A stretch of 64,000 nucleotides of DNA from Anadara kagoshimensis (Eukaryota; Mollusca; Bivalvia; Arcoida; Arcidae): assembly GCA_021292105.1 (NCBI GenBank), contig CM037871.1, positions 38,875,182 through 38,939,181 of the forward strand, in the 5' to 3' direction. Below the pieces are notes generated by a model. It was not told the DNA's origin. It searched no databases and saw only the letters and a program-made list of their open reading frames with translations. The stretch's first letter is position 1; each line of letters opens with the position of its first letter. This document shows positions 1 to 64,000 of the stretch, one piece after another. The position numbers and the translations under genes are program-made.

Positions 1-29
1 TACTCAAGTCTTCTTTTCCCAGAACTAAC

Positions 30-240
30 CTCTATATAAGTGAAAGAATCTTATCTGGGGTGTAAAACACCATTTCTCCATTTGACCCATTTCTAATTGC
101 CTAGTGCTTGGTAACAGAAAAGTAATTACAGATTTTTAATTGGCTAGTGCTTGGCAAAAAAACCGTCATTACAGATTTTCAGCTCATGGGCCAAACTATA
201 TTGGCCCTCTTTAGTGGACAGTTATTAATCAATTTGCGTC
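30..240. repeat. SINE fragments, rearranged
   Basis: Bases 30-76 match the 3' end of the window's tRNA-derived SINE (plus). From about 98 to 200, two copies of a CTAGTGCTTGG..AAAAC block match its internal region on the opposite strand, so fragments of at least two copies are joined here. Confidence 0.5.
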
Positions 241-410
241 ATCAAAAAGGATTTCCATTTAAGTTTGATTGGCGATGTAGAATAGTCATCTAGTCTTTAA
301 CACAAATACAAACCTTTTTGCTTCTGAATAGAAGGTAGCTCACTTGTTCTAAGTCTCCAATAACTTGTGTTACTTAAAATAGCCATGCACTGATCTCTTG
401 AAAGGTTTCT

Positions 411-1082
411 TGATGTACTGAGTCAAAGGCTTTTCCAAAATCTACAAAACATAAGTTAATGGAATATCTTAATTGAGAAATAATTTTAAAAATGGTGCCT
501 TGTAATGGAAAAAGGTATTAACTATTTGAATGTACTGAATCAAAAGCCTTTTCAAAATCTACAAAAAATAAGTTAAAACAATCTTTTGTTGCAGAATGAG
601 TTTGATAATGGTGCCTTATATAATTACTTGTAATAGAAAAAAATATCAATTATTTGGATGTACTGAGTCAAAGGCTTTTTCAAAATCTACACAAAAAAAA
701 TGTTGAGGAATAATTTTGAAAATGGTGTCTTATATAATTAATTGTAACAGAAAGAGTTAGTAATTATTTGGATGTACTGAGTCAAAGGCTTTTTCAAAAT
801 CTACAAAAAATGTTGTTGAAGAATAATTTTGAAAATGGTGTCTTATATAATTAATTGTAACAGAAAGAGTTAATAATTATTTGGATGTACTGAGTCAAAG
901 GCTTTTTCAAAATCTACAAAAACAAGGGAAAATCCTATTTGAGGAATGATTTTGAAAATGGTGTTTGATACTAAACTATTTATATCATGGACGTTGTTTT
1001 TGCAAAATCTTCAGAAATAAGGGAAAATCTTGGCTGGGGTATGATTTGAAAACTAAACTATTTGGATCATGGATGCATTGGT
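411..1082 (-). repeat. Tandem array built from a reverse-transcriptase motif A segment
   Basis: Five copies of about 113-128 bp lie at 411-457, 526-575, 653-695, 767-810 and 881-922 (positions of the conserved core), with two degenerate ones near 976-1028 and 1058-1082. On the minus strand the core of copy 1 reads CFVDFGKAFDSVHQETF and copies 3-5 read FVDFEKAFDSVH. This is motif A of non-LTR reverse transcriptases, including the first catalytic Asp. The sequence between cores is AT-rich and non-coding. A fragment of an RTE-like or related LINE has evidently been amplified in tandem. Confidence 0.8.
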
Positions 1083-1164
1083 AATATAACTTAACAAGAG
1101 GCCCATGGGCCTTATACGCTCACCTGATAACTAATGGCTAGCTGATAGATTTAAAGTAAACATA

Positions 1165-2585
1165 AATACTTAACCCCAATGACTTTTATCTTTACATCAA
1201 AATGATCATTGTACCAATACCTACAACATTCTAATATACATGCCTATACAAAACGTTTATAGTTTTCAAGATAATTAACCATTTCAGTATTGTTTTACAT
1301 CTGTGACCTTGACCTTTAAACCCATGACCTTTTTCTATACATCGAAATGATTGTTGTATTGATACCTACAACATTATAATATAAATGCCTATACAAAAAG
1401 TTTATAGTTTTCGAGATAATTAACCATTTCTGTATTGTTTCCCATCTGTGACCTTGACCTTTGAACCCATGACCTTTTTCTTTACATCAAAATGATCGTT
1501 GTATCAATATCTACAACATTCTAATATATATGCCTATACAAAAAGTTTATAGTTTTCAAGATAATTAACCATTTCTGTATTGTTTCGCATCGTGACCTTG
1601 ACCTTTGAACCCATGACCTTTTTCTATACATCAAAATGATCGTCGTATCAATATCTACGATATTCTAACATACATGCCTATGCAAAAAGTTTATAGTTTT
1701 CAAGATAATTAACCATTTCGGTATTGTTTACGCGTCTGTGACCTTGACCTTTGAACCCATGACCCTTTTTTATACATTAAAATGATTGTTGTATCAATAC
1801 CTACAACATTCTAATATACATGCCTATACAAAAAGTTTATAGTTTTCGAGATAATTAACCATTTCAGTATTGATTCGCATCTGTGACCTTGACCTTTAAA
1901 CCCATGACCTTTTTCTATACATCAAAATGATCGTCGTATCAATACCTACAACATTCTATCATACATGCCTATACAAAAAGGTTATAGTTTTCGAGATAAT
2001 TAACCATTTCGGTGTTGTTTCTGATCTCTGTCCTTGACCTTTGAACCCATGACCTTTTTCTATACATCAAAATGATCGTTGTATCAATATCAACAACATT
2101 CGAATATAAATGCCTATACAAAAAGTTTATAGTTTTCAAGATAATTAACCATTTCTGTATTGTTTCGCATCTGTGACCTTGACCTTTGAACCCATGACCT
2201 TTTTCTATACATCAAAATGATCGTTGTATCAATACCTACAACATTCTAATACATATGCCTATACAAAAAGTTTATAGTTTTCGAGATAATTAACCATTTC
2301 TGTATTGTTTCGCATCTGTGACCTTGACCTTTGAACCCATGACCTTTTTCTATACATCAAAATGATCGTTGTATCAATATCTACAACATTCTAATATAAA
2401 TGCCTATACAAAAAGTTTATAGTTTTCGAGATAATTAACCATTTCTATATTGTTTCACATCTGTGACCTTGACCTTTGAACCCATGACCTTTTTCTATAC
2501 ATCAAAATGATCGTTGTATTAATACCTACAACATTCTAATATACATGACTATACAAAAAGTTTATAGTTTTCGAGATAATAATTA
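1165..2585 (+). repeat. 145-bp satellite array, about 9.5 units
   Basis: GTGACCTTGACC recurs at about 1302, 1448, 1592, 1737, 1882, 2027, 2172, 2317 and 2462, a period of 144-146 bp. Each unit carries TGACCTTGACCTTTGAACC, CATGACC, a TATACATCAAAATGATCG block and CAAAAAGTTTATAGTTTTC. Units are about 90-95 percent alike by eye; the first is partial. Confidence 0.93.
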
Positions 2586-3039
2586 TAATCAGAGGTAAAA
2601 AAAATTAGGTCACGACCTTCACAATTGACCTTGACCTCATTTTGAAGATACTAACAAGAATATGTCAAAACTGAAAACCCCATGTCATTATCTGGTCAAG
2701 TAGTCAAGTTATAACAATTTGAAGCTAATTTACGATTTTTTCAAAATTAAATGCAAAAACGCGTAACCCATTTTTCGACCGAATTTCACGAAATGAACAA
2801 ACTACAGGCTTAAGACCCTAGAGAAGCCAAATATCACATCAGATTTTTTCTCCAAACAATACTTTTGGAGAAGAAGATTTTTTAAGATTTTTGCACCCCT
2901 AGGTCACCTTGACCTAGTTATGGTAGCTATGGTAACACCCCGAACAAATCTGAATTGCACTGACCCAGACATGCTTCTGACCAAGTCTCGTTGAAATCTG
3001 CCAAGTACTTTCAGAGGAGAAGTCGAAAATGTGTGTTAA

Positions 3040-3105
3040 CGATGCACGCACGCACGCACGCATGCACACACGCACACACACACGCACGCACATACACACG
3101 CTGCA
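3040..3105 (+). repeat. (ACGC)n/(AC)n microsatellite
   Basis: Alternating purine-pyrimidine tract of CACG and CACA repeats within the composite repeat. Such a tract is a classic left-handed (Z) DNA former. Confidence 0.85.
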
Positions 3106-3358
3106 CCATACCATAAGCTCACATGACCTTTGGTCAGGTGAGCTAAAAATGATGCTATAACTTGTACAAACACCGTATGTACTTGATAAACTGTAAGAGA
3201 TACTGAGATGTGACAATCTGTTTGTACTTAGTAGCTTGCCTTACTGCTGATGATAACATCATTATTTATGATGACTGTTGATAACTTTATTTCTACAGAA
3301 AGACAACAATGGTCACACTTTGTAATAAATCAACATTATTATATATAGTATGGTAAAG

Positions 3359-3857
3359 TATAGGCAAACAACATTTACCTGTCAGCTTGACCTTAAATTT
3401 AATATTTATTATAGACCAGGCCCCGGTTTCACAATCATTCCTTAGCTAAGATTTTCTTTAGCTTAAATCTGGCAAAATTTAAATTCTTCATAATTTTGTT
3501 AATTGTCAAGATATTCAGGAATTTAAGGTGTTATTTTTAAGATCACATCAAGATTAACACATTTGCATTTAGTTTTGACAAAAATATTCATCAATAGTTC
3601 CAAAAAGAGAATATCAAAATTTGCTAAATTTAAGTTAAGGAAAATCTTAGCTAAGGAATGATTGTGAAACCGGGGCCTGTACATTTTATGTTTTGTGAAT
3701 ACAGGTGTTTATTTTATCTGTGTCATGGAAAACATGATTTTTGTATTATTGTACCTTGGAATCCTAACATTACCTACTGTTTGTATTATGTAGATTCTTC
3801 TATATACGAATATTCGTAATGAAAGGTCAAGCTGACAGGTCAATGTTGTTTGCCTAT
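3359..3857. mobile_element. MITE (TATAGGCAAACAACAT ends) with nested insertion
   Basis: TIRs of about 38 bp: TATAGGCAAACAACATTTAC with CTGTCAGCTTGACCTT at the left, and AAGGTCAAGCTGACAGG with CAATGTTGTTTGCCTATA at the right. A related element without the nested insertion lies at 10935-11143. The MITE at 3418-3678 sits inside it, so this one is older. Confidence 0.8.
3418..3678. mobile_element. 261-bp palindromic MITE (AGGCCCCGGTTTCAC ends)
   Basis: Near-perfect TIRs of about 50 bp: AGGCCCCGGTTTCACAATCA at the left and TGATTGTGAAACCGGGGCCT at the right, with the TTAGCTAAG palindromic block inside each arm. A copy at 19490-19750 aligns over its whole length; a diverged one lies at 59376-59604. 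No coding sequence. Confidence 0.88.
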
Positions 3858-3869
3858 ACCTCAAGTCAG

Positions 3870-5065
3870 TAACTACCACCAGCAATGACTTTTTGATCAA
3901 CTTAAAGTGTGACTTGCTTTCTAAAATAGCAACTAAATATAACTGCAGTAGAGTTACATAATATCATAAACATTAAGTTTTTATTGAAATATGATTTTGA
4001 GAATTTAAGAATTTATTAAAACCATACATTATGCTACAAAACCAAATTTACACAAAATATGAAAATAATTGTTGCAAAAAATATGATTTACCAAGCCAAA
4101 AGTTGACATAAATGCCAATCAGAACCCGAGATTGAGCCAGCACCTATTGAGAACATCATGAGTTACATTTAACTATGGAATTGAGAAATCGGAGACCGAC
4201 TTCCAAAAATAACTTTATTTGACATTTATACAATCAAGCTGCTTAACGGTGAAATAAAAAAATAGATGTGGGAAATCTTGTTAGGATCTGTATAGATTTT
4301 AATCACAAACTGCCTTAAAAGCACAATCTTAGCTCCTGGATAATTTACTGGTCCGCAATAAAATCGGGAAAAAACAAGATGAGTTTGAATACAGAGCAGA
4401 GCTCAAGGATAAAATGTATAAATAATGTGGTTTTTATAGTGACTGCTTTGTGATGAGATCTGTGTCGTAACCAAACAATACTTTTAAATTAACACTTTTT
4501 ATATTTATTTTTAATTGACATGTTGTCAGTAGAGGTGGACATAGAATTCCAACACCCAGGCCTTTAATTACTTAAAAAATTTCATGATTTTTTTTGATGA
4601 CAGGGATTTTTTGTTTCATAAACAGTGCATGGGGTTTAAAATAGAGAAAACCAAATGAAAAGACATCCATTTGGACCTCCAGTAAAAATTTTTTTTTTGA
4701 CTAATTTTTTTCAAAAGCTTTTCTTGATACTAGTAGATTTTAATAGGAAGTGTTGAAAACATGCAAAAAGAAGTTTTACCAAGAAAATACATGGGAAAAA
4801 CTAAGCAATTTTCCCCTCAAACTTTTTTTTTTTAAAATTAGTGTTACAAGCTTTATGTGGACTTTGAAATCAGAAAACACCATATAAATATGTTCCATAT
4901 ATAGTTACTAGGTAATGAACATGCACTCTTAGTTTGAGACATTTCAGATTTCAGTGTCACAGAGATTGCATTTTGTCATTATTTCTGCAGACTATCTGTC
5001 CAAGGTCTGTATTTTATTAAGTCAATGGTCTCAATATATGTCTATATATTGTATCAAAAATTCTT
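3870..5065. other. No recognised feature
   Basis: AT-rich with poly-A and poly-T runs. I see no gene, repeat family or splice-flanked exon here. Confidence 0.5.
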
Positions 5066-5070
5066 GAACC

Positions 5071-5283
5071 AATTGATGTATCACCAGCCACACCCACAAT
5101 GTTCCAACACTGGCCACCATCACGGTACCAAAGCAGCGTCACGGCAACTAATGATGTACTAGTTAGTGTCAGTGAGGTCCTTAAATTGCACAATTCAGGC
5201 TGAGTTTTCATTCTTTTTGCGTGTAAATTAAGCATCCCTCCATTTGTCGGAACATTGTGCGTGTGGCCGGCGATACGTCAATT
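5071..5283. mobile_element. MITE (ATTGACGTATCGCCGGCC family), copy 1
   Basis: Starts AATTGATGTATCACCAGCC and ends GGCCGGCGATACGTCAATT, with inverted subterminal ACACCCACAATGTTCC and GGAACATTGTGCGTGTGG. Internal blocks shared by all copies are CGGTACCAAAGCAGCGTC and TTCATTCTTTTTGCGTG. Other copies: 12798-12965, 21723-21959 and 61576-61784. Confidence 0.85.
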
Positions 5284-5369
5284 AGCTTGACAATATTAGC
5301 AAAGCTTGACTTATATACTTTTTAAGAATAACATGAACACAATTTGGATGTGATTTTTGTTTTTTTTGG

Positions 5370-5606
5370 TCCAGGATTGCTCTGGATATATTTGAAATCC
5401 CATAGTTCCATGTTTCCTTTCAGGCAATTTTATATACACACGTGGCAGGTGTAGCTAGCTAAACAGGAGATGCTTACCCTTCTGGAACACCCAGTCTCAC
5501 TTTCCTGGTGGAATTTCACGTGTCTAACCTGACTTGTCAGTTCCAAAGTTTTTACTTTGCTTCTGGATTGTGATTCGGTTATGGATTAGTATGCTTGTTT
5601 TTTATT
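5370..5606 (+). repeat. Retroelement 3' tail repeat, copy 1
   Basis: Closely matches 58931-59165. It begins with codons for SRIALDIFEIP and a TAG at 5403-5405, then shares TAGCTAAACAGGAGATGC, CCTGGTGGAATTTCACGTG and ATGGATTAGTATGC. It is a 5'-truncated copy of the same retroelement. Confidence 0.8.
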
Positions 5607-5786
5607 TTAAACATTTTATTTCTTTTATTCAACTTCTTTTAAACTATTTAATTGGTTCAAATATTAGGGAACCAAGTAGCTTGAGTTAACTGAAAATGTT
5701 GGTGAAAATTCAAAGAATTGTCTGGTCAAAAACCTATGTATTTAAGTATTAATGACCATGACACTGGGAATCACAGCTTGGATACA

Positions 5787-5930
5787 CTGGTGATAGGTGG
5801 AAGTACCAACCACTGTTAACCAATGTGCCACTGGTAATAGGTAGAAGTACCAACCACTGTTAAGCATTGTGCCACTGGTAATAGGTAGAAGTACCAACAA
5901 CTGTTAACCATTGTGCCACTTGACCATCCT
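5787..5930 (+). repeat. Three tandem copies of a 52-bp unit
   Basis: GCCACTGGTAATAGGTAGAA followed by GTACCAACCACTGTTAACCA repeats three times with few changes. No coding potential. Confidence 0.85.
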
Positions 5931-5944
5931 TTGTACTCCTTTAA

Positions 5945-6640
5945 CATTCCTCCTTTGGTGGCTTTTTAAGAGATAATAAACTTGACTTGTAGAGCCTACC
6001 GGTAGTAGTATTTATGAGTTTTTGTTAAATTATTTCTTTTCTTCAACTTAACAGTCTATGTGCCTACAACATGTGGTATCTTTTTACACTAAGGTGTGAA
6101 CATTATAAAGAACAATTTCTGCATGTCAATACATTCTCCTACAAATTTCTGCATGTCATTGCATTCTCTAACAAATGTCTCATGTATGCATTTCTATCCT
6201 CACTCCCAAAACAAGTAAATATATTGCTAACAGCAGCATTTAAATTTTTTGTTTTGTTAAAATTAAATGGGAAATAAATCTTTTAAGACTAATTTAAATT
6301 TTATGAATGTTTTGTGTTGTAATTTTAGCTGGTTAGCATGCAACATAAAATCTACTAGAACTGGCTTGTTGTGATTTATAGATGACGAAGCAACGCAACT
6401 GTTGATGACTGTCTGCGTCTAAAAACTACATGTGGACTATTGGCCGTTGTACAGTCCATGACTTCAACTGAATTTGCAAGTACCTTGTGTAAAGCATGGT
6501 GTTACAATGGTTATCAAGAAACAGATGTTGATTGGTTGGATGAATGCTGTAAAATGTCTCATCAGCAATTTTTTAACTTATCACAATGAGACAATTTTTC
6601 TAATCAATCTCGCCGGATAAATCTAAGTTGCACATGCACG
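5945..6640. other. No recognised feature
   Basis: AT-rich unassigned sequence. CTGCATGTCA..ACATTCTCCTAC is duplicated locally near 6118-6170. Confidence 0.4.
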
Positions 6641-6649
6641 GTTTTTTGT

Positions 6650-7140
6650 GCAGGTATTTCAGTTATAATGCATTGTACTAGTGCACCTTTAGAGTGCTAG
6701 TGAGACAACATCAAAGAAAATCAGTCCATTATACTGGTACTGTGAGAGCCAACCAGTAAAGGCCTACAAAAAGCAATAATCCTTTTTCACTTGTAGTTGA
6801 TCTAAGCTGGGTCAAATACAGCAGTGAAACGCCTTGGGTTTGAAAGGTACATTTAACTTTGTGGCCAGTTACAGCACCTCAAGGAACCTGGCAGGTCTAA
6901 CAAACTAACTTGAAAACAGGTAGTGATTGTTCTTTCACCAAACACTTAGAAATTTAGAAATGAACATCAAAAACCTTAAAAACATGCTCAGTGTCATAGT
7001 AGGCATGTTAAAGAACCCTCTCTGCACATTGCTTTGAGCACAACAAAAAGGAAAAATTTGTGTCACTCTAATAGCTGGTGACATCAAAATATAAGTGAAC
7101 TATTCTTGACTGGGATGTAAAACCCCATTCAATAAAATAA
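6650..7140 (+). repeat. Diverged SINE subfamily, long form
   Basis: The 3' half (TTCTTGACTGGGATGTAAAA, and ACATGCTC..AAGAACCCTC internally) is the SINE family's 3' domain. The 5' half (TAGAGTGCTAGTGAG, CTAAGCTGGGTCAAATAC) is shared with 43230-43450 rather than with the main tRNA head, so this is a second subfamily. Confidence 0.55.
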
Positions 7141-7252
7141 AAAAACAAAGACAAAAATTGCAAAAAAACATAACAACATATTAACCCCATTCAATGAAAT
7201 AAAAAAAAAATAAAACAAAGACAAAAATTGCAAAAAAACATAACAACATATT
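7121..7252 (+). repeat. Tandem duplication of SINE tail
   Basis: A segment of about 70 bp from CCCCATTCAATGAAAT to AACATAACAACATATT occurs twice in a row at the 3' end of the SINE copy. Confidence 0.8.
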
Positions 7253-7574
7253 GATATTTTTTCAATGTTTTTCAACAGAGTTTGTGGGTATAAATTAACA
7301 GTGCTTTGTAAGAGAATATGAAGCTATTTGAGTGGAAAGCATTAAATGTATCAAAATGCCATGATGTCATGACTACACCCTTATGATGCTTGTTTGTTTA
7401 CAATTATTATCTCTGTGAATTATTAGTTAAATAAATACAACATGAACACAATCATGTACAAGTCAACTTACATCATTTATAACAATCATCATCTCACAGC
7501 TGTGTAACAGAATAACAACAAGAAGTATGTGTGTTTTAATGTCTCACTTTGACATTCCCCATCTTGATGGTATG

Positions 7575-8100
7575 ATGGTATTTATTATTTGTGTGACCTT
7601 CTAGGTCAAACTGCAGAACTGCTGCTTACTAGAACTTTCTCTTGAGACCAAAATAGCCCCTCACCCCCACCCCAACATCTCTGAGGTGATTGTTTTTTCT
7701 GATGTAATCATGTATGGATATTAGACTGACATCAAATTTAGAATGAAGCACACCAACTTTTTAGAAATACCAGTAGAATTGTACCCTTTTAATGAAATCA
7801 GCAATCCTACATACCCAATCTGCTCTTAACATGAAACTTTTCTTTAGCACAGAAACTGAAACACCAAAACTAAGATTTGACATCAAGGCTTTGACATTTG
7901 ACCTGCACACTTAAATGTGGTATGGTACACATCATCTCATGTTGGTTAACATGCATCTATGCCAAGTTGGATCAAAATCCATCCATAGATGTGAAAGTGA
8001 CCAAGTGGACACAACATTTAGATACCAAAACTTAAGATTTTACCTTGACCTTTGACTTACACACCAGAGACCCCTAACCATATTGTAATAAAACAGCTAC
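7575..8100 (+). repeat. TGACCTT-rich molluscan-type repeat fragment
   Basis: Contains GACATTTGACCTGC, GTTGGATCAAAATCCATC and TTACCTTGACCTTTGACTT, a style shared with 1165-3150 and 27960-28285. The wording is typical of dispersed bivalve repeats; no boundaries are clear. Confidence 0.4.
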
Positions 8101-8154
8101 AGGCATGTTGATATATAAATACTGAAGGCTACTGGTTGGCATATCTGAAGTACG

Positions 8155-8215
8155 TTACTTATTCAACATTGCAGCGTTCAACATTGAATAAGTAAACAGT
8201 TACTTATTCAACATT
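8155..8215. promoter_or_regulatory. Subterminal iterons of the Mutator-like TIR
   Basis: TTACTTATTCAA occurs at about 8155, its inverse TTGAATAAGTAA at about 8183 and the direct form again near 8199; the same three are mirrored in the right TIR (9610-9673). Repeated inverted 12-mers near transposon ends are usually transposase-binding sites; here that is inference. Confidence 0.5.
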
Positions 8216-8289
8216 CGCAAATATTTTTGTTTCATTCATAAAACATCAAATAAAACAAATTTTATCACATTTCACGATTAAATGTCACC

Positions 8290-8705
8290 AGTATGGTTAC
8301 CCCCAGTGCCTCGGAACACATTGGCTTAAAGCTTCAATGTAAGCCCATACCATTATATAGTGTATTTCATAAAGACGGAAAGTAAAGTGCCTGAGCAAAG
8401 TGAAGCTTTCACTGTGCTCGGAATTTCGCAATATCATTTTGTACTACTATGCTTAGGCAATGTCACTACCAAGTATGGTTACCCCCAGTGCCTCGGAACA
8501 CATTGGCTTAAAGCTTCAATGTAAGCCCATACCATTATATAGTGTATTTCATAAAGACAGAAAGTAAAGTGCCTGAGCAAAGTGAAGCTTTCACTGTGCT
8601 CGGAATTTCAGAACATCATTTTGTACTACTATGCTTAGGCAATGTCACTACCAAGTATGGTTACCCCCAGTGCCTCGGAACACATTGGCTTAAAGCTTCA
8701 ATGTA
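8290..8705 (+). repeat. 182-bp tandem duplication within left TIR
   Basis: AGTATGGTTACCCCCAGTGC recurs at about 8290, 8472 and 8654. Two complete 182-bp units and a partial third are present, while the right TIR has only one. The duplication therefore arose after the element formed. Confidence 0.9.
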
Positions 8706-8924
8706 AGCATTTTTGAGTTTCGAAATAGACCACGGAAATGTTCATTTAGTTTCGTATTTATCATGTTTTTTGAAAAGCGGTAGTCAAATCTGTAATGTTT
8801 TGCTACATTTAAGATATTATTTTATTGTATTTAAGAAGCATTTCTTTAAAATACAAATGATGACAGTGATAGCCCCATGTTAGTTGTCATGGACATTTTG
8901 TTTAATAATTTTGTGGTTAGACCG

Positions 8925-9015
8925 TGGACGAAAATCCGAAACTGTGGACAAATGTACGAACTTGTGGACAAAAATACGAACTTGTGACAAAAATCCGAAA
9001 CTATGGACAAAAATA
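8925..9015 (+). repeat. 21-bp repeats, five degenerate copies
   Basis: GTGGACAAAAATACGAACTT-type units repeat about five times inside the Mutator-like element. Confidence 0.8.
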
Positions 9016-9699
9016 CAAATACATGTGTATATTCATTCTTAACTTAATGGAACTTTCAATTTGATGTGTCAATTTTTCTTTTATTTGATGAAAAACTAGT
9101 TTTCTGATATCAATCTATTTAATTACTTTCGGAACAATTGTCCCTATTATTTGAGTTTGACTGCCCATAGCCCTTGCCTTTCGATTATATCAAATTTTGA
9201 TATGTTACTTTCGGAACATATGTTCTGCGGGTCTCAGATCTATTTCTTTGATTTTCAAAAATGTTTTATCTAGATCAGTTTCTATTCTATAGTGACAATG
9301 CCATATGAGGTGTTACAATATGTCATTTCAAAAATTACAAAACAGTAAAAGTTTCATTTTGCCAGAACATTTTAAAAAAAGTCTTAAATGTTATTTAGAA
9401 ATACCCAGCACAGTGAAAGCTTCACTTTGCTCAGGCACTTTACTTTCCGTCTTTATGAAATACACTATATAATGGTATGGGCTTACATTGAAGCTTTAAG
9501 CCAATGTGTTCCGAGGCACTGGGGGTAACCATACTGGTGACATTTAATCGTGAAATGTGATAAAATTTGTTTTATTTGATGTTTTATGAATGAAACAAAA
9601 AAAATTTGCGAATGTTGAATAAGTAACTGTTTACTTATTCAATGTTGAACGCTGCAATGTTGAATAAGTAACGTACTTCAGGTATCCTACTGGTTGATA

Positions 9700-10740
9700 C
9701 TCCGGTGCTTTTTAACTGTAGTAGCTTGTAGTAGCTGTGGCATGAGTTGTGCATATGTCTCCTTGAAGTATTTCAACATCCTTTGACTGTGGGTCCCAGA
9801 ACTGTATTCAGTCCTGTTGCATCTGTCGTGATTGCTTTTATATGTCTATATTTGTGTGTGAGTGTAGTGCCAGGGTTTATATATGTGACTTGTTTACCAA
9901 CAACCTGGAGATGACCAACAGAATAACATCATATTCATTCTGTTTTTGTTTATCACAAATGTTTACAAGATTTAACAATGAGATGTCATTTTATAAATCG
10001 TTATTGTTAACTATAAGTTCACATTAGTACATTTAATAAAAATTTACCAAATCCTAAATGGTAAGAATATATTTCATTACAATATCTACTCCTTTGGAAA
10101 AGTTTGATACATTTTTCATCACATAATTCAACTAAATCTGGATCTAACAAGACGATGCTGTTACCCGGTAAATAACTTACCCCCAGTAACAAGACATACA
10201 ATTGTCTTGTTGATTATGGAGTCATCTGTATCGTGTATCATCAATACATTTGTTTGACAACATGGTCTACATGTTATACATATTAAACACATTGACATTC
10301 ACACAAAGTCTTCTTTACATGAATTTACACAAATTTTGACATTCAGTAGGAAATTGATGTTGTCTAGAGCTATTGTTATTATAACAAGATCATGACAATA
10401 TTTTGAATATCTCTCTCCTTGTCTATTGCTAGCGGCAGACTGATATTTTTTGTGTTTTGAATATTTTGTTCCTCTGTTAAATAGCAGAAGATTTTCAAGT
10501 GACAATTTCAACTGAAAAAGAATGCTTGACTGATTTATAGAGAAATCAGATAGAGCCAAGATACAATGTATTACCAGAAAACTTATAAATTTTGTATAGG
10601 TTTTCATTTTTGCCATGAGGATTACCGGTATGCCATACTTGATGCAACAGTAATTAAATTCAAATGATTTATAAAGATTTTAATTTTAAGTTTTTTTGCA
10701 TTCAGTACGGCCAAGTGGTTACAAGTAGCCTCCCAGTGTC
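9700..10740. other. No recognised feature
   Basis: AT-rich; short open frames on both strands have no recognisable domains, codon bias or splice context. Confidence 0.45.
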
Positions 10741-10754
10741 ACTTACTATAGGTC

Positions 10755-10934
10755 GTCCATGATCTGATGGCAAAGTATACAGCGAGTCTATTTTAATATT
10801 AGGGCAATTTAAATGAATAAAGCCTGAGGCATCGTGATTGTACACATAGGGCAATAAGCTTCTAACACTTTTAATGCATTATTTAAGCCTGTCTGTGTTT
10901 ATAAACACTCTGCTATCAAATCATGGTTGACCTA
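10755..10934 (+). repeat. Dispersed repeat shared with 40238-40425
   Basis: TGATGGCAAAGTATACAGCG, AGTCTATTTTAATATT, TGCATTATTTAAGCC and TTTATAAACACTCTG appear in the same order at 40238-40425. Unknown class. Confidence 0.7.
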
Positions 10935-11143
10935 TATGGGTAAACAACATTGATCTGTCCGCTTGACCTTTGATAGAAATTGTGTGTGTATATTTCGTCT
11001 ATGTGATGTGAACATTAATTATGGGCAATGTGTGTATGTATTAACCATGAATCCCAACACTACCCATTTATTGAATAGACCCTCCTATATGAATATTCCT
11101 ATGAAAGGTCAAACGGACAGGTCTATGTTGTTTACCTATACCT
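10935..11143. mobile_element. MITE, uninterrupted copy of the 3359-3857 family
   Basis: Ends GGTAAACAACATTGATCTGT and GGTCTATGTTGTTTACC are inverted, with TCCGCTTGACCTTT inverted as AAAGGTCAAACGGA. The central TATATGAATATTC block matches the element at 3359-3857. Confidence 0.8.
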
Positions 11144-11249
11144 CCTGGTTTGAATTCCCTCTTGGGCAGGGCCTTCTATAGTTATGTTTGTTGGTTGGCT
11201 TGTTTAAATGCATTGGTCCTCCAGCATCCAAAAACAGACAGACTTTTAA

Positions 11250-11300
11250 TCTGAATATAATTGAAAGAATCTAGACTGGGGCATATATCAAACCCTTTAC
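11250..11300 (+). repeat. SINE 3' tail remnant
   Basis: ATAATTGAAAGAATCTAGAC followed by TGGGGCATATATCAAACCC resembles the 3' end of the SINE family. Short and diverged. Confidence 0.4.
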
Positions 11301-12560
11301 AACTCCGCTCTTAGCTGTCTGTGTTTACATGAATGCAAATCTAATGTTCCTTAATTTGTTTTTGGGACATCATTATCAAACTGTTTGGATTCATTTTAGT
11401 TTAATATCTTATAGTTTAATATAAGTTGGTGGTAAATGTCATTAATAAAAAACTAAGTGTAATCACTATGTTTGACAGTAAAGAAATTTCTAACCTGATC
11501 ATACCACAATTATAAAACTATTTCGAAAATCAACATCTTTCAGAAGTAGATTTTAAGAATGATTGTTCAAAATTAATCCTAATGGCTTAAAACAACATTG
11601 GGAACCGAAAAACACATCATGTCACAACATCAAACTACATGTATTCCATTCCAAAGTTCAATATCTTTAGGAAGTGATTACTAAAATCAGCTGATGAAAT
11701 TCTGGAGTAATTGCTGTGAATGACAACGGGAACTGGTGACCGGAATATAATAAATACACATCTCGTGCCTGTTGATTAAATAAACCATGGCAAGCTGGTG
11801 ATGTGAAGTGTAAAGGGTTTGACAAGCTGTTGTCAAATATTCTGTTGATTGGTTCCGTTTTCAATTACACAAAAAACAGAATCGGTCAAAAATATAAAAA
11901 GTAATTATGCAAACATGCATTAAGTCTGCCGCTATGAAAGTCATCATAACTGCGAAGACGACGTAATCACCCCACGCTTAATAAATATGTAATTCTCAAG
12001 AGACCACGAAAATCGCAATATTGAACAGATATAATTTTATCATCTATATTTTCCTATTAGTTACGTCGTCCAAAATTATATAAAATGTCATCAGACAATT
12101 TGAAATTATTTGTGTTACCAACAAAGCAATACCAGGGAACACTTTCTATTAAATGAACATGTCAATCTCAATCTGTCAATAAAGCCAATGACTGCTGAAA
12201 TTCAGATGTTGACCTTCTAATAATATCACTGTTGATAAATGATAAAAATACCATAAGATATGGTCAAAATGTTTTTAATTTTACATTAAAGAAAAAATTT
12301 AGGGAAATTCTGTGAACAAGTAACATGAACAAGATAATAGCATCAAGGCAAGAACATTTTATGCATGTTTCAGTGCACTGGTACACAAATAAACAGCATT
12401 TTATCTGTGTGTCTATACCATGCATGGTACACAAGAATTTAGTTTATTAACTGTTTTTATGAAAGCAGGTAGTGGCTAGGCTTGACCAGTAAATAACCAC
12501 ATGTTTCTGCACCATGGTACACAAACACAGCCTTCTGACATGCCACCATGCCACCAACAA
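11300..12560. other. No recognised feature
   Basis: AT-rich unassigned sequence with only short unsupported frames. Confidence 0.45.
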
Positions 12561-12584
12561 GACAGAAAAGTCAAAATGGAGTGG

Positions 12585-12797
12585 ATTAATGGTGTTTTAT
12601 GCCCAAGTCAAGATTCTTTAACTTACATCAAGACGGTCAGTTCAACTGATGCTATGGTGGAAGAAACTTTAATGACTGGAGACCTTGCGACCTTCAGCAA
12701 GTGCACCAACAAATTTTTTAAACTAGGATCTGTGGAATTTAAACCTAGGCAGTGAAATGTGCGTTGATCCATAAGTGTATGCTTTAGACCACTAGGC
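12585..12797 (-). repeat. SINE-like element, second family
   Basis: Carries the family's 3' signature (GGTGTTTTATGCCCAAGTCA), a GGTCAGTTC block, and TTTAAACCTAGGCAGTGAAA near the head. Relatives: 20560-20750, 23165-23350, 26338-26690, 27485-27665 and the split copy around 41487-42605. It abuts the MITE at 12798. Confidence 0.6.
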
Positions 12798-12965
12798 AAT
12801 TGACAGATCGCCGGCCACAATGTTCCGACAAAGGCTCAGCATGTTAAATTAGACACAAAAAGAATGAAAACTCAGTCTGAATTCTGCCCTTTAATGACAC
12901 TGCTTTGGTACTGTGATGGCGGCTAGTGTCGGAACATTGTGGGTGTGGTCGGCAAAATGTCAATT
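12798..12965. mobile_element. MITE (ATTGACGTATCGCCGGCC family), copy 2
   Basis: Starts CAATTGACAGATCGCCGGCC and ends GGGTGTGGTCGGCAAAATGT-CAATT. Shares GAATGAAAACTCAGTCTGAA and TTTGGTACTGTGATGGCGGC with the other copies; shorter by an internal deletion. Confidence 0.85.
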
Positions 12966-13596
12966 ATGGGGTCCCCTAAGTTTGGCCTTATTGTGACGGA
13001 TAAGAGACAATTACTGTGTAAACACAAAACAAGCTAAAAGTACAGATAAACTTTTCAATGAAGAAAATAAATTTTAAAAACAACTTGCTACAATGTCAGT
13101 AAACAACTACTATATCTTAGTGTTCAGTATAAACTTAAACTAGAATCAGTTTTCTGATATCTTAGATATAATTATAATTTATGATTCCAATAAAACAACA
13201 AACAACATCCTTGAAAAGGCAGATTACAGGTACTGTAACAATCACATAGCTGTGACTTATGCATTTTAGATGTTTTTGTGAAAAACTGAGCTGACATAAT
13301 AAAATTAAATTTTCTTTCCCGCTGACATATTACATAAGTCTTATTTATGATTTATATGTTAATGGTTACCTAATCCTGAGGTATGTAAGTAATGACTTGA
13401 ATGCTACCCCTCATTATATATTGAAACTGTTAAATTAAAATTTGTAAAAACCTATCAATTTTGTTTAGTGTCCTAAAACTGCAATAAAATTTAAAGGCAT
13501 GCCAGACATTATAGCAGGTTGAAAATTTTTAAAAGTACAAAAATATATTTATTTTTATTTACCACCAGGATGTCTTTTAAGTCTAAAAATATGTAT

Positions 13597-13875
13597 ATGT
13601 TTAGAAAAACCTCAGTTCATCACCATCATTTGTTCCATCAGACTTTGGCATTATAAAGGGGTTGGGCAATAAACTGAGGAAAAAAAAAATATAAAAGAAG
13701 CAGACTTTAAGATTTCAAAATACTGTGGTGATAAGAGAGGTGGCAAATACTAGTACATTGAAAGGCATTATAACAAGGATTTACCATATTTTTTATTCAC
13801 CACCTGTCTGTAAAGTCCTTATTAAATCTTAGGTCCATAGGTGGTCATTATATACAGGTTTTACTGTATACATAC
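13597..13875. mobile_element. MITE (CAGTAAAACCTYRATTCA family), probably composite
   Basis: Contains ACCTCAGTTCATCACCATCA, TTTGGCATTATAAAGGGGTT, TTCAAAATACTGTGGTGATA and ends ACAGGTTTTACTGTA. The last 80 bases (CACCTGTCTGTAAAG, AGGTGGTCATTATATACAGG) look like the CAGT..AACCTGYC family, so two related elements may be fused. Confidence 0.6.
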
Positions 13876-14189
13876 AGTAAAATAAATTTAATAATACTAA
13901 ATTTGACATTTTCTTTTGAAAATTGACTTACAGCCAATTTTGTGTAAACTGTAGTTTTCTCCTAGAGAAGAAATAACCAATCTATTTGGTTGTCTCCCTT
14001 GCATAGTACATGTATAATGATGTCAAGAACATAGTATAATTTCATTTTATTGCTAATTAAGTGGCCTTGCTCTTTTCGGATCTCTTGGCTGTTTTTCGGT
14101 CACTAGCTATAGCTCAGCCCTCTAGCCATACAACTGAACTTAAACTATTTTTGGTTAGTACAGTGTTAAAGTTCCGACAGGTCTATACT

Positions 14190-14442
14190 TTATAAATAAC
14201 ATGAAAGAACTCAACAATCAACAGACTGAAGTCCCACTATCCTGATGACGCCGGGACTTGACCGGCGAAACTAGTCGATCAAAATAAAACCTTCACTTGC
14301 AGTCTGTTGATTGTTGAGTTCTTTCATATTATTCATAATTTATTATTTACGTAGAAAGACTCTATTGAATCCAATTAGGATCCAACAACGACTCTAACAA
14401 CACAATTAAATAACAGGGTGTTGGTTCACTTTATTATGGGTT
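14190..14442. mobile_element. 253-bp insertion carrying a hammerhead-like hairpin
   Basis: The insertion is flanked by a perfect 14-bp direct repeat GACAGGTCTATACT (14176-14189 and 14443-14456), taken as target-site duplication because the related MITE end has this sequence once. It contains the ribozyme-like hairpin (14201-14327) and about 115 bases of AT-rich tail. A short retrotransposed fragment of a Penelope-like element or a retrozyme-like RNA is the most likely source; that is inference. Confidence 0.6.
14201..14327 (+). ncRNA. Hammerhead-ribozyme-like motif in a long hairpin
   Basis: CTGATGA (14242-14248) is followed by stem II GCCGG (14250-14254) / CCGGC (14262-14266), then GAAA (14267-14270), then a very short stem III AC-TA-GT and C (14276), after which cleavage is predicted. 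Stem I pairs ATC (14239-14241) with GAT (14277-14279), opens into an internal loop, then continues as a perfect 27-bp stem between 14201-14227 and 14301-14327. All core residues are present in order, with one unpaired C (14249) between A9 and stem II. Short stem III hammerheads of this kind are reported in Penelope-like retroelements and in metazoan retrozymes. Self-cleavage cannot be judged from sequence. Confidence 0.6.
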
Positions 14443-14459
14443 GACAGGTCTATACTGTA

Positions 14460-15050
14460 CAATGTATAAAAATTCTAATGCAACCATACAAAGCAATTTG
14501 AAAAATCCAACAAAAATTGTGCAATGGTCAAGTGAGCAAATCCTGGCCCAATTGTCCACAAGGAGAGATGGACACAAGTCAGTAAGTCAAGTGAGCAATA
14601 AAGCCCTAAAATGCAATAATTTCATGCACAATTAAAGTGCATCAAGATAACAAAAGCTATGTGAAGAATGTCTTTTTATAGAGAAATTATCAAATGTTAG
14701 TTGAAATGCATGACCATGCCTTAACTGCAGCATGTCAATGTTATGTGAGTAAATAATAAACAATTGATTTTGTCTTTATAGTCAGAAATATAATCACATC
14801 TATCAACATAAAGTTAAATTTACCTTCTACTCATATCACTTAACAGATTCTTTTTATTGAAGTCATCTTCTAAATTAATAAGCGCTGGTATACTAGAAAA
14901 TCTTGACTGGATTCTGGACATGAGTTGACTTGGAGTTTTATTTGACATGGTTTTCAACTTTAATTTGTACATGTAAATGTAGGGGGCTGAGCTAGCCTTG
15001 TGTTGTAGTGTTGTATATACAATGTAGTATATATAATAGTGTGATATATC
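14460..15050. other. No recognised feature
   Basis: AT-rich sequence with no supported gene or repeat. Confidence 0.4.
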
Positions 15051-15054
15051 TCAA

Positions 15055-15385
15055 CACTATCTACTACAGATTTTTTCTCTTATATCAGGGCATCACCAGC
15101 TATAGGTAAAGTGACAGAAATTTTTACCTTTGCAGTGCACTCAGGACAGAGTACAGGGAAGGTTCTTTAGCATATCAAGCCTACCCTGGCACAGGACATT
15201 GGTTTTAAAGTCTTTTCCATAGGTCCTTGTGACTAAATTGTTTCTAAATGCCAAGTGCTTGCAAAAGAACAGGCACTACCTATTTTCAAATCTTTGTCAG
15301 GACTCAGTCAGAGTTTTGAACTCATGACCTTCTTCATATGAAGCAAGCAAACTACTGGTACCAACTAAGCTATTGTTGTGATGGT
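15055..15385 (-). repeat. tRNA-derived SINE, diverged
   Basis: Matches the main SINE in reverse: CACCAGCTATAGGTAAAG, CAGTGCACTCAGGACA, AATGCCAAGTGCTTG, TTTGAACTCATGACCT (B box) and ACCAACTAAGCTA (A box). It belongs to an older subfamily. Confidence 0.75.
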
Positions 15386-15400
15386 AATTAGTAAAAACAT

Positions 15401-15446
15401 AAACACACACACACACACACACTATATATATAATAATAATAATAAA
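15401..15446 (+). repeat. (CA)n(TA)n(ATA)n microsatellite
   Basis: ACACAC tract followed by TATATA and TAATAATAATAATAA runs. Confidence 0.9.
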
Positions 15447-15782
15447 TTAAAAGCTGCAACCAGGATAAACAATTTGAAAGAATTTATATAATGTATACAA
15501 GACATGTCCTCCAGAGTCCAGTCCAGGTTTTCTATATGCCATGTAGAACAGTAGATAATAGTGGTAGGTGTCAGTTATATAGAAGAATAAATAAACTCAT
15601 GCCAATCAAATCATCTTAAACTACCAAAAATAACACCAATCTTGGCAAAAAATTAACCAAGTCAATACGCCATACTTCAAGATTTTATCAAATATTTAAA
15701 GAATTTCAATATTTTAAATATTGATTTTTTTTCTTCAGTTTGAAAAAAATAATATCATGTTACACATAGAATTTTTTTTTGT

Positions 15783-15937
15783 TTTCATGTGAAATCAAAA
15801 ACAAACATACTAATCCATGTTCGAATCACAATCCAGAGATAAAGTAAAAACTTTGAAACTGACAAGTTAGTAGACACATGAACTTCCACCTGGGAAGTGA
15901 GGCCGCATGCTCCAGAAGGGTAAGCACCTCCTTATGT
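15783..15937 (-). repeat. Retroelement 3' tail repeat, copy 2
   Basis: Reverse complement of the same tail. CAAACATACTAATCCATG is followed by the AGTAAAAACTTT block and the AACTTCCACC and CTCCAGAAGGGTAAGC blocks. The terminal codons are not retained. Confidence 0.75.
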
Positions 15938-15939
15938 TT

Positions 15940-16420
15940 AGCTAGGAAAATGAGGGAAATTTCATATATTGCATAAACATGATATTAAATAATAAAATAT
16001 AGTTACCATCCTTGAGATTCAAACCTGCACCCTACAGAAGCCTACAAAGACAGACTATTGATTTACACAGAGTACCTTACCTGGACAAGAAAAAACTTAA
16101 GGAACATGTGGAACACTCAATTGTTCAACCCCTGTCTATAAGTGTTCTGCGATAAATGGATAATTCTGTGTAATTCTATTTCTTGTCACATATCATTTTC
16201 ACCATGAAAATAAGTAAAAGCCAACAAAAATACAAATATAGTCATTCAAGGTCAACAATCAGTAGTGTAACACCTTGGGTTTTGATGTGACATATCATCT
16301 AATCTACCAATATGGTCTGTATAAAGGAGAACAGTGAATGAAACTGAGAATCTGCAAAATACATTATGTAAAGGTAAAATTTGATGGAAACACAAAAATA
16401 TTAAATCATACAACTTAAAC
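15940..16420. other. No recognised feature
   Basis: A CAAACCTGCACCCTACAG block near 16019 resembles a tRNA-like B box, but no A box is visible. Confidence 0.4.
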
Positions 16421-16424
16421 TCAA

Positions 16425-16670
16425 TAGTACTGTCCATTTCTTGATTTTAAAATTATTTGAGTATTGTCCATTTCCTTATTTTTCAGAAAATAAAACTTGA
16501 TGGTCCATGGTATTGTTCATTTCATGATTTCAGTACCTTTAACTCAACGATATTGTCCATTTCATGACTTTTGTACATAAAATTTGATAGTATGTGTATG
16601 TCCATTTCTTGACTTCAGAACCTCAAACTCAATGATATTGTTCATTTCTTGATATCAGACAGAACAAAAT
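16425..16670 (+). repeat. Degenerate tandem repeat, about 47-bp unit
   Basis: ATTGTCCATTTCTTGATTT-type units occur six times, separated by TCAGTACCTTTAACTCAA-like spacers. Moderately diverged. Confidence 0.75.
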
Positions 16671-17570
16671 CAATTTCGTCAACTCAAGTTAAATAATGCC
16701 ACACAAAAATGCTTTAAATCAAGCACCTGACTTCGAATTGTCTAAAGAAATTGCACTAAACCTAAAAATGGTCCAAAACAATTAAGAGGTGAATATAAAT
16801 TGTATTGGGAGAATCACTAAGGATACCATATTTTATGTGTTTGTTGTTCATGATTAAATGTCATTATCTTGGTCCTATTTGCCGTTTTGATGTATGCTAA
16901 CAGAGTTAACGTGTCCCGATATCGACATAAACTTAATCAACGTAACACGTAAGTCTGCTATCTGGAACAATAAACCACATAATAGTAGATTCAATGGATG
17001 AAGAAGCGACAGCACAAATTACACTAATTCACTTAAGTCAAATAGTATAAAAATCTCAAAGATCAAGATGAAATCAAAATCCACCATAGATTAATTTTAC
17101 GCATCAAAAAGCAAGGTTTATTAGAAAGACCACATTTCCGGCAATAATTTTAACTTGTACATCTTTCAATTATCATTAATGAATTTGAATGATTTTTGAC
17201 CTAAAACTAATCATCTAAACATACTCTGATTTTATTTGTCATTCAAATCCTGTGTTCAGTTAAGCATCTGGAAATAATTTCCAAATAAGTTCTGTATTTT
17301 AAAATTACATGTATTCTAAGGGTTAACAGTTGCCCAACTATCAACTTTTTATGGATTTTTTTTAAAACAAAAGATTGACTGTGTTGATTCTAGTTCTACC
17401 TGTATTTATTAGCTGCACTTAACGATTATGCAAAAATGTGTTCCTGTTCTTAGCTATCATTTGGAGACCACTAAGCAATGAGAGACAGATGGACAAACAC
17501 ATGTACCTGTCAAAGAAAACAGGAGGTATCTATGCATTTTGGGACCAAATAAGGCCCTTTATTTATTATT
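16670..17570. other. No recognised feature
   Basis: AT-rich, unassigned. No open frame of note. Confidence 0.45.
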
Positions 17571-18062
17571 ACAGAAAAACCTAGATTTACTGACACCATT
17601 TTGTTCAGTCAGATTTGGGATTAGCAATGAACAGTGAAACTTATAAAGAGTTGAGTTGAGTAATGGTGTTTAACATCCCAGTCAAGAATATTTCACTTAT
17701 ATCAAGACGTTGCCAGCTATAGGTGAAGGTGCAGAAATTTTGCCTGTGTGTTGCGCTGATGGCATTATACAGCAGGGTTCTTTATGGTGCAAAGTCCACT
17801 GTGACATGGGACCTAGTTTATTTTAAGTTCCCATCTAAAAGAACCACGACTTTCATTTCGTAATGCCAAGTGCTTGGCGAAAGAACAGTCACTACCCACT
17901 TTCAAGTCTTGGGCCAAGCCCAGTGGGGGTTCGAACCCACAAATTCCCAGAGATTATAAAGAAAAACATATCTTGTTAAATTTAGAGACTTCAAAATACT
18001 GTACAGTAAGTCAGATGTCATGATATTATCGATGGACATTATAATATGCTTTTACTGTGTTA
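17571..18062. mobile_element. MITE (CAGTAAAACCTYRATTCA family) split by a SINE
   Basis: The left part (17571-17649) has CAGAAAAACCTAGATTTACT and GTTCAGTCAGATTTGGGATT; the right part (17954-18062) has ATTATAAAGAAAAACATATC and TTCAAAATACTGTACAGT. The SINE at 17650-17953 interrupts it with a 9-bp duplication TTATAAAGA at 17641-17649 and 17954-17962. Confidence 0.75.
17650..17953 (-). repeat. tRNA-derived SINE inserted in a MITE
   Basis: Complete body in reverse from the TAATGGTGTTTAACATCCC 3' end to GGGTTCGAACCCACAA (B box), where the head is truncated. Target duplication TTATAAAGA on both sides. Confidence 0.88.
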
Positions 18063-18069
18063 GTACTAC

Positions 18070-18530
18070 AAAATCTTCTTTATCTGAAATGAGAAAGAAC
18101 TTTAAATATGACAAGTGATATGTAACAGTGCAATATTGTTTTACATGTTAATATATCAGTTATTTTACACATCTGTAAAATAAATAAAAACAATTATTAT
18201 CCTAATGGAATCATACTCTCAATTTCAAATTAACTTTATGAGTAAACAGGACGCATTTGTAAGATCAAGGGGGTAATGTAACGAAAATCTACCATGTTTA
18301 TCCTCCTACAACTTTCTCACAAGTATATAAAGCATTTAAAAGTGATAGAACTTCAAATATTTGACTGAACAGCTGGTCAATATAACATGTAATTAAGAAA
18401 CAGATTGAATTAGTTGCATAATAACAGGAAAATTGTCTCCTAGAATGAGTTAAAACATAAGTAACATAGGCGATAAAAACAGATATCTGGGATTGGTTAA
18501 AGCCCTCATATCAATACTCTTGATGTCTTT
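18070..18530. other. No recognised feature
   Basis: AT-rich sequence; nothing identified. Confidence 0.4.
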
Positions 18531-18536
18531 GTCATA

Positions 18537-18753
18537 CAGTACAGACCTGTCAAAAGTTTAACACTGCACTAACGAAAAGGAACCGGCGCTTGGCTGCCGA
18601 GTGTCCGAGATATCTATAGCTACTGTCCGAAAAGCTGTCGAGAGATAAATAACAGCTGCCGAAAAGCTTCAAAGCTAACGAGGAGCTGAAACGGGCTGTT
18701 GATTCTGCACTACTTTGTTAGCTTGGTGTTATACTTTCGACATGCCTGTACTG
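18537..18753. mobile_element. 217-bp MITE (CAGTACAGACCTGTC ends) in TA
   Basis: Ends CAGTACAGACCTGTCAAAAG and its inverse GACATGCCTGTACTG, each flanked by TA (18535-18536 and 18754-18755). TIRs are about 32 bp with a few mismatches. The TA duplication and CAGT start fit Tc1/mariner-type MITEs. An inverted relative lies at 14055-14459. Confidence 0.8.
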
Positions 18754-18929
18754 TATGTGTTAGAATAATCTGTGTACATTCATACTTCTGTTAAAATCAT
18801 TAATACACTCAAAAATAGGTCTTTTTATGCAGCTTAATTTTTCATGCTAAAAGGGTTTATTTACTCATAAATGTTGTTATTAAAAAAACTTATTTACAAA
18901 GTATTTTTGTATGATTCATACAGCTATGA

Positions 18930-19325
18930 AAAAATTCAATGACAAAAAGCATGTTCTACAGACTTGCAAAAAAACGTTTGCAGAGGAAATATCACATTTT
19001 TTATATAAAATATTTAAAATCTGTTCAATAAAAACTCAGACTTGCCAAATAAGCATTTCCAGAGGAAATATCACATTTTTTATAGAAAATATTTAAAATC
19101 TGTTCAATAAAAATTCAGACTTACAAAACAATTGCAGACGAAATATCACATTGTTTATAAAAAATAAATAAAGTTCAATCTTGCAAAAATTATGTGAAAT
19201 TGAATAAAAACATTTTTAAATAAAAACAAAAATAAAATCTGTTCAATAAAACTAAGACTTACAAGAAACATGTGCAGAGGAAATAACACATTTTTATATA
19301 AAAAAATTAAAATCTGTACAATAGT
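18930..19325 (+). repeat. Degenerate tandem repeat, about 78-bp unit
   Basis: AGAGGAAATATCACATTTTT followed by AAATCTGTTCAATAAAA and CAGACTTGCAAA repeats about five times with length variation. Confidence 0.8.
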
Positions 19326-19489
19326 TACAATAACCAAATGTGAATATTAACATAAAGGTAGCTAAAACTGATACAACATGTCAAGATACAGGTGAAATAT
19401 GATTAATAATTATCATTAAATCTTCTTAATCAGTTTAACAGTATTATCAAATCAACCTGCATTCATTCTGGTAGACTAAAAGTACTAGC

Positions 19490-19750
19490 TGGTCCCGGTT
19501 TCACAATCATTCCTTAGTTAAGATTTTCCTTAACTAAATCTTGCAAATGTCATATCTTTATAATTTTGTTAATTTTCAAGATATTCAGGAAATTAAGGTG
19601 TCATTTTTAAGGTCACTTCTAGATTAAAACATTTTCATTTTGGTGTTTACAAAAATATTCATCCAGTAGTTCCAAAAAGAGATTATTGAAGTTGGCTAAA
19701 TTTAAGTTAAGGAAAATCTTAGGTAAGGAAGGATTGTGAAACCGGGGCCT
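19490..19750. mobile_element. Palindromic MITE, second copy of the 3418-3678 family
   Basis: Ends GGTCCCGGTTTCACAATCAT and GGATTGTGAAACCGGGGCCT. The interior (AAGATATTCAGGAAATTAAG, CAGTAGTTCCAAAAAGAG) aligns throughout with the first copy. Confidence 0.88.
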
Positions 19751-19997
19751 AGTATTACAGTAAAACTTCCATTAATTGCCAGCATTTGTTCAAATCTATG
19801 GGGTTCAACAGGGCACCATATGCCATATAACAGTGACCTTAACATTTGTGCAGAATGTTTTGGTAAACATTTACATTTAAGTTTCCTGGGTAACATCATT
19901 TGTACAGGAAAACATGAACTGATGTGATTCCATCTCAAAAGAAAATACTGGTAATTGTTATGGGTATCACATCACATGGTACACTGGCGAACACTAT

Positions 19998-20142
19998 TAT
20001 GGTGGTATAAAGGAGTTTAGTAACAAATCAAGGCAGGGTTATAAAGAAAATAGAAGAAATTGGGTTTTTGGACTTGTAGTGTGGCAATAAGTAAGGTGGC
20101 AAATTTATCAAGCAGCATTTTAACAATGTTTTACAGTATATG
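19998..20142. mobile_element. MITE fragment (CAGTAAAACCTYRATTCA family)
   Basis: GTGGTATAAAGGAGTTTAGT, GGTTTTTGGACTTGTAGTGT, AGTAAGGTGGCAAATTTATC and AACAATGTTTTACAGTA match the inner and 3' part of the family; the left end is missing. Confidence 0.65.
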
Positions 20143-20229
20143 CCACACCCTATATCCAAAAATACTAGCAGAGCAGTATAACAAATGTAGAGAAAGAAAA
20201 GGTGTATTTATAAACTATCAATTTTGTTT

Positions 20230-20480
20230 TAGGTATAAAAAGTACAAAAAGGCATTAAAATGTTGCGGTAAATGTGTGGCTTTTAAACAAACTTTGGAAC
20301 CAAAGTAACTTCCAAAGTTTTACAAAAAAAAGGTATTTTTGAGGAACACAAAAGGTACAAAAAAGGCAAAAAAATTGGTTGGGAAAGGTATGTTTTTTAA
20401 ACAAACTTTGGAACCAAGTGACTTACAAAGATGCACAATAACGGCCCAGTGACTTCCAAAGTTGTGCAATAACGGCACTC
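20230..20480 (+). repeat. Imperfect tandem duplication, about 120 bp
   Basis: GTACAAAAAGGCA..TTTTAAACAAACTTTGGAAC occurs at 20242-20300 and again at 20356-20415. ACTTCCAAAGTTTTAC and related segments then recur to 20470. Confidence 0.75.
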
Positions 20481-20559
20481 TGAGGTACAAAAGAGATGTC
20501 ATTGATGTACCCTTTTGTACGACATGCACAAATTCAAATGCAATATCAATGATTTTTCA

Positions 20560-20750
20560 ATTGTGTTATAAACCCCAGTCAAAAATTTTTCACTTATATT
20601 GAGGCATTCAATTCAGAAATAGTGGAGGAAACCAGAGTGCCCAGAGAAAACCATTGACCTTCGGTAAGTTCCTCACACTAAGATCTTTCATGAGTGGGAT
20701 TTGAACCTAGGCAGTGAAAAGTGCTGTGATCTATAAGGCAATGGAACTAA
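20560..20750 (-). repeat. SINE-like element, second family
   Basis: Reverse copy with GAGGAAACCAGAGTGCCCAG, TTCCTCACACTAAGATC and TTTGAACCTAGGCAGTGAAA. Same family as 12585-12797. Confidence 0.65.
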
Positions 20751-20759
20751 AAGGGTAGA

Positions 20760-21465
20760 ATGTCTATCATATTCAAAATATGTATGTGTATACATATGTT
20801 CAAATCATCTCTTATTTAATATTTTGTGGTTAATGAAAATACCAATACACTTCAATTTTTGTGGTTTTAGAAATTATTAATGCAAAACTTTTGAAATGTT
20901 TACATGTTCTTGATTTTGTTTTTTAGTTTATCAGACTTAAAATCAAAACACTCCCAATTTTATTTACAAATAAACTACAGGATATTATATACATTTTATA
21001 TAGATCTAGTAATGTGATAGTCTTTTCTGCATTCTTAAGTAAAAGTCTGTTGAAATAAAATGACTATAAAATGATAAGTTTACATCACAAAGAATTTAAC
21101 AGTTATACAATTCTAATTAAAAGTAATTTCAGAAACTTCAAGTTATCATTAAAATAAGTGGCTATATTACCATGGTATCTTATAATAGTGAGAGGTTATT
21201 GTTGTACAAGTATAATAAAGATTTATTCCAATGCTGGACTTTGAAGCTCACTTGGTCAACTTATACATATTTATTCAATAATTTTAACTTCCATTTTAAA
21301 TAGCCATAAAATATTCATATAAAAACAAGAGGTATCATAACAATGCTTTTTATTTATAATATGTAAATTTTAATTTATTTAAATTAATTGTGAATACATG
21401 AAAATTAATGACTTTTACCATGGAGAGGAAAACTACCTAATATGTTGATTGCAAATCAAGGACAG
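20760..21465. other. No recognised feature
   Basis: AT-rich sequence with no clear repeat or gene. Confidence 0.4.
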
Positions 21466-21469
21466 TAAC

Positions 21470-21572
21470 TGGTGGTGTAAATATGAACCCTGTTTACAAA
21501 GATCACCTGTCAACAAAGGCCACTTTCTGAGCCATTCTTTTAAGAGGTCTTTGTAAACAGGTTTTACTGTAG
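21470..21572. mobile_element. MITE remnant (CAGT..AACCTGYC family)
   Basis: GATCACCTGTCAACAAAGGC and a 3' end AACAGGTTTTACTGTA resemble 22173-22349, but this is shorter and diverged. Confidence 0.55.
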
Positions 21573-21722
21573 TAATTTTAAGGTAATACACCTATGATTC
21601 AAGGTCTTGGATGGGTGGGTTGGTGGAACAGTGTTTTACATGGAGATTTAATCAATCATATCTAGGCAGCTAGTCATAACCAAAATCATGATTAATCATT
21701 AATATTCATAGTAATGGTCTTG

Positions 21723-21959
21723 CAATTGACGTATCACTGACCACGCCAACAATGTTCTGACAAAGCTCTGGCATGCTTGAATTACATGCAAAAAGAATGA
21801 AAACTCAATCTGAATTGTGCTGTTTAATGAAGTCACTGCCATGCCGTTTAATGATGTCACCGACACTAGTACGTCATTAGTTGCTGTGACGCTGCTTTTA
21901 GGTACCGTGATGGCAGCCTTTGTCAGAACATTGTGGGCGTGGCCGGCGATCCGTCAATT
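21723..21959. mobile_element. MITE (ATTGACGTATCGCCGGCC family), copy 3
   Basis: Ends CAATTGACGTATCACTGACC and GGCCGGCGATCCGTCAATT. GCCGTTTAATGA-type blocks are partly duplicated, and GACACTAGTACGTCATTAG lies in the centre. The longest copy of the four. Confidence 0.87.
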
Positions 21960-22172
21960 TTCATTGTTTTCATGGATACCCTGACCAACAAATTTACATA
22001 TCTACAAAATAGAATTACTGGTATATTTAGAACTTACCTTAGCAGAAACAACAACAACAACAAAATTAGAACCCCAGAATTTTTTTTTCTTAGAACAAAA
22101 ATGGTCACCTCAAAAATAAATGACTTCACAGTACCATAAGTGAAAACCTTATGTTAGTCAGTCAGTTTTTTA

Positions 22173-22349
22173 CAGTCAAACCTGCCTTAAAGACCACCTC
22201 ATATAAGGACACCTGCTTTTAATGGCCAGTGAAATTTAAGCCCAATTCTTCTTTATTCATGTTATTTGAACCTATATATAAGGACCACCTGCCCATTAAG
22301 GCCACTTTTACTGGTTCCCTTAGGTGGCCTTTATAGACGGGTTTCACTG
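22173..22349. mobile_element. 177-bp MITE (CAGT..AACCTGCC ends) in TA
   Basis: CAGTCAAACCTGCCTTAAAG at the left and ACGGGTTTCACTG at the right, flanked by TA at 22171-22172 and 22350-22351. Closely matches 26907-27086 (ATTTGAACCTATATATAAGG, CATTAAGGCCACTTTTACTG). Tc1/mariner-type by its TA target. Confidence 0.82.
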
Positions 22350-22359
22350 TATATTGTGT

Positions 22360-23160
22360 TGTTTTAATATGCAAGACACATACATGTTCAGCTTTAAGGA
22401 TGGAGAAATTACTATCAGGATAGGTTATCCAGAGAAAAGAATCAAGAATTTTTGTGTTCATATCTTATTTCAATTAGCCCTCAAATTTGAAGTTTTATCT
22501 AGTGAGGTCATCAAAGTCATTCAAGCGGGTGAATACATCACATTATTTTTGCACTTACTATCAGGAACTTATACAGAAGCCGAGAATAAATCTTACATAA
22601 CGCTAATGAAAACCAGCAAGATCCCTCGTAAAACGGTTACGGAATTTTAATTTTGATATCACAGAGCTAATTAACAAGTCCTGTTTACGTTTTTCCACAC
22701 TTAAAAAGACAATAAATTTAACTTGAAATTTAAAAACAGATTCTAATTTTTATCTCTTGAGTTCAAATATCAATTGTAGCATGGCTTCAATGCAAGGGGG
22801 ATGCATTTCACATGCATTTTCAACAAGGGTATTATATACTTCAGGTGGGACGGTAAAACCAATGTAATCTTTTTAATTACGAAGTTTTGCTTGTTAAACG
22901 TGAAAAGTTTCACTTAAAAATGTAACATAATCACATATAAATTATACATTAGATTAAAAATCAAATTAATTTTAGATATTTATAAAAATTGAGAAAAGGA
23001 ATTTACAAAAAATTTAAATTTTGAGTTAAATAATGTCACATTCTTGAACCTCTTCCCATTATACATCTGTGTATGTACCCTTTTTTCTTATAAGCATTTA
23101 CATATAGAATTCAATACCACAAATGGTTATCTGCATGCAAATTCTTCATTAGGTCCATGG
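22360..23160. other. No recognised gene
   Basis: A plus-strand open frame (22324-22650, 108 codons) begins in the MITE and has no family I know, no signal peptide and no clear splice context; I do not call it a gene. The rest is AT-rich. Confidence 0.4.
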
Positions 23161-23164
23161 TAAA

Positions 23165-23350
23165 GTGGAATGTAGTAATTCATTCCAGTTCAAGATTCTT
23201 TCAATTATTATGGAGGCTGTTAGTTCAAGAATAGTACAGTACCTGGAGAAAACCACCAATTTTTAGCAAGCAAATTAAATGACAAACTTTTTCATATTAG
23301 GATTTGTACCAAGTGGGATTCAAACCTATGCAGTGAGGGGTGCTGTTATC
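23165..23350 (-). repeat. SINE-like element, second family, diverged
   Basis: Contains CCAGTTCAAGATTCTTTCAA, CCTGGAGAAAACCACC and GTGGGATTCAAACCTATGCA in the family order. Confidence 0.5.
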
Positions 23351-23508
23351 AGGGATTAAGATAAGCAGGGGTCCCGAGTACCCAATGGCTCCTAAAAATA
23401 AGTCTGGGCCCCTAAATTTTACAGATTTCAGCTATTTATTACTATAACAACTGTTTTTGGAAGTGAGCTGGGTTCCTAATTCAAAATAGTTAAGCTTCAT
23501 CCCTGTGT
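23351..23508. repeat. Possible MITE with CAGGGAT ends
   Basis: CAGGGATTAAGATAAGC at the left and GTTAAGCTTCATCCCTG at the right are imperfect inverted repeats of about 17 bp. Class unknown. Confidence 0.45.
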
Positions 23509-23764
23509 TTTCCAAAATGTGTGCTTAAGTTCACTTGGCCGCCAAGGTCCCTACAAACATAGTAAAGCTCAAACAGTATATACTAAGTTTGTGAGTGAGG
23601 ATGGTTGATTGATCGATGGGTTGGAATAAAATTTTATTTCCAAGTTAAGATTATTTTATACATGTATATATTTACACTGTCAGTATGGAAAAGTTAAGAA
23701 AACAAAAGTTACCACGAGAAAAATATCAAATTCATAACAGTGCATTGTGAGAGATAAATAATAT

Positions 23765-23830
23765 TTTACAGTAAAACCTCATATAAATTTGCCACTTCAC
23801 ATATTGCCGCAGTATTTTTAAGTCCCAAAG
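23765..23830. mobile_element. MITE left-end fragment (CAGTAAAACCT family)
   Basis: TACAGTAAAACCTCATATAA followed by ATTTGCCACTTCACATATTG. No right end found. Confidence 0.5.
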
Positions 23831-23944
23831 TATTTCAAATACTAATTAGTCTTCCTAGATTGATCTCTACTTGACTAAACAAATGATCACATTGAATCAA
23901 GGTTTATCTGCTAGTTAAAATGAATAAATAGTTATAAAATTCCC

Positions 23945-24340
23945 TTTCCCGATGCTGGGAATTGAACCCTGGTCACCGGTTTGTATAGCGAGCACTCTAC
24001 CGTTTCACCTAAAAAGGTATACCCTAGGTTAGACGGTAGTAACGTCTCTTAACTGTACACAGTACATAATATACTATGTAGCTATATCGCTGCACTCAGT
24101 CAACAGTCCTGGGTTAGAGTCCCAATTTGGCTACAGCATCTATTTCATTTTCTGTTATATTGGGGGCAATTCTGACCTTGGGAATTGTCCGACAAACAGA
24201 ATGGTCACAGGGCGGAAAATTTTTTTAATTCAAGGTAGTTGAATTAAGAAATTGAAGGGAAGAAATGTGGCAGATAAGGGTTTGATAAGTGGCTGGTTAG
24301 CTAATTCTGTAGAGCATCCTGGTTTGGCCCCTGCATTTTT
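23945..24340. repeat. tRNA-like SINE fragments, third family, rearranged
   Basis: On the minus strand 23950-24020 has an A-box-like AACGGTAGAGTGCTCGC and a B box GGGTTCAATTCCC. On the plus strand 24080-24137 has GGGTTAGAGTCCC, and 24283-24325 has GGTTAGCTAATTCTGTAGAG. None folds into a clean tRNA by eye. Confidence 0.5.
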
Positions 24341-24349
24341 CCCTTTCCT

Positions 24350-25225
24350 GTCAAATGTTTATTGTATGTAAGAAAACTTAACAATCAAGATATTGAAGGT
24401 CTGACTGCAATATAGCTGGGGATAATTAAAACATAAAATGATACAGATATTCAACATGCAGGTTAGTTAAATCAAACTTATCACAGTTATCCAATCATTT
24501 GATGAATTCTGCCAATGAAAAAGCTATATAATGTAAGATATATCATATTTCCTGTAACAAAAGTATTGGCTTTGTACAAAAACATACATATCAGAAAAGA
24601 ACAGAAATCCAATATGCTTGAGGCCTGATAAAATCGTGCACATTGTGCATTATCAGCAATGAAATAACCAACAAGTACCTCCTTACCTGGAACTTCTTGT
24701 CAGGTATAAACATTAACTGATGGTTAAAATTTGTTAACTTTTAAACTTTTTTGTACAGAAATATTTGATACTTGGTATAACATTACATTTATTTAGTTCT
24801 GTTTATGTTGAGAGGTACAAGTAAATGTTTTATTTGAATGGCAAACATCACCTCTACAAGATTTTTATATGCAGTTTTAAGTGTAAATGTCATTAACATT
24901 ATTAATTGCATTTTAATGAGATTGCTATGGCAAACTTTTTTTTCTGAATTTTTGGAGTTTTTTTTAAAATTCAATTTTGAATTATTGCTTAAAAGATTAA
25001 TTACATAATTGGAATTCCTGTTACTATTTTCAGATTTTTTTCTCAAAATTCTGTAAATAACCAGTAATTTATATATCATATTCAAGTGTACCTGTATTTA
25101 CACAATCAGAATACACCTGACAACCTTTTAGCAAGGTGTAAATGTACCGATAAAGAGTACATTTATTGATTTAGTAAAATTGTTTACTATTCTACTTAAT
25201 TGTTATGCATAGTCAATACTTAAAT
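24350..25225. other. No recognised feature
   Basis: AT-rich; the minus-strand open frame at 24789-25085 is Asn/Lys-rich low-complexity translation. Confidence 0.4.
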
Positions 25226-25230
25226 TAACA

Positions 25231-25566
25231 ACCACTGCAGTATCTCAGTCTTGTAGAGTGGGAGGTCATGGGTTCGAGCCCAGACCGGGTCTGACCCAAG
25301 ACTTGAAAGTGGGTAGTAATTGTTCTTTCGCCATGCACTCTGCATTACCAAAAATGAAAGTCACGGTTCTTTAAGATGGGAACTTAAAATAAACAAGGTC
25401 CAGTGTAACAGTGGGTCTGACACGATAGAGAACCCTGCTGTATAATGCCATCAGCCCAACGCACAGGCACAATTTCTGCACCTTTGCCTATAGCTGGCGA
25501 TGTCTCAATGAAGTGAAATATTCTTGACTGGGATGTTAAACACCATTACTCAAATCACTCACTCAA
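25231..25566 (+). repeat. tRNA-derived SINE, full length
   Basis: Head GCAGTATCTCAGTCTTGTAG-AGTG (A box) and GGGTTCGAGCCC (B box). The body runs from GACCCAAGACTTGAAAGTGG through GCCTATAGCTGGCGATG to the 3' end CTTGACTGGGATGTTAAAC-ACC. About 335 bp. Confidence 0.9.
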
Positions 25567-25961
25567 CTACTTTATGGTTATACATACTCAATACATACAT
25601 GTATACTGTAAACCAACTCTTATTCAGGGATACTAACCAAAACCATTTTCTCAACTATTAACTTTCACTATATCAACTTTAGCTGAATATCTGGTATAAA
25701 TAACACCATTTTCAATAACAAGAAATTGTGACTATTATTTTCATGATAATTTTGTCCTGGCAAAACATGAGAAAGATAATTGCAGGCATATAAATATATA
25801 GGCATGAAGTATTCATTGCATTTAAGAAAGCTTTGAGCTACAAAGCCAAGGTACTTACCCAATGTTGGCTAAAAATGGTCCATATATAGTTTTTAAGTTA
25901 AAGCATCAATTTTATCCATTGTCATTTACTAATTTTACTGATTTTACCACAACAATGAAAG

Positions 25962-26290
25962 AGTTGAGTAATGGTGTTTAACATCCAAGTCAATAATATA
26001 TCATTTATATCAAGGCATCACCAGCTATAGGCGAAGGTGCAGAAATTTTGCCTGTGTGTTGCGCTGATGGCATTATACAGAAGGGTTCTTTATTGTGCCA
26101 TGCCTACCGTGACATGGGACCTCGTTTAAGTTCCCATCCGAAAGAACCATGACATTCATTTTGTATGAGTGCTTGGCGAAAGAACGGTCACTAACCACTT
26201 TCAAGTCTTGGATCAGACCAGGTTGGGGTTTAAACCCACAACCTCCCACTTACTGAGCGAGTACTCTACCAACTGAGCTACTGCAGTGGT
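25962..26290 (-). repeat. tRNA-derived SINE with target duplication
   Basis: Full reverse copy ending with CTACCAACTGAGCTACTGCA. Flanked by CACAACAATGAAAG (25948-25961) and CACAATAATGAAAG (26291-26304), a 14-bp duplication with one mismatch, which shows retroposition. Confidence 0.92.
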
Positions 26291-26337
26291 CACAATAATG
26301 AAAGAACTAAAACAAGTACAATACTAAAATTTAGAGT

Positions 26338-26690
26338 GGAGTTGATTGAAGTGATGATGTTTTCATATCCAAGTGAAGATTACTTTGCTTAAATCAAGGC
26401 TGTAAGTTCTGGGATGATGGAGGAGACTGGAGTACCTGGAGAAAAACTGATCAATCTTCAACAATCAAACTGACAAATTTTCTCACACTAGAATTTTTAT
26501 AGGTGGCGTTTTAGACTAAATGATCACCCTTGGATGGTGGAGAAAACTGAATCAGTCTGAAAAACATGATTTTTGACAAACAATCTGACAAATTTTCTTG
26601 CACCAGGATCGTTCTGACTGTACACAATTTTAACCTAGAGTGTAAGAAGCACTATGATCAATAGTCAGTACCGTAGTTTAGTACCACTTT
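26338..26690 (-). repeat. SINE-like element, second family, with internal duplication
   Basis: GGTTCTGGGATGATGGAG-like and CCTGGAGAAAAACTGATC blocks, then a second TTGGATGGTGGAGAAAACTG and CTGACAAATTTTCT pair, so the middle part is duplicated. Confidence 0.6.
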
Positions 26691-26811
26691 GCCAACACTG
26701 TCCAAAAATTAAGAAATACCTACATGTACACTTGTAGTTCAAAAACAAGCATCTTTTTGTACTACTATTGGTACCCACTCAATCAAATACTAATACAGTT
26801 CAGTTCAGATA

Positions 26812-26835
26812 GACAGACAGACAGACAGACAGACA
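26812..26835 (+). repeat. (GACA)n microsatellite
   Basis: Six GACA units in a row. Confidence 0.95.
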
Positions 26836-26852
26836 TTCACTAACAAAGTGAT

Positions 26853-27270
26853 GAGCCAAAATATATGCAGAAGCTTGCATGTCTTTTTTTTGCACTAAAT
26901 CAAATACAGTCCAACCTGCCTTAAATGCCACCTCTATATAACGATCACCTGCTTATATAGGCCAGTAGAATTGTATCCCAATTGTTCTTTTCTCATATTA
27001 TTTGAACCTGTATATAAAGGCCTACTGCCCATAAAGTTCATGTTTACTGGTTCCCCTTGGGTGGCTTTTATTGACAGGTTTTACTGTACACCTATGGAGT
27101 TTAGTTTAGACAGGTATTCACTACTACAACCAGAATAAAGTGATGAACCAAAATATATGCAGAACCTTGCATGAATCAAATACACTTATGGCAGAATTTA
27201 GTTTAGGCATGTACTCACTACCACAACCAGTAGTAAAGTGATGCTCCAAAATATACACACTTACAGTGGT
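26853..27270 (+). repeat. Local triplication interrupted by a MITE
   Basis: AAAGTGATGAGCCAAAATAT with TATGCAGAAGCTTGCATG recurs at 27138-27171 and, shortened, at 27235-27260. The first copy is interrupted by the MITE at 26907-27086. Confidence 0.8.
26907..27086. mobile_element. 180-bp MITE (CAGT..AACCTGCC ends) in TA
   Basis: CAGTCCAACCTGCCTTAAAT and GACAGGTTTTACTG ends, TA on both sides (26905-26906 and 27087-27088). The neighbouring repeat unit at 27172-27200 keeps the empty site AAATACACTTATGG. Confidence 0.88.
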
Positions 27271-27484
27271 AATGATTGTAACAGTTGTAAATTTTCTGGA
27301 GTATTTACTACTTGTAAAAAATTAAGCTCCGTCAACACGGCGACAAATCAATTTATTACAGTACTTAATGTAAGGTGTTGTGTACACATCTACAAACACA
27401 ATTTCTAACACTGTTGATTGACTTTCAATGTTACTTAAAGGAATCACTAATCTGTTTTATACAAGTTAGAAAAAAAGTGGAAAG

Positions 27485-27665
27485 AGGGGAGTGATGGTGC
27501 TTTTTATATGTTCCAATCAGGATTCTTTCATTTATATTGAGGTGGTGAGTTCTTGGATGACAGGGGAAATAACAGCGCTTTGGCAAAGAAACTGGGGAAA
27601 TTTCCTCACACTGGGATCCATTCATGTTCCACTGTGATGCATAAACTGGCACTTTACATCACACA
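27485..27665 (-). repeat. SINE-like element, second family
   Basis: TTATATTGAGGTGGTGAGTT, CTTGGATGACAGGGGAAAT and CCTCACACTGGGATCC in family order. Confidence 0.55.
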
Positions 27666-27840
27666 GCTACAGGGGCTTCAGAAATTAGAAGCAAACCATA
27701 AATTTTTACATACATTATAAATTTTGATGCAAGGTTTTATGCATTGATACTTCTTTAGGTGACTGTGGGACAATTAAGGTCAATAAGTTTCAAAACTATG
27801 ATAGAGCTTCATGCTTTGATGCTGAAGATTAAAGCTTCTA

Positions 27841-27905
27841 AGGTTCGAACCCATGACCTCCCACATATGGTAAGAACACTCTGTCAACTGAGCTACTATA
27901 TTAGT
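27841..27905 (-). repeat. SINE head fragment (tRNA-like)
   Basis: GGTTCGAACCCATGACCTCC (B box region) and CTGTCAACTGAGCTACTAT (A box region). Only the tRNA-related head is present; not a functional tRNA, because no acceptor stem forms. Confidence 0.65.
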
Positions 27906-27959
27906 TAGAATAGAGCTACATCCCTGATGCTATATATGGAGTTTTAAAAAACTGATGCT

Positions 27960-28285
27960 TTTGGTTCATGGCATGAAGATCTCACTACTTTTGGTCACTC
28001 ACTCAGTGACCTTGAATGTAGGTCAAGGTCATTCAGATTCATAAAATTCTTAAAGTTTCATTTTTTAATATTGTGGGTTAATTTGCTCCTGATCATAAGG
28101 CAAGGTCAACACATTTTGTAAATTTGTAAGAGCTTTCGTTGACTAAGGAACATCCATGTCAAATTTCACTATTTTTGACTGACTAGTTTTAGAGAAGGAG
28201 GTGAAAATGTGAAAAAGTTTATGATGCATGAAACACACCACAAAACCACAAGAAGGCGTCTTTTTGGCTCTGGTGAGCCAAAAAT
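27960..28285 (+). repeat. TGACCTT-rich interspersed repeat
   Basis: CAGTGACCTTGAATGTAGGT, CAAGGTCATTC and the end GGCTCTGGTGAGCCAAAAAT, which parallels GGTCAGGTGAGCTAAAAAT at 3130-3150. Left end not found. Confidence 0.55.
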
Positions 28286-28379
28286 ATAAAAAAATCAAAA
28301 CTTGCATCTCTATGACAATAGCATATAACAGGTGATGTGATCATCATTTTACAAAAATTTACAATTTTATTGTGATGCT

Positions 28380-28556
28380 CTCACTCTCTCTTTTTGGAAA
28401 AAAAGACCTAAAACCCAATGTTCCATGTTACATTAGGCATAGCATGCTAAAGAAGTGTACATTACCCTGCGCACACTGTGATGCCACTTCATCTACAGCT
28501 GATGATGTCATGATATAAGTAAAAAATTCTTGACTGGGATGTAAACCCAATTCAAT
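28380..28556 (+). repeat. SINE 3' half followed by (TC)n
   Basis: GCTAAAGAAGTGTACATTAC, CAGCTGATGATGTCATGATA and CTTGACTGGGATGTAAACCC; the 3' end runs straight into a CT microsatellite. Confidence 0.65.
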
Positions 28557-28584
28557 CTCTCTCTCTCTCTCTCTCTCTCTCTTT
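28555..28584 (+). repeat. (TC)n microsatellite
   Basis: Pure CT tract directly after a SINE 3' end. Confidence 0.95.
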
Positions 28585-28599
28585 ACTCTCTGGAAAAAA

Positions 28600-28701
28600 C
28601 CCCTTCAAAACCAATGTTCAATGTTATGTTAGGCATATTTAACATGCTAAAGAATCCTCCCATGATGTCTTTTCTTGACTGGGACATAAAACCCAATTCA
28701 A

Positions 28702-28702
<1 letters not shown>
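28600..28702 (+). repeat. SINE 3' half, second adjacent copy
   Basis: Same 3' domain (AACATGCTAAAGAATCC, CTTGACTGGGACATAAAACC) with internal deletion, again ending in CT repeats. The pair is probably a duplication of SINE tail plus microsatellite. Confidence 0.6.

Positions 28703-28750
<48 letters not shown>
28703..28750 (+). repeat. (CT)n microsatellite, 46 bp
   Basis: Second CT tract after the duplicated SINE tail. Confidence 0.95.
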
Positions 28751-28752
<2 letters not shown>

Positions 28753-28829
28753 GATTGGTAGATACCCTCACTAGAGTAAATAATAAGTAATAATTTGTGT
28801 TTAAGTACTGCACAGTATGAAATTGACAA

Positions 28830-29193
28830 GTCATAAATTACAAAAATTATACATATGGGTGTGAATGTATTTCAGTACCCTAACTCAAATATTTGAAATA
28901 TTATCACAGTTTTACATGCTAACTAATGAGAAACTAATCTGTCTTAAACTTTAAGTACATATTAAATTCACAAACATATTACCCATTAGTCAAAGATGTT
29001 CATAAATCATGTTTATTTTGTAGAAGAACAATGTACATGTATACTGCCCTGTGTGCTGGGAAGTATATATGTCAATTCACTGTCCATGGTGTATGCATTT
29101 AAAAGATAACATTATGGGTCACATGTACTTGTAGATGGCTCTTTATAAATGAAATATGCAAATTAGAAGCTAATTTTAGTCATTTTAAAAACA
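28830..29193. other. No recognised feature
   Basis: AT-rich unassigned sequence. Confidence 0.4.
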
Positions 29194-29209
29194 ATCTTCA
29201 ATTAAAAAG

Positions 29210-29533
29210 TATAACACTGTGGTAACTCAGTTGGTAGAGTGATCACCCATATGTGAGAGGTTGTGGGTTCAAACAACAGGGTTTAACCAAAGACTTGAAA
29301 GAGGGTAGAAACTGTTCTTTCACTAAGCACTCTGCATTGTGAAATGAAAGTCACAGTTCTTTAGAATGGCGAGGTCCTGTGTCTTAGTAGGTGTGTCATA
29401 AAAAAAAAACCTGCTGTATAATGCATTCAGCGCAACACACAGGCAAAATTTCTGCATCTTGGCCTATAGCTGGCAACATCTAGATATAAGTGAACTATTC
29501 TTGACTGGGACATTAAACTTTATTACTAAACTC
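29210..29533 (+). repeat. tRNA-derived SINE with target duplication
   Basis: A box TAACTCAGTTGGTAGAGTG and B box GGGTTCAAACAAC, full body, 3' end CTTGACTGGGACATTAAAC. Flanks ATCTTCAATTAAAAAG (29194-29209) and ATCTCCAATTAAAAAG (29534-29549) are a 16-bp duplication with one mismatch. Confidence 0.92.
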
Positions 29534-29644
29534 ATCTCCAATTAAAAAGATCTGGGCCAATAACAGCAATACTGTCATACTGTGTGTGGATTAAAGATCT
29601 CTATGTGGAGTAAATCAAAATATGTTCATACCAACCTGAGACCA

Positions 29645-29765
29645 ATTGCACAAAGCACAATTTAAGTTAACCAATAATTAAACCATAATTAGCACAACAA
29701 TACATGATTTGCTAATTATGGTTAAATTCATGATTAACTTTAATTTACCTTTGTGAAATTTGAGC
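29645..29765. mobile_element. Palindromic MITE-like hairpin
   Basis: Two arms of about 40 bp (AAAGCACAATTTAAGTTAAC.. and ..AACTTTAATTTACCTTTGTG) around CAACAATACATGATTT. It could fold almost completely; class unknown. Confidence 0.6.
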
Positions 29766-29919
29766 CCTGCCATCATCCGGCATCAAAATGGCCATCAAAT
29801 TATGTCATAAACATATAAAGTGCAAATTAAATTCTGATTTGGTCATAGATATTGGAAATGGAAAGTTGAATCTGCTTTTTGTAAGTTTATATGAAAGAAA
29901 ATTTGGTATACAAAAAACT

Positions 29920-30313
29920 TCAAAGCATTGCCATCATTTGTTCAATCAGATTTTAGAGTTTGGCAACAAAAGGAAGGTGGGAGAGAGAGAGAGACTTGTA
30001 AAGAATAACATAAAAAAAATAGACTCTTGGAATTTGTGAGTGAGAAATGGTTTTTAATGTCCAAGTCATGAATATTTCACTTATATCGAGATGTCACCAG
30101 GTATAGGCGAAGGTGCAGAATTTTGCCTATTCCTTGCGCTGATGGCAAAGAACAGTCACTACCTACTTTCAAGTCTTGGGTCAGACCCGGTCAGGGTTCA
30201 AACCCATGACCTCCAACTTATGGAGGGAGCACTCTACCAACTAAGCTACCACAGTTGTCCTACTGTGGTGGTAAGTGAGGTGGCAATGTTATTGAAGGGT
30301 TTTACTGTACCAC
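29920..30313. mobile_element. MITE (CAGTAAAACCTYRATTCA family) split by a SINE
   Basis: The left part has TTGCCATCATTTGTTCAATC and AATAGACTCTTGGAATTTGT; the right part (30263-30313) has GTGGTGGTAAGTGAGGTGGC and AGGGTTTTACTGTA. The SINE at 30038-30262 lies between them. Confidence 0.7.
30038..30262 (-). repeat. tRNA-derived SINE with internal deletion
   Basis: Has the 3' domain and the head (CTACCAACTAAGCTACCACA) but lacks about 100 bp between GCGCTGATGGCA and AAGAACAGTCACTACC. Confidence 0.85.
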
Positions 30314-30319
30314 AAAAAG

Positions 30320-31110
30320 TGTGCAACAATAAAAGAAAAAAATAACTTTCAATTGAAAAAGGAAGAAATGTTAAATTAAAGTTCCACATTTATATCAAAG
30401 GTGTAGCTAAATAAAAGAACAATGCTTTGTATTAAGATCTACCACAATAAATCAAATGAATCAATTTCATCGTTAAGATAAGAAATAAAGTGCAATGTAA
30501 CAGTTATAAAAAAGACTGTAAATGTTAAAATACAAATCCTCCATGTTACATCGGAGTGATAAATTTAAGTAAGGTGTAACTGTGTAAAATAACAACGCCT
30601 TGTATTACATTATCTTTGACTACTAATTAACAGATACAAGACAGAGGACTCTGAGTATTGTGTTTTAATCTATCAGTACAACATGCTGCTTTAAGAATCA
30701 ATGTCTTGGCATGATTTCCGAGATGACATGCCATTACCACAATAGATGTGTTGTATTAGAACCTGTATAAAACATGCTGTTCTATGTTATTTTTAACATT
30801 TAGACAATAACCAGAAATAAGTAAAAACAAAAACTTACAAATTTCCTTGACAACATGCTGAATTTAATTTGAAATGTAATATATTTCACATGGGCATTCT
30901 TTGCAGTTACGTAAGACAACATTATAGGAATTAAGATTAACAAAATGTCAAAGATAAAGTGGGAACAATCTGTATTGTTGTGTAGTAAACTTAAAACAAT
31001 GTCCAAATGGACAATTAAACCCCTTGCCTTGACAAATAGGCTGATATAGAGTATGAAAATAAATTTATAAAACATTTAGGAAACAAAGTGTATCTGATAC
31101 ATCTTGGTAT
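30320..31110. other. No recognised feature
   Basis: AT-rich, with loosely repeated phrases around AATAAAAGAACAATGCTTTG. Left flank of the minisatellites. Confidence 0.4.
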
Positions 31111-31112
31111 AC

Positions 31113-34100
31113 AGCTCTTGTATTACTGGGTGGAGTTCGATGTATTATGTAACTAGTGTACAAGACAGTTTCACAGGTCCTTGCCCACAATAAGTTTCAC
31201 AGGTCCTTGTATTACTGGGTGGAGTTCAATGTATTATGTAACTAGTGTACAAGACAGTTTCACAGGTCCTTGTATTACTGGGTGGAGTTCAATGTATTAT
31301 GTAACTAGTGTACAAGACAGTTTCACAGGTCCTTGCCCACAATTAGTTTCACAGGTCCTTGTATTACTGGGTGGAGTTCAATGTATTATGTAACTAGTGT
31401 ACAAGACAGTTTCACAGGTCCTTGCCCACAATTAGTTTCACAGGTCCTTGTATTACTGGGTGGAGTTCAATGTATTATGTAACTAGTGTACAAGACAGTT
31501 TCACAGGTCCTTGCCCACAATTAGTTTCACAGGTCCTTGTATTACTGGGTGGAGTTCAATGTATTATGTAACTAGTGTACAAGACAGTTTCACAGGTCCT
31601 TGTATTACTGGGTGGAGTTCAATGTATTATGTAACTAGTGTACAAGACAGTTTCACAGGTCCTTGTATTACTGAGTGGAGTTCCATGTATTATGTAACTA
31701 GTGTACAAGACAGTTTTACAGGTCCTTGTATTACTGAGTGGAGTTCAATGTATTATGTAACTAGTGTACAAGACAGTTTTACAGGTCCTTGTATTACTGA
31801 GTGGAGTTCAATGTATTATGTAACTAGTGTACAAGACAGTTTCACAGGTCCTTGTATTACTGAGTGGAGTTCAATGTATTATGTAACTAGTGTACAAGAC
31901 AGTTTTACAGGTCCTTGTATTACTGAGTGGAGTTCCATGTATTATGTAACTAGTGTACAAGACAGTTTTACAGGTCCTTGTATTACTGGGTGGAGTTCGA
32001 TGTATTATGTAACTAGTGTACAAGACAGTTTTACAGGTCCTTGTATTACTGGGTGGAGTTCCATGTATTATGTAACTAGTGTACAAGACAGTTTTACAGG
32101 TCCTTGTATTACTGGGTGGAGTTCAATGTATTATGTAACTAGTGTACAAGACAGTTTTACAGGTCCTTGTATTACTGGGTGGAGTTCAATGTATTATGTA
32201 ACTAGTGTACAAGACAGTTTTACAGGTCCTTGTATTACTGGGTGGAGTTCAATGTATTATGTAACTAGTGTACAAGACAGTTTTACAGGTCCTTGTATTA
32301 CTGGGTGGAGTTCAATGTATTATGTAACTAGTGTACAAGACAGTTTTACAGGTCCTTGTATTACTGGGTGGAGTTCAATGTATTATGTAACTAGTGTACA
32401 AGACAGTTTTACAGGTCCTTGTATTACTGGGTGGAGTTCGATGTATTATGTAACTAGTGTACAAGACAGTTTTACAGGTCCTTGTATTACTGGGTGGAGT
32501 TCAATGTATTATGTAACTAGTGTACAAGACAGTTTCACAGGTCCTTGCCCACAATTAGTTTCACAGGTCCTTGTATTACTGGGTGGAGTTCAATGTATTA
32601 TGTAACTAGTGTACAAGACAGTTTCACAGGTCCTTGTATTACTGGGTGGAGTTCAATGTATTATGTAACTAGTGTACAAGACAGTTTCACAGGTCCTTGT
32701 ATTACTGGGTGGAGTTCGATGTATTATGTAACTAGTGTACAAGACAGTTTTACAGGTCCTTGTATTACTGGGTGGAGTTCCATGTATTATGTAACTAGTG
32801 TACAAGACAGTTTTACAGGTCCTTGTATTACTGGGTGGAGTTCAATGTATTATGTAACTAGTGTACAAGACAGTTTTACAGGTCCTTGTATTACTGGGTG
32901 GAGTTCAATGTATTATGTAACTAGTGTACAAGACAGTTTTACAGGTCCTTGTATTACTGGGTGGAGTTCAATGTATTATGTAACTAGTGTACAAGACAGT
33001 TTTACAGGTCCTTGTATTACTGGGTGGAGTTCAATGTATTATGTAACTAGTGTACAAGACAGTTTTACAGGTCCTTGTATTACTGGGTGGAGTTCGATGT
33101 ATTATGTAACTAGTGTACAAGACAGTTTTACAGGTCCTTGTATTACTGGGTGGAGTTCCATGTATTATGTAACTAGTGTACAAGACAGTTTTACAGGTCC
33201 TTGTATTAATGGGTGGAGTTCCATGTATTATGTAACTAGTGTACAAGACAGTTTCACAGGTCCTTGTATTACTGGGTGGAGTTCCATGTATTATGTAACT
33301 AGTGTACAAGACAGTTTTACAGGTCCTTGTATTACTGGGTGGAGTTCAATGTATTATGTAACTAGTGTACAAGACAGTTTTACAGGTCCTTGTATTACTG
33401 GGTGGAGTTCAATGTATTATGTAACTAGTGTACAAGACAGTTTTACAGGTCCTTGTATTAATGGGTGGAGTTCCATGTATTATGTAACTAGTGTACAAGA
33501 CAGTTTCACAGGTCCTTGTATTACTGGGTGGAGTTCAATGTATTATGTAACTAGTGTACAAGACAGTTTCACAGGTCCTTGCCCACAATTAGTTTCACAG
33601 GTCCTTGTATTACTGGGTGGAGTTCAATGTATTATGTAACTAGTGTACAAGACAGTTTTACAGGTCCTTGTATTACTGGGTGGAGTTCAATGTATTATGT
33701 AACTAGTGTACAAGACAGTTTTACAGGTCCTTGTATTACTGGGTGGAGTTCAATGTATTATGTAACTAGTGTACAAGACAGTTTTACAGGTCCTTGTATT
33801 ACTGGGTGGAGTTCAATGTATTATGTAACTAGTGTACAAGACAGTTTCACAGGTCCTTGTATTACTGGGTGGAGTTTGATGTATTATGTAACTAGTGTAC
33901 AAGACAGTTTTACAGGTCCTTGCCCACAATTAGTTCCACAGGTCCTTGTATTACTGGGTGGAGTTCAATGTATTATGTAACTAGTGTACAAGACAGTTTT
34001 ACAGGTCCTTGTATGACTGGGTGGAGTTCAATGTATTATGTAACTAGTGTACAAGACAGTTTTACAGGTCCTTGCCCACAATTAGTTCCACAGGTCCTTG

Positions 34101-34855
34101 TATTACTGGGTGGAGTTCAATGTATTATGTAACTAGTGTACAAGACAGTTTTACAGGTCCTTGTATTACTGGGTGGAGTTCAATGTATTATGTAACTAGT
34201 GTACAAGACAGTTTTACAGGTCCTTGTATTACTGGGTGGAGTTCCATGTATTATGTAACTAGTGTACAAGACAGTTTCACAGGTCCTTGTATTACTGGGT
34301 GGAGTTCAATGTATTATGTAACTAGTGTACAAGACAGTTTCACAGGTCCTTGTATTACTGGGTGGAGTTTGATGTATTATGTAACTAGTGTACAAGACAG
34401 TTTTACAGGTCCTTGCCCACAATTAGTTCCACAGGTCCTTGTATTACTGGGTGGAGTTCAATGAATTATGTAACTAGTGTACAAGACAGTTTTACAGGTC
34501 CTTGCCCACAATTAGTTTCACAGGTCCTTGTATTACTGGGTGGAGTTCAATGTATTATGTAACTAGTGTACAAGACAGTTTTACAGGTCCTTGTATTACT
34601 GGGTGGAGTTCCATGTATTATGTAACTAGTGTACAAGACAGTTTTACAGGTCCTTGTATTACTGGGTGGAGTGCAATGTATTATGTAACTAGTGTACAAG
34701 ACAGTTTCACAGGTCCTTGCCCGCAATTATTTTCACAGGTACTTGTATTACTGGGTAGAGTTCAATGTATTATGTGACTAGTGTACAAGACAGTTTCACA
34801 CGTTCTTGTATTACTGGGTGGAGTTCAATGTATTATGTAACTAGTGTACAAGACC
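31113..34855 (+). repeat. 63-bp minisatellite with higher-order blocks
   Basis: About 55 head-to-tail copies of a 63-bp unit (GTATTACTGGGTGGAGTTC, ATGTATTATGTAACTAGTG, TACAAGACAGTTTTACAGG). A 26-bp insert (CCCACAATTAGTTTCACAGG plus TCCTTG) interrupts it eleven times, at about 31184, 31336, 31425, 31514, 32548, 33582, 33923, 34075, 34415, 34505 and 34719. Because 63 is divisible by 3, the array translates to a 21-residue repeat on both strands, giving spurious 364-codon frames; those start at TTG and end where the insert shifts frame. There is no signal or splice evidence for a protein. Confidence 0.96.
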
Positions 34856-37800
34856 ACTTGAGCACCAATGCCCCCCCCCAACATTCAGCAAGAGAATTGA
34901 CAAACACTTTGAAAACCACTTGAGCACCAGTGCCCCCCAACATACAGCAAGAGAATTGACAAACACTTTGAAGACCATTTGAGCACCAATGCCCCCAACA
35001 TTCAGCAAGAGAATTGACAAACACTTTGAAGACCACTTGAGCACCAATGCCCCCAACATTCAGCAAGAGAATTGACAAACACTTTGAAAACCATTTGAGC
35101 ACCAATGCCCCCAACATTTAGCAAGAGAATTGACAAACACTTTGAAGACCATTTGAGCACCAATGCCCCAACATTCAGCAAGAGAATTGACAAACACTTT
35201 GAAGACCATTTGAGCACCAATGCCCCAACATTCAGCAAGAGAATTGACAAACATTTTGAAGACCACTTGAGCACCAATGCCCCCAACATTCAGCAAGAGA
35301 ATTGACAAACACTTTGAAGACTACTTGAGCACCAATGCCCCCAACATTCAGCAAGAGAATTGACAAACACTTTGAAGACCATTTGAGCACCAATGCCCCC
35401 AACATTCAGCAAAAGAATTGACAAACACTTTGAAGACTACTTGAGCACCAATGCCCCCAACATTCAGCAAGAGAATTGACAAACACTTTGAAGACCACTT
35501 GAGCACCAATGCCCCCAACATTTAGCAAGAGAATTGACAAACACTTTGAAGACCATTTGAGCACCAATGCCCCCAACATTCAGCAAGAGAATTGACAAAC
35601 ACTTTGAAGACTACTTGAGCACCAATGTCCCCAACATTCAGCAAGAGAATTGACAAACACTTTGAAGACTACTTGAGCACCAATGCCCCGCAACATTCAG
35701 TCAGAGAATTGACAAACACTTTGAAGACCATTTGAGCACCAATGCCCCCCAACATTCAGCCAGAGAATTGACAAACACTTTGAAGACCATTTGAGCACCA
35801 ATGCCCCAACATTCAGCAAGAGAATTGACAAACACTTTGAAGACCATTTGAGCACCAATGCCCCCAACACTTAGCAAGAGAATTGACAAACACTTTGAAG
35901 ACCATTTGAGCACCAATGCCCCAACATTCAGCAAGAGAATTGACAAACACTTTGAAGACCATTTGAGCACCAATGCCCAAACATTCAGCAAGAGAATTGA
36001 CAAACACTTTGAAGACCATTTGAGCAACAATGCCCCCAACATTCAGCAAGAGAATTGACAAACACTTTGAAGACCATTTGAGCACCAATGCCCCCAACAT
36101 TCAGCAAGAGAATTGACAAACACTTTGAAGACCACTTGAGCACCAATGCCCCCAACATTCAGCAAGAGAATTGACAAACACTTTGAAGACCATTTGAGCA
36201 CCAATGTCCCCAACATTCAGCAAGAGAAATGACAAACACGTTGAAGACCACTTGAGCACCAATGCCCCCAACATTCAGCAAGAGAATTGACAAACACTTT
36301 GAAGACCATTTGAGCACCAATGCCCCCAACATTTAGCAAGAGAATTGACAAACACTTTGAACACCATTTGAGCACCAATGCCCCCCAACATTTAGCAAGA
36401 GAACTGACAAACACTTTGAAGACCATTTGAACACCAATGCCCCCCAACATTCAGCCAGAGAATTGACAAACACTTTGAAGACCATTTGAACACCAATGCC
36501 CCCCAACATTCAGCCAGAGAATTGACAAACACTTTGAAGACCACTTTAGCACCAATGCCCCAACATTCAGCAAGAGAATTGACAAACACTTTGAAGACCA
36601 TTTGAGCACCAATGTCCCCAAATTCAGCAAGAGAATTGACAAACACTTTGAAGACCACTTGAGCACCAATGCCCCCCAACATTCAGCCAGAGAATTGATA
36701 AACACTTTAAAGACCATTTGAGCAACAATGCCCCCGACATTCAGCAAGAGAATTGACAAACACTTTGAAGACCATTTGAGCACCAATGCCCCAACATTTA
36801 GCAAGAGAACTGACAAACACTTTGAAGACCATTTGAACACCAATGCCCCCCAACATTCAGCCAGAGAATTGACAAACACTTTGAAGACCATTTGAGCACC
36901 AATGCCCCCAACATTCAGCAAGAGAATTGACAAACACTTTGAAGACCACTTTAGCACCAATGCCCCAACATTCAGCAAGAGAATTGACAAACACTTTGAA
37001 GACCATTTGAGCACCAATGTCCCGAACATTCAGCAAGAGAATTGACAAACACTTTGAAGACCACTTGAGCAACAATGCCCCCAACATTCAGCCAGAGAAT
37101 TGACAAACACTTTGAAGACCATTTGAGCAACAATGCCCCCAACATTCAGCAAGAGAATTGACAAACACTTTGTGGACCATTTGAGCAACAATGCCCCCAA
37201 CATTCAGCCAGAGAATTGACAAACACTTTGTGGACCATTTGAGCAACAATGCCCCCAACATTCAGCCAGAGAATTGACAAACACTTTGAAGACCATTTGA
37301 GCAACAATGCCCCCAACATTCAGCAAGAGAATTGACAAACACTTTGTGGACCATTTGAGCAACAATGCCCCCAACATTCAGCAAGAGAATTGACAAACAC
37401 TTTGAAGACCATTTGAACACCAATGCCCCCCAACATTCAGCAAGAGAATTGACAAACACTTTGAAGACCACTTGAGCACCAATGCCCCCAACATTCAGCA
37501 AGAGAATTGACAAACACTTTGAAGACCATTTGAACACCAATGCCCCCAACATTCAGCCAGAGAATTGACAAACACTTTGAAGACCATTTGAACACCAATG
37601 CCCCCCAACATTCAGCCAGAGAATTGACAAACACTTTGAAGACCACTTTAGCACCAATGCCCCAACATTCAGCAAGAGAATTGACAAACACTTTGAAGAC
37701 CATTTGAGCACCAATGTCCCCAACATTCAGCAGAGAATTGACAAACACTTTGAAGACCACTTGAGCACCAATGCCCCCAACATTCAGCCAGAGAATTGAT

Positions 37801-39449
37801 AAACACTTTAAAGACCATTTGAGCAACAATGCCCCCGACATTCAGCAAGAGAATTGACAAACACTTTGAAGACCATTTGAGCACCAATGCCCCAACATTT
37901 AGCAAGAGAACTGACAAACACTTTGAAGACCATTTGAACACCAATGCCCCCCAACATTCAGCCAGAGAATTGACAAACACTTTGAAGACCATTTGAGCAC
38001 CAATGCCCCCAACATTCAGCAAGAGAATTGACAAACACTTTGAAGACCACTTTAGCACCAATGCCCCAACATTCAGCAAGAGAATTGACAAACACTTTGA
38101 AGACCATTTGAGCACCAATGTCCCCAACATTCAGCAAGAGAATTGACAAACACTTTGAAGACCACTTGAGCACCAATGCCCCCCAACATTCAGCCAGAGA
38201 ATTGATAAACACTTTAAAGACCATTTGAGCAACAATGCCCCCGACATTCAGCAAGAGAATTGACAAACATTTGATGACCATTTGAGCAACAATGCCCCCC
38301 CCCCCCCAACATTCAGCCAGAGAATTGACAAACACTTTGAAGACCATTTGAGCACCAATGCCCCCAACATTCAGCAAGAGAATTGACAAACACTTTGAAG
38401 ACCATTTGAGCACCAATGCCCCCCAACATTCAGCCAGAGAATTGACAAACACTTTGATGACCACTTGAGCACCAATGCCCCCCAACATTCAGCAAGAGAA
38501 TTGACAAACACTTTGAAGACCATTTGAGCACCAATGCCCCCCAACATTCAGCCAGAGAATTGACAAACACTTTGAAGACCATTTGAGCAACAATGCCCCC
38601 AACATTCAGCAAGAGAATTGACAAACACTTTGAAGACCATTTGAGCAACAATGCCCCCAACATTCAGCAAGAGAATTGACAAACACTTTGAAGACCATTT
38701 GAGCAACAATGCCCCCAACATTCAGCAAGAGAATTGACAAACACTTTGAAGACCATTTGAGCAACAATGCCCCCAACATTCAGCAAGAGAATTGACAAAC
38801 ACTTTGTGGACCATTTGAGCAACAATGCCCCCAACATTCAGCCAGAGAATTGACAAACACTTTGAAGACCATTTGAGCACCAATGCCCCCCAACATTCAG
38901 CAAGAGAATTGACAAACACTTTGAAGACCATTTGAGCACCAATGCCCCCCAACATTCAGCCAGAGAATTGACAAACACTTTGATGACCACTTGAGCACCA
39001 ATGCCCCCCAACATTCAGCAAGAGAATTGACAAACACGTTGAAGACCATTTGAGCACCAATGCCCCCAACATTCAGCCAGAGAATTGACAAACACTTTGA
39101 AGACCATTTGAGCACCAATGCCCCCAACATTCAGCAAGAGAATTGACAAACACTTTGAAGACCACTTGAGCACCAATGCCCCCAACATTCAGCAAGAGAA
39201 TTGACAAACACTTTGAAGACCATTTGAGCACCAATACCCCCCAACATTCAGCCAGAGAATTGACAAACACTTTGAAGACCACTTGAGCACCAATGCCCCC
39301 CAACATTTAGCAAGAGAATTGAAAAACACTTTGAAGACCATTTGAGCACCAATGCCCCAACATTCAGCAAGAGAATTGACAAACACTTTGAAGACCACTT
39401 GAGCACCAATGCCCCAACATTCAGCAAGAGAATTGAAAAACACTTTGAC
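34856..39449 (+). repeat. 58-bp minisatellite, about 79 units
   Basis: Unit: GACCACTTGAGCACCAATGC, CCCCAACATTCAGCAAGAGA, ATTGACAAACACTTTGAA. Length varies from 56 to 66 mainly through the C run (4-14 C). Repeated variant combinations show higher-order duplications; for example, the rare GATAAACACTTTAAAGACC variant occurs at 36697, 37798 and 38204. Many short frames on both strands are products of the repeat. Minor units carry TTTAGC, CAGCCAG and GTGGACC variants. Confidence 0.96.
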
Positions 39450-40235
39450 ACAAGGATTTGTCTCATGACTAATAAACTGATCTTTTAGACCATTTGCGCA
39501 ATGAAACAGGGTCCTTAAAAATTTAGAATGTTATATTTTTAAAACAGGAATTTTTCCTGCCTCTGTACTGGTCTGACATGTATTTTGGACATATAACAAT
39601 CTACTGATAATATTGCTTTAAGATTTCAGAGTTAAGCAAACACAAAATTGATAATATTTTTACATTTATCATTATAATCAAACAAAAATATTTCACTTAA
39701 ACCTATTTTTACATTTCCAACTTACCAAATGGTACAAAGATTTTGAACTTTTGGCTGGCATTTTAGAAGCTTTATCTGACATGCCTTGGATTATTTTCAA
39801 ATAAGATATCTTCATTCACACCTTTTGACAGAATGACAAATTTGAGGTGGGATGGAGGGGGAGAGGGGACAGCGGAGTAAGACAGAGTTGTGTATGGTTT
39901 AAATATGATAAATATGTTTATATTGAATCAATGGGGTTTCCAAAATTTGGAAGTTAGGAATCCAAACATACAACATGATCAATACCCCATAATAAAATTT
40001 GTGTGTAATAATTTGTTTGCTAATTCCAGGAATTAAGTTGTTTTTATGAGTAAACATTTCATTCCAATATAGATGATCATTCAATTCCACACAAAGGTTA
40101 TGGGGGTATCATGTGGCATGATGCCAAACCCAATTGTTCTGAGTGGCTATCGATTTGTTACATTTATATGCTTTTGTTGTAATGAGGTTTACCAGAATAC
40201 CATGTGATACTCAATTACATTTGTGTGGAACAGTC
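39450..40235. other. Right flank of minisatellites, no feature
   Basis: AT-rich, apart from a G-rich GGGATGGAGGGGGAGAGGGG stretch at about 39849-39870. Confidence 0.4.
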
Positions 40236-40237
40236 AA

Positions 40238-40425
40238 CAATCTGATGGCAAAGTATATAGCAAGTCTATTTTAATATTCGGGCAATTGCATGAATAAACC
40301 TTGAACCAGGTTGATTATAAACATACAGAGAAATGCATCTTACACCTACCAGTATATGCATTATTTAAACCCTTCCTTTTTTATAAACACTCTGACATTA
40401 GATCCTGGAAAACCTATACGGGAAA
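40238..40425 (+). repeat. Dispersed repeat shared with 10755-10934
   Basis: TGATGGCAAAGTATATAGCA, AGTCTATTTTAATATTCGGG, TGCATTATTTAAACCC and TTTATAAACACTCTGACAT in the same order as the first copy. Confidence 0.7.
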
Positions 40426-40556
40426 CCTTAATTTGTTGTCACTATTTGATCAGTAAAATTTTGGCATTATAAAAGGATATGGTGATAACTTGAGTAAAGC
40501 TTATATAAGAAAAAATAGATTTTGGGACTTCAAATTACAGGAAACATAGGGTGCTT
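40426..40556. mobile_element. MITE fragment (CAGTAAAACCTYRATTCA family)
   Basis: TTTTGGCATTATAAAAGGAT, ATGGTGATAACTTGAGTAAA and AATAGATTTTGGGACTTCAA match the family interior; ends lost. Confidence 0.6.
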
Positions 40557-40564
40557 AATTTTTT

Positions 40565-40690
40565 TGGTGCACCTGGCCTCACTTCCCTGATAATTTAACT
40601 TAATTTGCCAGTTTTCAAAGGTTTTACTCTGCTTTTGGGATTGTGATTTGAAAATGGACTGGTACTAGCATGTTTGTGTCTGATTTCATG
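40565..40690 (+). repeat. Retroelement 3' tail repeat, diverged copy 3
   Basis: Partial and diverged: GCACCTGGCCTCACTTCCCT, a TTTTACTCTGCTTTTGGGAT block and a TGGACTGGTACTAGCATG end align with the tail family. Confidence 0.6.
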
Positions 40691-41485
40691 ATATGGTTAT
40701 GGAAAACCCAAGTGCCTTAAAAAAAATACAAAATATCAACATGTAAAATGAAAATTTTATTATATTTAAACTGAAGAGTTTACGAAGGTTTAAATATTTT
40801 CATCCATGATCAGTTTCAAATTTATGCAGAATTAGAACATTAGAATTCCTAAATGACCACATATAAAGACAAACGTCATTCTGGTCAATATTTATACAAC
40901 ATTAAACCTTGTAGGAGACTGCCCCTATAGTAGATAAAAAACATCAGAGACTTCAAAAGTTTGCCAGACTGCCGACAGCAAGACTGATAGTTGTTGCATA
41001 GATAAAAGGGGAGACGATTGGCCTGTAGACAGATTCTCTGGACTAGGTGCCGACTGCAGCTGGGAGTACATGTTGTTGCAACCATTGAGATACATTTAGG
41101 TGTAGACCTTTTGGTGTCTACAGACAGGTATTAATTAAATATGCTTTTACATGCATTAATGATTGGTCACAGCATTTAACAGATAATCATTAACATTACA
41201 CATAGATTTTTAAAAACATTTTTTGATGTTTTTTACCATATTACCGACTGGTACTAAAAACGTCTTGCCTTGGATTTCAAATTGATTTATTCGTTTAAAT
41301 TATGGAAGGACAGCCGGTACATACCAAATGTAATTACAAGAGGCACTCCTAACTTTGTCAAGTATTTATGCAAAATATTAAAATTACATAACACACTGGT
41401 TTTTTTCAGGTTTGTAACCATTAAGAACAAGTTATCTGATAATCTGAATTATATGTTTCACTATTCTCATCTTGATTTATATGGA
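40690..41485. other. No recognised feature
   Basis: AT-rich; two open frames (40885-41085 minus, 41270-41488 plus) have no recognisable content. Confidence 0.4.
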
Positions 41486-41486
41486 T

Positions 41487-42605
41487 AGATCAATTGATTG
41501 AATAGGGTTTTATGTTCCAGTTAAGGATTGATTTAGTTTGGTAATGGGTTGGGTTGGATTAGGTTTGGTAATGGGTTGGGTTGGATTAGGTTTGGTAATG
41601 GGTTGGATTGGATTAGGTTTGGTAATGGGTTGGGTTGGATTAGGTTTGGTAATGGGTTGGGTTGGATTAGGTTTGGTAATGGGTTGGGTTGGGTTAGGTT
41701 TGGTAATGGGTTGGGTTGGATTAGGTTTGGTAATGGGTTGGGTTGGATTAGGTTTGGTAATGGGTTGAGTTGGATTAGGTTTGGTAATGGGTTGGGTTGG
41801 GTTAGGTTTGGTAATAGTTTGGGTTGAGTTAGGTTTGGTAATGGGTTGGGTTGGGTTAGGTTTGGTAATGGGTTGGGTAGGGTTGGGTTAGGTTTGGTTA
41901 TGGGTTGGGTAGGGTTGGGTTAGGTTTGGTAATGGGTTGGGTAGGGTTGGGTTAGGTTTGGTAATGGGTTGAGTTGGATTTGTTTGGTAATGGGTTGAGT
42001 TGTATTTGGTTTGGTAATGGGTTAAGATGGATTAGGTTTGGTAATGGGTTGGATTTGGTTTGGTAATGGGTTGAGTTGGATTTAGTTTGGTAATGGGTTG
42101 GGTTGGGTTAGGTTTGGTACTAGTAATGGTTCGGGTTGGATTTGGTTTGGTAATGGGTTGGGTTGGGGTGGGTTAGGTTTGGTAATAGGTTGTGTTGGGT
42201 AATGAGTTGAGTTGGGTTAGGTTTGGTGATGGGTTGAGATGGATTTGGTTTGGTAATGGGTTGAGTAGGATTTGGTTTGGTAATGGGTTGGGTTGGGTTG
42301 GATTTGGTAATGGGTTGGGTTGGGTTGGGTTAGGTTTGGTAATGGGTTGGGTTTGATTTGGTTGGTTTGGTAATGGTTGGGTTGGGTTGGGTTTGGTAAT
42401 GGGCTGGGCTGGGTTTGGTGATGGGTAGGGTTGGGTTTGGTAATATTTTTGGGTTGTGTTGGGTTGGTTAGAATTGTGTTTTTCTCCAAAGCGAAACTTA
42501 TTTGATTTAGATCAAGGTGGGATAGTAGAGGAAACCAGAATTCCTTGGAAAAACAACTAACCTTGGGCAAGGGAAACAGACAGAATGCCTCACATTAAGT
42601 CCAAG
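41487..42605 (-). repeat. SINE-like element split by a minisatellite
   Basis: The left part, GATTGAATAGGGTTTTATGT and TCCAGTTAAGGATTGATTTA, is the 3' end of the second SINE family. The right part (42483-42605) has AAGGTGGGATAGTAGAGG-AAACC, AACCTTGGGCAAGGG and CCTCACATTAAG, which continue the same element. The G-rich array lies between them. Confidence 0.65.
41536..42475 (+). repeat. G-rich 27-bp minisatellite
   Basis: Units of GGTAATGGGTTGGGTTGGAT plus TAGGTTT, regular at 27 bp to about 41870 and then irregular (GGGTAGGGTT, GGATTTGGTT forms). Nearly all G is on the plus strand. The 9-codon period explains the repetitive frames MGWVGLGLV and GNGLGWIRF; no coding evidence. Confidence 0.95.
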
Positions 42606-42609
42606 ATTA

Positions 42610-43225
42610 GATGTAATTCTTCTACACATTCTAGTCCATTCAATTGTCCATCAAAAACTTTGAAATGCCTGCCAGTGCTCTCACATTTGTTATAAAGGAG
42701 CTAAAAACCAATAATATAACTTACTGAAACAGTTAATGCTAAGAATGCTAATAGCTCCAGGTGAAAGTCATAGGAACTTATTGCACTTCACAATCATCTC
42801 TGGACCAATAATCCACTTTGTTTTGTAACAAGTTTCTGCGAGTTGAACTGATATGAATCACTACATGTACATTGTTCTAATGAATAATTTGAAAAGAGCC
42901 TTCAAATTTTAATACCAAATCTTATAGAGTCTCCTTATAGTCAGTTCCAAGTGCTGATAATTAAGTAAAAATGTCATTACCTACTTAAAGAGACCATTAT
43001 ACAGTATTTAATACAGTAATGACACACAGATTACTTTTGTTCAAGTTTATATACAAATAAAAAAATGGGCAACAGAGAAGGAAATTTACAACAACAAAAA
43101 TGGGATAAGCTGAAAAGAAGCAGAAAATGTTTGCAATTGCTGAATGTTGTTTTATCTCACAAAAGCAGTTTTAGCTATTCATAAGAAGATAATTTATTCA
43201 TATTAATCTCAATGATTTGTTTAAG
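42610..43225. other. No recognised feature
   Basis: AT-rich unassigned sequence. Confidence 0.4.
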
Positions 43226-43229
43226 TGTT

Positions 43230-43460
43230 ACTGATCAGCTTTGTGCCAGTGCACACATATAAAAAACTTTAGAGTGCTAGTTTTACACTTGCCAGCAATG
43301 TCACTTATAAGTATCACAAACCACTCAGTTCACCAATAATACTGGTACCAAGCAAAACTATAGAAATATATGAATGGAAGGAACTTTTTCTCACTTGCGA
43401 TCAACCTGGGTCAAACCAACTTGAGTCTGAAGGCTGAGTCCTTAACCACTTGGCCACTTA
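43230..43460 (+). repeat. Diverged repeat related to 6650-6850
   Basis: Shares TTTAGAGTGCTAGTT, an ATACTGGTACCA block and TCACTTGCGATCAACCTGGG-TCAAA with 6680-6830. Confidence 0.5.
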
Positions 43461-43689
43461 ATGCTGCAGACAAAAAATTAATACTAAAGTCAAAAGGGAC
43501 AGTTGTGGAAAGTGTTCACGTGGCAGTCTTATGGGCGACTGTATTATATAAGGATTAATATGGAAGAAAGTTTGGAAAGATTGTCAGATCTGGTTGTGCT
43601 ATAACATCACCAGACAGTTTTATGTTGCTAGCTACCTGAATTACAAGTTAACAGAAATCAAATATGGCACATTTTCCCAGTTATAACAT

Positions 43690-43901
43690 TGAGTTGTGTT
43701 GAGATACATGGCCAAGTTGTTAGTTTACACCACAGACTTGTGTTCAAGAGGCATGGGTTTGTATCTGAGTCAGACAGTGTGGTTATAGGTCCTTGAGTAA
43801 AACATGTACTTTTACAGAGCTTGATTGAAGTTGACAAGTTGATAAATGAATGGGAGGATCAACTCTCAATCCTTCAATCAAAAAAAAAAAAAAAAAAAAA
43901 C
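43690..43901 (+). repeat. tRNA-like SINE with poly(A) tail
   Basis: ATGGCCAAGTTGTTAGTTTA (A-box-like), GGGTTTGTATCTGAG (B-box-like) and GGTCCTTGAGTAAAACATG, a common SINE phrase, end in a 20-base A run at 43881-43901. Unlike the main SINE family, it has a poly(A) tail. Confidence 0.6.
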
Positions 43902-44200
43902 TTCAATTGTGGCTCTACAAAAGCAAGGACCTAATTGATGCACAGGTTTTGGCCAAACTTTAATTGTTGCTCTGCAAAAGCAATGCAAAATAATCGAGAA
44001 ATTTTAGCATTTCCTTTTTTTTGCATTTGCAAAGTAACAAGACACAAAAATAATACTAAAATGGATATTTTCTTTTTATTTAATTCACTTGCATTTGCAT
44101 TAAGCATCATCTGACTTTGTGATTATAAATGTATGTAAACATGTTGAAATAAATTAACTGATACAAAAATTTCCTGATTTACTATAGTAACCACTTAAAA
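43902..44200. other. Short local duplication, otherwise unassigned
   Basis: AATTGTGGCTCTACAAAAGC and AATTGTTGCTCTGCAAAAGC lie 60 bases apart. Confidence 0.4.
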
Positions 44201-44501
44201 AATAAGGTAACATCCCAATGTCTTTATGAACTTGCAAGGTATAATGGGCTGTCTCAATTTTTTGCATAAAAGGCAAAGCCTTTTTTTCTTATATTTACAA
44301 TATTTATAAAAATTGATTTTAATGCCGTCACATATTTGTGATGTTAATTTGAAAACAATTTTGAAATGCACTGTTGGTGCACCTTCTCATAAAAATGAGT
44401 CATCTCCTGTCAGTCAACGAGAGCATTTGACATCTGACATTATCACACCAGCGTGTGGAGCAATGTCTCTATGAAGTTGCTAAGTATAGTCGATGTCAAA
44501 T
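44200..44501. repeat. Repeat shared with 58226-58495, inner part inverted
   Basis: CAATGTCTTTATGAACTTGC and GTATAATGGGCTGTCTCA (44217-44258) lie in the same orientation as at 58453-58494. The following segment (44337-44503: GAAAACAATTTTGAAATGC, TGCACCTTCTCATAAAAATG, GCAATGTCTCTATGAAGTTG) is inverted relative to 58226-58387. Confidence 0.75.
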
Positions 44502-44504
44502 ACT

Positions 44505-45105
44505 TTATTGAAGCAAAGATATTGCAATTATAAATATGAACATATAAAAATCCAGATCCTTTACAGCCCAATATTTTCATAATACATATATACATTTTCT
44601 GTGTTTGAAATCCACTAGTATTGACAGTTACTGTTACAGTTGGATCTTCAGTAATTATAGGTTAATTAATTGAAAACAAAAATATATTCTCTTATTCCAA
44701 CAGGTGCTTCATAAAGGTCAAAGGTCAGACCACATCAAATGGGTTACATCAAAAGGGTGTGTTTTGATTTTAATTTAATATGGTGTTTAAAATGAAACAG
44801 TAGCTTTGATATCTGTGTGGTCTTACAACCAAATCAATTGATAAGTATTATTACATAAAACAGACTGTAATCCAATGTCAAAATGGATAATTGTTCAAGC
44901 ATACACAAATAAATTCTAAACAAATGTTAACTTGCCAATCCAATTTTCAAAGATTTTTTGACATAAAACTATTCACAAGCATATACTAATTCTTTCACAT
45001 AAATGCCTCAATATTATTCACTTTTTTCAATATGACTAAGCATTTTTGTTCTGATGCGAAACGTACCATACAGCATAAAATCACTAGTGATTATAATTGA
45101 TCGAT
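44505..45105. other. No recognised feature
   Basis: AT-rich unassigned sequence. Confidence 0.4.
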
Positions 45106-45111
45106 TATTAG

Positions 45112-45390
45112 ATTGATTGAATGAGATTTATGTCCCAGTCAAGAATATTTCACATATATCTAGACAACACCATCTATAGGTGAAGTGGTAGAAATTTTGA
45201 AATTTGTGGTGTACTCGAGGCAATGTGCACATGGGTATTCTAGTGCAACATGCATATTGTGATGCAGAATGTCTCTTCCAAGGGATATCTAAAATGATGA
45301 GTGCTTAGCAAGAGAACCGTCATAATCTATTTTTATTTTTCAAGACTTGGTAAAATATAGTCATGGTTCAATTGCTCTCTGAAAAAGAGG
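45112..45390 (-). repeat. SINE, diverged subfamily
   Basis: ATTTATGTCCCAGTCAAGAA, ACAACACCATCTATAGGTGA, GGCAATGTGCACATGGG and TGAGTGCTTAGCAAGAGAAC follow the family order; the head is degraded. Similar to 62960-63165. Confidence 0.7.
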
Positions 45391-45875
45391 TGTTTGTCAG
45401 ATTACTTTAAATAGCCTGCTATCACTATCCGTTTCTATCATTATAATATCTGAGACATCCCCCAAACAGAGGTATAGAAATTGTTATGTATCTAGGCCAG
45501 AACACACAATTCTTCATTTTAGTGTCTTTTGTCATATACATGATGCCATTTGTCACTTTTGTCTCATGGTGAGATGTAGGAAGTGAATAGATATCCTTCT
45601 GAGAAAAATAACACACTTTTCGGAAATGTCTAACAGTACACCAACTTTTGTTATCCAAAACACAAATGGCAGCAGGATGCCATTAAAAATATGTGGTAGT
45701 TATGGCATCACTGTTCCCCATCTTTTAAGCGTGAAATTTTAGATATGACAAACCTAAATCTTAGGTTTTAGTCTAGAATATAAAATGCTCAAGACTACTC
45801 ACAATAATATTATTATGCATAAGTGTAATAAGTGTATGTGAATAGCCATTTTTATTGCTGTAACCTATCTATATA

Positions 45876-45985
45876 CAGTAAAACCTTGATTCATTGCCAT
45901 CATATGATCAATCAAATTATCACATTATAAAGGAATGTGGTGATCAAATGAAAAAAAAGCTTATAATGAAAATGATACTCAGAAA
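45876..45985. mobile_element. MITE fragment (CAGTAAAACCTYRATTCA family)
   Basis: Preceded by TA. CAGTAAAACCTTGATTCATT, ATTATAAAGGAATGTGGTGA and AAGCTTATAATGAAAATGAT; the right end is missing. Confidence 0.65.
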
Positions 45986-46402
45986 TTGAATGAGGATATG
46001 TAAGGTGAAAAACTAATTGAGGGCAATACGACAAATTTTAATGTATCTGAATTGTTAGCTAAAAACTACAATTCTTTAATCTTTATTGGTGGTTCTTTTA
46101 TTTCAAAGTTGTTTTATTAACTGCAAAATCATAGGAATGTTTGTAAATTTTTCTCATTACAGATACACATCACTACAAGTTTTTTTCCGGCATGAGAAAT
46201 TTATGGGGAAAGTTTTACGGTCTTGTTTATTTAACATTACTAAAGCAAAAAAATCCAAAATTTGGTCTCATAAAAAATAACAAATCCATTCCAACTTTTC
46301 ATGAACATCAGATTTTTTAGGTTTGGTGACAGGACAATTTCAATTCAATGCAAGTTGACGTTCAATTTGAATTTTACTGATAACATTCACGAAGCTAATG
46401 AA

Positions 46403-46562
46403 TACCTAAAATATCACCATCCGCCAGACAAAGATGTTAAATTATAATGAAGGGAACCTGAAATATCATCATCGGCCAGACAAACTTGTTAAATTATAAT
46501 GAAGGAAAATCTGAAATATCACCATCAACCAGAAGCATGTTATATTATAATGAATAGGAAAT
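46403..46562 (+). repeat. Three tandem copies of a 56-bp unit
   Basis: AATATCACCATCCGCCAGAC followed by GTTAAATTATAATGAAGG recurs three times. Confidence 0.85.
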
Positions 46563-46564
46563 CT

Positions 46565-47320
46565 ACAATAAATATGCTACTATTTACTGCATACAGATGT
46601 AGATACAGCCATAAATATGAAATTTTTACATTTTATCAGTTAATACACAAGCACTTACAACAAACAAACCGCTAACGATAAATAAAATTTAAATTTTTTA
46701 GGATTTAAAACCATACTTTTACCAATAAATTACATATTTTTTTAGATTTAAAACTCAGATTTTTTTGAGGATTTGCAAAGGCTGTAAAACTTAACATCCT
46801 ATTATAATTAATCTGCCATTTGTAATTAAAGATTAAGCTACATAATTTATGTCAAACCATATCTTTTTGCGGCACATGTTGATGAAAGATGTTTGTATTT
46901 CTTTCACCGTGCTAATCTTTTCTATCACATGTTTTTGAACTAACATGTGTTCTCAATTATCGGTATATGGACATATGTGCATTAGTCACTGAAATCTGTT
47001 TATGTAAATGATACACGTTTAGAATTGAAAATGAGACTGTGTGTTTGGGAAGAGCTGTACTTGTGATACCTTTTATTCAATTATGAACACAGAAAAAGAA
47101 GAAATAAAAAAAAAAAAAAACATGTGTGGTATGTTTTTGGCTTTGGTTGATAGGTTGACATTGTATTGTTTTACTTCAGTGCTGGGTTACTTGAACCTAC
47201 CTTCTTAACAATTACAAAATCCTTAGTCTAAAAGATAAGGTTCTTCCAGTTACCCTGTGCCAAATCACACATTAACAGGATCTTTTATTTGCCAAATTAT
47301 AAATTGTGATATATAAAAGT
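46565..47320. other. No recognised feature
   Basis: AT-rich with poly(A) at 47106-47120. Confidence 0.4.
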
Positions 47321-47321
47321 T

Positions 47322-47657
47322 TGAATAATGGTGATTAACGTCCTAGTCAAGAATATTTCACTTATATCACGACACTGCCAGCTATAGGCCAAAGTGCATT
47401 AATTTTGCCTTTGCATTGCGCTGATGGCATTATACATAGGTTCTTTAGTGTGCCAAGCCCACCGTGACAGGGGGTCTTGTTTATTTTAAGTTCCCATCCA
47501 AAAGAACCGTGACTTTCATTTCGTAATGCCAAGTGCTTGGCGAAAAGACCAGTTCCTTCCCAATTTCAAGGATTGGTTCAGACCCGGCCGGGGTTTGAAC
47601 CCACAACCTCCCACTTACGGAGTGAGCACTCTACCAACTGAGCTACCGTAGTGGTCA
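47322..47657 (-). repeat. tRNA-derived SINE, full length
   Basis: 3' end AATGGTGATTAACGTCCTAG to head GGGTTTGAACCCACAACC and CTACCAACTGAGCTACCGTA. Well preserved. Confidence 0.9.
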
Positions 47658-47955
47658 TACAAACTTTCTGAATCCTGTAATGTCAAAACATATACTGGTA
47701 CAACATTTAAAATAAGCTTTATATGTTTAAATATTAGATCCTAACGATACTGTACCACTGAAACTGATATATAGGATTTTGTTAAATTTTTTCTACTATC
47801 TAGATGCAGTAAAAATGTATAGTGGTAAGTCCCAGGTCATTTATGATGCATGCACGCTGCAATAGTCTCTAACATTTCACAATTCAAACTTACGCAATGT
47901 AACCTACCAGGTACATAGCCTCTTTTTATCAAATCATAGCAAGTACATTGTCTTT

Positions 47956-48275
47956 GAGTGAGTGAATGAGTAATGGTGTTTAACGTCCCAGTCAAGAATA
48001 TTTCACTTATATCGAGACATCGCCAGCTATAGGGGAAGATGCAGAAATTTTGCCTGTGCATTGCGCTGATGGCATTATACAGCAGGGTTCTTTAACATGC
48101 CAAGCCCACCGTGACACAGGACCTCGTTTATTTTAAGTTCCCATCCGAAAGAACCGTGACTTTCATTTCGTAATGCAGAGTGCTTGGCGAAAGAACAGTC
48201 ACTACCCACTTTCAAGTCTTGGGTCAGACCCGGCCTGGGTTCGAACCCACGACCTCCCACTTACGGAGCAAGCAG
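47956..48275 (-). repeat. tRNA-derived SINE, head truncated
   Basis: The best-preserved body in the window (GGTGTTTAACGTCCCAGTCA, ATCGAGACATCGCCAGCTAT, GGGTTCGAACCCACGACC). It stops after CTTACGGAGCAAGC, inside the tRNA region. Confidence 0.92.
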
Positions 48276-48279
48276 CGCT

Positions 48280-49740
48280 CAACTCCCTTGTACATATAGT
48301 CTGTATAAAAAAAAATTTATTCTGAAGATACAACATTTGTCAAAAGTAACACTTTACTCTCCAGTTCATTTGTTCAGTAAGAAAATTTGATACTGAAAGA
48401 GACAAGAGTTTTCAACAGAGATATTTAAATCCCCAGCACACAAATTGATTATGAAGTTAATGCCAGGAATTTGACTGAACTTCTGTCCTTAACCATAGTA
48501 TAAGGATCGCTTAGAAGATTGATGCTTAAATGACAATGGAAATCATTCAAAAAATCAGTCAATCTGATAAATTAAAATTTTATTTGAACATCCTGTAGTT
48601 CTAATATTGATGTTGAACATAAGGACGATCCCTGCATTCACTATCTAATCCAGTACCATCTATGTTGAATTTTGAGGTTGTACCCACACAGACTGTCATT
48701 ATATAATCATATAATCATGCATCAGTCAGATACTATCAATTATAAACAAAATTTGATTATCTTGTTGTTTTAGATTCCATCAATGTAATAAAATAAAAAG
48801 ATAAATCTTGTATTAATTTAATTCTAGTTTTCATTATCTGATCATAATTCAACATATCCCCCCCCCCCCACACACACACAATTACACACACATTACACAC
48901 ACATGCACACACACACATCCCTATCACAAACATTCAAAACCCAGTTTCATTGATTTTTAAGACCAGAAGAGTTGTCTCCCTTACTCCTTTTTTTGAAAAA
49001 CACAATATTGCATTGTATTGTATAAATCACTATACACAAATTTAAACTTCACCTATAAAATTCCATTCACAGTTTCATACATATTCACAGACATTGTAAT
49101 TTTCTTAAGAAATGTCAAATATCAATGTCAAAACTCAAAAATATTTATAATTTAAAGCAAGCAATATTCCGATGTTTATCCAGTATTTGTATCATATCTG
49201 TCACTACTATCTGAATTGAAATTTTATACACTTTCTTATAGATACAGGATCTAAGAAGGAATATCCAAGATGAAAACATGCACGCCTAGGCTACACAGCA
49301 TTACATCCCAAATATGGTAGTAATTTCTATACATTTTAATTTCTATTGAAATATAATCAATCATAAAATCCAACTAAATTCAAAACAATCTGATTGATCA
49401 CAATTCTGTTTTACTTACTTGGTAAGTACTAAATACAGATTTCTCTTATATCAATCACAGCTTGTCAGGCTCACAGATGTGGTTTTTTTCTTGTGATCTT
49501 GGAATGTTGAATTCTTTGTCCAAACTTCTGTGTACAATGTCAATAAATAATTGCTAGACAGTAACGGAAGAATTTCTCATCAGAAACATTTCATACCCTT
49601 AAATTCATCACTATATGTAGGTACATTTGCAAATCCATGTGCTACAGTAGTGCATTGCATGGTGTTATGACGAACTGTTATGATTATGGCAAAATCATAC
49701 TTTTTGGCAAGAATTTGCCAGGAACTTTAACACACACAGA
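48280..49740. other. No recognised gene; microsatellite at 48859-48918
   Basis: AT-rich. A C run followed by (CA)n lies at 48859-48918. No exon or element was recognised; this is the 3' side of ANAPC13. Confidence 0.4.
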
Positions 49741-49743
49741 TAT

Positions 49744-49771
49744 TTATAATTGCCGCAAGTGGCAATTATAA
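49744..49771. other. Perfect 11-bp hairpin
   Basis: TTATAATTGCC, loop GCAAGT, GGCAATTATAA. It lies just beyond the candidate ANAPC13 poly(A) signal. Confidence 0.7.
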
Positions 49772-49798
49772 TAAATCAGCTTAAAGTTTTTATGATTG

Positions 49799-49804
49799 TT
49801 TATT
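49799..49804 (-). terminator. Candidate polyadenylation signal of ANAPC13
   Basis: AATAAA on the minus strand lies about 405 bases after the ANAPC13 stop codon, giving a plausible short 3' UTR. A perfect 11-bp hairpin (49744-49771) lies just beyond it. AATAAA is common by chance in AT-rich DNA, so this is only a candidate. Confidence 0.3.
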
Positions 49805-50209
49805 TACATTTATATTTGTTAGTTGTTGTTTGATGTATGTAAAATAGCATTTGACCTGTTCATTTTTGTTCTTAGCAATAAACATATTAGCATGCCACAG
49901 TCATTAGCAAATGCCATAAATTTCACAATTAAAAAGAAAGCTCAAAGCTTCCTGTGTTAGCAACAAAACATTCTGTGTAAAAGTGAAGCAAGTAATTCTT
50001 TTTTCTAAGCTTCAGTGTAATTATTTTACACACACAATGTATTTTCATGCCACATTTGGTTTTGGGTATATGTAACCAAGTATAATCATGCCAAATTTGT
50101 TGTTGGGTACATTGTGTATCCATGTAGAACCATCATCTAGTCTGACTTTCTATTTTTGTTCTAAACCATTCAATTCTAATCAGTCTTCTTTGTCTCACAA
50201 CAGATTTTG

Positions 50210-50440
50210 TCAAGCATTATTTGTAGTAGTTGGTGGCTGTTCATGTAAAGTTGATAGTGCCAGATCAGTCCATTTCTGTTCTTGTTCATTCAAAGTTTCA
50301 TTACTGGGTCCATTGTCTTGTTCCTGTTCTGGAAGTTCCATCTGTGGAACGGCTATTTCTTCCATTGGCAATTCATCTTCTCTCCATTTTTCATCAATGA
50401 TTTCCATCAAGCGTCCATCTCTAACATATTCACTGTCCAT
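50210..50440 (-). CDS. ANAPC13: Anaphase-promoting complex subunit 13
   Basis: A complete 76-codon frame runs from ATG (50440-50438) to TGA (50212-50210). The protein starts MDSEYVRDGR, then has WREDELP, ELPEQEQDNG and EQKWTDLAL, the landmarks of metazoan APC13 in the same order; human APC13 is 74 residues, so this is full length. In that family the protein is a small, acidic, mostly extended subunit of the APC/C ubiquitin ligase that stabilises the TPR-lobe subunits; it acts in nucleus and cytoplasm during mitosis. The start context has G at -3 and G at +4. A splice-acceptor-like TATTTCAG ends 12 bases before the ATG (about 50453-50460), so the whole coding region seems to be one exon behind a non-coding 5' exon not located here. 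No break or frameshift is seen. The identification is from remembered family sequence, not a search, but the match is extensive. Confidence 0.93.
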   Translation of the reverse strand: MDSEYVRDGRLMEIIDEKWREDELPMEEIAVPQMELPEQEQDNGPSNETLNEQEQKWTDLALSTLHEQPPTTTNNA

Positions 50441-50452
50441 GACTATCTACAA

Positions 50453-50475
50453 CTGAAATACAAAAATTTATATCA
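50453..50475 (-). promoter_or_regulatory. Splice acceptor before ANAPC13 coding exon
   Basis: Read on the minus strand, a T-rich stretch ends in TTTGTATTTCAG, then 12 bases, then the ANAPC13 ATG. This fits a 3' splice site joining a non-coding first exon. CCAAT motifs on the minus strand near 52557 and 52583 could belong to the promoter, but no donor site could be assigned with confidence. Confidence 0.55.
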
Positions 50476-50683
50476 AAATAAAAATTTTAACAGTGGTAAT
50501 TATTTAAAATAGATATCTTTGGCTGGATGTTTTTTTAAAGCATGAGCCTACAGATCACAGAACTCCAACCACCTAGATTTGAATTCAACTCAAAAAAATC
50601 CTTGTGCAAGATAGTTTGTCAGTTATCTTGCCATAGGTTTGTGGTTTTCTCTTTTTCCTTGCATCATCCTAGAACTGACAATC

Positions 50684-51681
50684 TTAAGGGTCATCTAAGT
50701 AGGAAAATTCAAGTGAAAACCATTTCGTTAAAAAGCGTGAAATAGGGGTATAATTATGAAATTACCTACACAAGTGTGGAGATTTTTAAATAAAAATACA
50801 GAAGGAATTGATAATTTAAGAAATATTAAAATATTTGTTGCATTTTTTTAAAGAAAATTGTGCAAAAATACACGTGTTGGGGAAAATAGCTTACACCTTA
50901 TATAACGAATTAATTTTAAAAAATGAAAAGATATTAAGATAGTCAACATCATAGAGCAGTGCATAGGGGCCAGAGTTTGTTAAAGAAATACGAGGTTTTT
51001 GAAAATTTGACAATTTACGGTTGAGGTTACCTACGATTTATTTTCCTTTTAAAAATGCGTGTACCAGGCGTGATATTTATATTCTAAGGCCACTACTAAT
51101 CCTAAATACAACAAGTCACTAAAAGTGCACGGTCACTCAATACTGTTCTATTTAAATTGAGGTAAATATTGTTTGGTTTCAACAATAATGAACTATATAA
51201 AGCCGAATATGCCTCAACAATAATTAAGTAATATACAAACTTAGCTTTTATAATCTTCCCTTGGATCGTTGGTAGCCTTAGAATATGAACTATCACGCCT
51301 GGTACACGCATTTTTAAAAGGAAAACAAAACATAAAAAACCTCAACCGTAAATTGTCGAGTTTTCAAAAACCTCGTATTTCTTTAACAAACTCTGGCCCC
51401 TTTGCACTGCTCTATGATGTTGACTATCTTAATATCTTTTCATTTTTTAACATCAATTCGTTATACAAGGTGTAAGCTGTTTTCCCCAACACGTGTGTTT
51501 TTGCACAATTTTCTTTAAAAAATGCAACAAATACTTTAAAATTGCTTAAATTATCAATTCCTACTTTATTTTTATTTATAAATCTTCACACTTTTGTAGG
51601 TAATTTCATAATTATGACCCTCTTTCACGCTTTTCAACCAAATGGTTTTCACTTGAATTTTCCTACTTAAATGACCCTTAA
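50684..51681. mobile_element. Long-arm foldback element in TTAA target
   Basis: Two inverted arms of about 405 bp (50688-51091 and 51275-51677) face each other across a 183-bp spacer. The ends are TTAA-GGGTCAT and ATGACCC-TTAA, so the element is flanked by TTAA on both sides. TTAA target duplications are known from piggyBac and Kolobok superfamilies. No transposase frame is present. Arm identity is high, with scattered substitutions and small indels. It sits upstream of the ANAPC13 coding exon, probably in its first intron or promoter region. Confidence 0.8.
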
Positions 51682-51691
51682 CATAAAATAA

Positions 51692-51728
51692 TATTGACTG
51701 GTTGTAAAACACCACTACTCCAAGCCTA
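51692..51728 (+). repeat. SINE 3' tail remnant
   Basis: ATATTGACTGGTTGTAAAAC followed by ACCACTACTCCAA is the SINE 3' end, immediately after the TTAA foldback element. Confidence 0.5.
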
Positions 51729-51729
51729 T

Positions 51730-52700
51730 TTTATTTAGGTATTTAGGTCCGAGGTGACTTCAGAAAACCTCATGGCTATGAGTTTAATTCTCAACGATTA
51801 ACCTGGTATAATTACAAATTTGTGGAGTACAGTACAGAACTGTCGAAAGTAAAACACCAACCTAACAAATTAGTACTGAATTAGCAGTTTATCTGGACCC
51901 CATGTTAGCTATATCTTGACAGTAGCGATCTACATATCATTCGGCAGTTTTTCTATCAGAGATTATCATTTCACTAAATTGGCAATTTCAAACTTTACAC
52001 GACTTCAGATTGTTTACGCAAAAATGGTTACATTAAATGACATCACTATGATATATACAAGGGATTGTCACCTGAAAAAAATATGTTGATTTACACAGAA
52101 ATCAATGTAAACAACTATGTATTACAAACCGGCAAAGTGAAACAGGAAACACACTAAAGGGAGCTGACTCTGGATAGGCGTACCATGCTCTGGTGAGACC
52201 CGACTTTTTTTACTCCCGGTTTGGCATTTTTTTTTTTTTTTAATTTTCTTAACAAAACTTCAAAATAACTGTACATTCTATTTAATTTTGTATATCTATC
52301 CCAGAGTTGGTAGGTGAAAATTAATAATTATTATAATTAATTTTAATATTAATTTTATATAGTGTCTAGTGTTAGCCCACCCAACTGCTCAATTTTGCCA
52401 ATCATTTAGAACGAACAGACACCCCCCCACCCCAACCCACACCACAATGAACCAGTTTCCAAAATTCTAGTGCATGTTTCATTGCAATGTTTTATATGGC
52501 GGTATTATGCTAGTTATTATGATTTTAAAAGTTGAATTTGTATGTTTCATTGCTGTGATTGGAGGAACTTGAACTGTGTCCTATTGGTCCAAATACTAGC
52601 TTTTGGGACATAATGCCACCCACTATCTACTATTTCAACAATCAGTGCAGATCATAGATAGATCTATAAAGTTTATAGGTTCTCTGGTATTCAGGTTTTC
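51730..52700. other. Unassigned; possible ANAPC13 upstream region
   Basis: Minus-strand CCAAT motifs near 52557 and 52583 and a T run at 52228-52242. It could hold the promoter and first exon of ANAPC13, but no donor site or core promoter is convincing. Confidence 0.35.
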
Positions 52701-52705
52701 TCCAC

Positions 52706-53010
52706 ATGAGTTGAGTTTTTTAATGTTTTTTTGAAGTCCCAATCAAGAATATTTTACTTATATCATGACATCGCCAACTATAGGCAAGGGTGCAGAAATT
52801 TTGCCTGTGTATTGTGCTGATGGCATTATACAACAGGGTTCTTTATTGTGCCATGCCTAACGTGACATGGGACCTCGTTTATTTAAGTTCTCATTTGAAA
52901 GAAGTGTAACGTCTTGGCAAAAGAACAATCACTATCCACTTTCAAGTCATAGGTCAGAACTTGTCTGGGTTGGAACTCACGATCTCCCACTTATGAAGCG
53001 AGCACTGTTA
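52706..53010 (-). repeat. tRNA-derived SINE, head truncated
   Basis: CCCAATCAAGAATATTTTAC, GACATCGCCAACTATAGGCA, TGCTGATGGCATTATAC and GGAACTCACGATCTCCCACT; ends inside the tRNA region at AAGCGAGCACTG. Confidence 0.85.
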
Positions 53011-53456
53011 AGTTCTAAAATTAATATGTTTGCAGCACTAGGTGCCAGTTCTACATTTGCATAATGCAAGGACAACCCACTTTGTTATCCATTATCAGTG
53101 GTTTCATTGAATACATTCCATTTAGCTACAACTTTCTTAATAATACATATTAAAGTTTTCATCCTGTTCCCAGTCTTTTGTCTCCGCTTGAGTTTAATAC
53201 TTCTAATCCATCCCCAAGCTTGTCTAGTACTATATTAACACAACATAACGTTAACAGAGAAATTACAACCAGCCCATTATTACATTGCTTAGAAGACCTG
53301 ACAGAAACGGATGGACACGTACGCCACCCTCTAAAATTAAAGATCAAATTGAATCAAATATCCAGTACACCTATATACAATCAAACCGAAACCTCGGAAG
53401 ATGACGATGTTGATGACGACACTGAAAATGGCATAAACCAGTTGGGTACCCAATAG

Positions 53457-54285
53457 GAGCTTTGTCTTAACCATTTTAATAATACTGTAAATACAAATTT
53501 TAAATGTAAACATAATGCAAACAAAAATCTCAAAATCTTTTATACAAATGCAGACAGTTTTCTCAATAAACGTGACGAATTCAGGTTGATCAATAAAGAA
53601 CATGAGTTCGATATCATAGCCATAACAGAAATTCTGCCAAAGAATCAAACAAAATGCGAGATAATTAACACAGAATGGGAACTTGAGAATTACACTTCAT
53701 ACAGCAATGTATCTGGCACGAGCCCTACTCGAGGAATTATAATATACTAGTATATACGTAATAATATACCTTCTAAAGAGATCAAAACCAATGCATTCAA
53801 AAGTATAGAAGTCGTCAGCGTGGTAATTGATCAAGGTGTAAATAACATTTTATTTTATTGTGTATATAGAAGCCCAAATAGTGGAACCGAATCTATCCCC
53901 GAGATAGAAAAAGTTTTTAACGAAAATAAACAAAAACAATACTCGCACATCATCATTGTGGGTGACTTTAATTTTAAGAATATAAATTGGGACCGCGAGC
54001 AATCGCTTGCTTCGCCAGCATCCTTAACCAGTCAATTTATGGACATATATAGAGATAGTTATTTATACCAACATATAAGGGACTTCACAAGAGTCAGAAC
54101 TAATGAGGAACCGAGTATACTTGACTTAATTTTTACAAATGAAAAAATTGCATTGAGTCCCTAACCTACCAACCACCATTAGGCAAAAGTGACCATCTAT
54201 GTCTATTTATCACAGTGCCCCTAACAGTTAATGCACCCAAATATCATATAACAAAACCATCCTACTTTTAAGGGAAACTACGAAT
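53457..54285 (+). pseudogene. APE-type endonuclease region of CR1-like LINE
   Basis: The frame is mostly 0 modulo 3. Visible landmarks are YTNADSFLNKRDE (about 53541), AITEI near 53616-53630 with the metal-binding Glu, YRSPNS, VGDFNF (GDFN at 53961-53972), a SILDLIFTN block, and in the next frame GKSDH (Ser-Asp-His at 54188-54196). These match the catalytic series of AP-endonuclease-like LINE domains, which nick the genomic target to prime reverse transcription. A stop at about 53747 interrupts the middle; a stop and frame change at about 54163-54170 separate GDFN from SDH, and another frame change falls near 54268. Confidence 0.88.
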
Positions 54286-56443
54286 CAATAAACGCTGAAA
54301 TTGAGAAGATCGACTGGGACTATCATCTGAAAGATGTATCAACAGAAGTAGGATGGAACAGGTTTACCGATAAGATTAATAATTTAATAGAAGAATATAT
54401 ACCGGTGTGTAAATTAAATTCCAGGACTTTCGATACGCCTTGGATGACCCCAGATTCATTGCAGGCAATTAGAGAAAAAAGAAAACGGTGGAACAAATTC
54501 AATAACTGTCGAAATACCGTAAACTATAACAGTTACAAGTCTGCTAGGAATAAAGCAAAAACTGCTATACAAACAGCCACTTGTCTCTATGAGCAGTCAT
54601 TAGCGCATAAGATCAAGCAAAATCCAAAAATATTTGGAAATATGTCCAGTCCAAGACAAAAATTAAAGGCACGTTAAATATCATAAAAGATGAGAACAAC
54701 GTTGACATATCGGATGACAACACTAAAGCAAACTTATTAAATAACTTTTTCGCAAGTGTCTTCACTAAAGAAAACATACAAAATATACCAGAATTCCAAT
54801 CTAAAACATCGACCACATTAAACAACATAAACATCTCGATTGATGAAATCAAGAAAATTCTGGAAACTCTAAACCCAGCCAAATCACAAGGTGAAGATAA
54901 CATCCATCCAAAATTTTTAAAAGAGACGGCACATACAGTCTGCGTCCCATTACATATAATCTTCACAAAGTCACTAAGGGAAGGCAAACTCCCGTCATGT
55001 TGGAAACTGGCCAATATTAGTCCCATCCATAAAAACGGTTCTAAATCAGAGGTGTCAAATTATAGGCCAATCAGCTTAACTTCAGTGGTCTGCAAAATTA
55101 TGGAAAAAATTATTAAAAAGGCACTAATGTCATATCTCGAAACAAACAACTTATTTACACCACATCAACATGGATTTCGAGCCGGCTACTCATGTAACAC
55201 ACAATTATTAGAAGCAATTGACTACTGGACTAAAGCAATAGACAACAATGAGGATGTAGATATCATCTATTTAAACTTCCAAAAGGCTTTTGACACTGTG
55301 CCCCATAGAAGATTATGTGCAAAGCTCCAAGGATACGGAATTGGAGGCAATATTCTCAACTGGATACAAGACTTCTTGTCGGAAAGGAGACAACGTGTAG
55401 TGCTCAACGGTAAAAAATCAGATTGGAAACCAGTACTTAGTGGAATCCCGCAAGGAAGTGTTCTCGGACCTATTCTATTTTTAATCTTTATCAACGATCT
55501 GCCAGAAGCTGTCCAAAGTGTCATTAAAATCTTTGCGGACGACACAAAGCTATATAGGATAATCAAAACCAGACAAGACAGTAACATATTTCAGGATGAT
55601 ATTGATGTAATAAATAACTGGTCTCAAGAGTGGCAATTAAAATTTAACGAGAAGAAATGCAAACACCTACACCTAGGAAATAAAGATAGTCCAGTTTACA
55701 ATTTGAATGGTACAGAAATCAAAAAAGTAAAAGAAGAGAAAGATCTAGGAATAATAGTGGACCATAAATTAACCTTCAGGGACCATATCCACTCCTCTGT
55801 GAAAAAAGCAAATAAAATGTTGGGTCTACTAAGAAGAACCTTCAAAAATATGGATAAGGACACTTTTGTACCACTATATTAATCATTAGTTAGACCTCAT
55901 CTTGAGTATGGCAGCAATGTCTGGTCGGTAATGTACAAAAAAGATGCTGCTATGATAGAAAACATCCAACGTAGAGCCAGCAAATTGGTTAAATCCATAA
56001 GACACAATCCTTATTCATCACGACTAAAATTACTTGGTTTACCAACTCTGGAATATAGGAGAAAAAGATCCGACGTAGTACAAATGTACAAAATTCAACA
56101 CAATATTGACAAAGTAGATAAAAACATATTCTCCTACTCAAAAAGCAACACCAGGGGGCACAATTTCAAACTCCATAAAGAATTCAGTAGAACTAATATG
56201 AGGAAAGCAACTTTTAGTCAACGTGTGACAAATACATGGAATTCCCTACCAGTGGAACTCGTCAACAAACCATCTCTAAATAGCTTTAAAGTTGCCATTA
56301 ACAAGCATTGGACAAAAGTAAATCTAAAATTCCACCCGACCATTTACGAACCGGAACCGGATAGAACAGAAACTAGTCTAAAAAAATTCATTAAAATGGA
56401 CCAGAGAGGCGAAAAGCCTATAGTGGTTTCTACAGACAGATAA
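54286..56443 (+). pseudogene. Reverse transcriptase of CR1-like LINE, catalytic Asp lost
   Basis: A linker (54286-54636) is followed after a one-base deletion (near 54636, in what is usually an FWKYVQSK box) by the reverse transcriptase. Seen in order: SNYRPISLTSV (motif 1), IIYLNFQKAFDTVPHRRL (motif A), GIPQGSVLGPILF (motif B, about 55443-55480), FADDTKLY (motif C, 55532-55555), a WQLKFNEKKC motif D and KDLGIIVD. Motif A normally reads YLDF; here the codon at 55274-55276 is AAC (Asn) in place of the first catalytic Asp. A nonsense TAA at 55880-55882 splits off the C-terminal tail (to 56443), which has RPHLEYGSNVW and TNTWNSLPVELV blocks typical of CR1-type elements. The copy cannot make active enzyme. 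Confidence 0.9.
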
Positions 56444-56835
56444 CAGGTAATCTATCTTTTGTAGATTCGAAGGTCCTTGGTTTTTTCCATGTACGGTACT
56501 CTGGTTTAATAATGTAAGTTGAAGAGTATTGTCCAGAATGTGTGATTGGAATGTAAAACATCAATTATCCCACCAGATCCAGTGGCTTTATTGACTAATG
56601 TCATTTCAGCCAAATGTCCTTGTCAACCAACTGTTGGATACAACCCCAGCAAACCAACGATTTGTAACCAAGGATCCCACATGTAGAGCCAGATGTAATT
56701 AGAATTGTAAGGTAACAACAGTGAAGATAGAATTAATAATAGCAGACTTTTTCATTTGTAATATGAAAGGTAAAAATGCATCAGTAAATTTAAAACCAGG
56801 ACTGGGACCTTCCCAGCACTAGTGAGATCTCTACT

Positions 56836-56948
56836 AATCAAAAACAAACATACTAATCCATGTCTGAATCACAATCTAGAATCAAAGTAAAAACTGACAA
56901 ATTAGGTTAAACATGTGAACTTCCACCAGAGAAATGAGGCCGGGTGCT
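56836..56948 (-). repeat. Retroelement 3' tail repeat, copy 4
   Basis: Reverse-strand partial copy carrying CAAACATACTAATCCATG, AGTAAAAACTGACAAATT, GAACTTCCACCAGAG and ATGAGGCCGGGTGCT. It follows the CR1-like element by about 400 bases. Confidence 0.7.
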
Positions 56949-56949
56949 A

Positions 56950-57955
56950 ACAGCGATGAGTTGTAGAATTGTAATGGTCTAAGATAGGTCATTTGGTAGA
57001 ACAGCTCGTCAGTAGCATTGGAGGTCTTCACCAGGCTTTGATTTTCTCCTTCTTGTTGCACATGTACATTAGTTTTATAGATGTTTTAATGCAAAGTTAG
57101 AATTATTTAATTAAATTATAAGAGGTACCGTAAAGTGCTATGAAATTAACACTGGTATGTCATATGTAATTTCAACATACCAGTAATAACCAATTCACAA
57201 TGCCAGTCTTGTGCAAGGATTCACCCCAAGTGAGATTCAAACTTATTGACTTAGACACTGTAATCTGTAAGTCAGAACTTTAAACCAGAGATTTTGGTAT
57301 TTAATCCAAATCATAAAAATATTTTCTTAAGAAATTAAATGTAAATGTAAACAACCATGTTGGATTCCTACAATGTAATGGATATATTGATTTGTATAGA
57401 GAACCACAGCTGAGAGGTTTCTTCATAATTTTGAAATTATCCTCAGAGGTTGCTTGGGGGTTAAATCCCACCACACAGTAGGAGGGTTTGCCCCTTAGTT
57501 TGTTGTTTATGAAAATCCAATTGTATGCATATTGAACACAGCATATATTGGCATGATCATGCACCAGTTTTACAATTCTTATCAATATTTACATGAAATA
57601 TTTAAAATTGATAAATTTTTGGTAGTTATAAAAGACAAAATCAGTACAAATCGATTATATAAACAGAAATCATAGATGATATTAAGCCAGACGGTGCACC
57701 AGGTGTTGATCCCCGAGCGTTAGATACAAGTGACAAGTGTTAAAGTGTCAGAGATAGAAATACATTCCGTTGATTTTAGGATTAATTTGATTTAATATTG
57801 CCTCATAAGGTGTCAAATTTTGAGTCGGAGGGATTATACCTGAAATCTGAAGTATGAATAAAATCCTTGTGAAGATAAAAAACATTACAACTGTTTGTGT
57901 GTATTGGTCTATACAGCATTACATAAATTCCTTATAATGGTTAAATATTAAATAT
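56950..57955. other. No recognised feature
   Basis: A GGGGGTTAAATCCCACC phrase at about 57459 resembles a tRNA-like B box without the rest of a SINE. Otherwise unassigned. Confidence 0.4.
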
Positions 57956-57960
57956 TAGTG

Positions 57961-58710
57961 ATCACTTTAAGCTTATAAATGTCTGTATCTAGTTTTGACA
58001 AAACATTTTATTCATAATTCTAAAAGATTTTAAAACTTTCCACACATTAAGTTAAGAAAAATCATAGTTAAGTAATAATTGTTAAACTGGGAACTGTTGG
58101 TATAACCTACTATTATTTATTTAAATTTGCTGAAAAATCTAGTCTACAAGAATTGGAATAAAATGTGTAACCCTTTTCTACTGTGTTATATTTACAATTG
58201 CAATATCTTTCCTTCAATAACATATTTGACGTCGACTATACTTTCCAACTTCATAGAGACATTGCTCCATGCGCTGGTGTGATGAAGTCAGATGTCAAAT
58301 GCTCTCATTGACTGACAGGAGATGACCCATTTTTATGAGAAGGTGCACCAACATTGTATTTCAAAATTGTTTTCAAATTAACATGGAAAATGAGAGACAG
58401 CAATAGGTTAATTTTTGTAAATATTGTAAATATAAGAAATAAGGTAAATTTCCAATGTCTTTATGAACTTGCAAAGTATAATGGGCTGTCTCAAATTTTT
58501 CCATTTGTCTTTTATGCAATTTAAGACAGATAGATTTTCCAGCAAATGTAAATAAATAATAGCAGGCTATACCAACAGTTCCCAGTTTAACAATTATTAC
58601 TTAACTATGATTTTTCTTAACTTAAATTTTGGAAAGTTTTAAAATCTTTTAGAATTATGAATAATTTTTTTGTCAAAACTAGATACAGACATTTATAAGC
58701 TTAAAGTGAT
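57961..58710. repeat. Inverted duplication around a second element
   Basis: Arms 57961-58140 and 58532-58710 are inverted copies, about 90 percent alike (ATCACTTTAAGCTTATAAAT; TTAAACTGGGAACTGTTGG). Each contains half of a MITE of the 3418-3678 family plus flanking sequence. The spacer holds the repeat at 58226-58495. Confidence 0.8.
58226..58495. repeat. MITE-like repeat, related to 44200-44501
   Basis: Ends TTGACGTCGACTATACTTTC and, inverted, GCAAAGTATAATGGGCTGTC (about 40-bp imperfect TIRs including AACTTCATAGAGACATTG and CAATGTCTTTATGAACTT). In this copy the ends are inverted, as in a MITE. Confidence 0.6.
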
Positions 58711-58753
58711 TCTTAAAATGACATCTTAAATTCTAGAATTTCTTAACAATTTA

Positions 58754-58969
58754 TTCATTTAATTAATACGCTACGGTAGAGCTTGTTCTCACTACAGAGA
58801 CTTTGTACAACAAAGCAGGCTGCTTGCAAATACATTGTTGACTCGGGGACATTACAAGCCTAGGCTAATCAAGGCCCTCAAAAAGTTTTATGGCTGTCAT
58901 CACAGTATTGTTGATAAGTTTTATGTCTCTGTGTCCAGAATTGCCCTGGATATATTTGACGTTCCATAG
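58754..58969 (+). pseudogene. C-terminal fragment of a retroelement reverse transcriptase
   Basis: Translated in one frame to the TAG at 58967-58969, this reads LIRYGRACSHYRDF, then a KLL-like helix, LIKALKKFYGCHH, and ends VSRIALDIFDVP. I recognise the LIRY.RAC...DF and KFYGRHHD pattern from the C-terminal part of reverse transcriptases in widespread metazoan retroelement proteins; the exact family is not certain. A stop at 58760-58762 falls where a Gln codon is expected (CAA to TAA). The 3' UTR-like sequence downstream (to about 59165) is the repeat found five times in the window. Confidence 0.65.
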
Positions 58970-59165
58970 TTCCATGTTCCTTTTACACAATTTTGATTAC
59001 ACACGTGATGGGTGTAGATAGCTAAACAGGAGGTGCTTGCCCTTCCAGAGCAACCTCATTTCCCTGGTGGAAGTTCACATGTCTAACCTAACTTGTCAGT
59101 TCCAAAGTTTTTACTTTGCTTCTGGTTTGTGATTTGGACATGGATTAGTATGTTTGTTTTTGATT
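58931..59165 (+). repeat. Retroelement 3' tail repeat, copy 5
   Basis: Starts within the last codons of the reverse-transcriptase fragment and continues through a conserved non-coding tail (landmarks TAGCTAAACAGGAGGTGC, CCCTGGTGGAAGTTCACATG, ATGGATTAGTATGTTTG). This is the most informative copy because it keeps the upstream coding sequence. Confidence 0.8.
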
Positions 59166-59375
59166 TATAAAGTTTTCAAATTTGCCACATATAAGTTTTA
59201 CATTTTTCAATTTCAATCTAGCAAAACTGAAATCTGAATAACTTTGTTCAGAAATTTAGGGTGTCATTTTGAAGATTGCTTCACGCTCATAAAATCTGTA
59301 TTCTCGTTTTCTCGAAGTTTTGTAGTAAAATGTAGTGAATGAACCCAAGCTAAGTGTTATTAAGATGTAATGGCT

Positions 59376-59604
59376 CCAATTTAAATAATCATTCCATAAC
59401 TAAAGATTTCCTTAACTTAAATTTAACAAAATATTGCAATAGTTTTTGATGCAAATGTAATAAGCTTGAAGTCATCTTCAAAGTGATACCTGAAAACCCT
59501 GGATATCTTCAAAATCAAAAAGCAAATTTTTATGGTGTAAAATTTGCCAGACTTAAGTTAAAGAAAATCTTAGTTAAGGAATTAGATTATGAAACTGGGA
59601 CCTG
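59376..59604. mobile_element. Diverged MITE of the 3418-3678 family
   Basis: AATCATTCCATAACTAAAGA at the left, TTAAGTTAAAGAAAATCTTA and GAAACTGGGACC at the right. Immediately followed by a SINE. Confidence 0.7.
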
Positions 59605-59895
59605 GTGCTTGCTCTGTAAGTGGGAGGTTGTGGGTTCAAACCCAAACTGGGTCTGATCCAAGACTTGAATGTAGGTAGGGACTGTTCTTTCACCAAACAA
59701 AGGTCATGTTTCTTTTGGATGAGAACTTAAAATAAACAAGGTCCCGTGACATGGAAAGAACACTTCCATACAATGCCATCAGGAAAACACACATGCAAAA
59801 ATTTTGCACCTTTGTCCATAGCTGGCAATGTCTCGATATAAGTGAAATATTCTTGAATAGTACATTAAACACCATTATTCAACTCAACTCACTCA
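59605..59895 (+). repeat. tRNA-derived SINE, head truncated
   Basis: GTGGGTTCAAACCC (B box), GATCCAAGACTTGAATGTAG, CCATAGCTGGCAATGTCTCG and the 3' end CTTGAATAGTACATTAAACA-CC. Confidence 0.85.
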
Positions 59896-59899
59896 CTTA

Positions 59900-60310
59900 A
59901 GTAGAGCTTTAAATGACCAATGTCATGGTCGTCATAGAACATATAGAAGGTGTTTATCTTGGACATAAGGGCTAAGTGTACTAACACTCTGAAAGGTATA
60001 TTATAAACTACTTTGTTTGGTGTATAATTATATTAGCAATTTTATTTTACTAAAGTAATAAGCCTAAATATTAGTTTTATTTTATTGCACCAACTTTTGT
60101 GTGCATATAGAGTGGTTTAAATATTTATTAAGCATAGTTTTAATTTATTCTCATTAAAAAAGAAATAAATATTAAACTATGGGGCACTAAATATGTGACA
60201 CAAGACAATTTTCGATACAAAGACATCATCCCTTTCAATGACATTTTGACTAGGACTACAAAGCAACACGAGGGTCCGGAGAAACTCAGGCCCACGGCAT
60301 CTACCTGCAA
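59900..60310. other. No recognised feature
   Basis: Mostly AT-rich; 60240-60310 is unusually GC-rich (CACGAGGGTCCGGAGAAACT) and unassigned. Confidence 0.4.
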
Positions 60311-60313
60311 GTA

Positions 60314-60801
60314 CAGAGTGGTGCCATATATATTCGGACACTTTGTAAAATTCTTCTTTATTTCATATAAAACCATATATTTTTAAAAAATTCTCAAAAA
60401 TTTATTTCTTGGTCAATTTCCATGATTTTTTTCATCCTTTAATGAAAAATTAGTTGTAGTTTCTTCCAATAATGTTCAAAATATTGTCCGTCTTATAACA
60501 GTCATGAAAACATAAGCTGAACAGCATTGTAATTTTTAACAGCCATGTGAAGCATGATTATATAGTAGATTTCAATTTTAGAAATTTTCCGTTGAATTTT
60601 AAATGATTATCTATTAAAAACAAAGAAATTGGTTTTTTTTAATTATTTTTAAGAAAAACTTCAACAAATTTTACATTTAACAGTGAAAAAATCATGAAAA
60701 TTGACCAAGAAATAAATTTTTGAGAATTTTTAAAAAATATATGGTTTTATATGAAATAAAGAAGGATTTTACAGTGTCCGAATATATATGGCACCACTCT
60801 G
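60314..60801. mobile_element. Tc1/mariner-like MITE with long TIRs in TA
   Basis: CAGAGTGGTGCCATATATAT with TCGGACACT at the left is inverted at the right; the arms extend about 120 bp (60314-60435 and 60690-60801). Flanked by TA at 60312-60313 and 60802-60803. No transposase frame. Confidence 0.88.
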
Positions 60802-60804
60802 TAG

Positions 60805-61225
60805 TCTGCTTTACTGCACAAAGCCCCTGCAGTGGTAACAATCTTATTCAATCAATCAATCATCTGAGGTACATGTAGTTTTGCCAAGGTTTCATTTGGC
60901 ATGGCTATGAATTGTTACAAGGTCACAAGTTTATTACAAATTTGACAATAAATCACCTGTTGTTTTCCACACCTAATGCACACACTCTAGTTTTATATAA
61001 GAGATGTTTGTTAAGTTAGTCATGAAAATATCACCAACGAAACATGTGTCCATGTGCCAAGTCCATCAAATCAAATTTCAAAACTGGTAACACTTAGAAC
61101 AGCAATATTTTTGACTGTAATTTAAACATACCATTTCAAAACTAGTATACAAATTGGTTCTGAGTTAACTCCTTGATTTTGTAGATAGATTTAGTCAATG
61201 GCTTCATGCTACAGCAGGTACCATG
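60805..61225. other. No recognised feature
   Basis: AT-rich unassigned sequence. Confidence 0.4.
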
Positions 61226-61230
61226 CCATA

Positions 61231-61399
61231 CAGTAAAACACATTTATTACAAACCCCTGCAGACTCTTTTTTTTTAACTTCTTTATAAAGCGACTTTGTT
61301 ATATTGTTGTAAACAGACTTTTAAAGAGGAGCCGTCGGGCCCAATTTTTGACTTTGTACTATCCATGTATTCCTTGTTCGTTATAATCGTGTTTTACTG
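61231..61399. mobile_element. 169-bp MITE (CAGTAAAACACR ends) in TA
   Basis: CAGTAAAACACATTTATTAC and GTTATAATCGTGTTTTACTG are inverted; TA at 61229-61230 and 61400-61401. The GACTTTTAAAGAGGAGCCGT interior is not seen in the other families. Confidence 0.78.
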
Positions 61400-61575
61400 T
61401 ATATGTAATTTGACCTGTTTGGTGATAATATAGTTCTTCATAATAAAGTAGGAATTTTTTGTGAATTTAATCATTTCTATCTTATATAATTCTATATCAA
61501 TCAAAGGACATCAGTGACATCATCACTGTACCCACATCAGCATCTCCAAAACAAATGAGTTCTAACAAAGGAAAT

Positions 61576-61784
61576 AATTGACGTATCGCCGGCCATACTT
61601 TTTATGTTCCGATACTTGCCCCATAGCGGTACCAAAACAGCGTCTGATGATGGCAACTACGTACTAGTGTCAGTGATGTCATTAAATGGCACAATCCAGG
61701 CCAAGTTTCCAATCTTTTTGTGTGTAATTCAAGCATGCTGGGTCTTTGAAGGAACATTGTGGGCATGCCCAGTGATCCGTCAAT
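61576..61784. mobile_element. MITE (ATTGACGTATCGCCGGCC family), copy 4
   Basis: AATTGACGTATCGCCGGCC at the left, GGCATGCCCAGTGATCCGTC-AAT at the right, with GCGGTACCAAAACAGCGTC inside. Opposite orientation to copies 2 and 3. It overlaps the start of the next MITE by AAT. Confidence 0.85.
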
Positions 61785-61982
61785 GGGGTTCGCTGCTGTA
61801 CCACGTGATACCCTCTAACGTTTGTGGAGAGCGCTTATTTCCAATGGATATGGAATCGCGAATGATGAGGTTTTCCAGTAAAAATGACGTTATTCCAGGA
61901 ATTTGTGACATTAATGTTTTCCAAAACGTTCCACACAAACATTAAGAGGTATTGATCACGTGGTACAGCGGCGAACCCCATT
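61782..61982. mobile_element. 201-bp MITE (AATGGGGTTCGCTGCTGTAC ends)
   Basis: TIRs of about 38 bp: AATGGGGTTCGCTGCTGTAC, CACGTGATACC and inverted GGTATTGATCACGTG, GTACAGCGGCGAACCCCATT. The middle is not coding. A degenerate right end may exist at 19969-20007. Confidence 0.85.
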
Positions 61983-61984
61983 AC

Positions 61985-62425
61985 TTGAGAACTCAGGACT
62001 CCAGACTCATATCATAAAACCCTTCTACAATTTTCTGAGCATTCACAGGTACAAATAAGAAAAAAAAACTTACATATGTATCATTTAATTCACATTTATT
62101 ATTGAGCTTTTAAACATTTTCTGATTTACAAGCAGCCAATACACATAGTACAAAGTATACAATGAACTGTCAAATAATTACAAGTAATTTTAATACTTCA
62201 ACCATCTTTTACAAGATATAATTAAAAGAATGAAATAAAAATAATCTTTAACTGTTCAGTGAACCATAACCCAAATTTTCAAAAAGCGTAACATTTTCTG
62301 TATTATTGTAGATGTCCATTCAGTCTGTTGAAATATTCAATATTTCAGTACTGGTATATTTCATGACTAGTAACTACATGCCCCTAGCTTAATATTTACG
62401 CAGAATATATCAATAAATACTAATA
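61985..62425. other. No recognised feature
   Basis: AT-rich unassigned sequence. Confidence 0.4.
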
Positions 62426-62429
62426 AAAG

Positions 62430-62622
62430 TAACAAGTTTAAAATCCTCCTTGATAACTTTGCCACCTCACTTATCACCACACTATCTTAACTTCCCAAAA
62501 TCCATTTATACTATATTTTTTCTTTAAAAGCCTTCCTCAATATGTCAACAAACCTCCTTATAATGCCAAAATTACATGCACAACAAAATGGCGACAATAA
62601 ATCAAGGTTTCACTGTGTATAT
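62430..62622. mobile_element. MITE (CAGTAAAACCTYRATTCA family), reverse copy
   Basis: ATCCTCCTTGATAACTTTGC, CACCTCACTTATCACCACAC, CCCAAAATCCATTTATACTA and AATCAAGGTTTCACTG: the family in reverse, nearly full length. Confidence 0.72.
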
Positions 62623-62929
62623 AAAATTTTTATCTTCTATAAATAGATAAATTAAATTTCTATCGATTATAGCTGCTTTATATTCAAAGTTTTTAACTTT
62701 ATAGAGAAATATATTTACAAAAAGAGTACTGAAAACTTGGATTTATGCAGTTGTAAAAAAACTGTTTTAGACACTTGGCAAGCATGTAATTACTGTATTT
62801 AATATTAATTTGTACATTTACATTATATATATATTAACAACCTAGCACTATAAAACATCATTATAACATATGTGACTATATCAACAAATGGTCAGTGTTA
62901 CTGATGAATCATGTATTATATTTAATACA

Positions 62930-62952
62930 GCCAAACCTGTCTATAAAGACAC
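62930..62952. mobile_element. MITE left end (CAGT..AACCTGYC family), cut by a SINE
   Basis: CAGCCAAACCTGTCTATAAA-GAC is directly followed by the SINE at 62960; no right end found. Confidence 0.5.
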
Positions 62953-62959
62953 CCTAATT

Positions 62960-63165
62960 GATTGTTGGATTGAATGGGGTTTTACATCCTAGTCAAGAAT
63001 ATCTCACTTATATTGAGACATCACCAACTGATGAAGTGGAAGAATTTATTACTTTTGCTGTACATCCTAGACAATGTGCAAGTAGGGTTCTTTAAATTTT
63101 TAAAATCTTTCAGCTCAAGCACTGTGATGTAACATTGAACAACTGTATTTAGATCCCCACATCTA
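62960..63165 (-). repeat. SINE, diverged subfamily, 3' part
   Basis: GGGGTTTTACATCCTAGTCA, AGACATCACCAACTGATGAA and GACAATGTGCAAGTAGGG match the subfamily of 45112-45390. Confidence 0.7.
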
Positions 63166-63259
63166 AAAAAGTAAAAATTTTAATATAAATATTCCATGAA
63201 ACATCACATAAAATGAAATTAGAATGGTCTCTTGAGAGCCAACATCTACAATTGACGTT

Positions 63260-63455
63260 TTCTGGCTTGACCTTTCTGATATGACCTTGGTTCAAGGTCA
63301 AGACACACCTTTGGACCGTGAAGGTCATTCGTGTGATGTTTCATGACAGTTGTCCAAAGCAATTATGAGATATGGCAACGATTTTACATAGACAGACATG
63401 GTGATTCCATTATATACCCCTCTTAAACTAGTTTATGGGGGTATACAATGCAAAC
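63260..63455 (+). repeat. TGACCTT-rich interspersed repeat
   Basis: GACCTTGGTTCAAGGTCAAG, GTGAAGGTCATTCGTGTGAT, GAGATATGGCAACGATTTTA and GTTTATGGGGGTATAC. Style and phrases are typical of bivalve dispersed repeats; element class unknown. Confidence 0.5.
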
Positions 63456-63459
63456 TACT

Positions 63460-64000
63460 CCAAAGGTTATTGTAATAAACATTGTTGTAACTTCTGATGC
63501 AGGTAGACAAGATTAACTGGATTGAGTGGATGTAATGATATAACATCTCTGCCTCGGAAATGTCTTAAAAATGATTTAGATTTTCAAACTTCAAAACATC
63601 AAGGTACTTTATTAGGGTATCAACAAAATTCAACAAAATGACATTTAAACCAATTTAAAATTATTTTGTTAATGACATAACACTCATAAATTCATTCAAT
63701 CCTTGCTGTTTTGTTTGACTGTTTTGTAGACTAGTTTGACTATACTAAATATGTTACATTGTATTTGAAAGACTTGAACAAAAAGTTAATGAGAAATTTC
63801 ACATCAATCATATTTATCACTGTGGGTTAATAGTTAGCCATGGTAATCATTGGTTATATACTACAGTACTGTAAACCAGCTTTTATTTGCAGAAATTAAC
63901 TTTTATGATTCTCTTACCAAAATCATTTCACAACTTTTAACTTTTGCGATATGGACAATAGCTGAATATTTGGTATGAATAAAGCCATTTTCAGAAACAA
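63460..64000. other. No recognised feature
   Basis: AT-rich; ACTGTAAACCAGCTTTTATT near 63867 resembles 25608-25625 (a shared phrase ending in a TAAC-TTTC block), so a short dispersed repeat may continue past the window end. Confidence 0.4.

Follow-up and report, generated by a model that had tools for sequence, protein, structure and literature searches.

Short units with a hammerhead-like motif in Anadara kagoshimensis are probable retroposed leader copies of a Penelope-type element

The Penelope elements described from Adineta vaga and Drosophila have a pLTR-ORF-pLTR organization in which an inverted pLTR lies beside a direct one. A tail is optional on one inverted pLTR, and target duplications of 8-10 bp surround the insert, while solo pLTRs are reported there without target duplications (PMC3846280). 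Self-priming was proposed, and favoured, for the palindromic head-to-head pLTRs of the Adineta Penelope (PMC3846280). In PAc (Poseidon), from Anolis carolinensis, both target strands are cut and extended, and reverse transcription starts from two sites inside the RNA, which are the ends of the genomic 'tail' (PMC11167929). PAc also has an AC-rich stem loop together with this tail, and the in vitro work described shows no strand difference between the start sites. Its hammerhead is located near the start codon, cleaves only with the protein and is dispensable for insertion, the uncleaved RNA being the template; the later steps of Penelope-like integration are presented as awaiting validation (PMC11167929). 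Hammerheads in these elements are described as minimal, without helix III (PMC6155905, PMC7761336), and their role has been termed a mystery (PMC7761336).

The window, that is the whole stretch of 64,000 nucleotides analysed here, carries a composite unit of 253 bases (14190-14442). It is flanked on the plus strand by two perfect copies of the 14-bp target duplication GACAGGTCTATACT (14176-14189 and 14443-14456), which were read directly and had already been recognized in an earlier note on this DNA. Leader positions are numbered from A14239 (position 1), the inferred RNA start. By alignment, the left part of the unit (14190-14232, minus strand) is an antisense arm that begins at site 1 (TTATAAAT...) and copies the leader in reverse from position 100 to position 57. 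The AAGTCCC at 14229-14235 (minus strand) is interpreted, by reading, as what is left of the antisense hammerhead region, and its overlap with the arm is an alignment ambiguity. The right part (14236-14442, plus strand) aligns as a sense leader copy from position -2 to 205 and ends at site 2 (GGTT). On this strand lie the hammerhead-like motif (14239-14280), identified by reading, motif scan and family alignment, and the sense partner of the 39-bp inverted arm (14300-14338; 28 bp uninterrupted), identified by reading and folding. Site 1 (14330-14345), the inferred second start site of reverse transcription, was placed from arm starts and sense ends across family loci. The 'tail' between sites 1 and 2 (14343-14442), with the AC-rich stretch CCAACAACGACTCTAACAACACAA, was delimited by reading, a 3'-pattern search and the locus table. 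The motif sits at the arm/sense junction, where it forms the start of the sense copy.

A perfect outer stem of 27 bp had at first been described along with the motif. The stem is present, with 28 uninterrupted pairs (14201-14228 with 14300-14327) within a 39-bp arm that has two mismatches. It lies outside the ribozyme and results from an antisense leader copy that is joined to the sense copy head-to-head; its reading as a ribozyme helix was dropped because it is an inverted second copy and because sense-only copies exist without it. A sister copy lies 366 kb away (L009/L002) and, with the insertion counted in, aligns over about 2.9 kb at about 94% identity. Its target duplication is that of the window copy and its antisense arm is longer, with about 45 bp more kept, so that the arm of the window copy probably lost these 45 bp after insertion, leaving a compact hairpin. 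The loss apparently took place between GAAG repeats. Loop complementarity between AAGTCCC and GGGACTT was considered as a tertiary contact and discarded, AAGTCCC reading as an antisense-arm remnant by comparison with L009.

The unit had also been placed inside a MITE end. This is not established: the place 366 kb away carries the same insertion, and the sole MITE sign seen around the unit is one 15-bp inverted pair (14110-14124 with 14980-14994). Elsewhere in the window, a dispersed repeat of about 150 bp is present in four copies that are 79-85% identical (15792-15945, 5455-5607, 59019-59166 and 56836-56948), and a weak tRNA match on the minus strand (47585-47648, 31.8 bits) is perhaps a tRNA-derived repeat.

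A search of the genome (1.115 Gb) for further copies, as proposed in the earlier note, scored 40 of 204 candidates and yielded 100 matching segments. A 3' pattern of 26 bases, when at most three mismatches were allowed, was found at 78 places of the same genome versus none for the reversed-pattern control; 30 of these tail places fell within loci already in the set, and 18 further loci were added and read. The hammerhead pattern occurred at 82 places versus 8 in the control, 24 of the 82 lying in one array on C14 and some of them being other motifs. The loci were gathered in a non-redundant table of 53, which omits nine duplicates (L009, L017, L018, L021, L024, L035, L092, L097 and L105) and the tandem L046. 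Also outside the table are L001-L008, L048-L052, L055, L057-L059, L061, L062, L064-L078, L080-L090 and L109, which are the same places, fragments, arrays or flanks.

In this table the sense copy ends at site 2 (position 205) in 42 of 53 loci, at site 1 (near 104) in 8 and elsewhere in 3. It starts at -2 to +1 of ATCCTGATGA in 12 loci, 8 of them exactly at +1. Among the 41 other starts, 7 fall at 92-98, near site 1, and the rest are scattered, as expected from 5' truncation and junction loss. No locus out of 53 has a clean start at the predicted cleavage site; the alignment of L045 starts at position 39, which on reading is an internal deletion. One or two extra G precede ATCC in some of the copies with a start at the motif, such as L012 and L037; this would fit a capped RNA start, chance flanks being also possible. 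A target-duplication score of at least 8 was obtained for 33 of 53 loci versus 11 of 183 mismatched flank pairs, while 20 loci showed no clear duplication, and the length of the duplication varies among loci. Across the family, starts recur at ATCCTGATGA and ends recur at two positions (site 1 near 104, and 205 for site 2); target duplications are found, and an arm from site 1, joined head-to-head, is frequent. The preferred interpretation, to which we give a probability of roughly 0.7, is that the unit is the retroposed 5' leader of a Penelope-type retroelement, copied from uncleaved RNA.

Antisense arms are present in 26 of the 53 loci, and the 27 others stand in the table without one. The arm starts at site 1 (97-119) in 23 of the 26 and ends at -4 to +3 in 6. 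By alignment, sites 1 and 2 were used once each, on opposite strands, in 22 of 26 arm-bearing loci (21 in the table, plus L063); as for the rest, L026, L042 and L056 are consistent with this pattern with alignments that stop short, and L045 differs. No insertion with both arms at a single site occurs among the 26; this class may be under-sampled because the queries contained the tail. Outside the table, L058 and L059 have an antisense arm from site 1 and a sense part that ends inside a piece of ORF, and L108 has on reading a short antisense arm that is absent from the table. Like PAc as described in PMC11167929, the family has two reverse-transcription start sites bounding a tail, an AC-rich region, a hammerhead near the RNA start and an uncleaved template. 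It differs from that account in that the sites are about 100 nt apart and outside any recognized ORF. In addition, whereas no strand difference is described for PAc in vitro, the sites are here nearly always used once each on opposite strands (PMC11167929). We tentatively propose that the two start sites each served a single time, on opposite strands, in every arm-bearing insertion; a Penelope-type integration complex would then be asymmetric. Reverse transcription of one RNA would have been primed at site 2 on one strand, and that of another RNA at site 1 on the opposite strand, and the 5' ends of uncleaved RNAs, which begin with the hammerhead, would determine the point at which the two cDNAs are joined.

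The same class of element could also have made its arms by self-priming, with one cDNA or antisense template folding back and copying itself (PMC3846280). Head-to-head arms whose junction lies near the RNA 5' end, as in the six that end at -4 to +3, are in line with this mechanism, and it is the one favoured by the authors of that article for Adineta. A simple fold-back does not predict, however, that the second arm starts at site 1 when the first is at site 2, as found by alignment in 21 loci, and we regard self-priming as an unlikely source of the arms that still deserves some weight. It is not exclusive of the leader-copy interpretation, from which it differs only in the arm-making step.

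Several longer copies show what lies upstream of the motif. L052-L054, L056, L060 and the diverged L063 have some 270 bp of pLTR sequence and a partial ORF end upstream of the motif, and these copies end at site 1. L054 has a target duplication and is 5'-truncated, and L022 is a longer copy that runs on to site 2. In a copy on C3, one flank has an inverted pLTR with the tail, and the other a direct pLTR that lacks it; direct and inverted pLTRs with a tail on one are thus found in this copy and in the locus table, as is a short target duplication in 33 of 53 loci. The organization resembles that of the Adineta and Drosophila Penelope elements as described in PMC3846280, with an inverted and a direct pLTR, a tail on one of them and a short target duplication around the whole insert. 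The tail is about 100 bp here versus 31 bp there, a linked RT-endonuclease ORF was not found here, and, in contrast to the solo pLTRs of that account, most short units here have target duplications (PMC3846280). The upstream region of about 270 bp was also considered as a captured host 3'UTR, which was dropped since the diverged lineage keeps the same junction. Two of the longer copies showed further features. The ORF end of L053 (C12:29163295-29164178) contains an in-frame tandem repeat of 54 bp in about 15 copies, and L060 (C4:33659015-33659504) is a 5'-truncated copy that lies directly upstream of a BRCT-domain exon and is broken by an insertion of tRNA-derived appearance (by eye).

The enzyme of the element was sought in several ways. 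The ORF end upstream of the pLTR had no Pfam match, and searches with it returned fragments only and no autonomous copy; L080, which covers 8 kb in front of a 5'-truncated copy, gave no information on this point. GIY-YIG matches were listed at 50 places in the genome, with 150 of 248 candidates scored. None of the 50 lies within 5 kb of a listed tail or hammerhead-pattern place; judged by eye from the coordinates, the nearest is on C19 at a distance of about 14 kb. An open element of Penelope type was read at L109 (C15:54985300-54990900), where an open frame of 762 residues with RVT_1 and GIY-YIG domains stands beside an inverted 648-bp copy at 97% identity; this locus has neither the present leader nor a CTGANGA box and GAAAC in hammerhead spacing. 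Five further GIY-YIG pairs are opposed within 6 kb among the 50 places listed. Since the ORF-end, Pfam and GIY-YIG searches found no reverse transcriptase gene linked to the leader family, it is by its structure, and not by its enzyme, that the family would be a new member of a known Penelope-like kind.

With no linked reverse transcriptase and with most of the loci read being short, the units might instead be a SINE-like, non-autonomous element with its own internal promoter, moved by an unrelated retrotransposon, the pLTR context being secondary. This is rather improbable. The longer copies share the pLTR and ORF end at about 91-97% identity, with one diverged lineage at 72%, and because several of them do so, the long form would be ancestral to a real lineage. 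Neither a poly(A) nor a simple-repeat tail was seen in the loci read.

The motif itself has the parts listed in the earlier note, in the right order. CTGATGA (14242-14248) and GAAA (14267-14270) lie around stem II (GCCGG/CCGGC, 14250-14254/14262-14266), and the CUGANGA and GAAA boxes keep this order in the consensus as well. Stem III has two pairs (14270-14271/14274-14275, with C-TA-G at 14271-14274), and the cut is predicted after C14276, the last base of the GTC triplet. Stem I has three pairs, ATC (14239-14241) with GAT (14277-14279). A scan of both strands of the window for CTGANGA, a 4-6-bp stem, GAAA, a short stem III, NUH and stem I, with one bulge allowed, gave a sole match at 14242 and none in 40 first-order Markov samples. 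A chance hammerhead was discarded, the motif being the recurrent start of a family and absent from these samples. The unpaired C before stem II, noted at first as unusual, is real (C14249) and is no oddity of this copy, as stem II never follows CUGANGA directly: an extra pyrimidine stands between them in 37 of 37 aligned segments (C in 28, T in 9), with no gaps. CTGATGA, stem II, GAAA, an almost absent helix III and a short stem I are as in the minimal type I hammerheads described for Penelope-like elements and Terminons, from which the conserved extra pyrimidine sets the family apart (PMC7761336, PMC6155905).

At the cleavage site, U is found in 47 of 47 letters and is followed by C in 32, U in 11, A in 4 and G in none, in agreement with NUH. 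The G of GAAA is altered in 11 of 46 letters, to A in 10 and to C in 1, and the G to A changes are what CpG decay would be expected to give. In older copies CTGATGA is the best-kept stretch (46 of 48 letters, versus 80 of 108 for stem II and 76-87% for the rest of the leader), while GAAA (49 of 56) is kept no better than its flanks. A second motif, CTGATGAGGAAT..ATTCCGAAACTAGT with its variants, lacks the extra base and was seen in L082 (C5:26438911), L083 (C17:22933675), C2:30673239, C5:55294905, C6:35966410 and C15:41046820. In L082 and L083 its stem I seems to be flush against GAAAC, and it is possibly another Penelope hammerhead family or a degenerate one.

The Rfam covariance search that had been suggested as a check gave no match for the hammerhead families in the window, be it at E<=10, at the gathering score or with 77 bases alone. 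With 73 of 112716 candidates scored, the corresponding genome search gave no match either; it gave none in the control genomes, and it included no Penelope-type positive control. A model built from 29 segments, the window's own among them, scores the window copy at 75.5 bits. For the 43-nt consensus, the hammerhead fold reaches -10.5 kcal/mol (stem III not counted) versus -14.5 kcal/mol for the best fold. In the minimum fold predicted for the window copy, the motif lies within the hairpin closed by the long stem of the arms, and its region does not take up the hammerhead fold. Covariation was assessed on 29 rows hand-picked among family segments. Stem II is 86% paired across them, with three two-sided changes; four change-counting measures were matched by 160, 80, 241 and 104 of 500 shuffles, and the share of paired cells, reached by 3 of 500, is the only measure that stands out. 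Covariation in the motif thus appears weak, and the motif is a candidate ribozyme with a putative cleavage site.

The first interpretation of the locus was the retroposition of a self-cleaving RNA, with a link to Penelope-like elements or to retrozymes. Retroposition of an RNA bearing the motif is well accounted for by the many copies, fixed ends and target duplications. Self-cleavage stays a prediction: there is no Rfam match, another fold is preferred, and the templates held the motif. As the copies keep the motif and none begins at the cleavage site, these templates would have been uncleaved. The link with Penelope-like elements fits better than that with retrozymes, since the loci that were read hold the unit singly or head-to-head, at dispersed places, rather than in tandem arrays.

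A metazoan non-LTR retrozyme would be a small non-autonomous unit spread via self-cleaved circular RNAs of about 170-400 nt. Its type I core, small size and longer target duplications, as described in PMC7229834, are shared by the present units (205 bp, duplications of more than 4 bp), and mussel retrozymes are known. The units depart from that description in the lack of tandem arrays in the loci read, the almost complete lack of helix III and boundaries that are not at the cleavage site (PMC7229834). Copies start at the 5' edge of the motif, and the motif is also found in the longer pLTR behind an ORF end. Tandem repetition was seen only in L046, as a dimer of part of the pLTR, and on C14, as an array of 51-bp units; this origin is judged decidedly unlikely. 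The array on C14 (L081 and L084, G000:C14:71608450-71611900) has a hammerhead-like motif as its unit, with 16 copies at 96% matches in L081, and lies by reading within a copy of the same leader family, between an antisense tail and a sense arm.

A foldback or MITE-type DNA transposon whose hairpin bears a hammerhead-like string by chance would account for the inverted repeat near one end and for the MITE context first described, but it is very improbable, as the inverted repeat stops about 100 bp before the right boundary, target duplications are not of fixed length, terminal inverted repeats are not found at both outer ends, the motif and its spacing are absent from the Markov samples, and sense-only, 5'-truncated and arm-bearing copies occur as a mixture with recurrent 3' ends.

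Under the preferred interpretation, a retroposed Penelope-type leader, transcription would begin at position 1, so that the hammerhead motif would form the first 41 nt of the RNA. The enzyme of the element would open both target strands, and of two RNA templates one would be copied into cDNA from site 2 and the other from site 1. Both cDNAs would run toward the RNA 5' end and then presumably be joined, giving an inverted repeat within one target duplication. The motif would have stayed uncut in the RNA templates behind these copies; it may still be useful to the element at a different stage, as might also hold for the hammerhead of the anole Penelope. The many short copies, with their readable start, stop and junction, may thus be seen as a natural experiment on second-strand synthesis and template cleavage, and they speak for templates that were not cleaved and for two start sites that were used asymmetrically.
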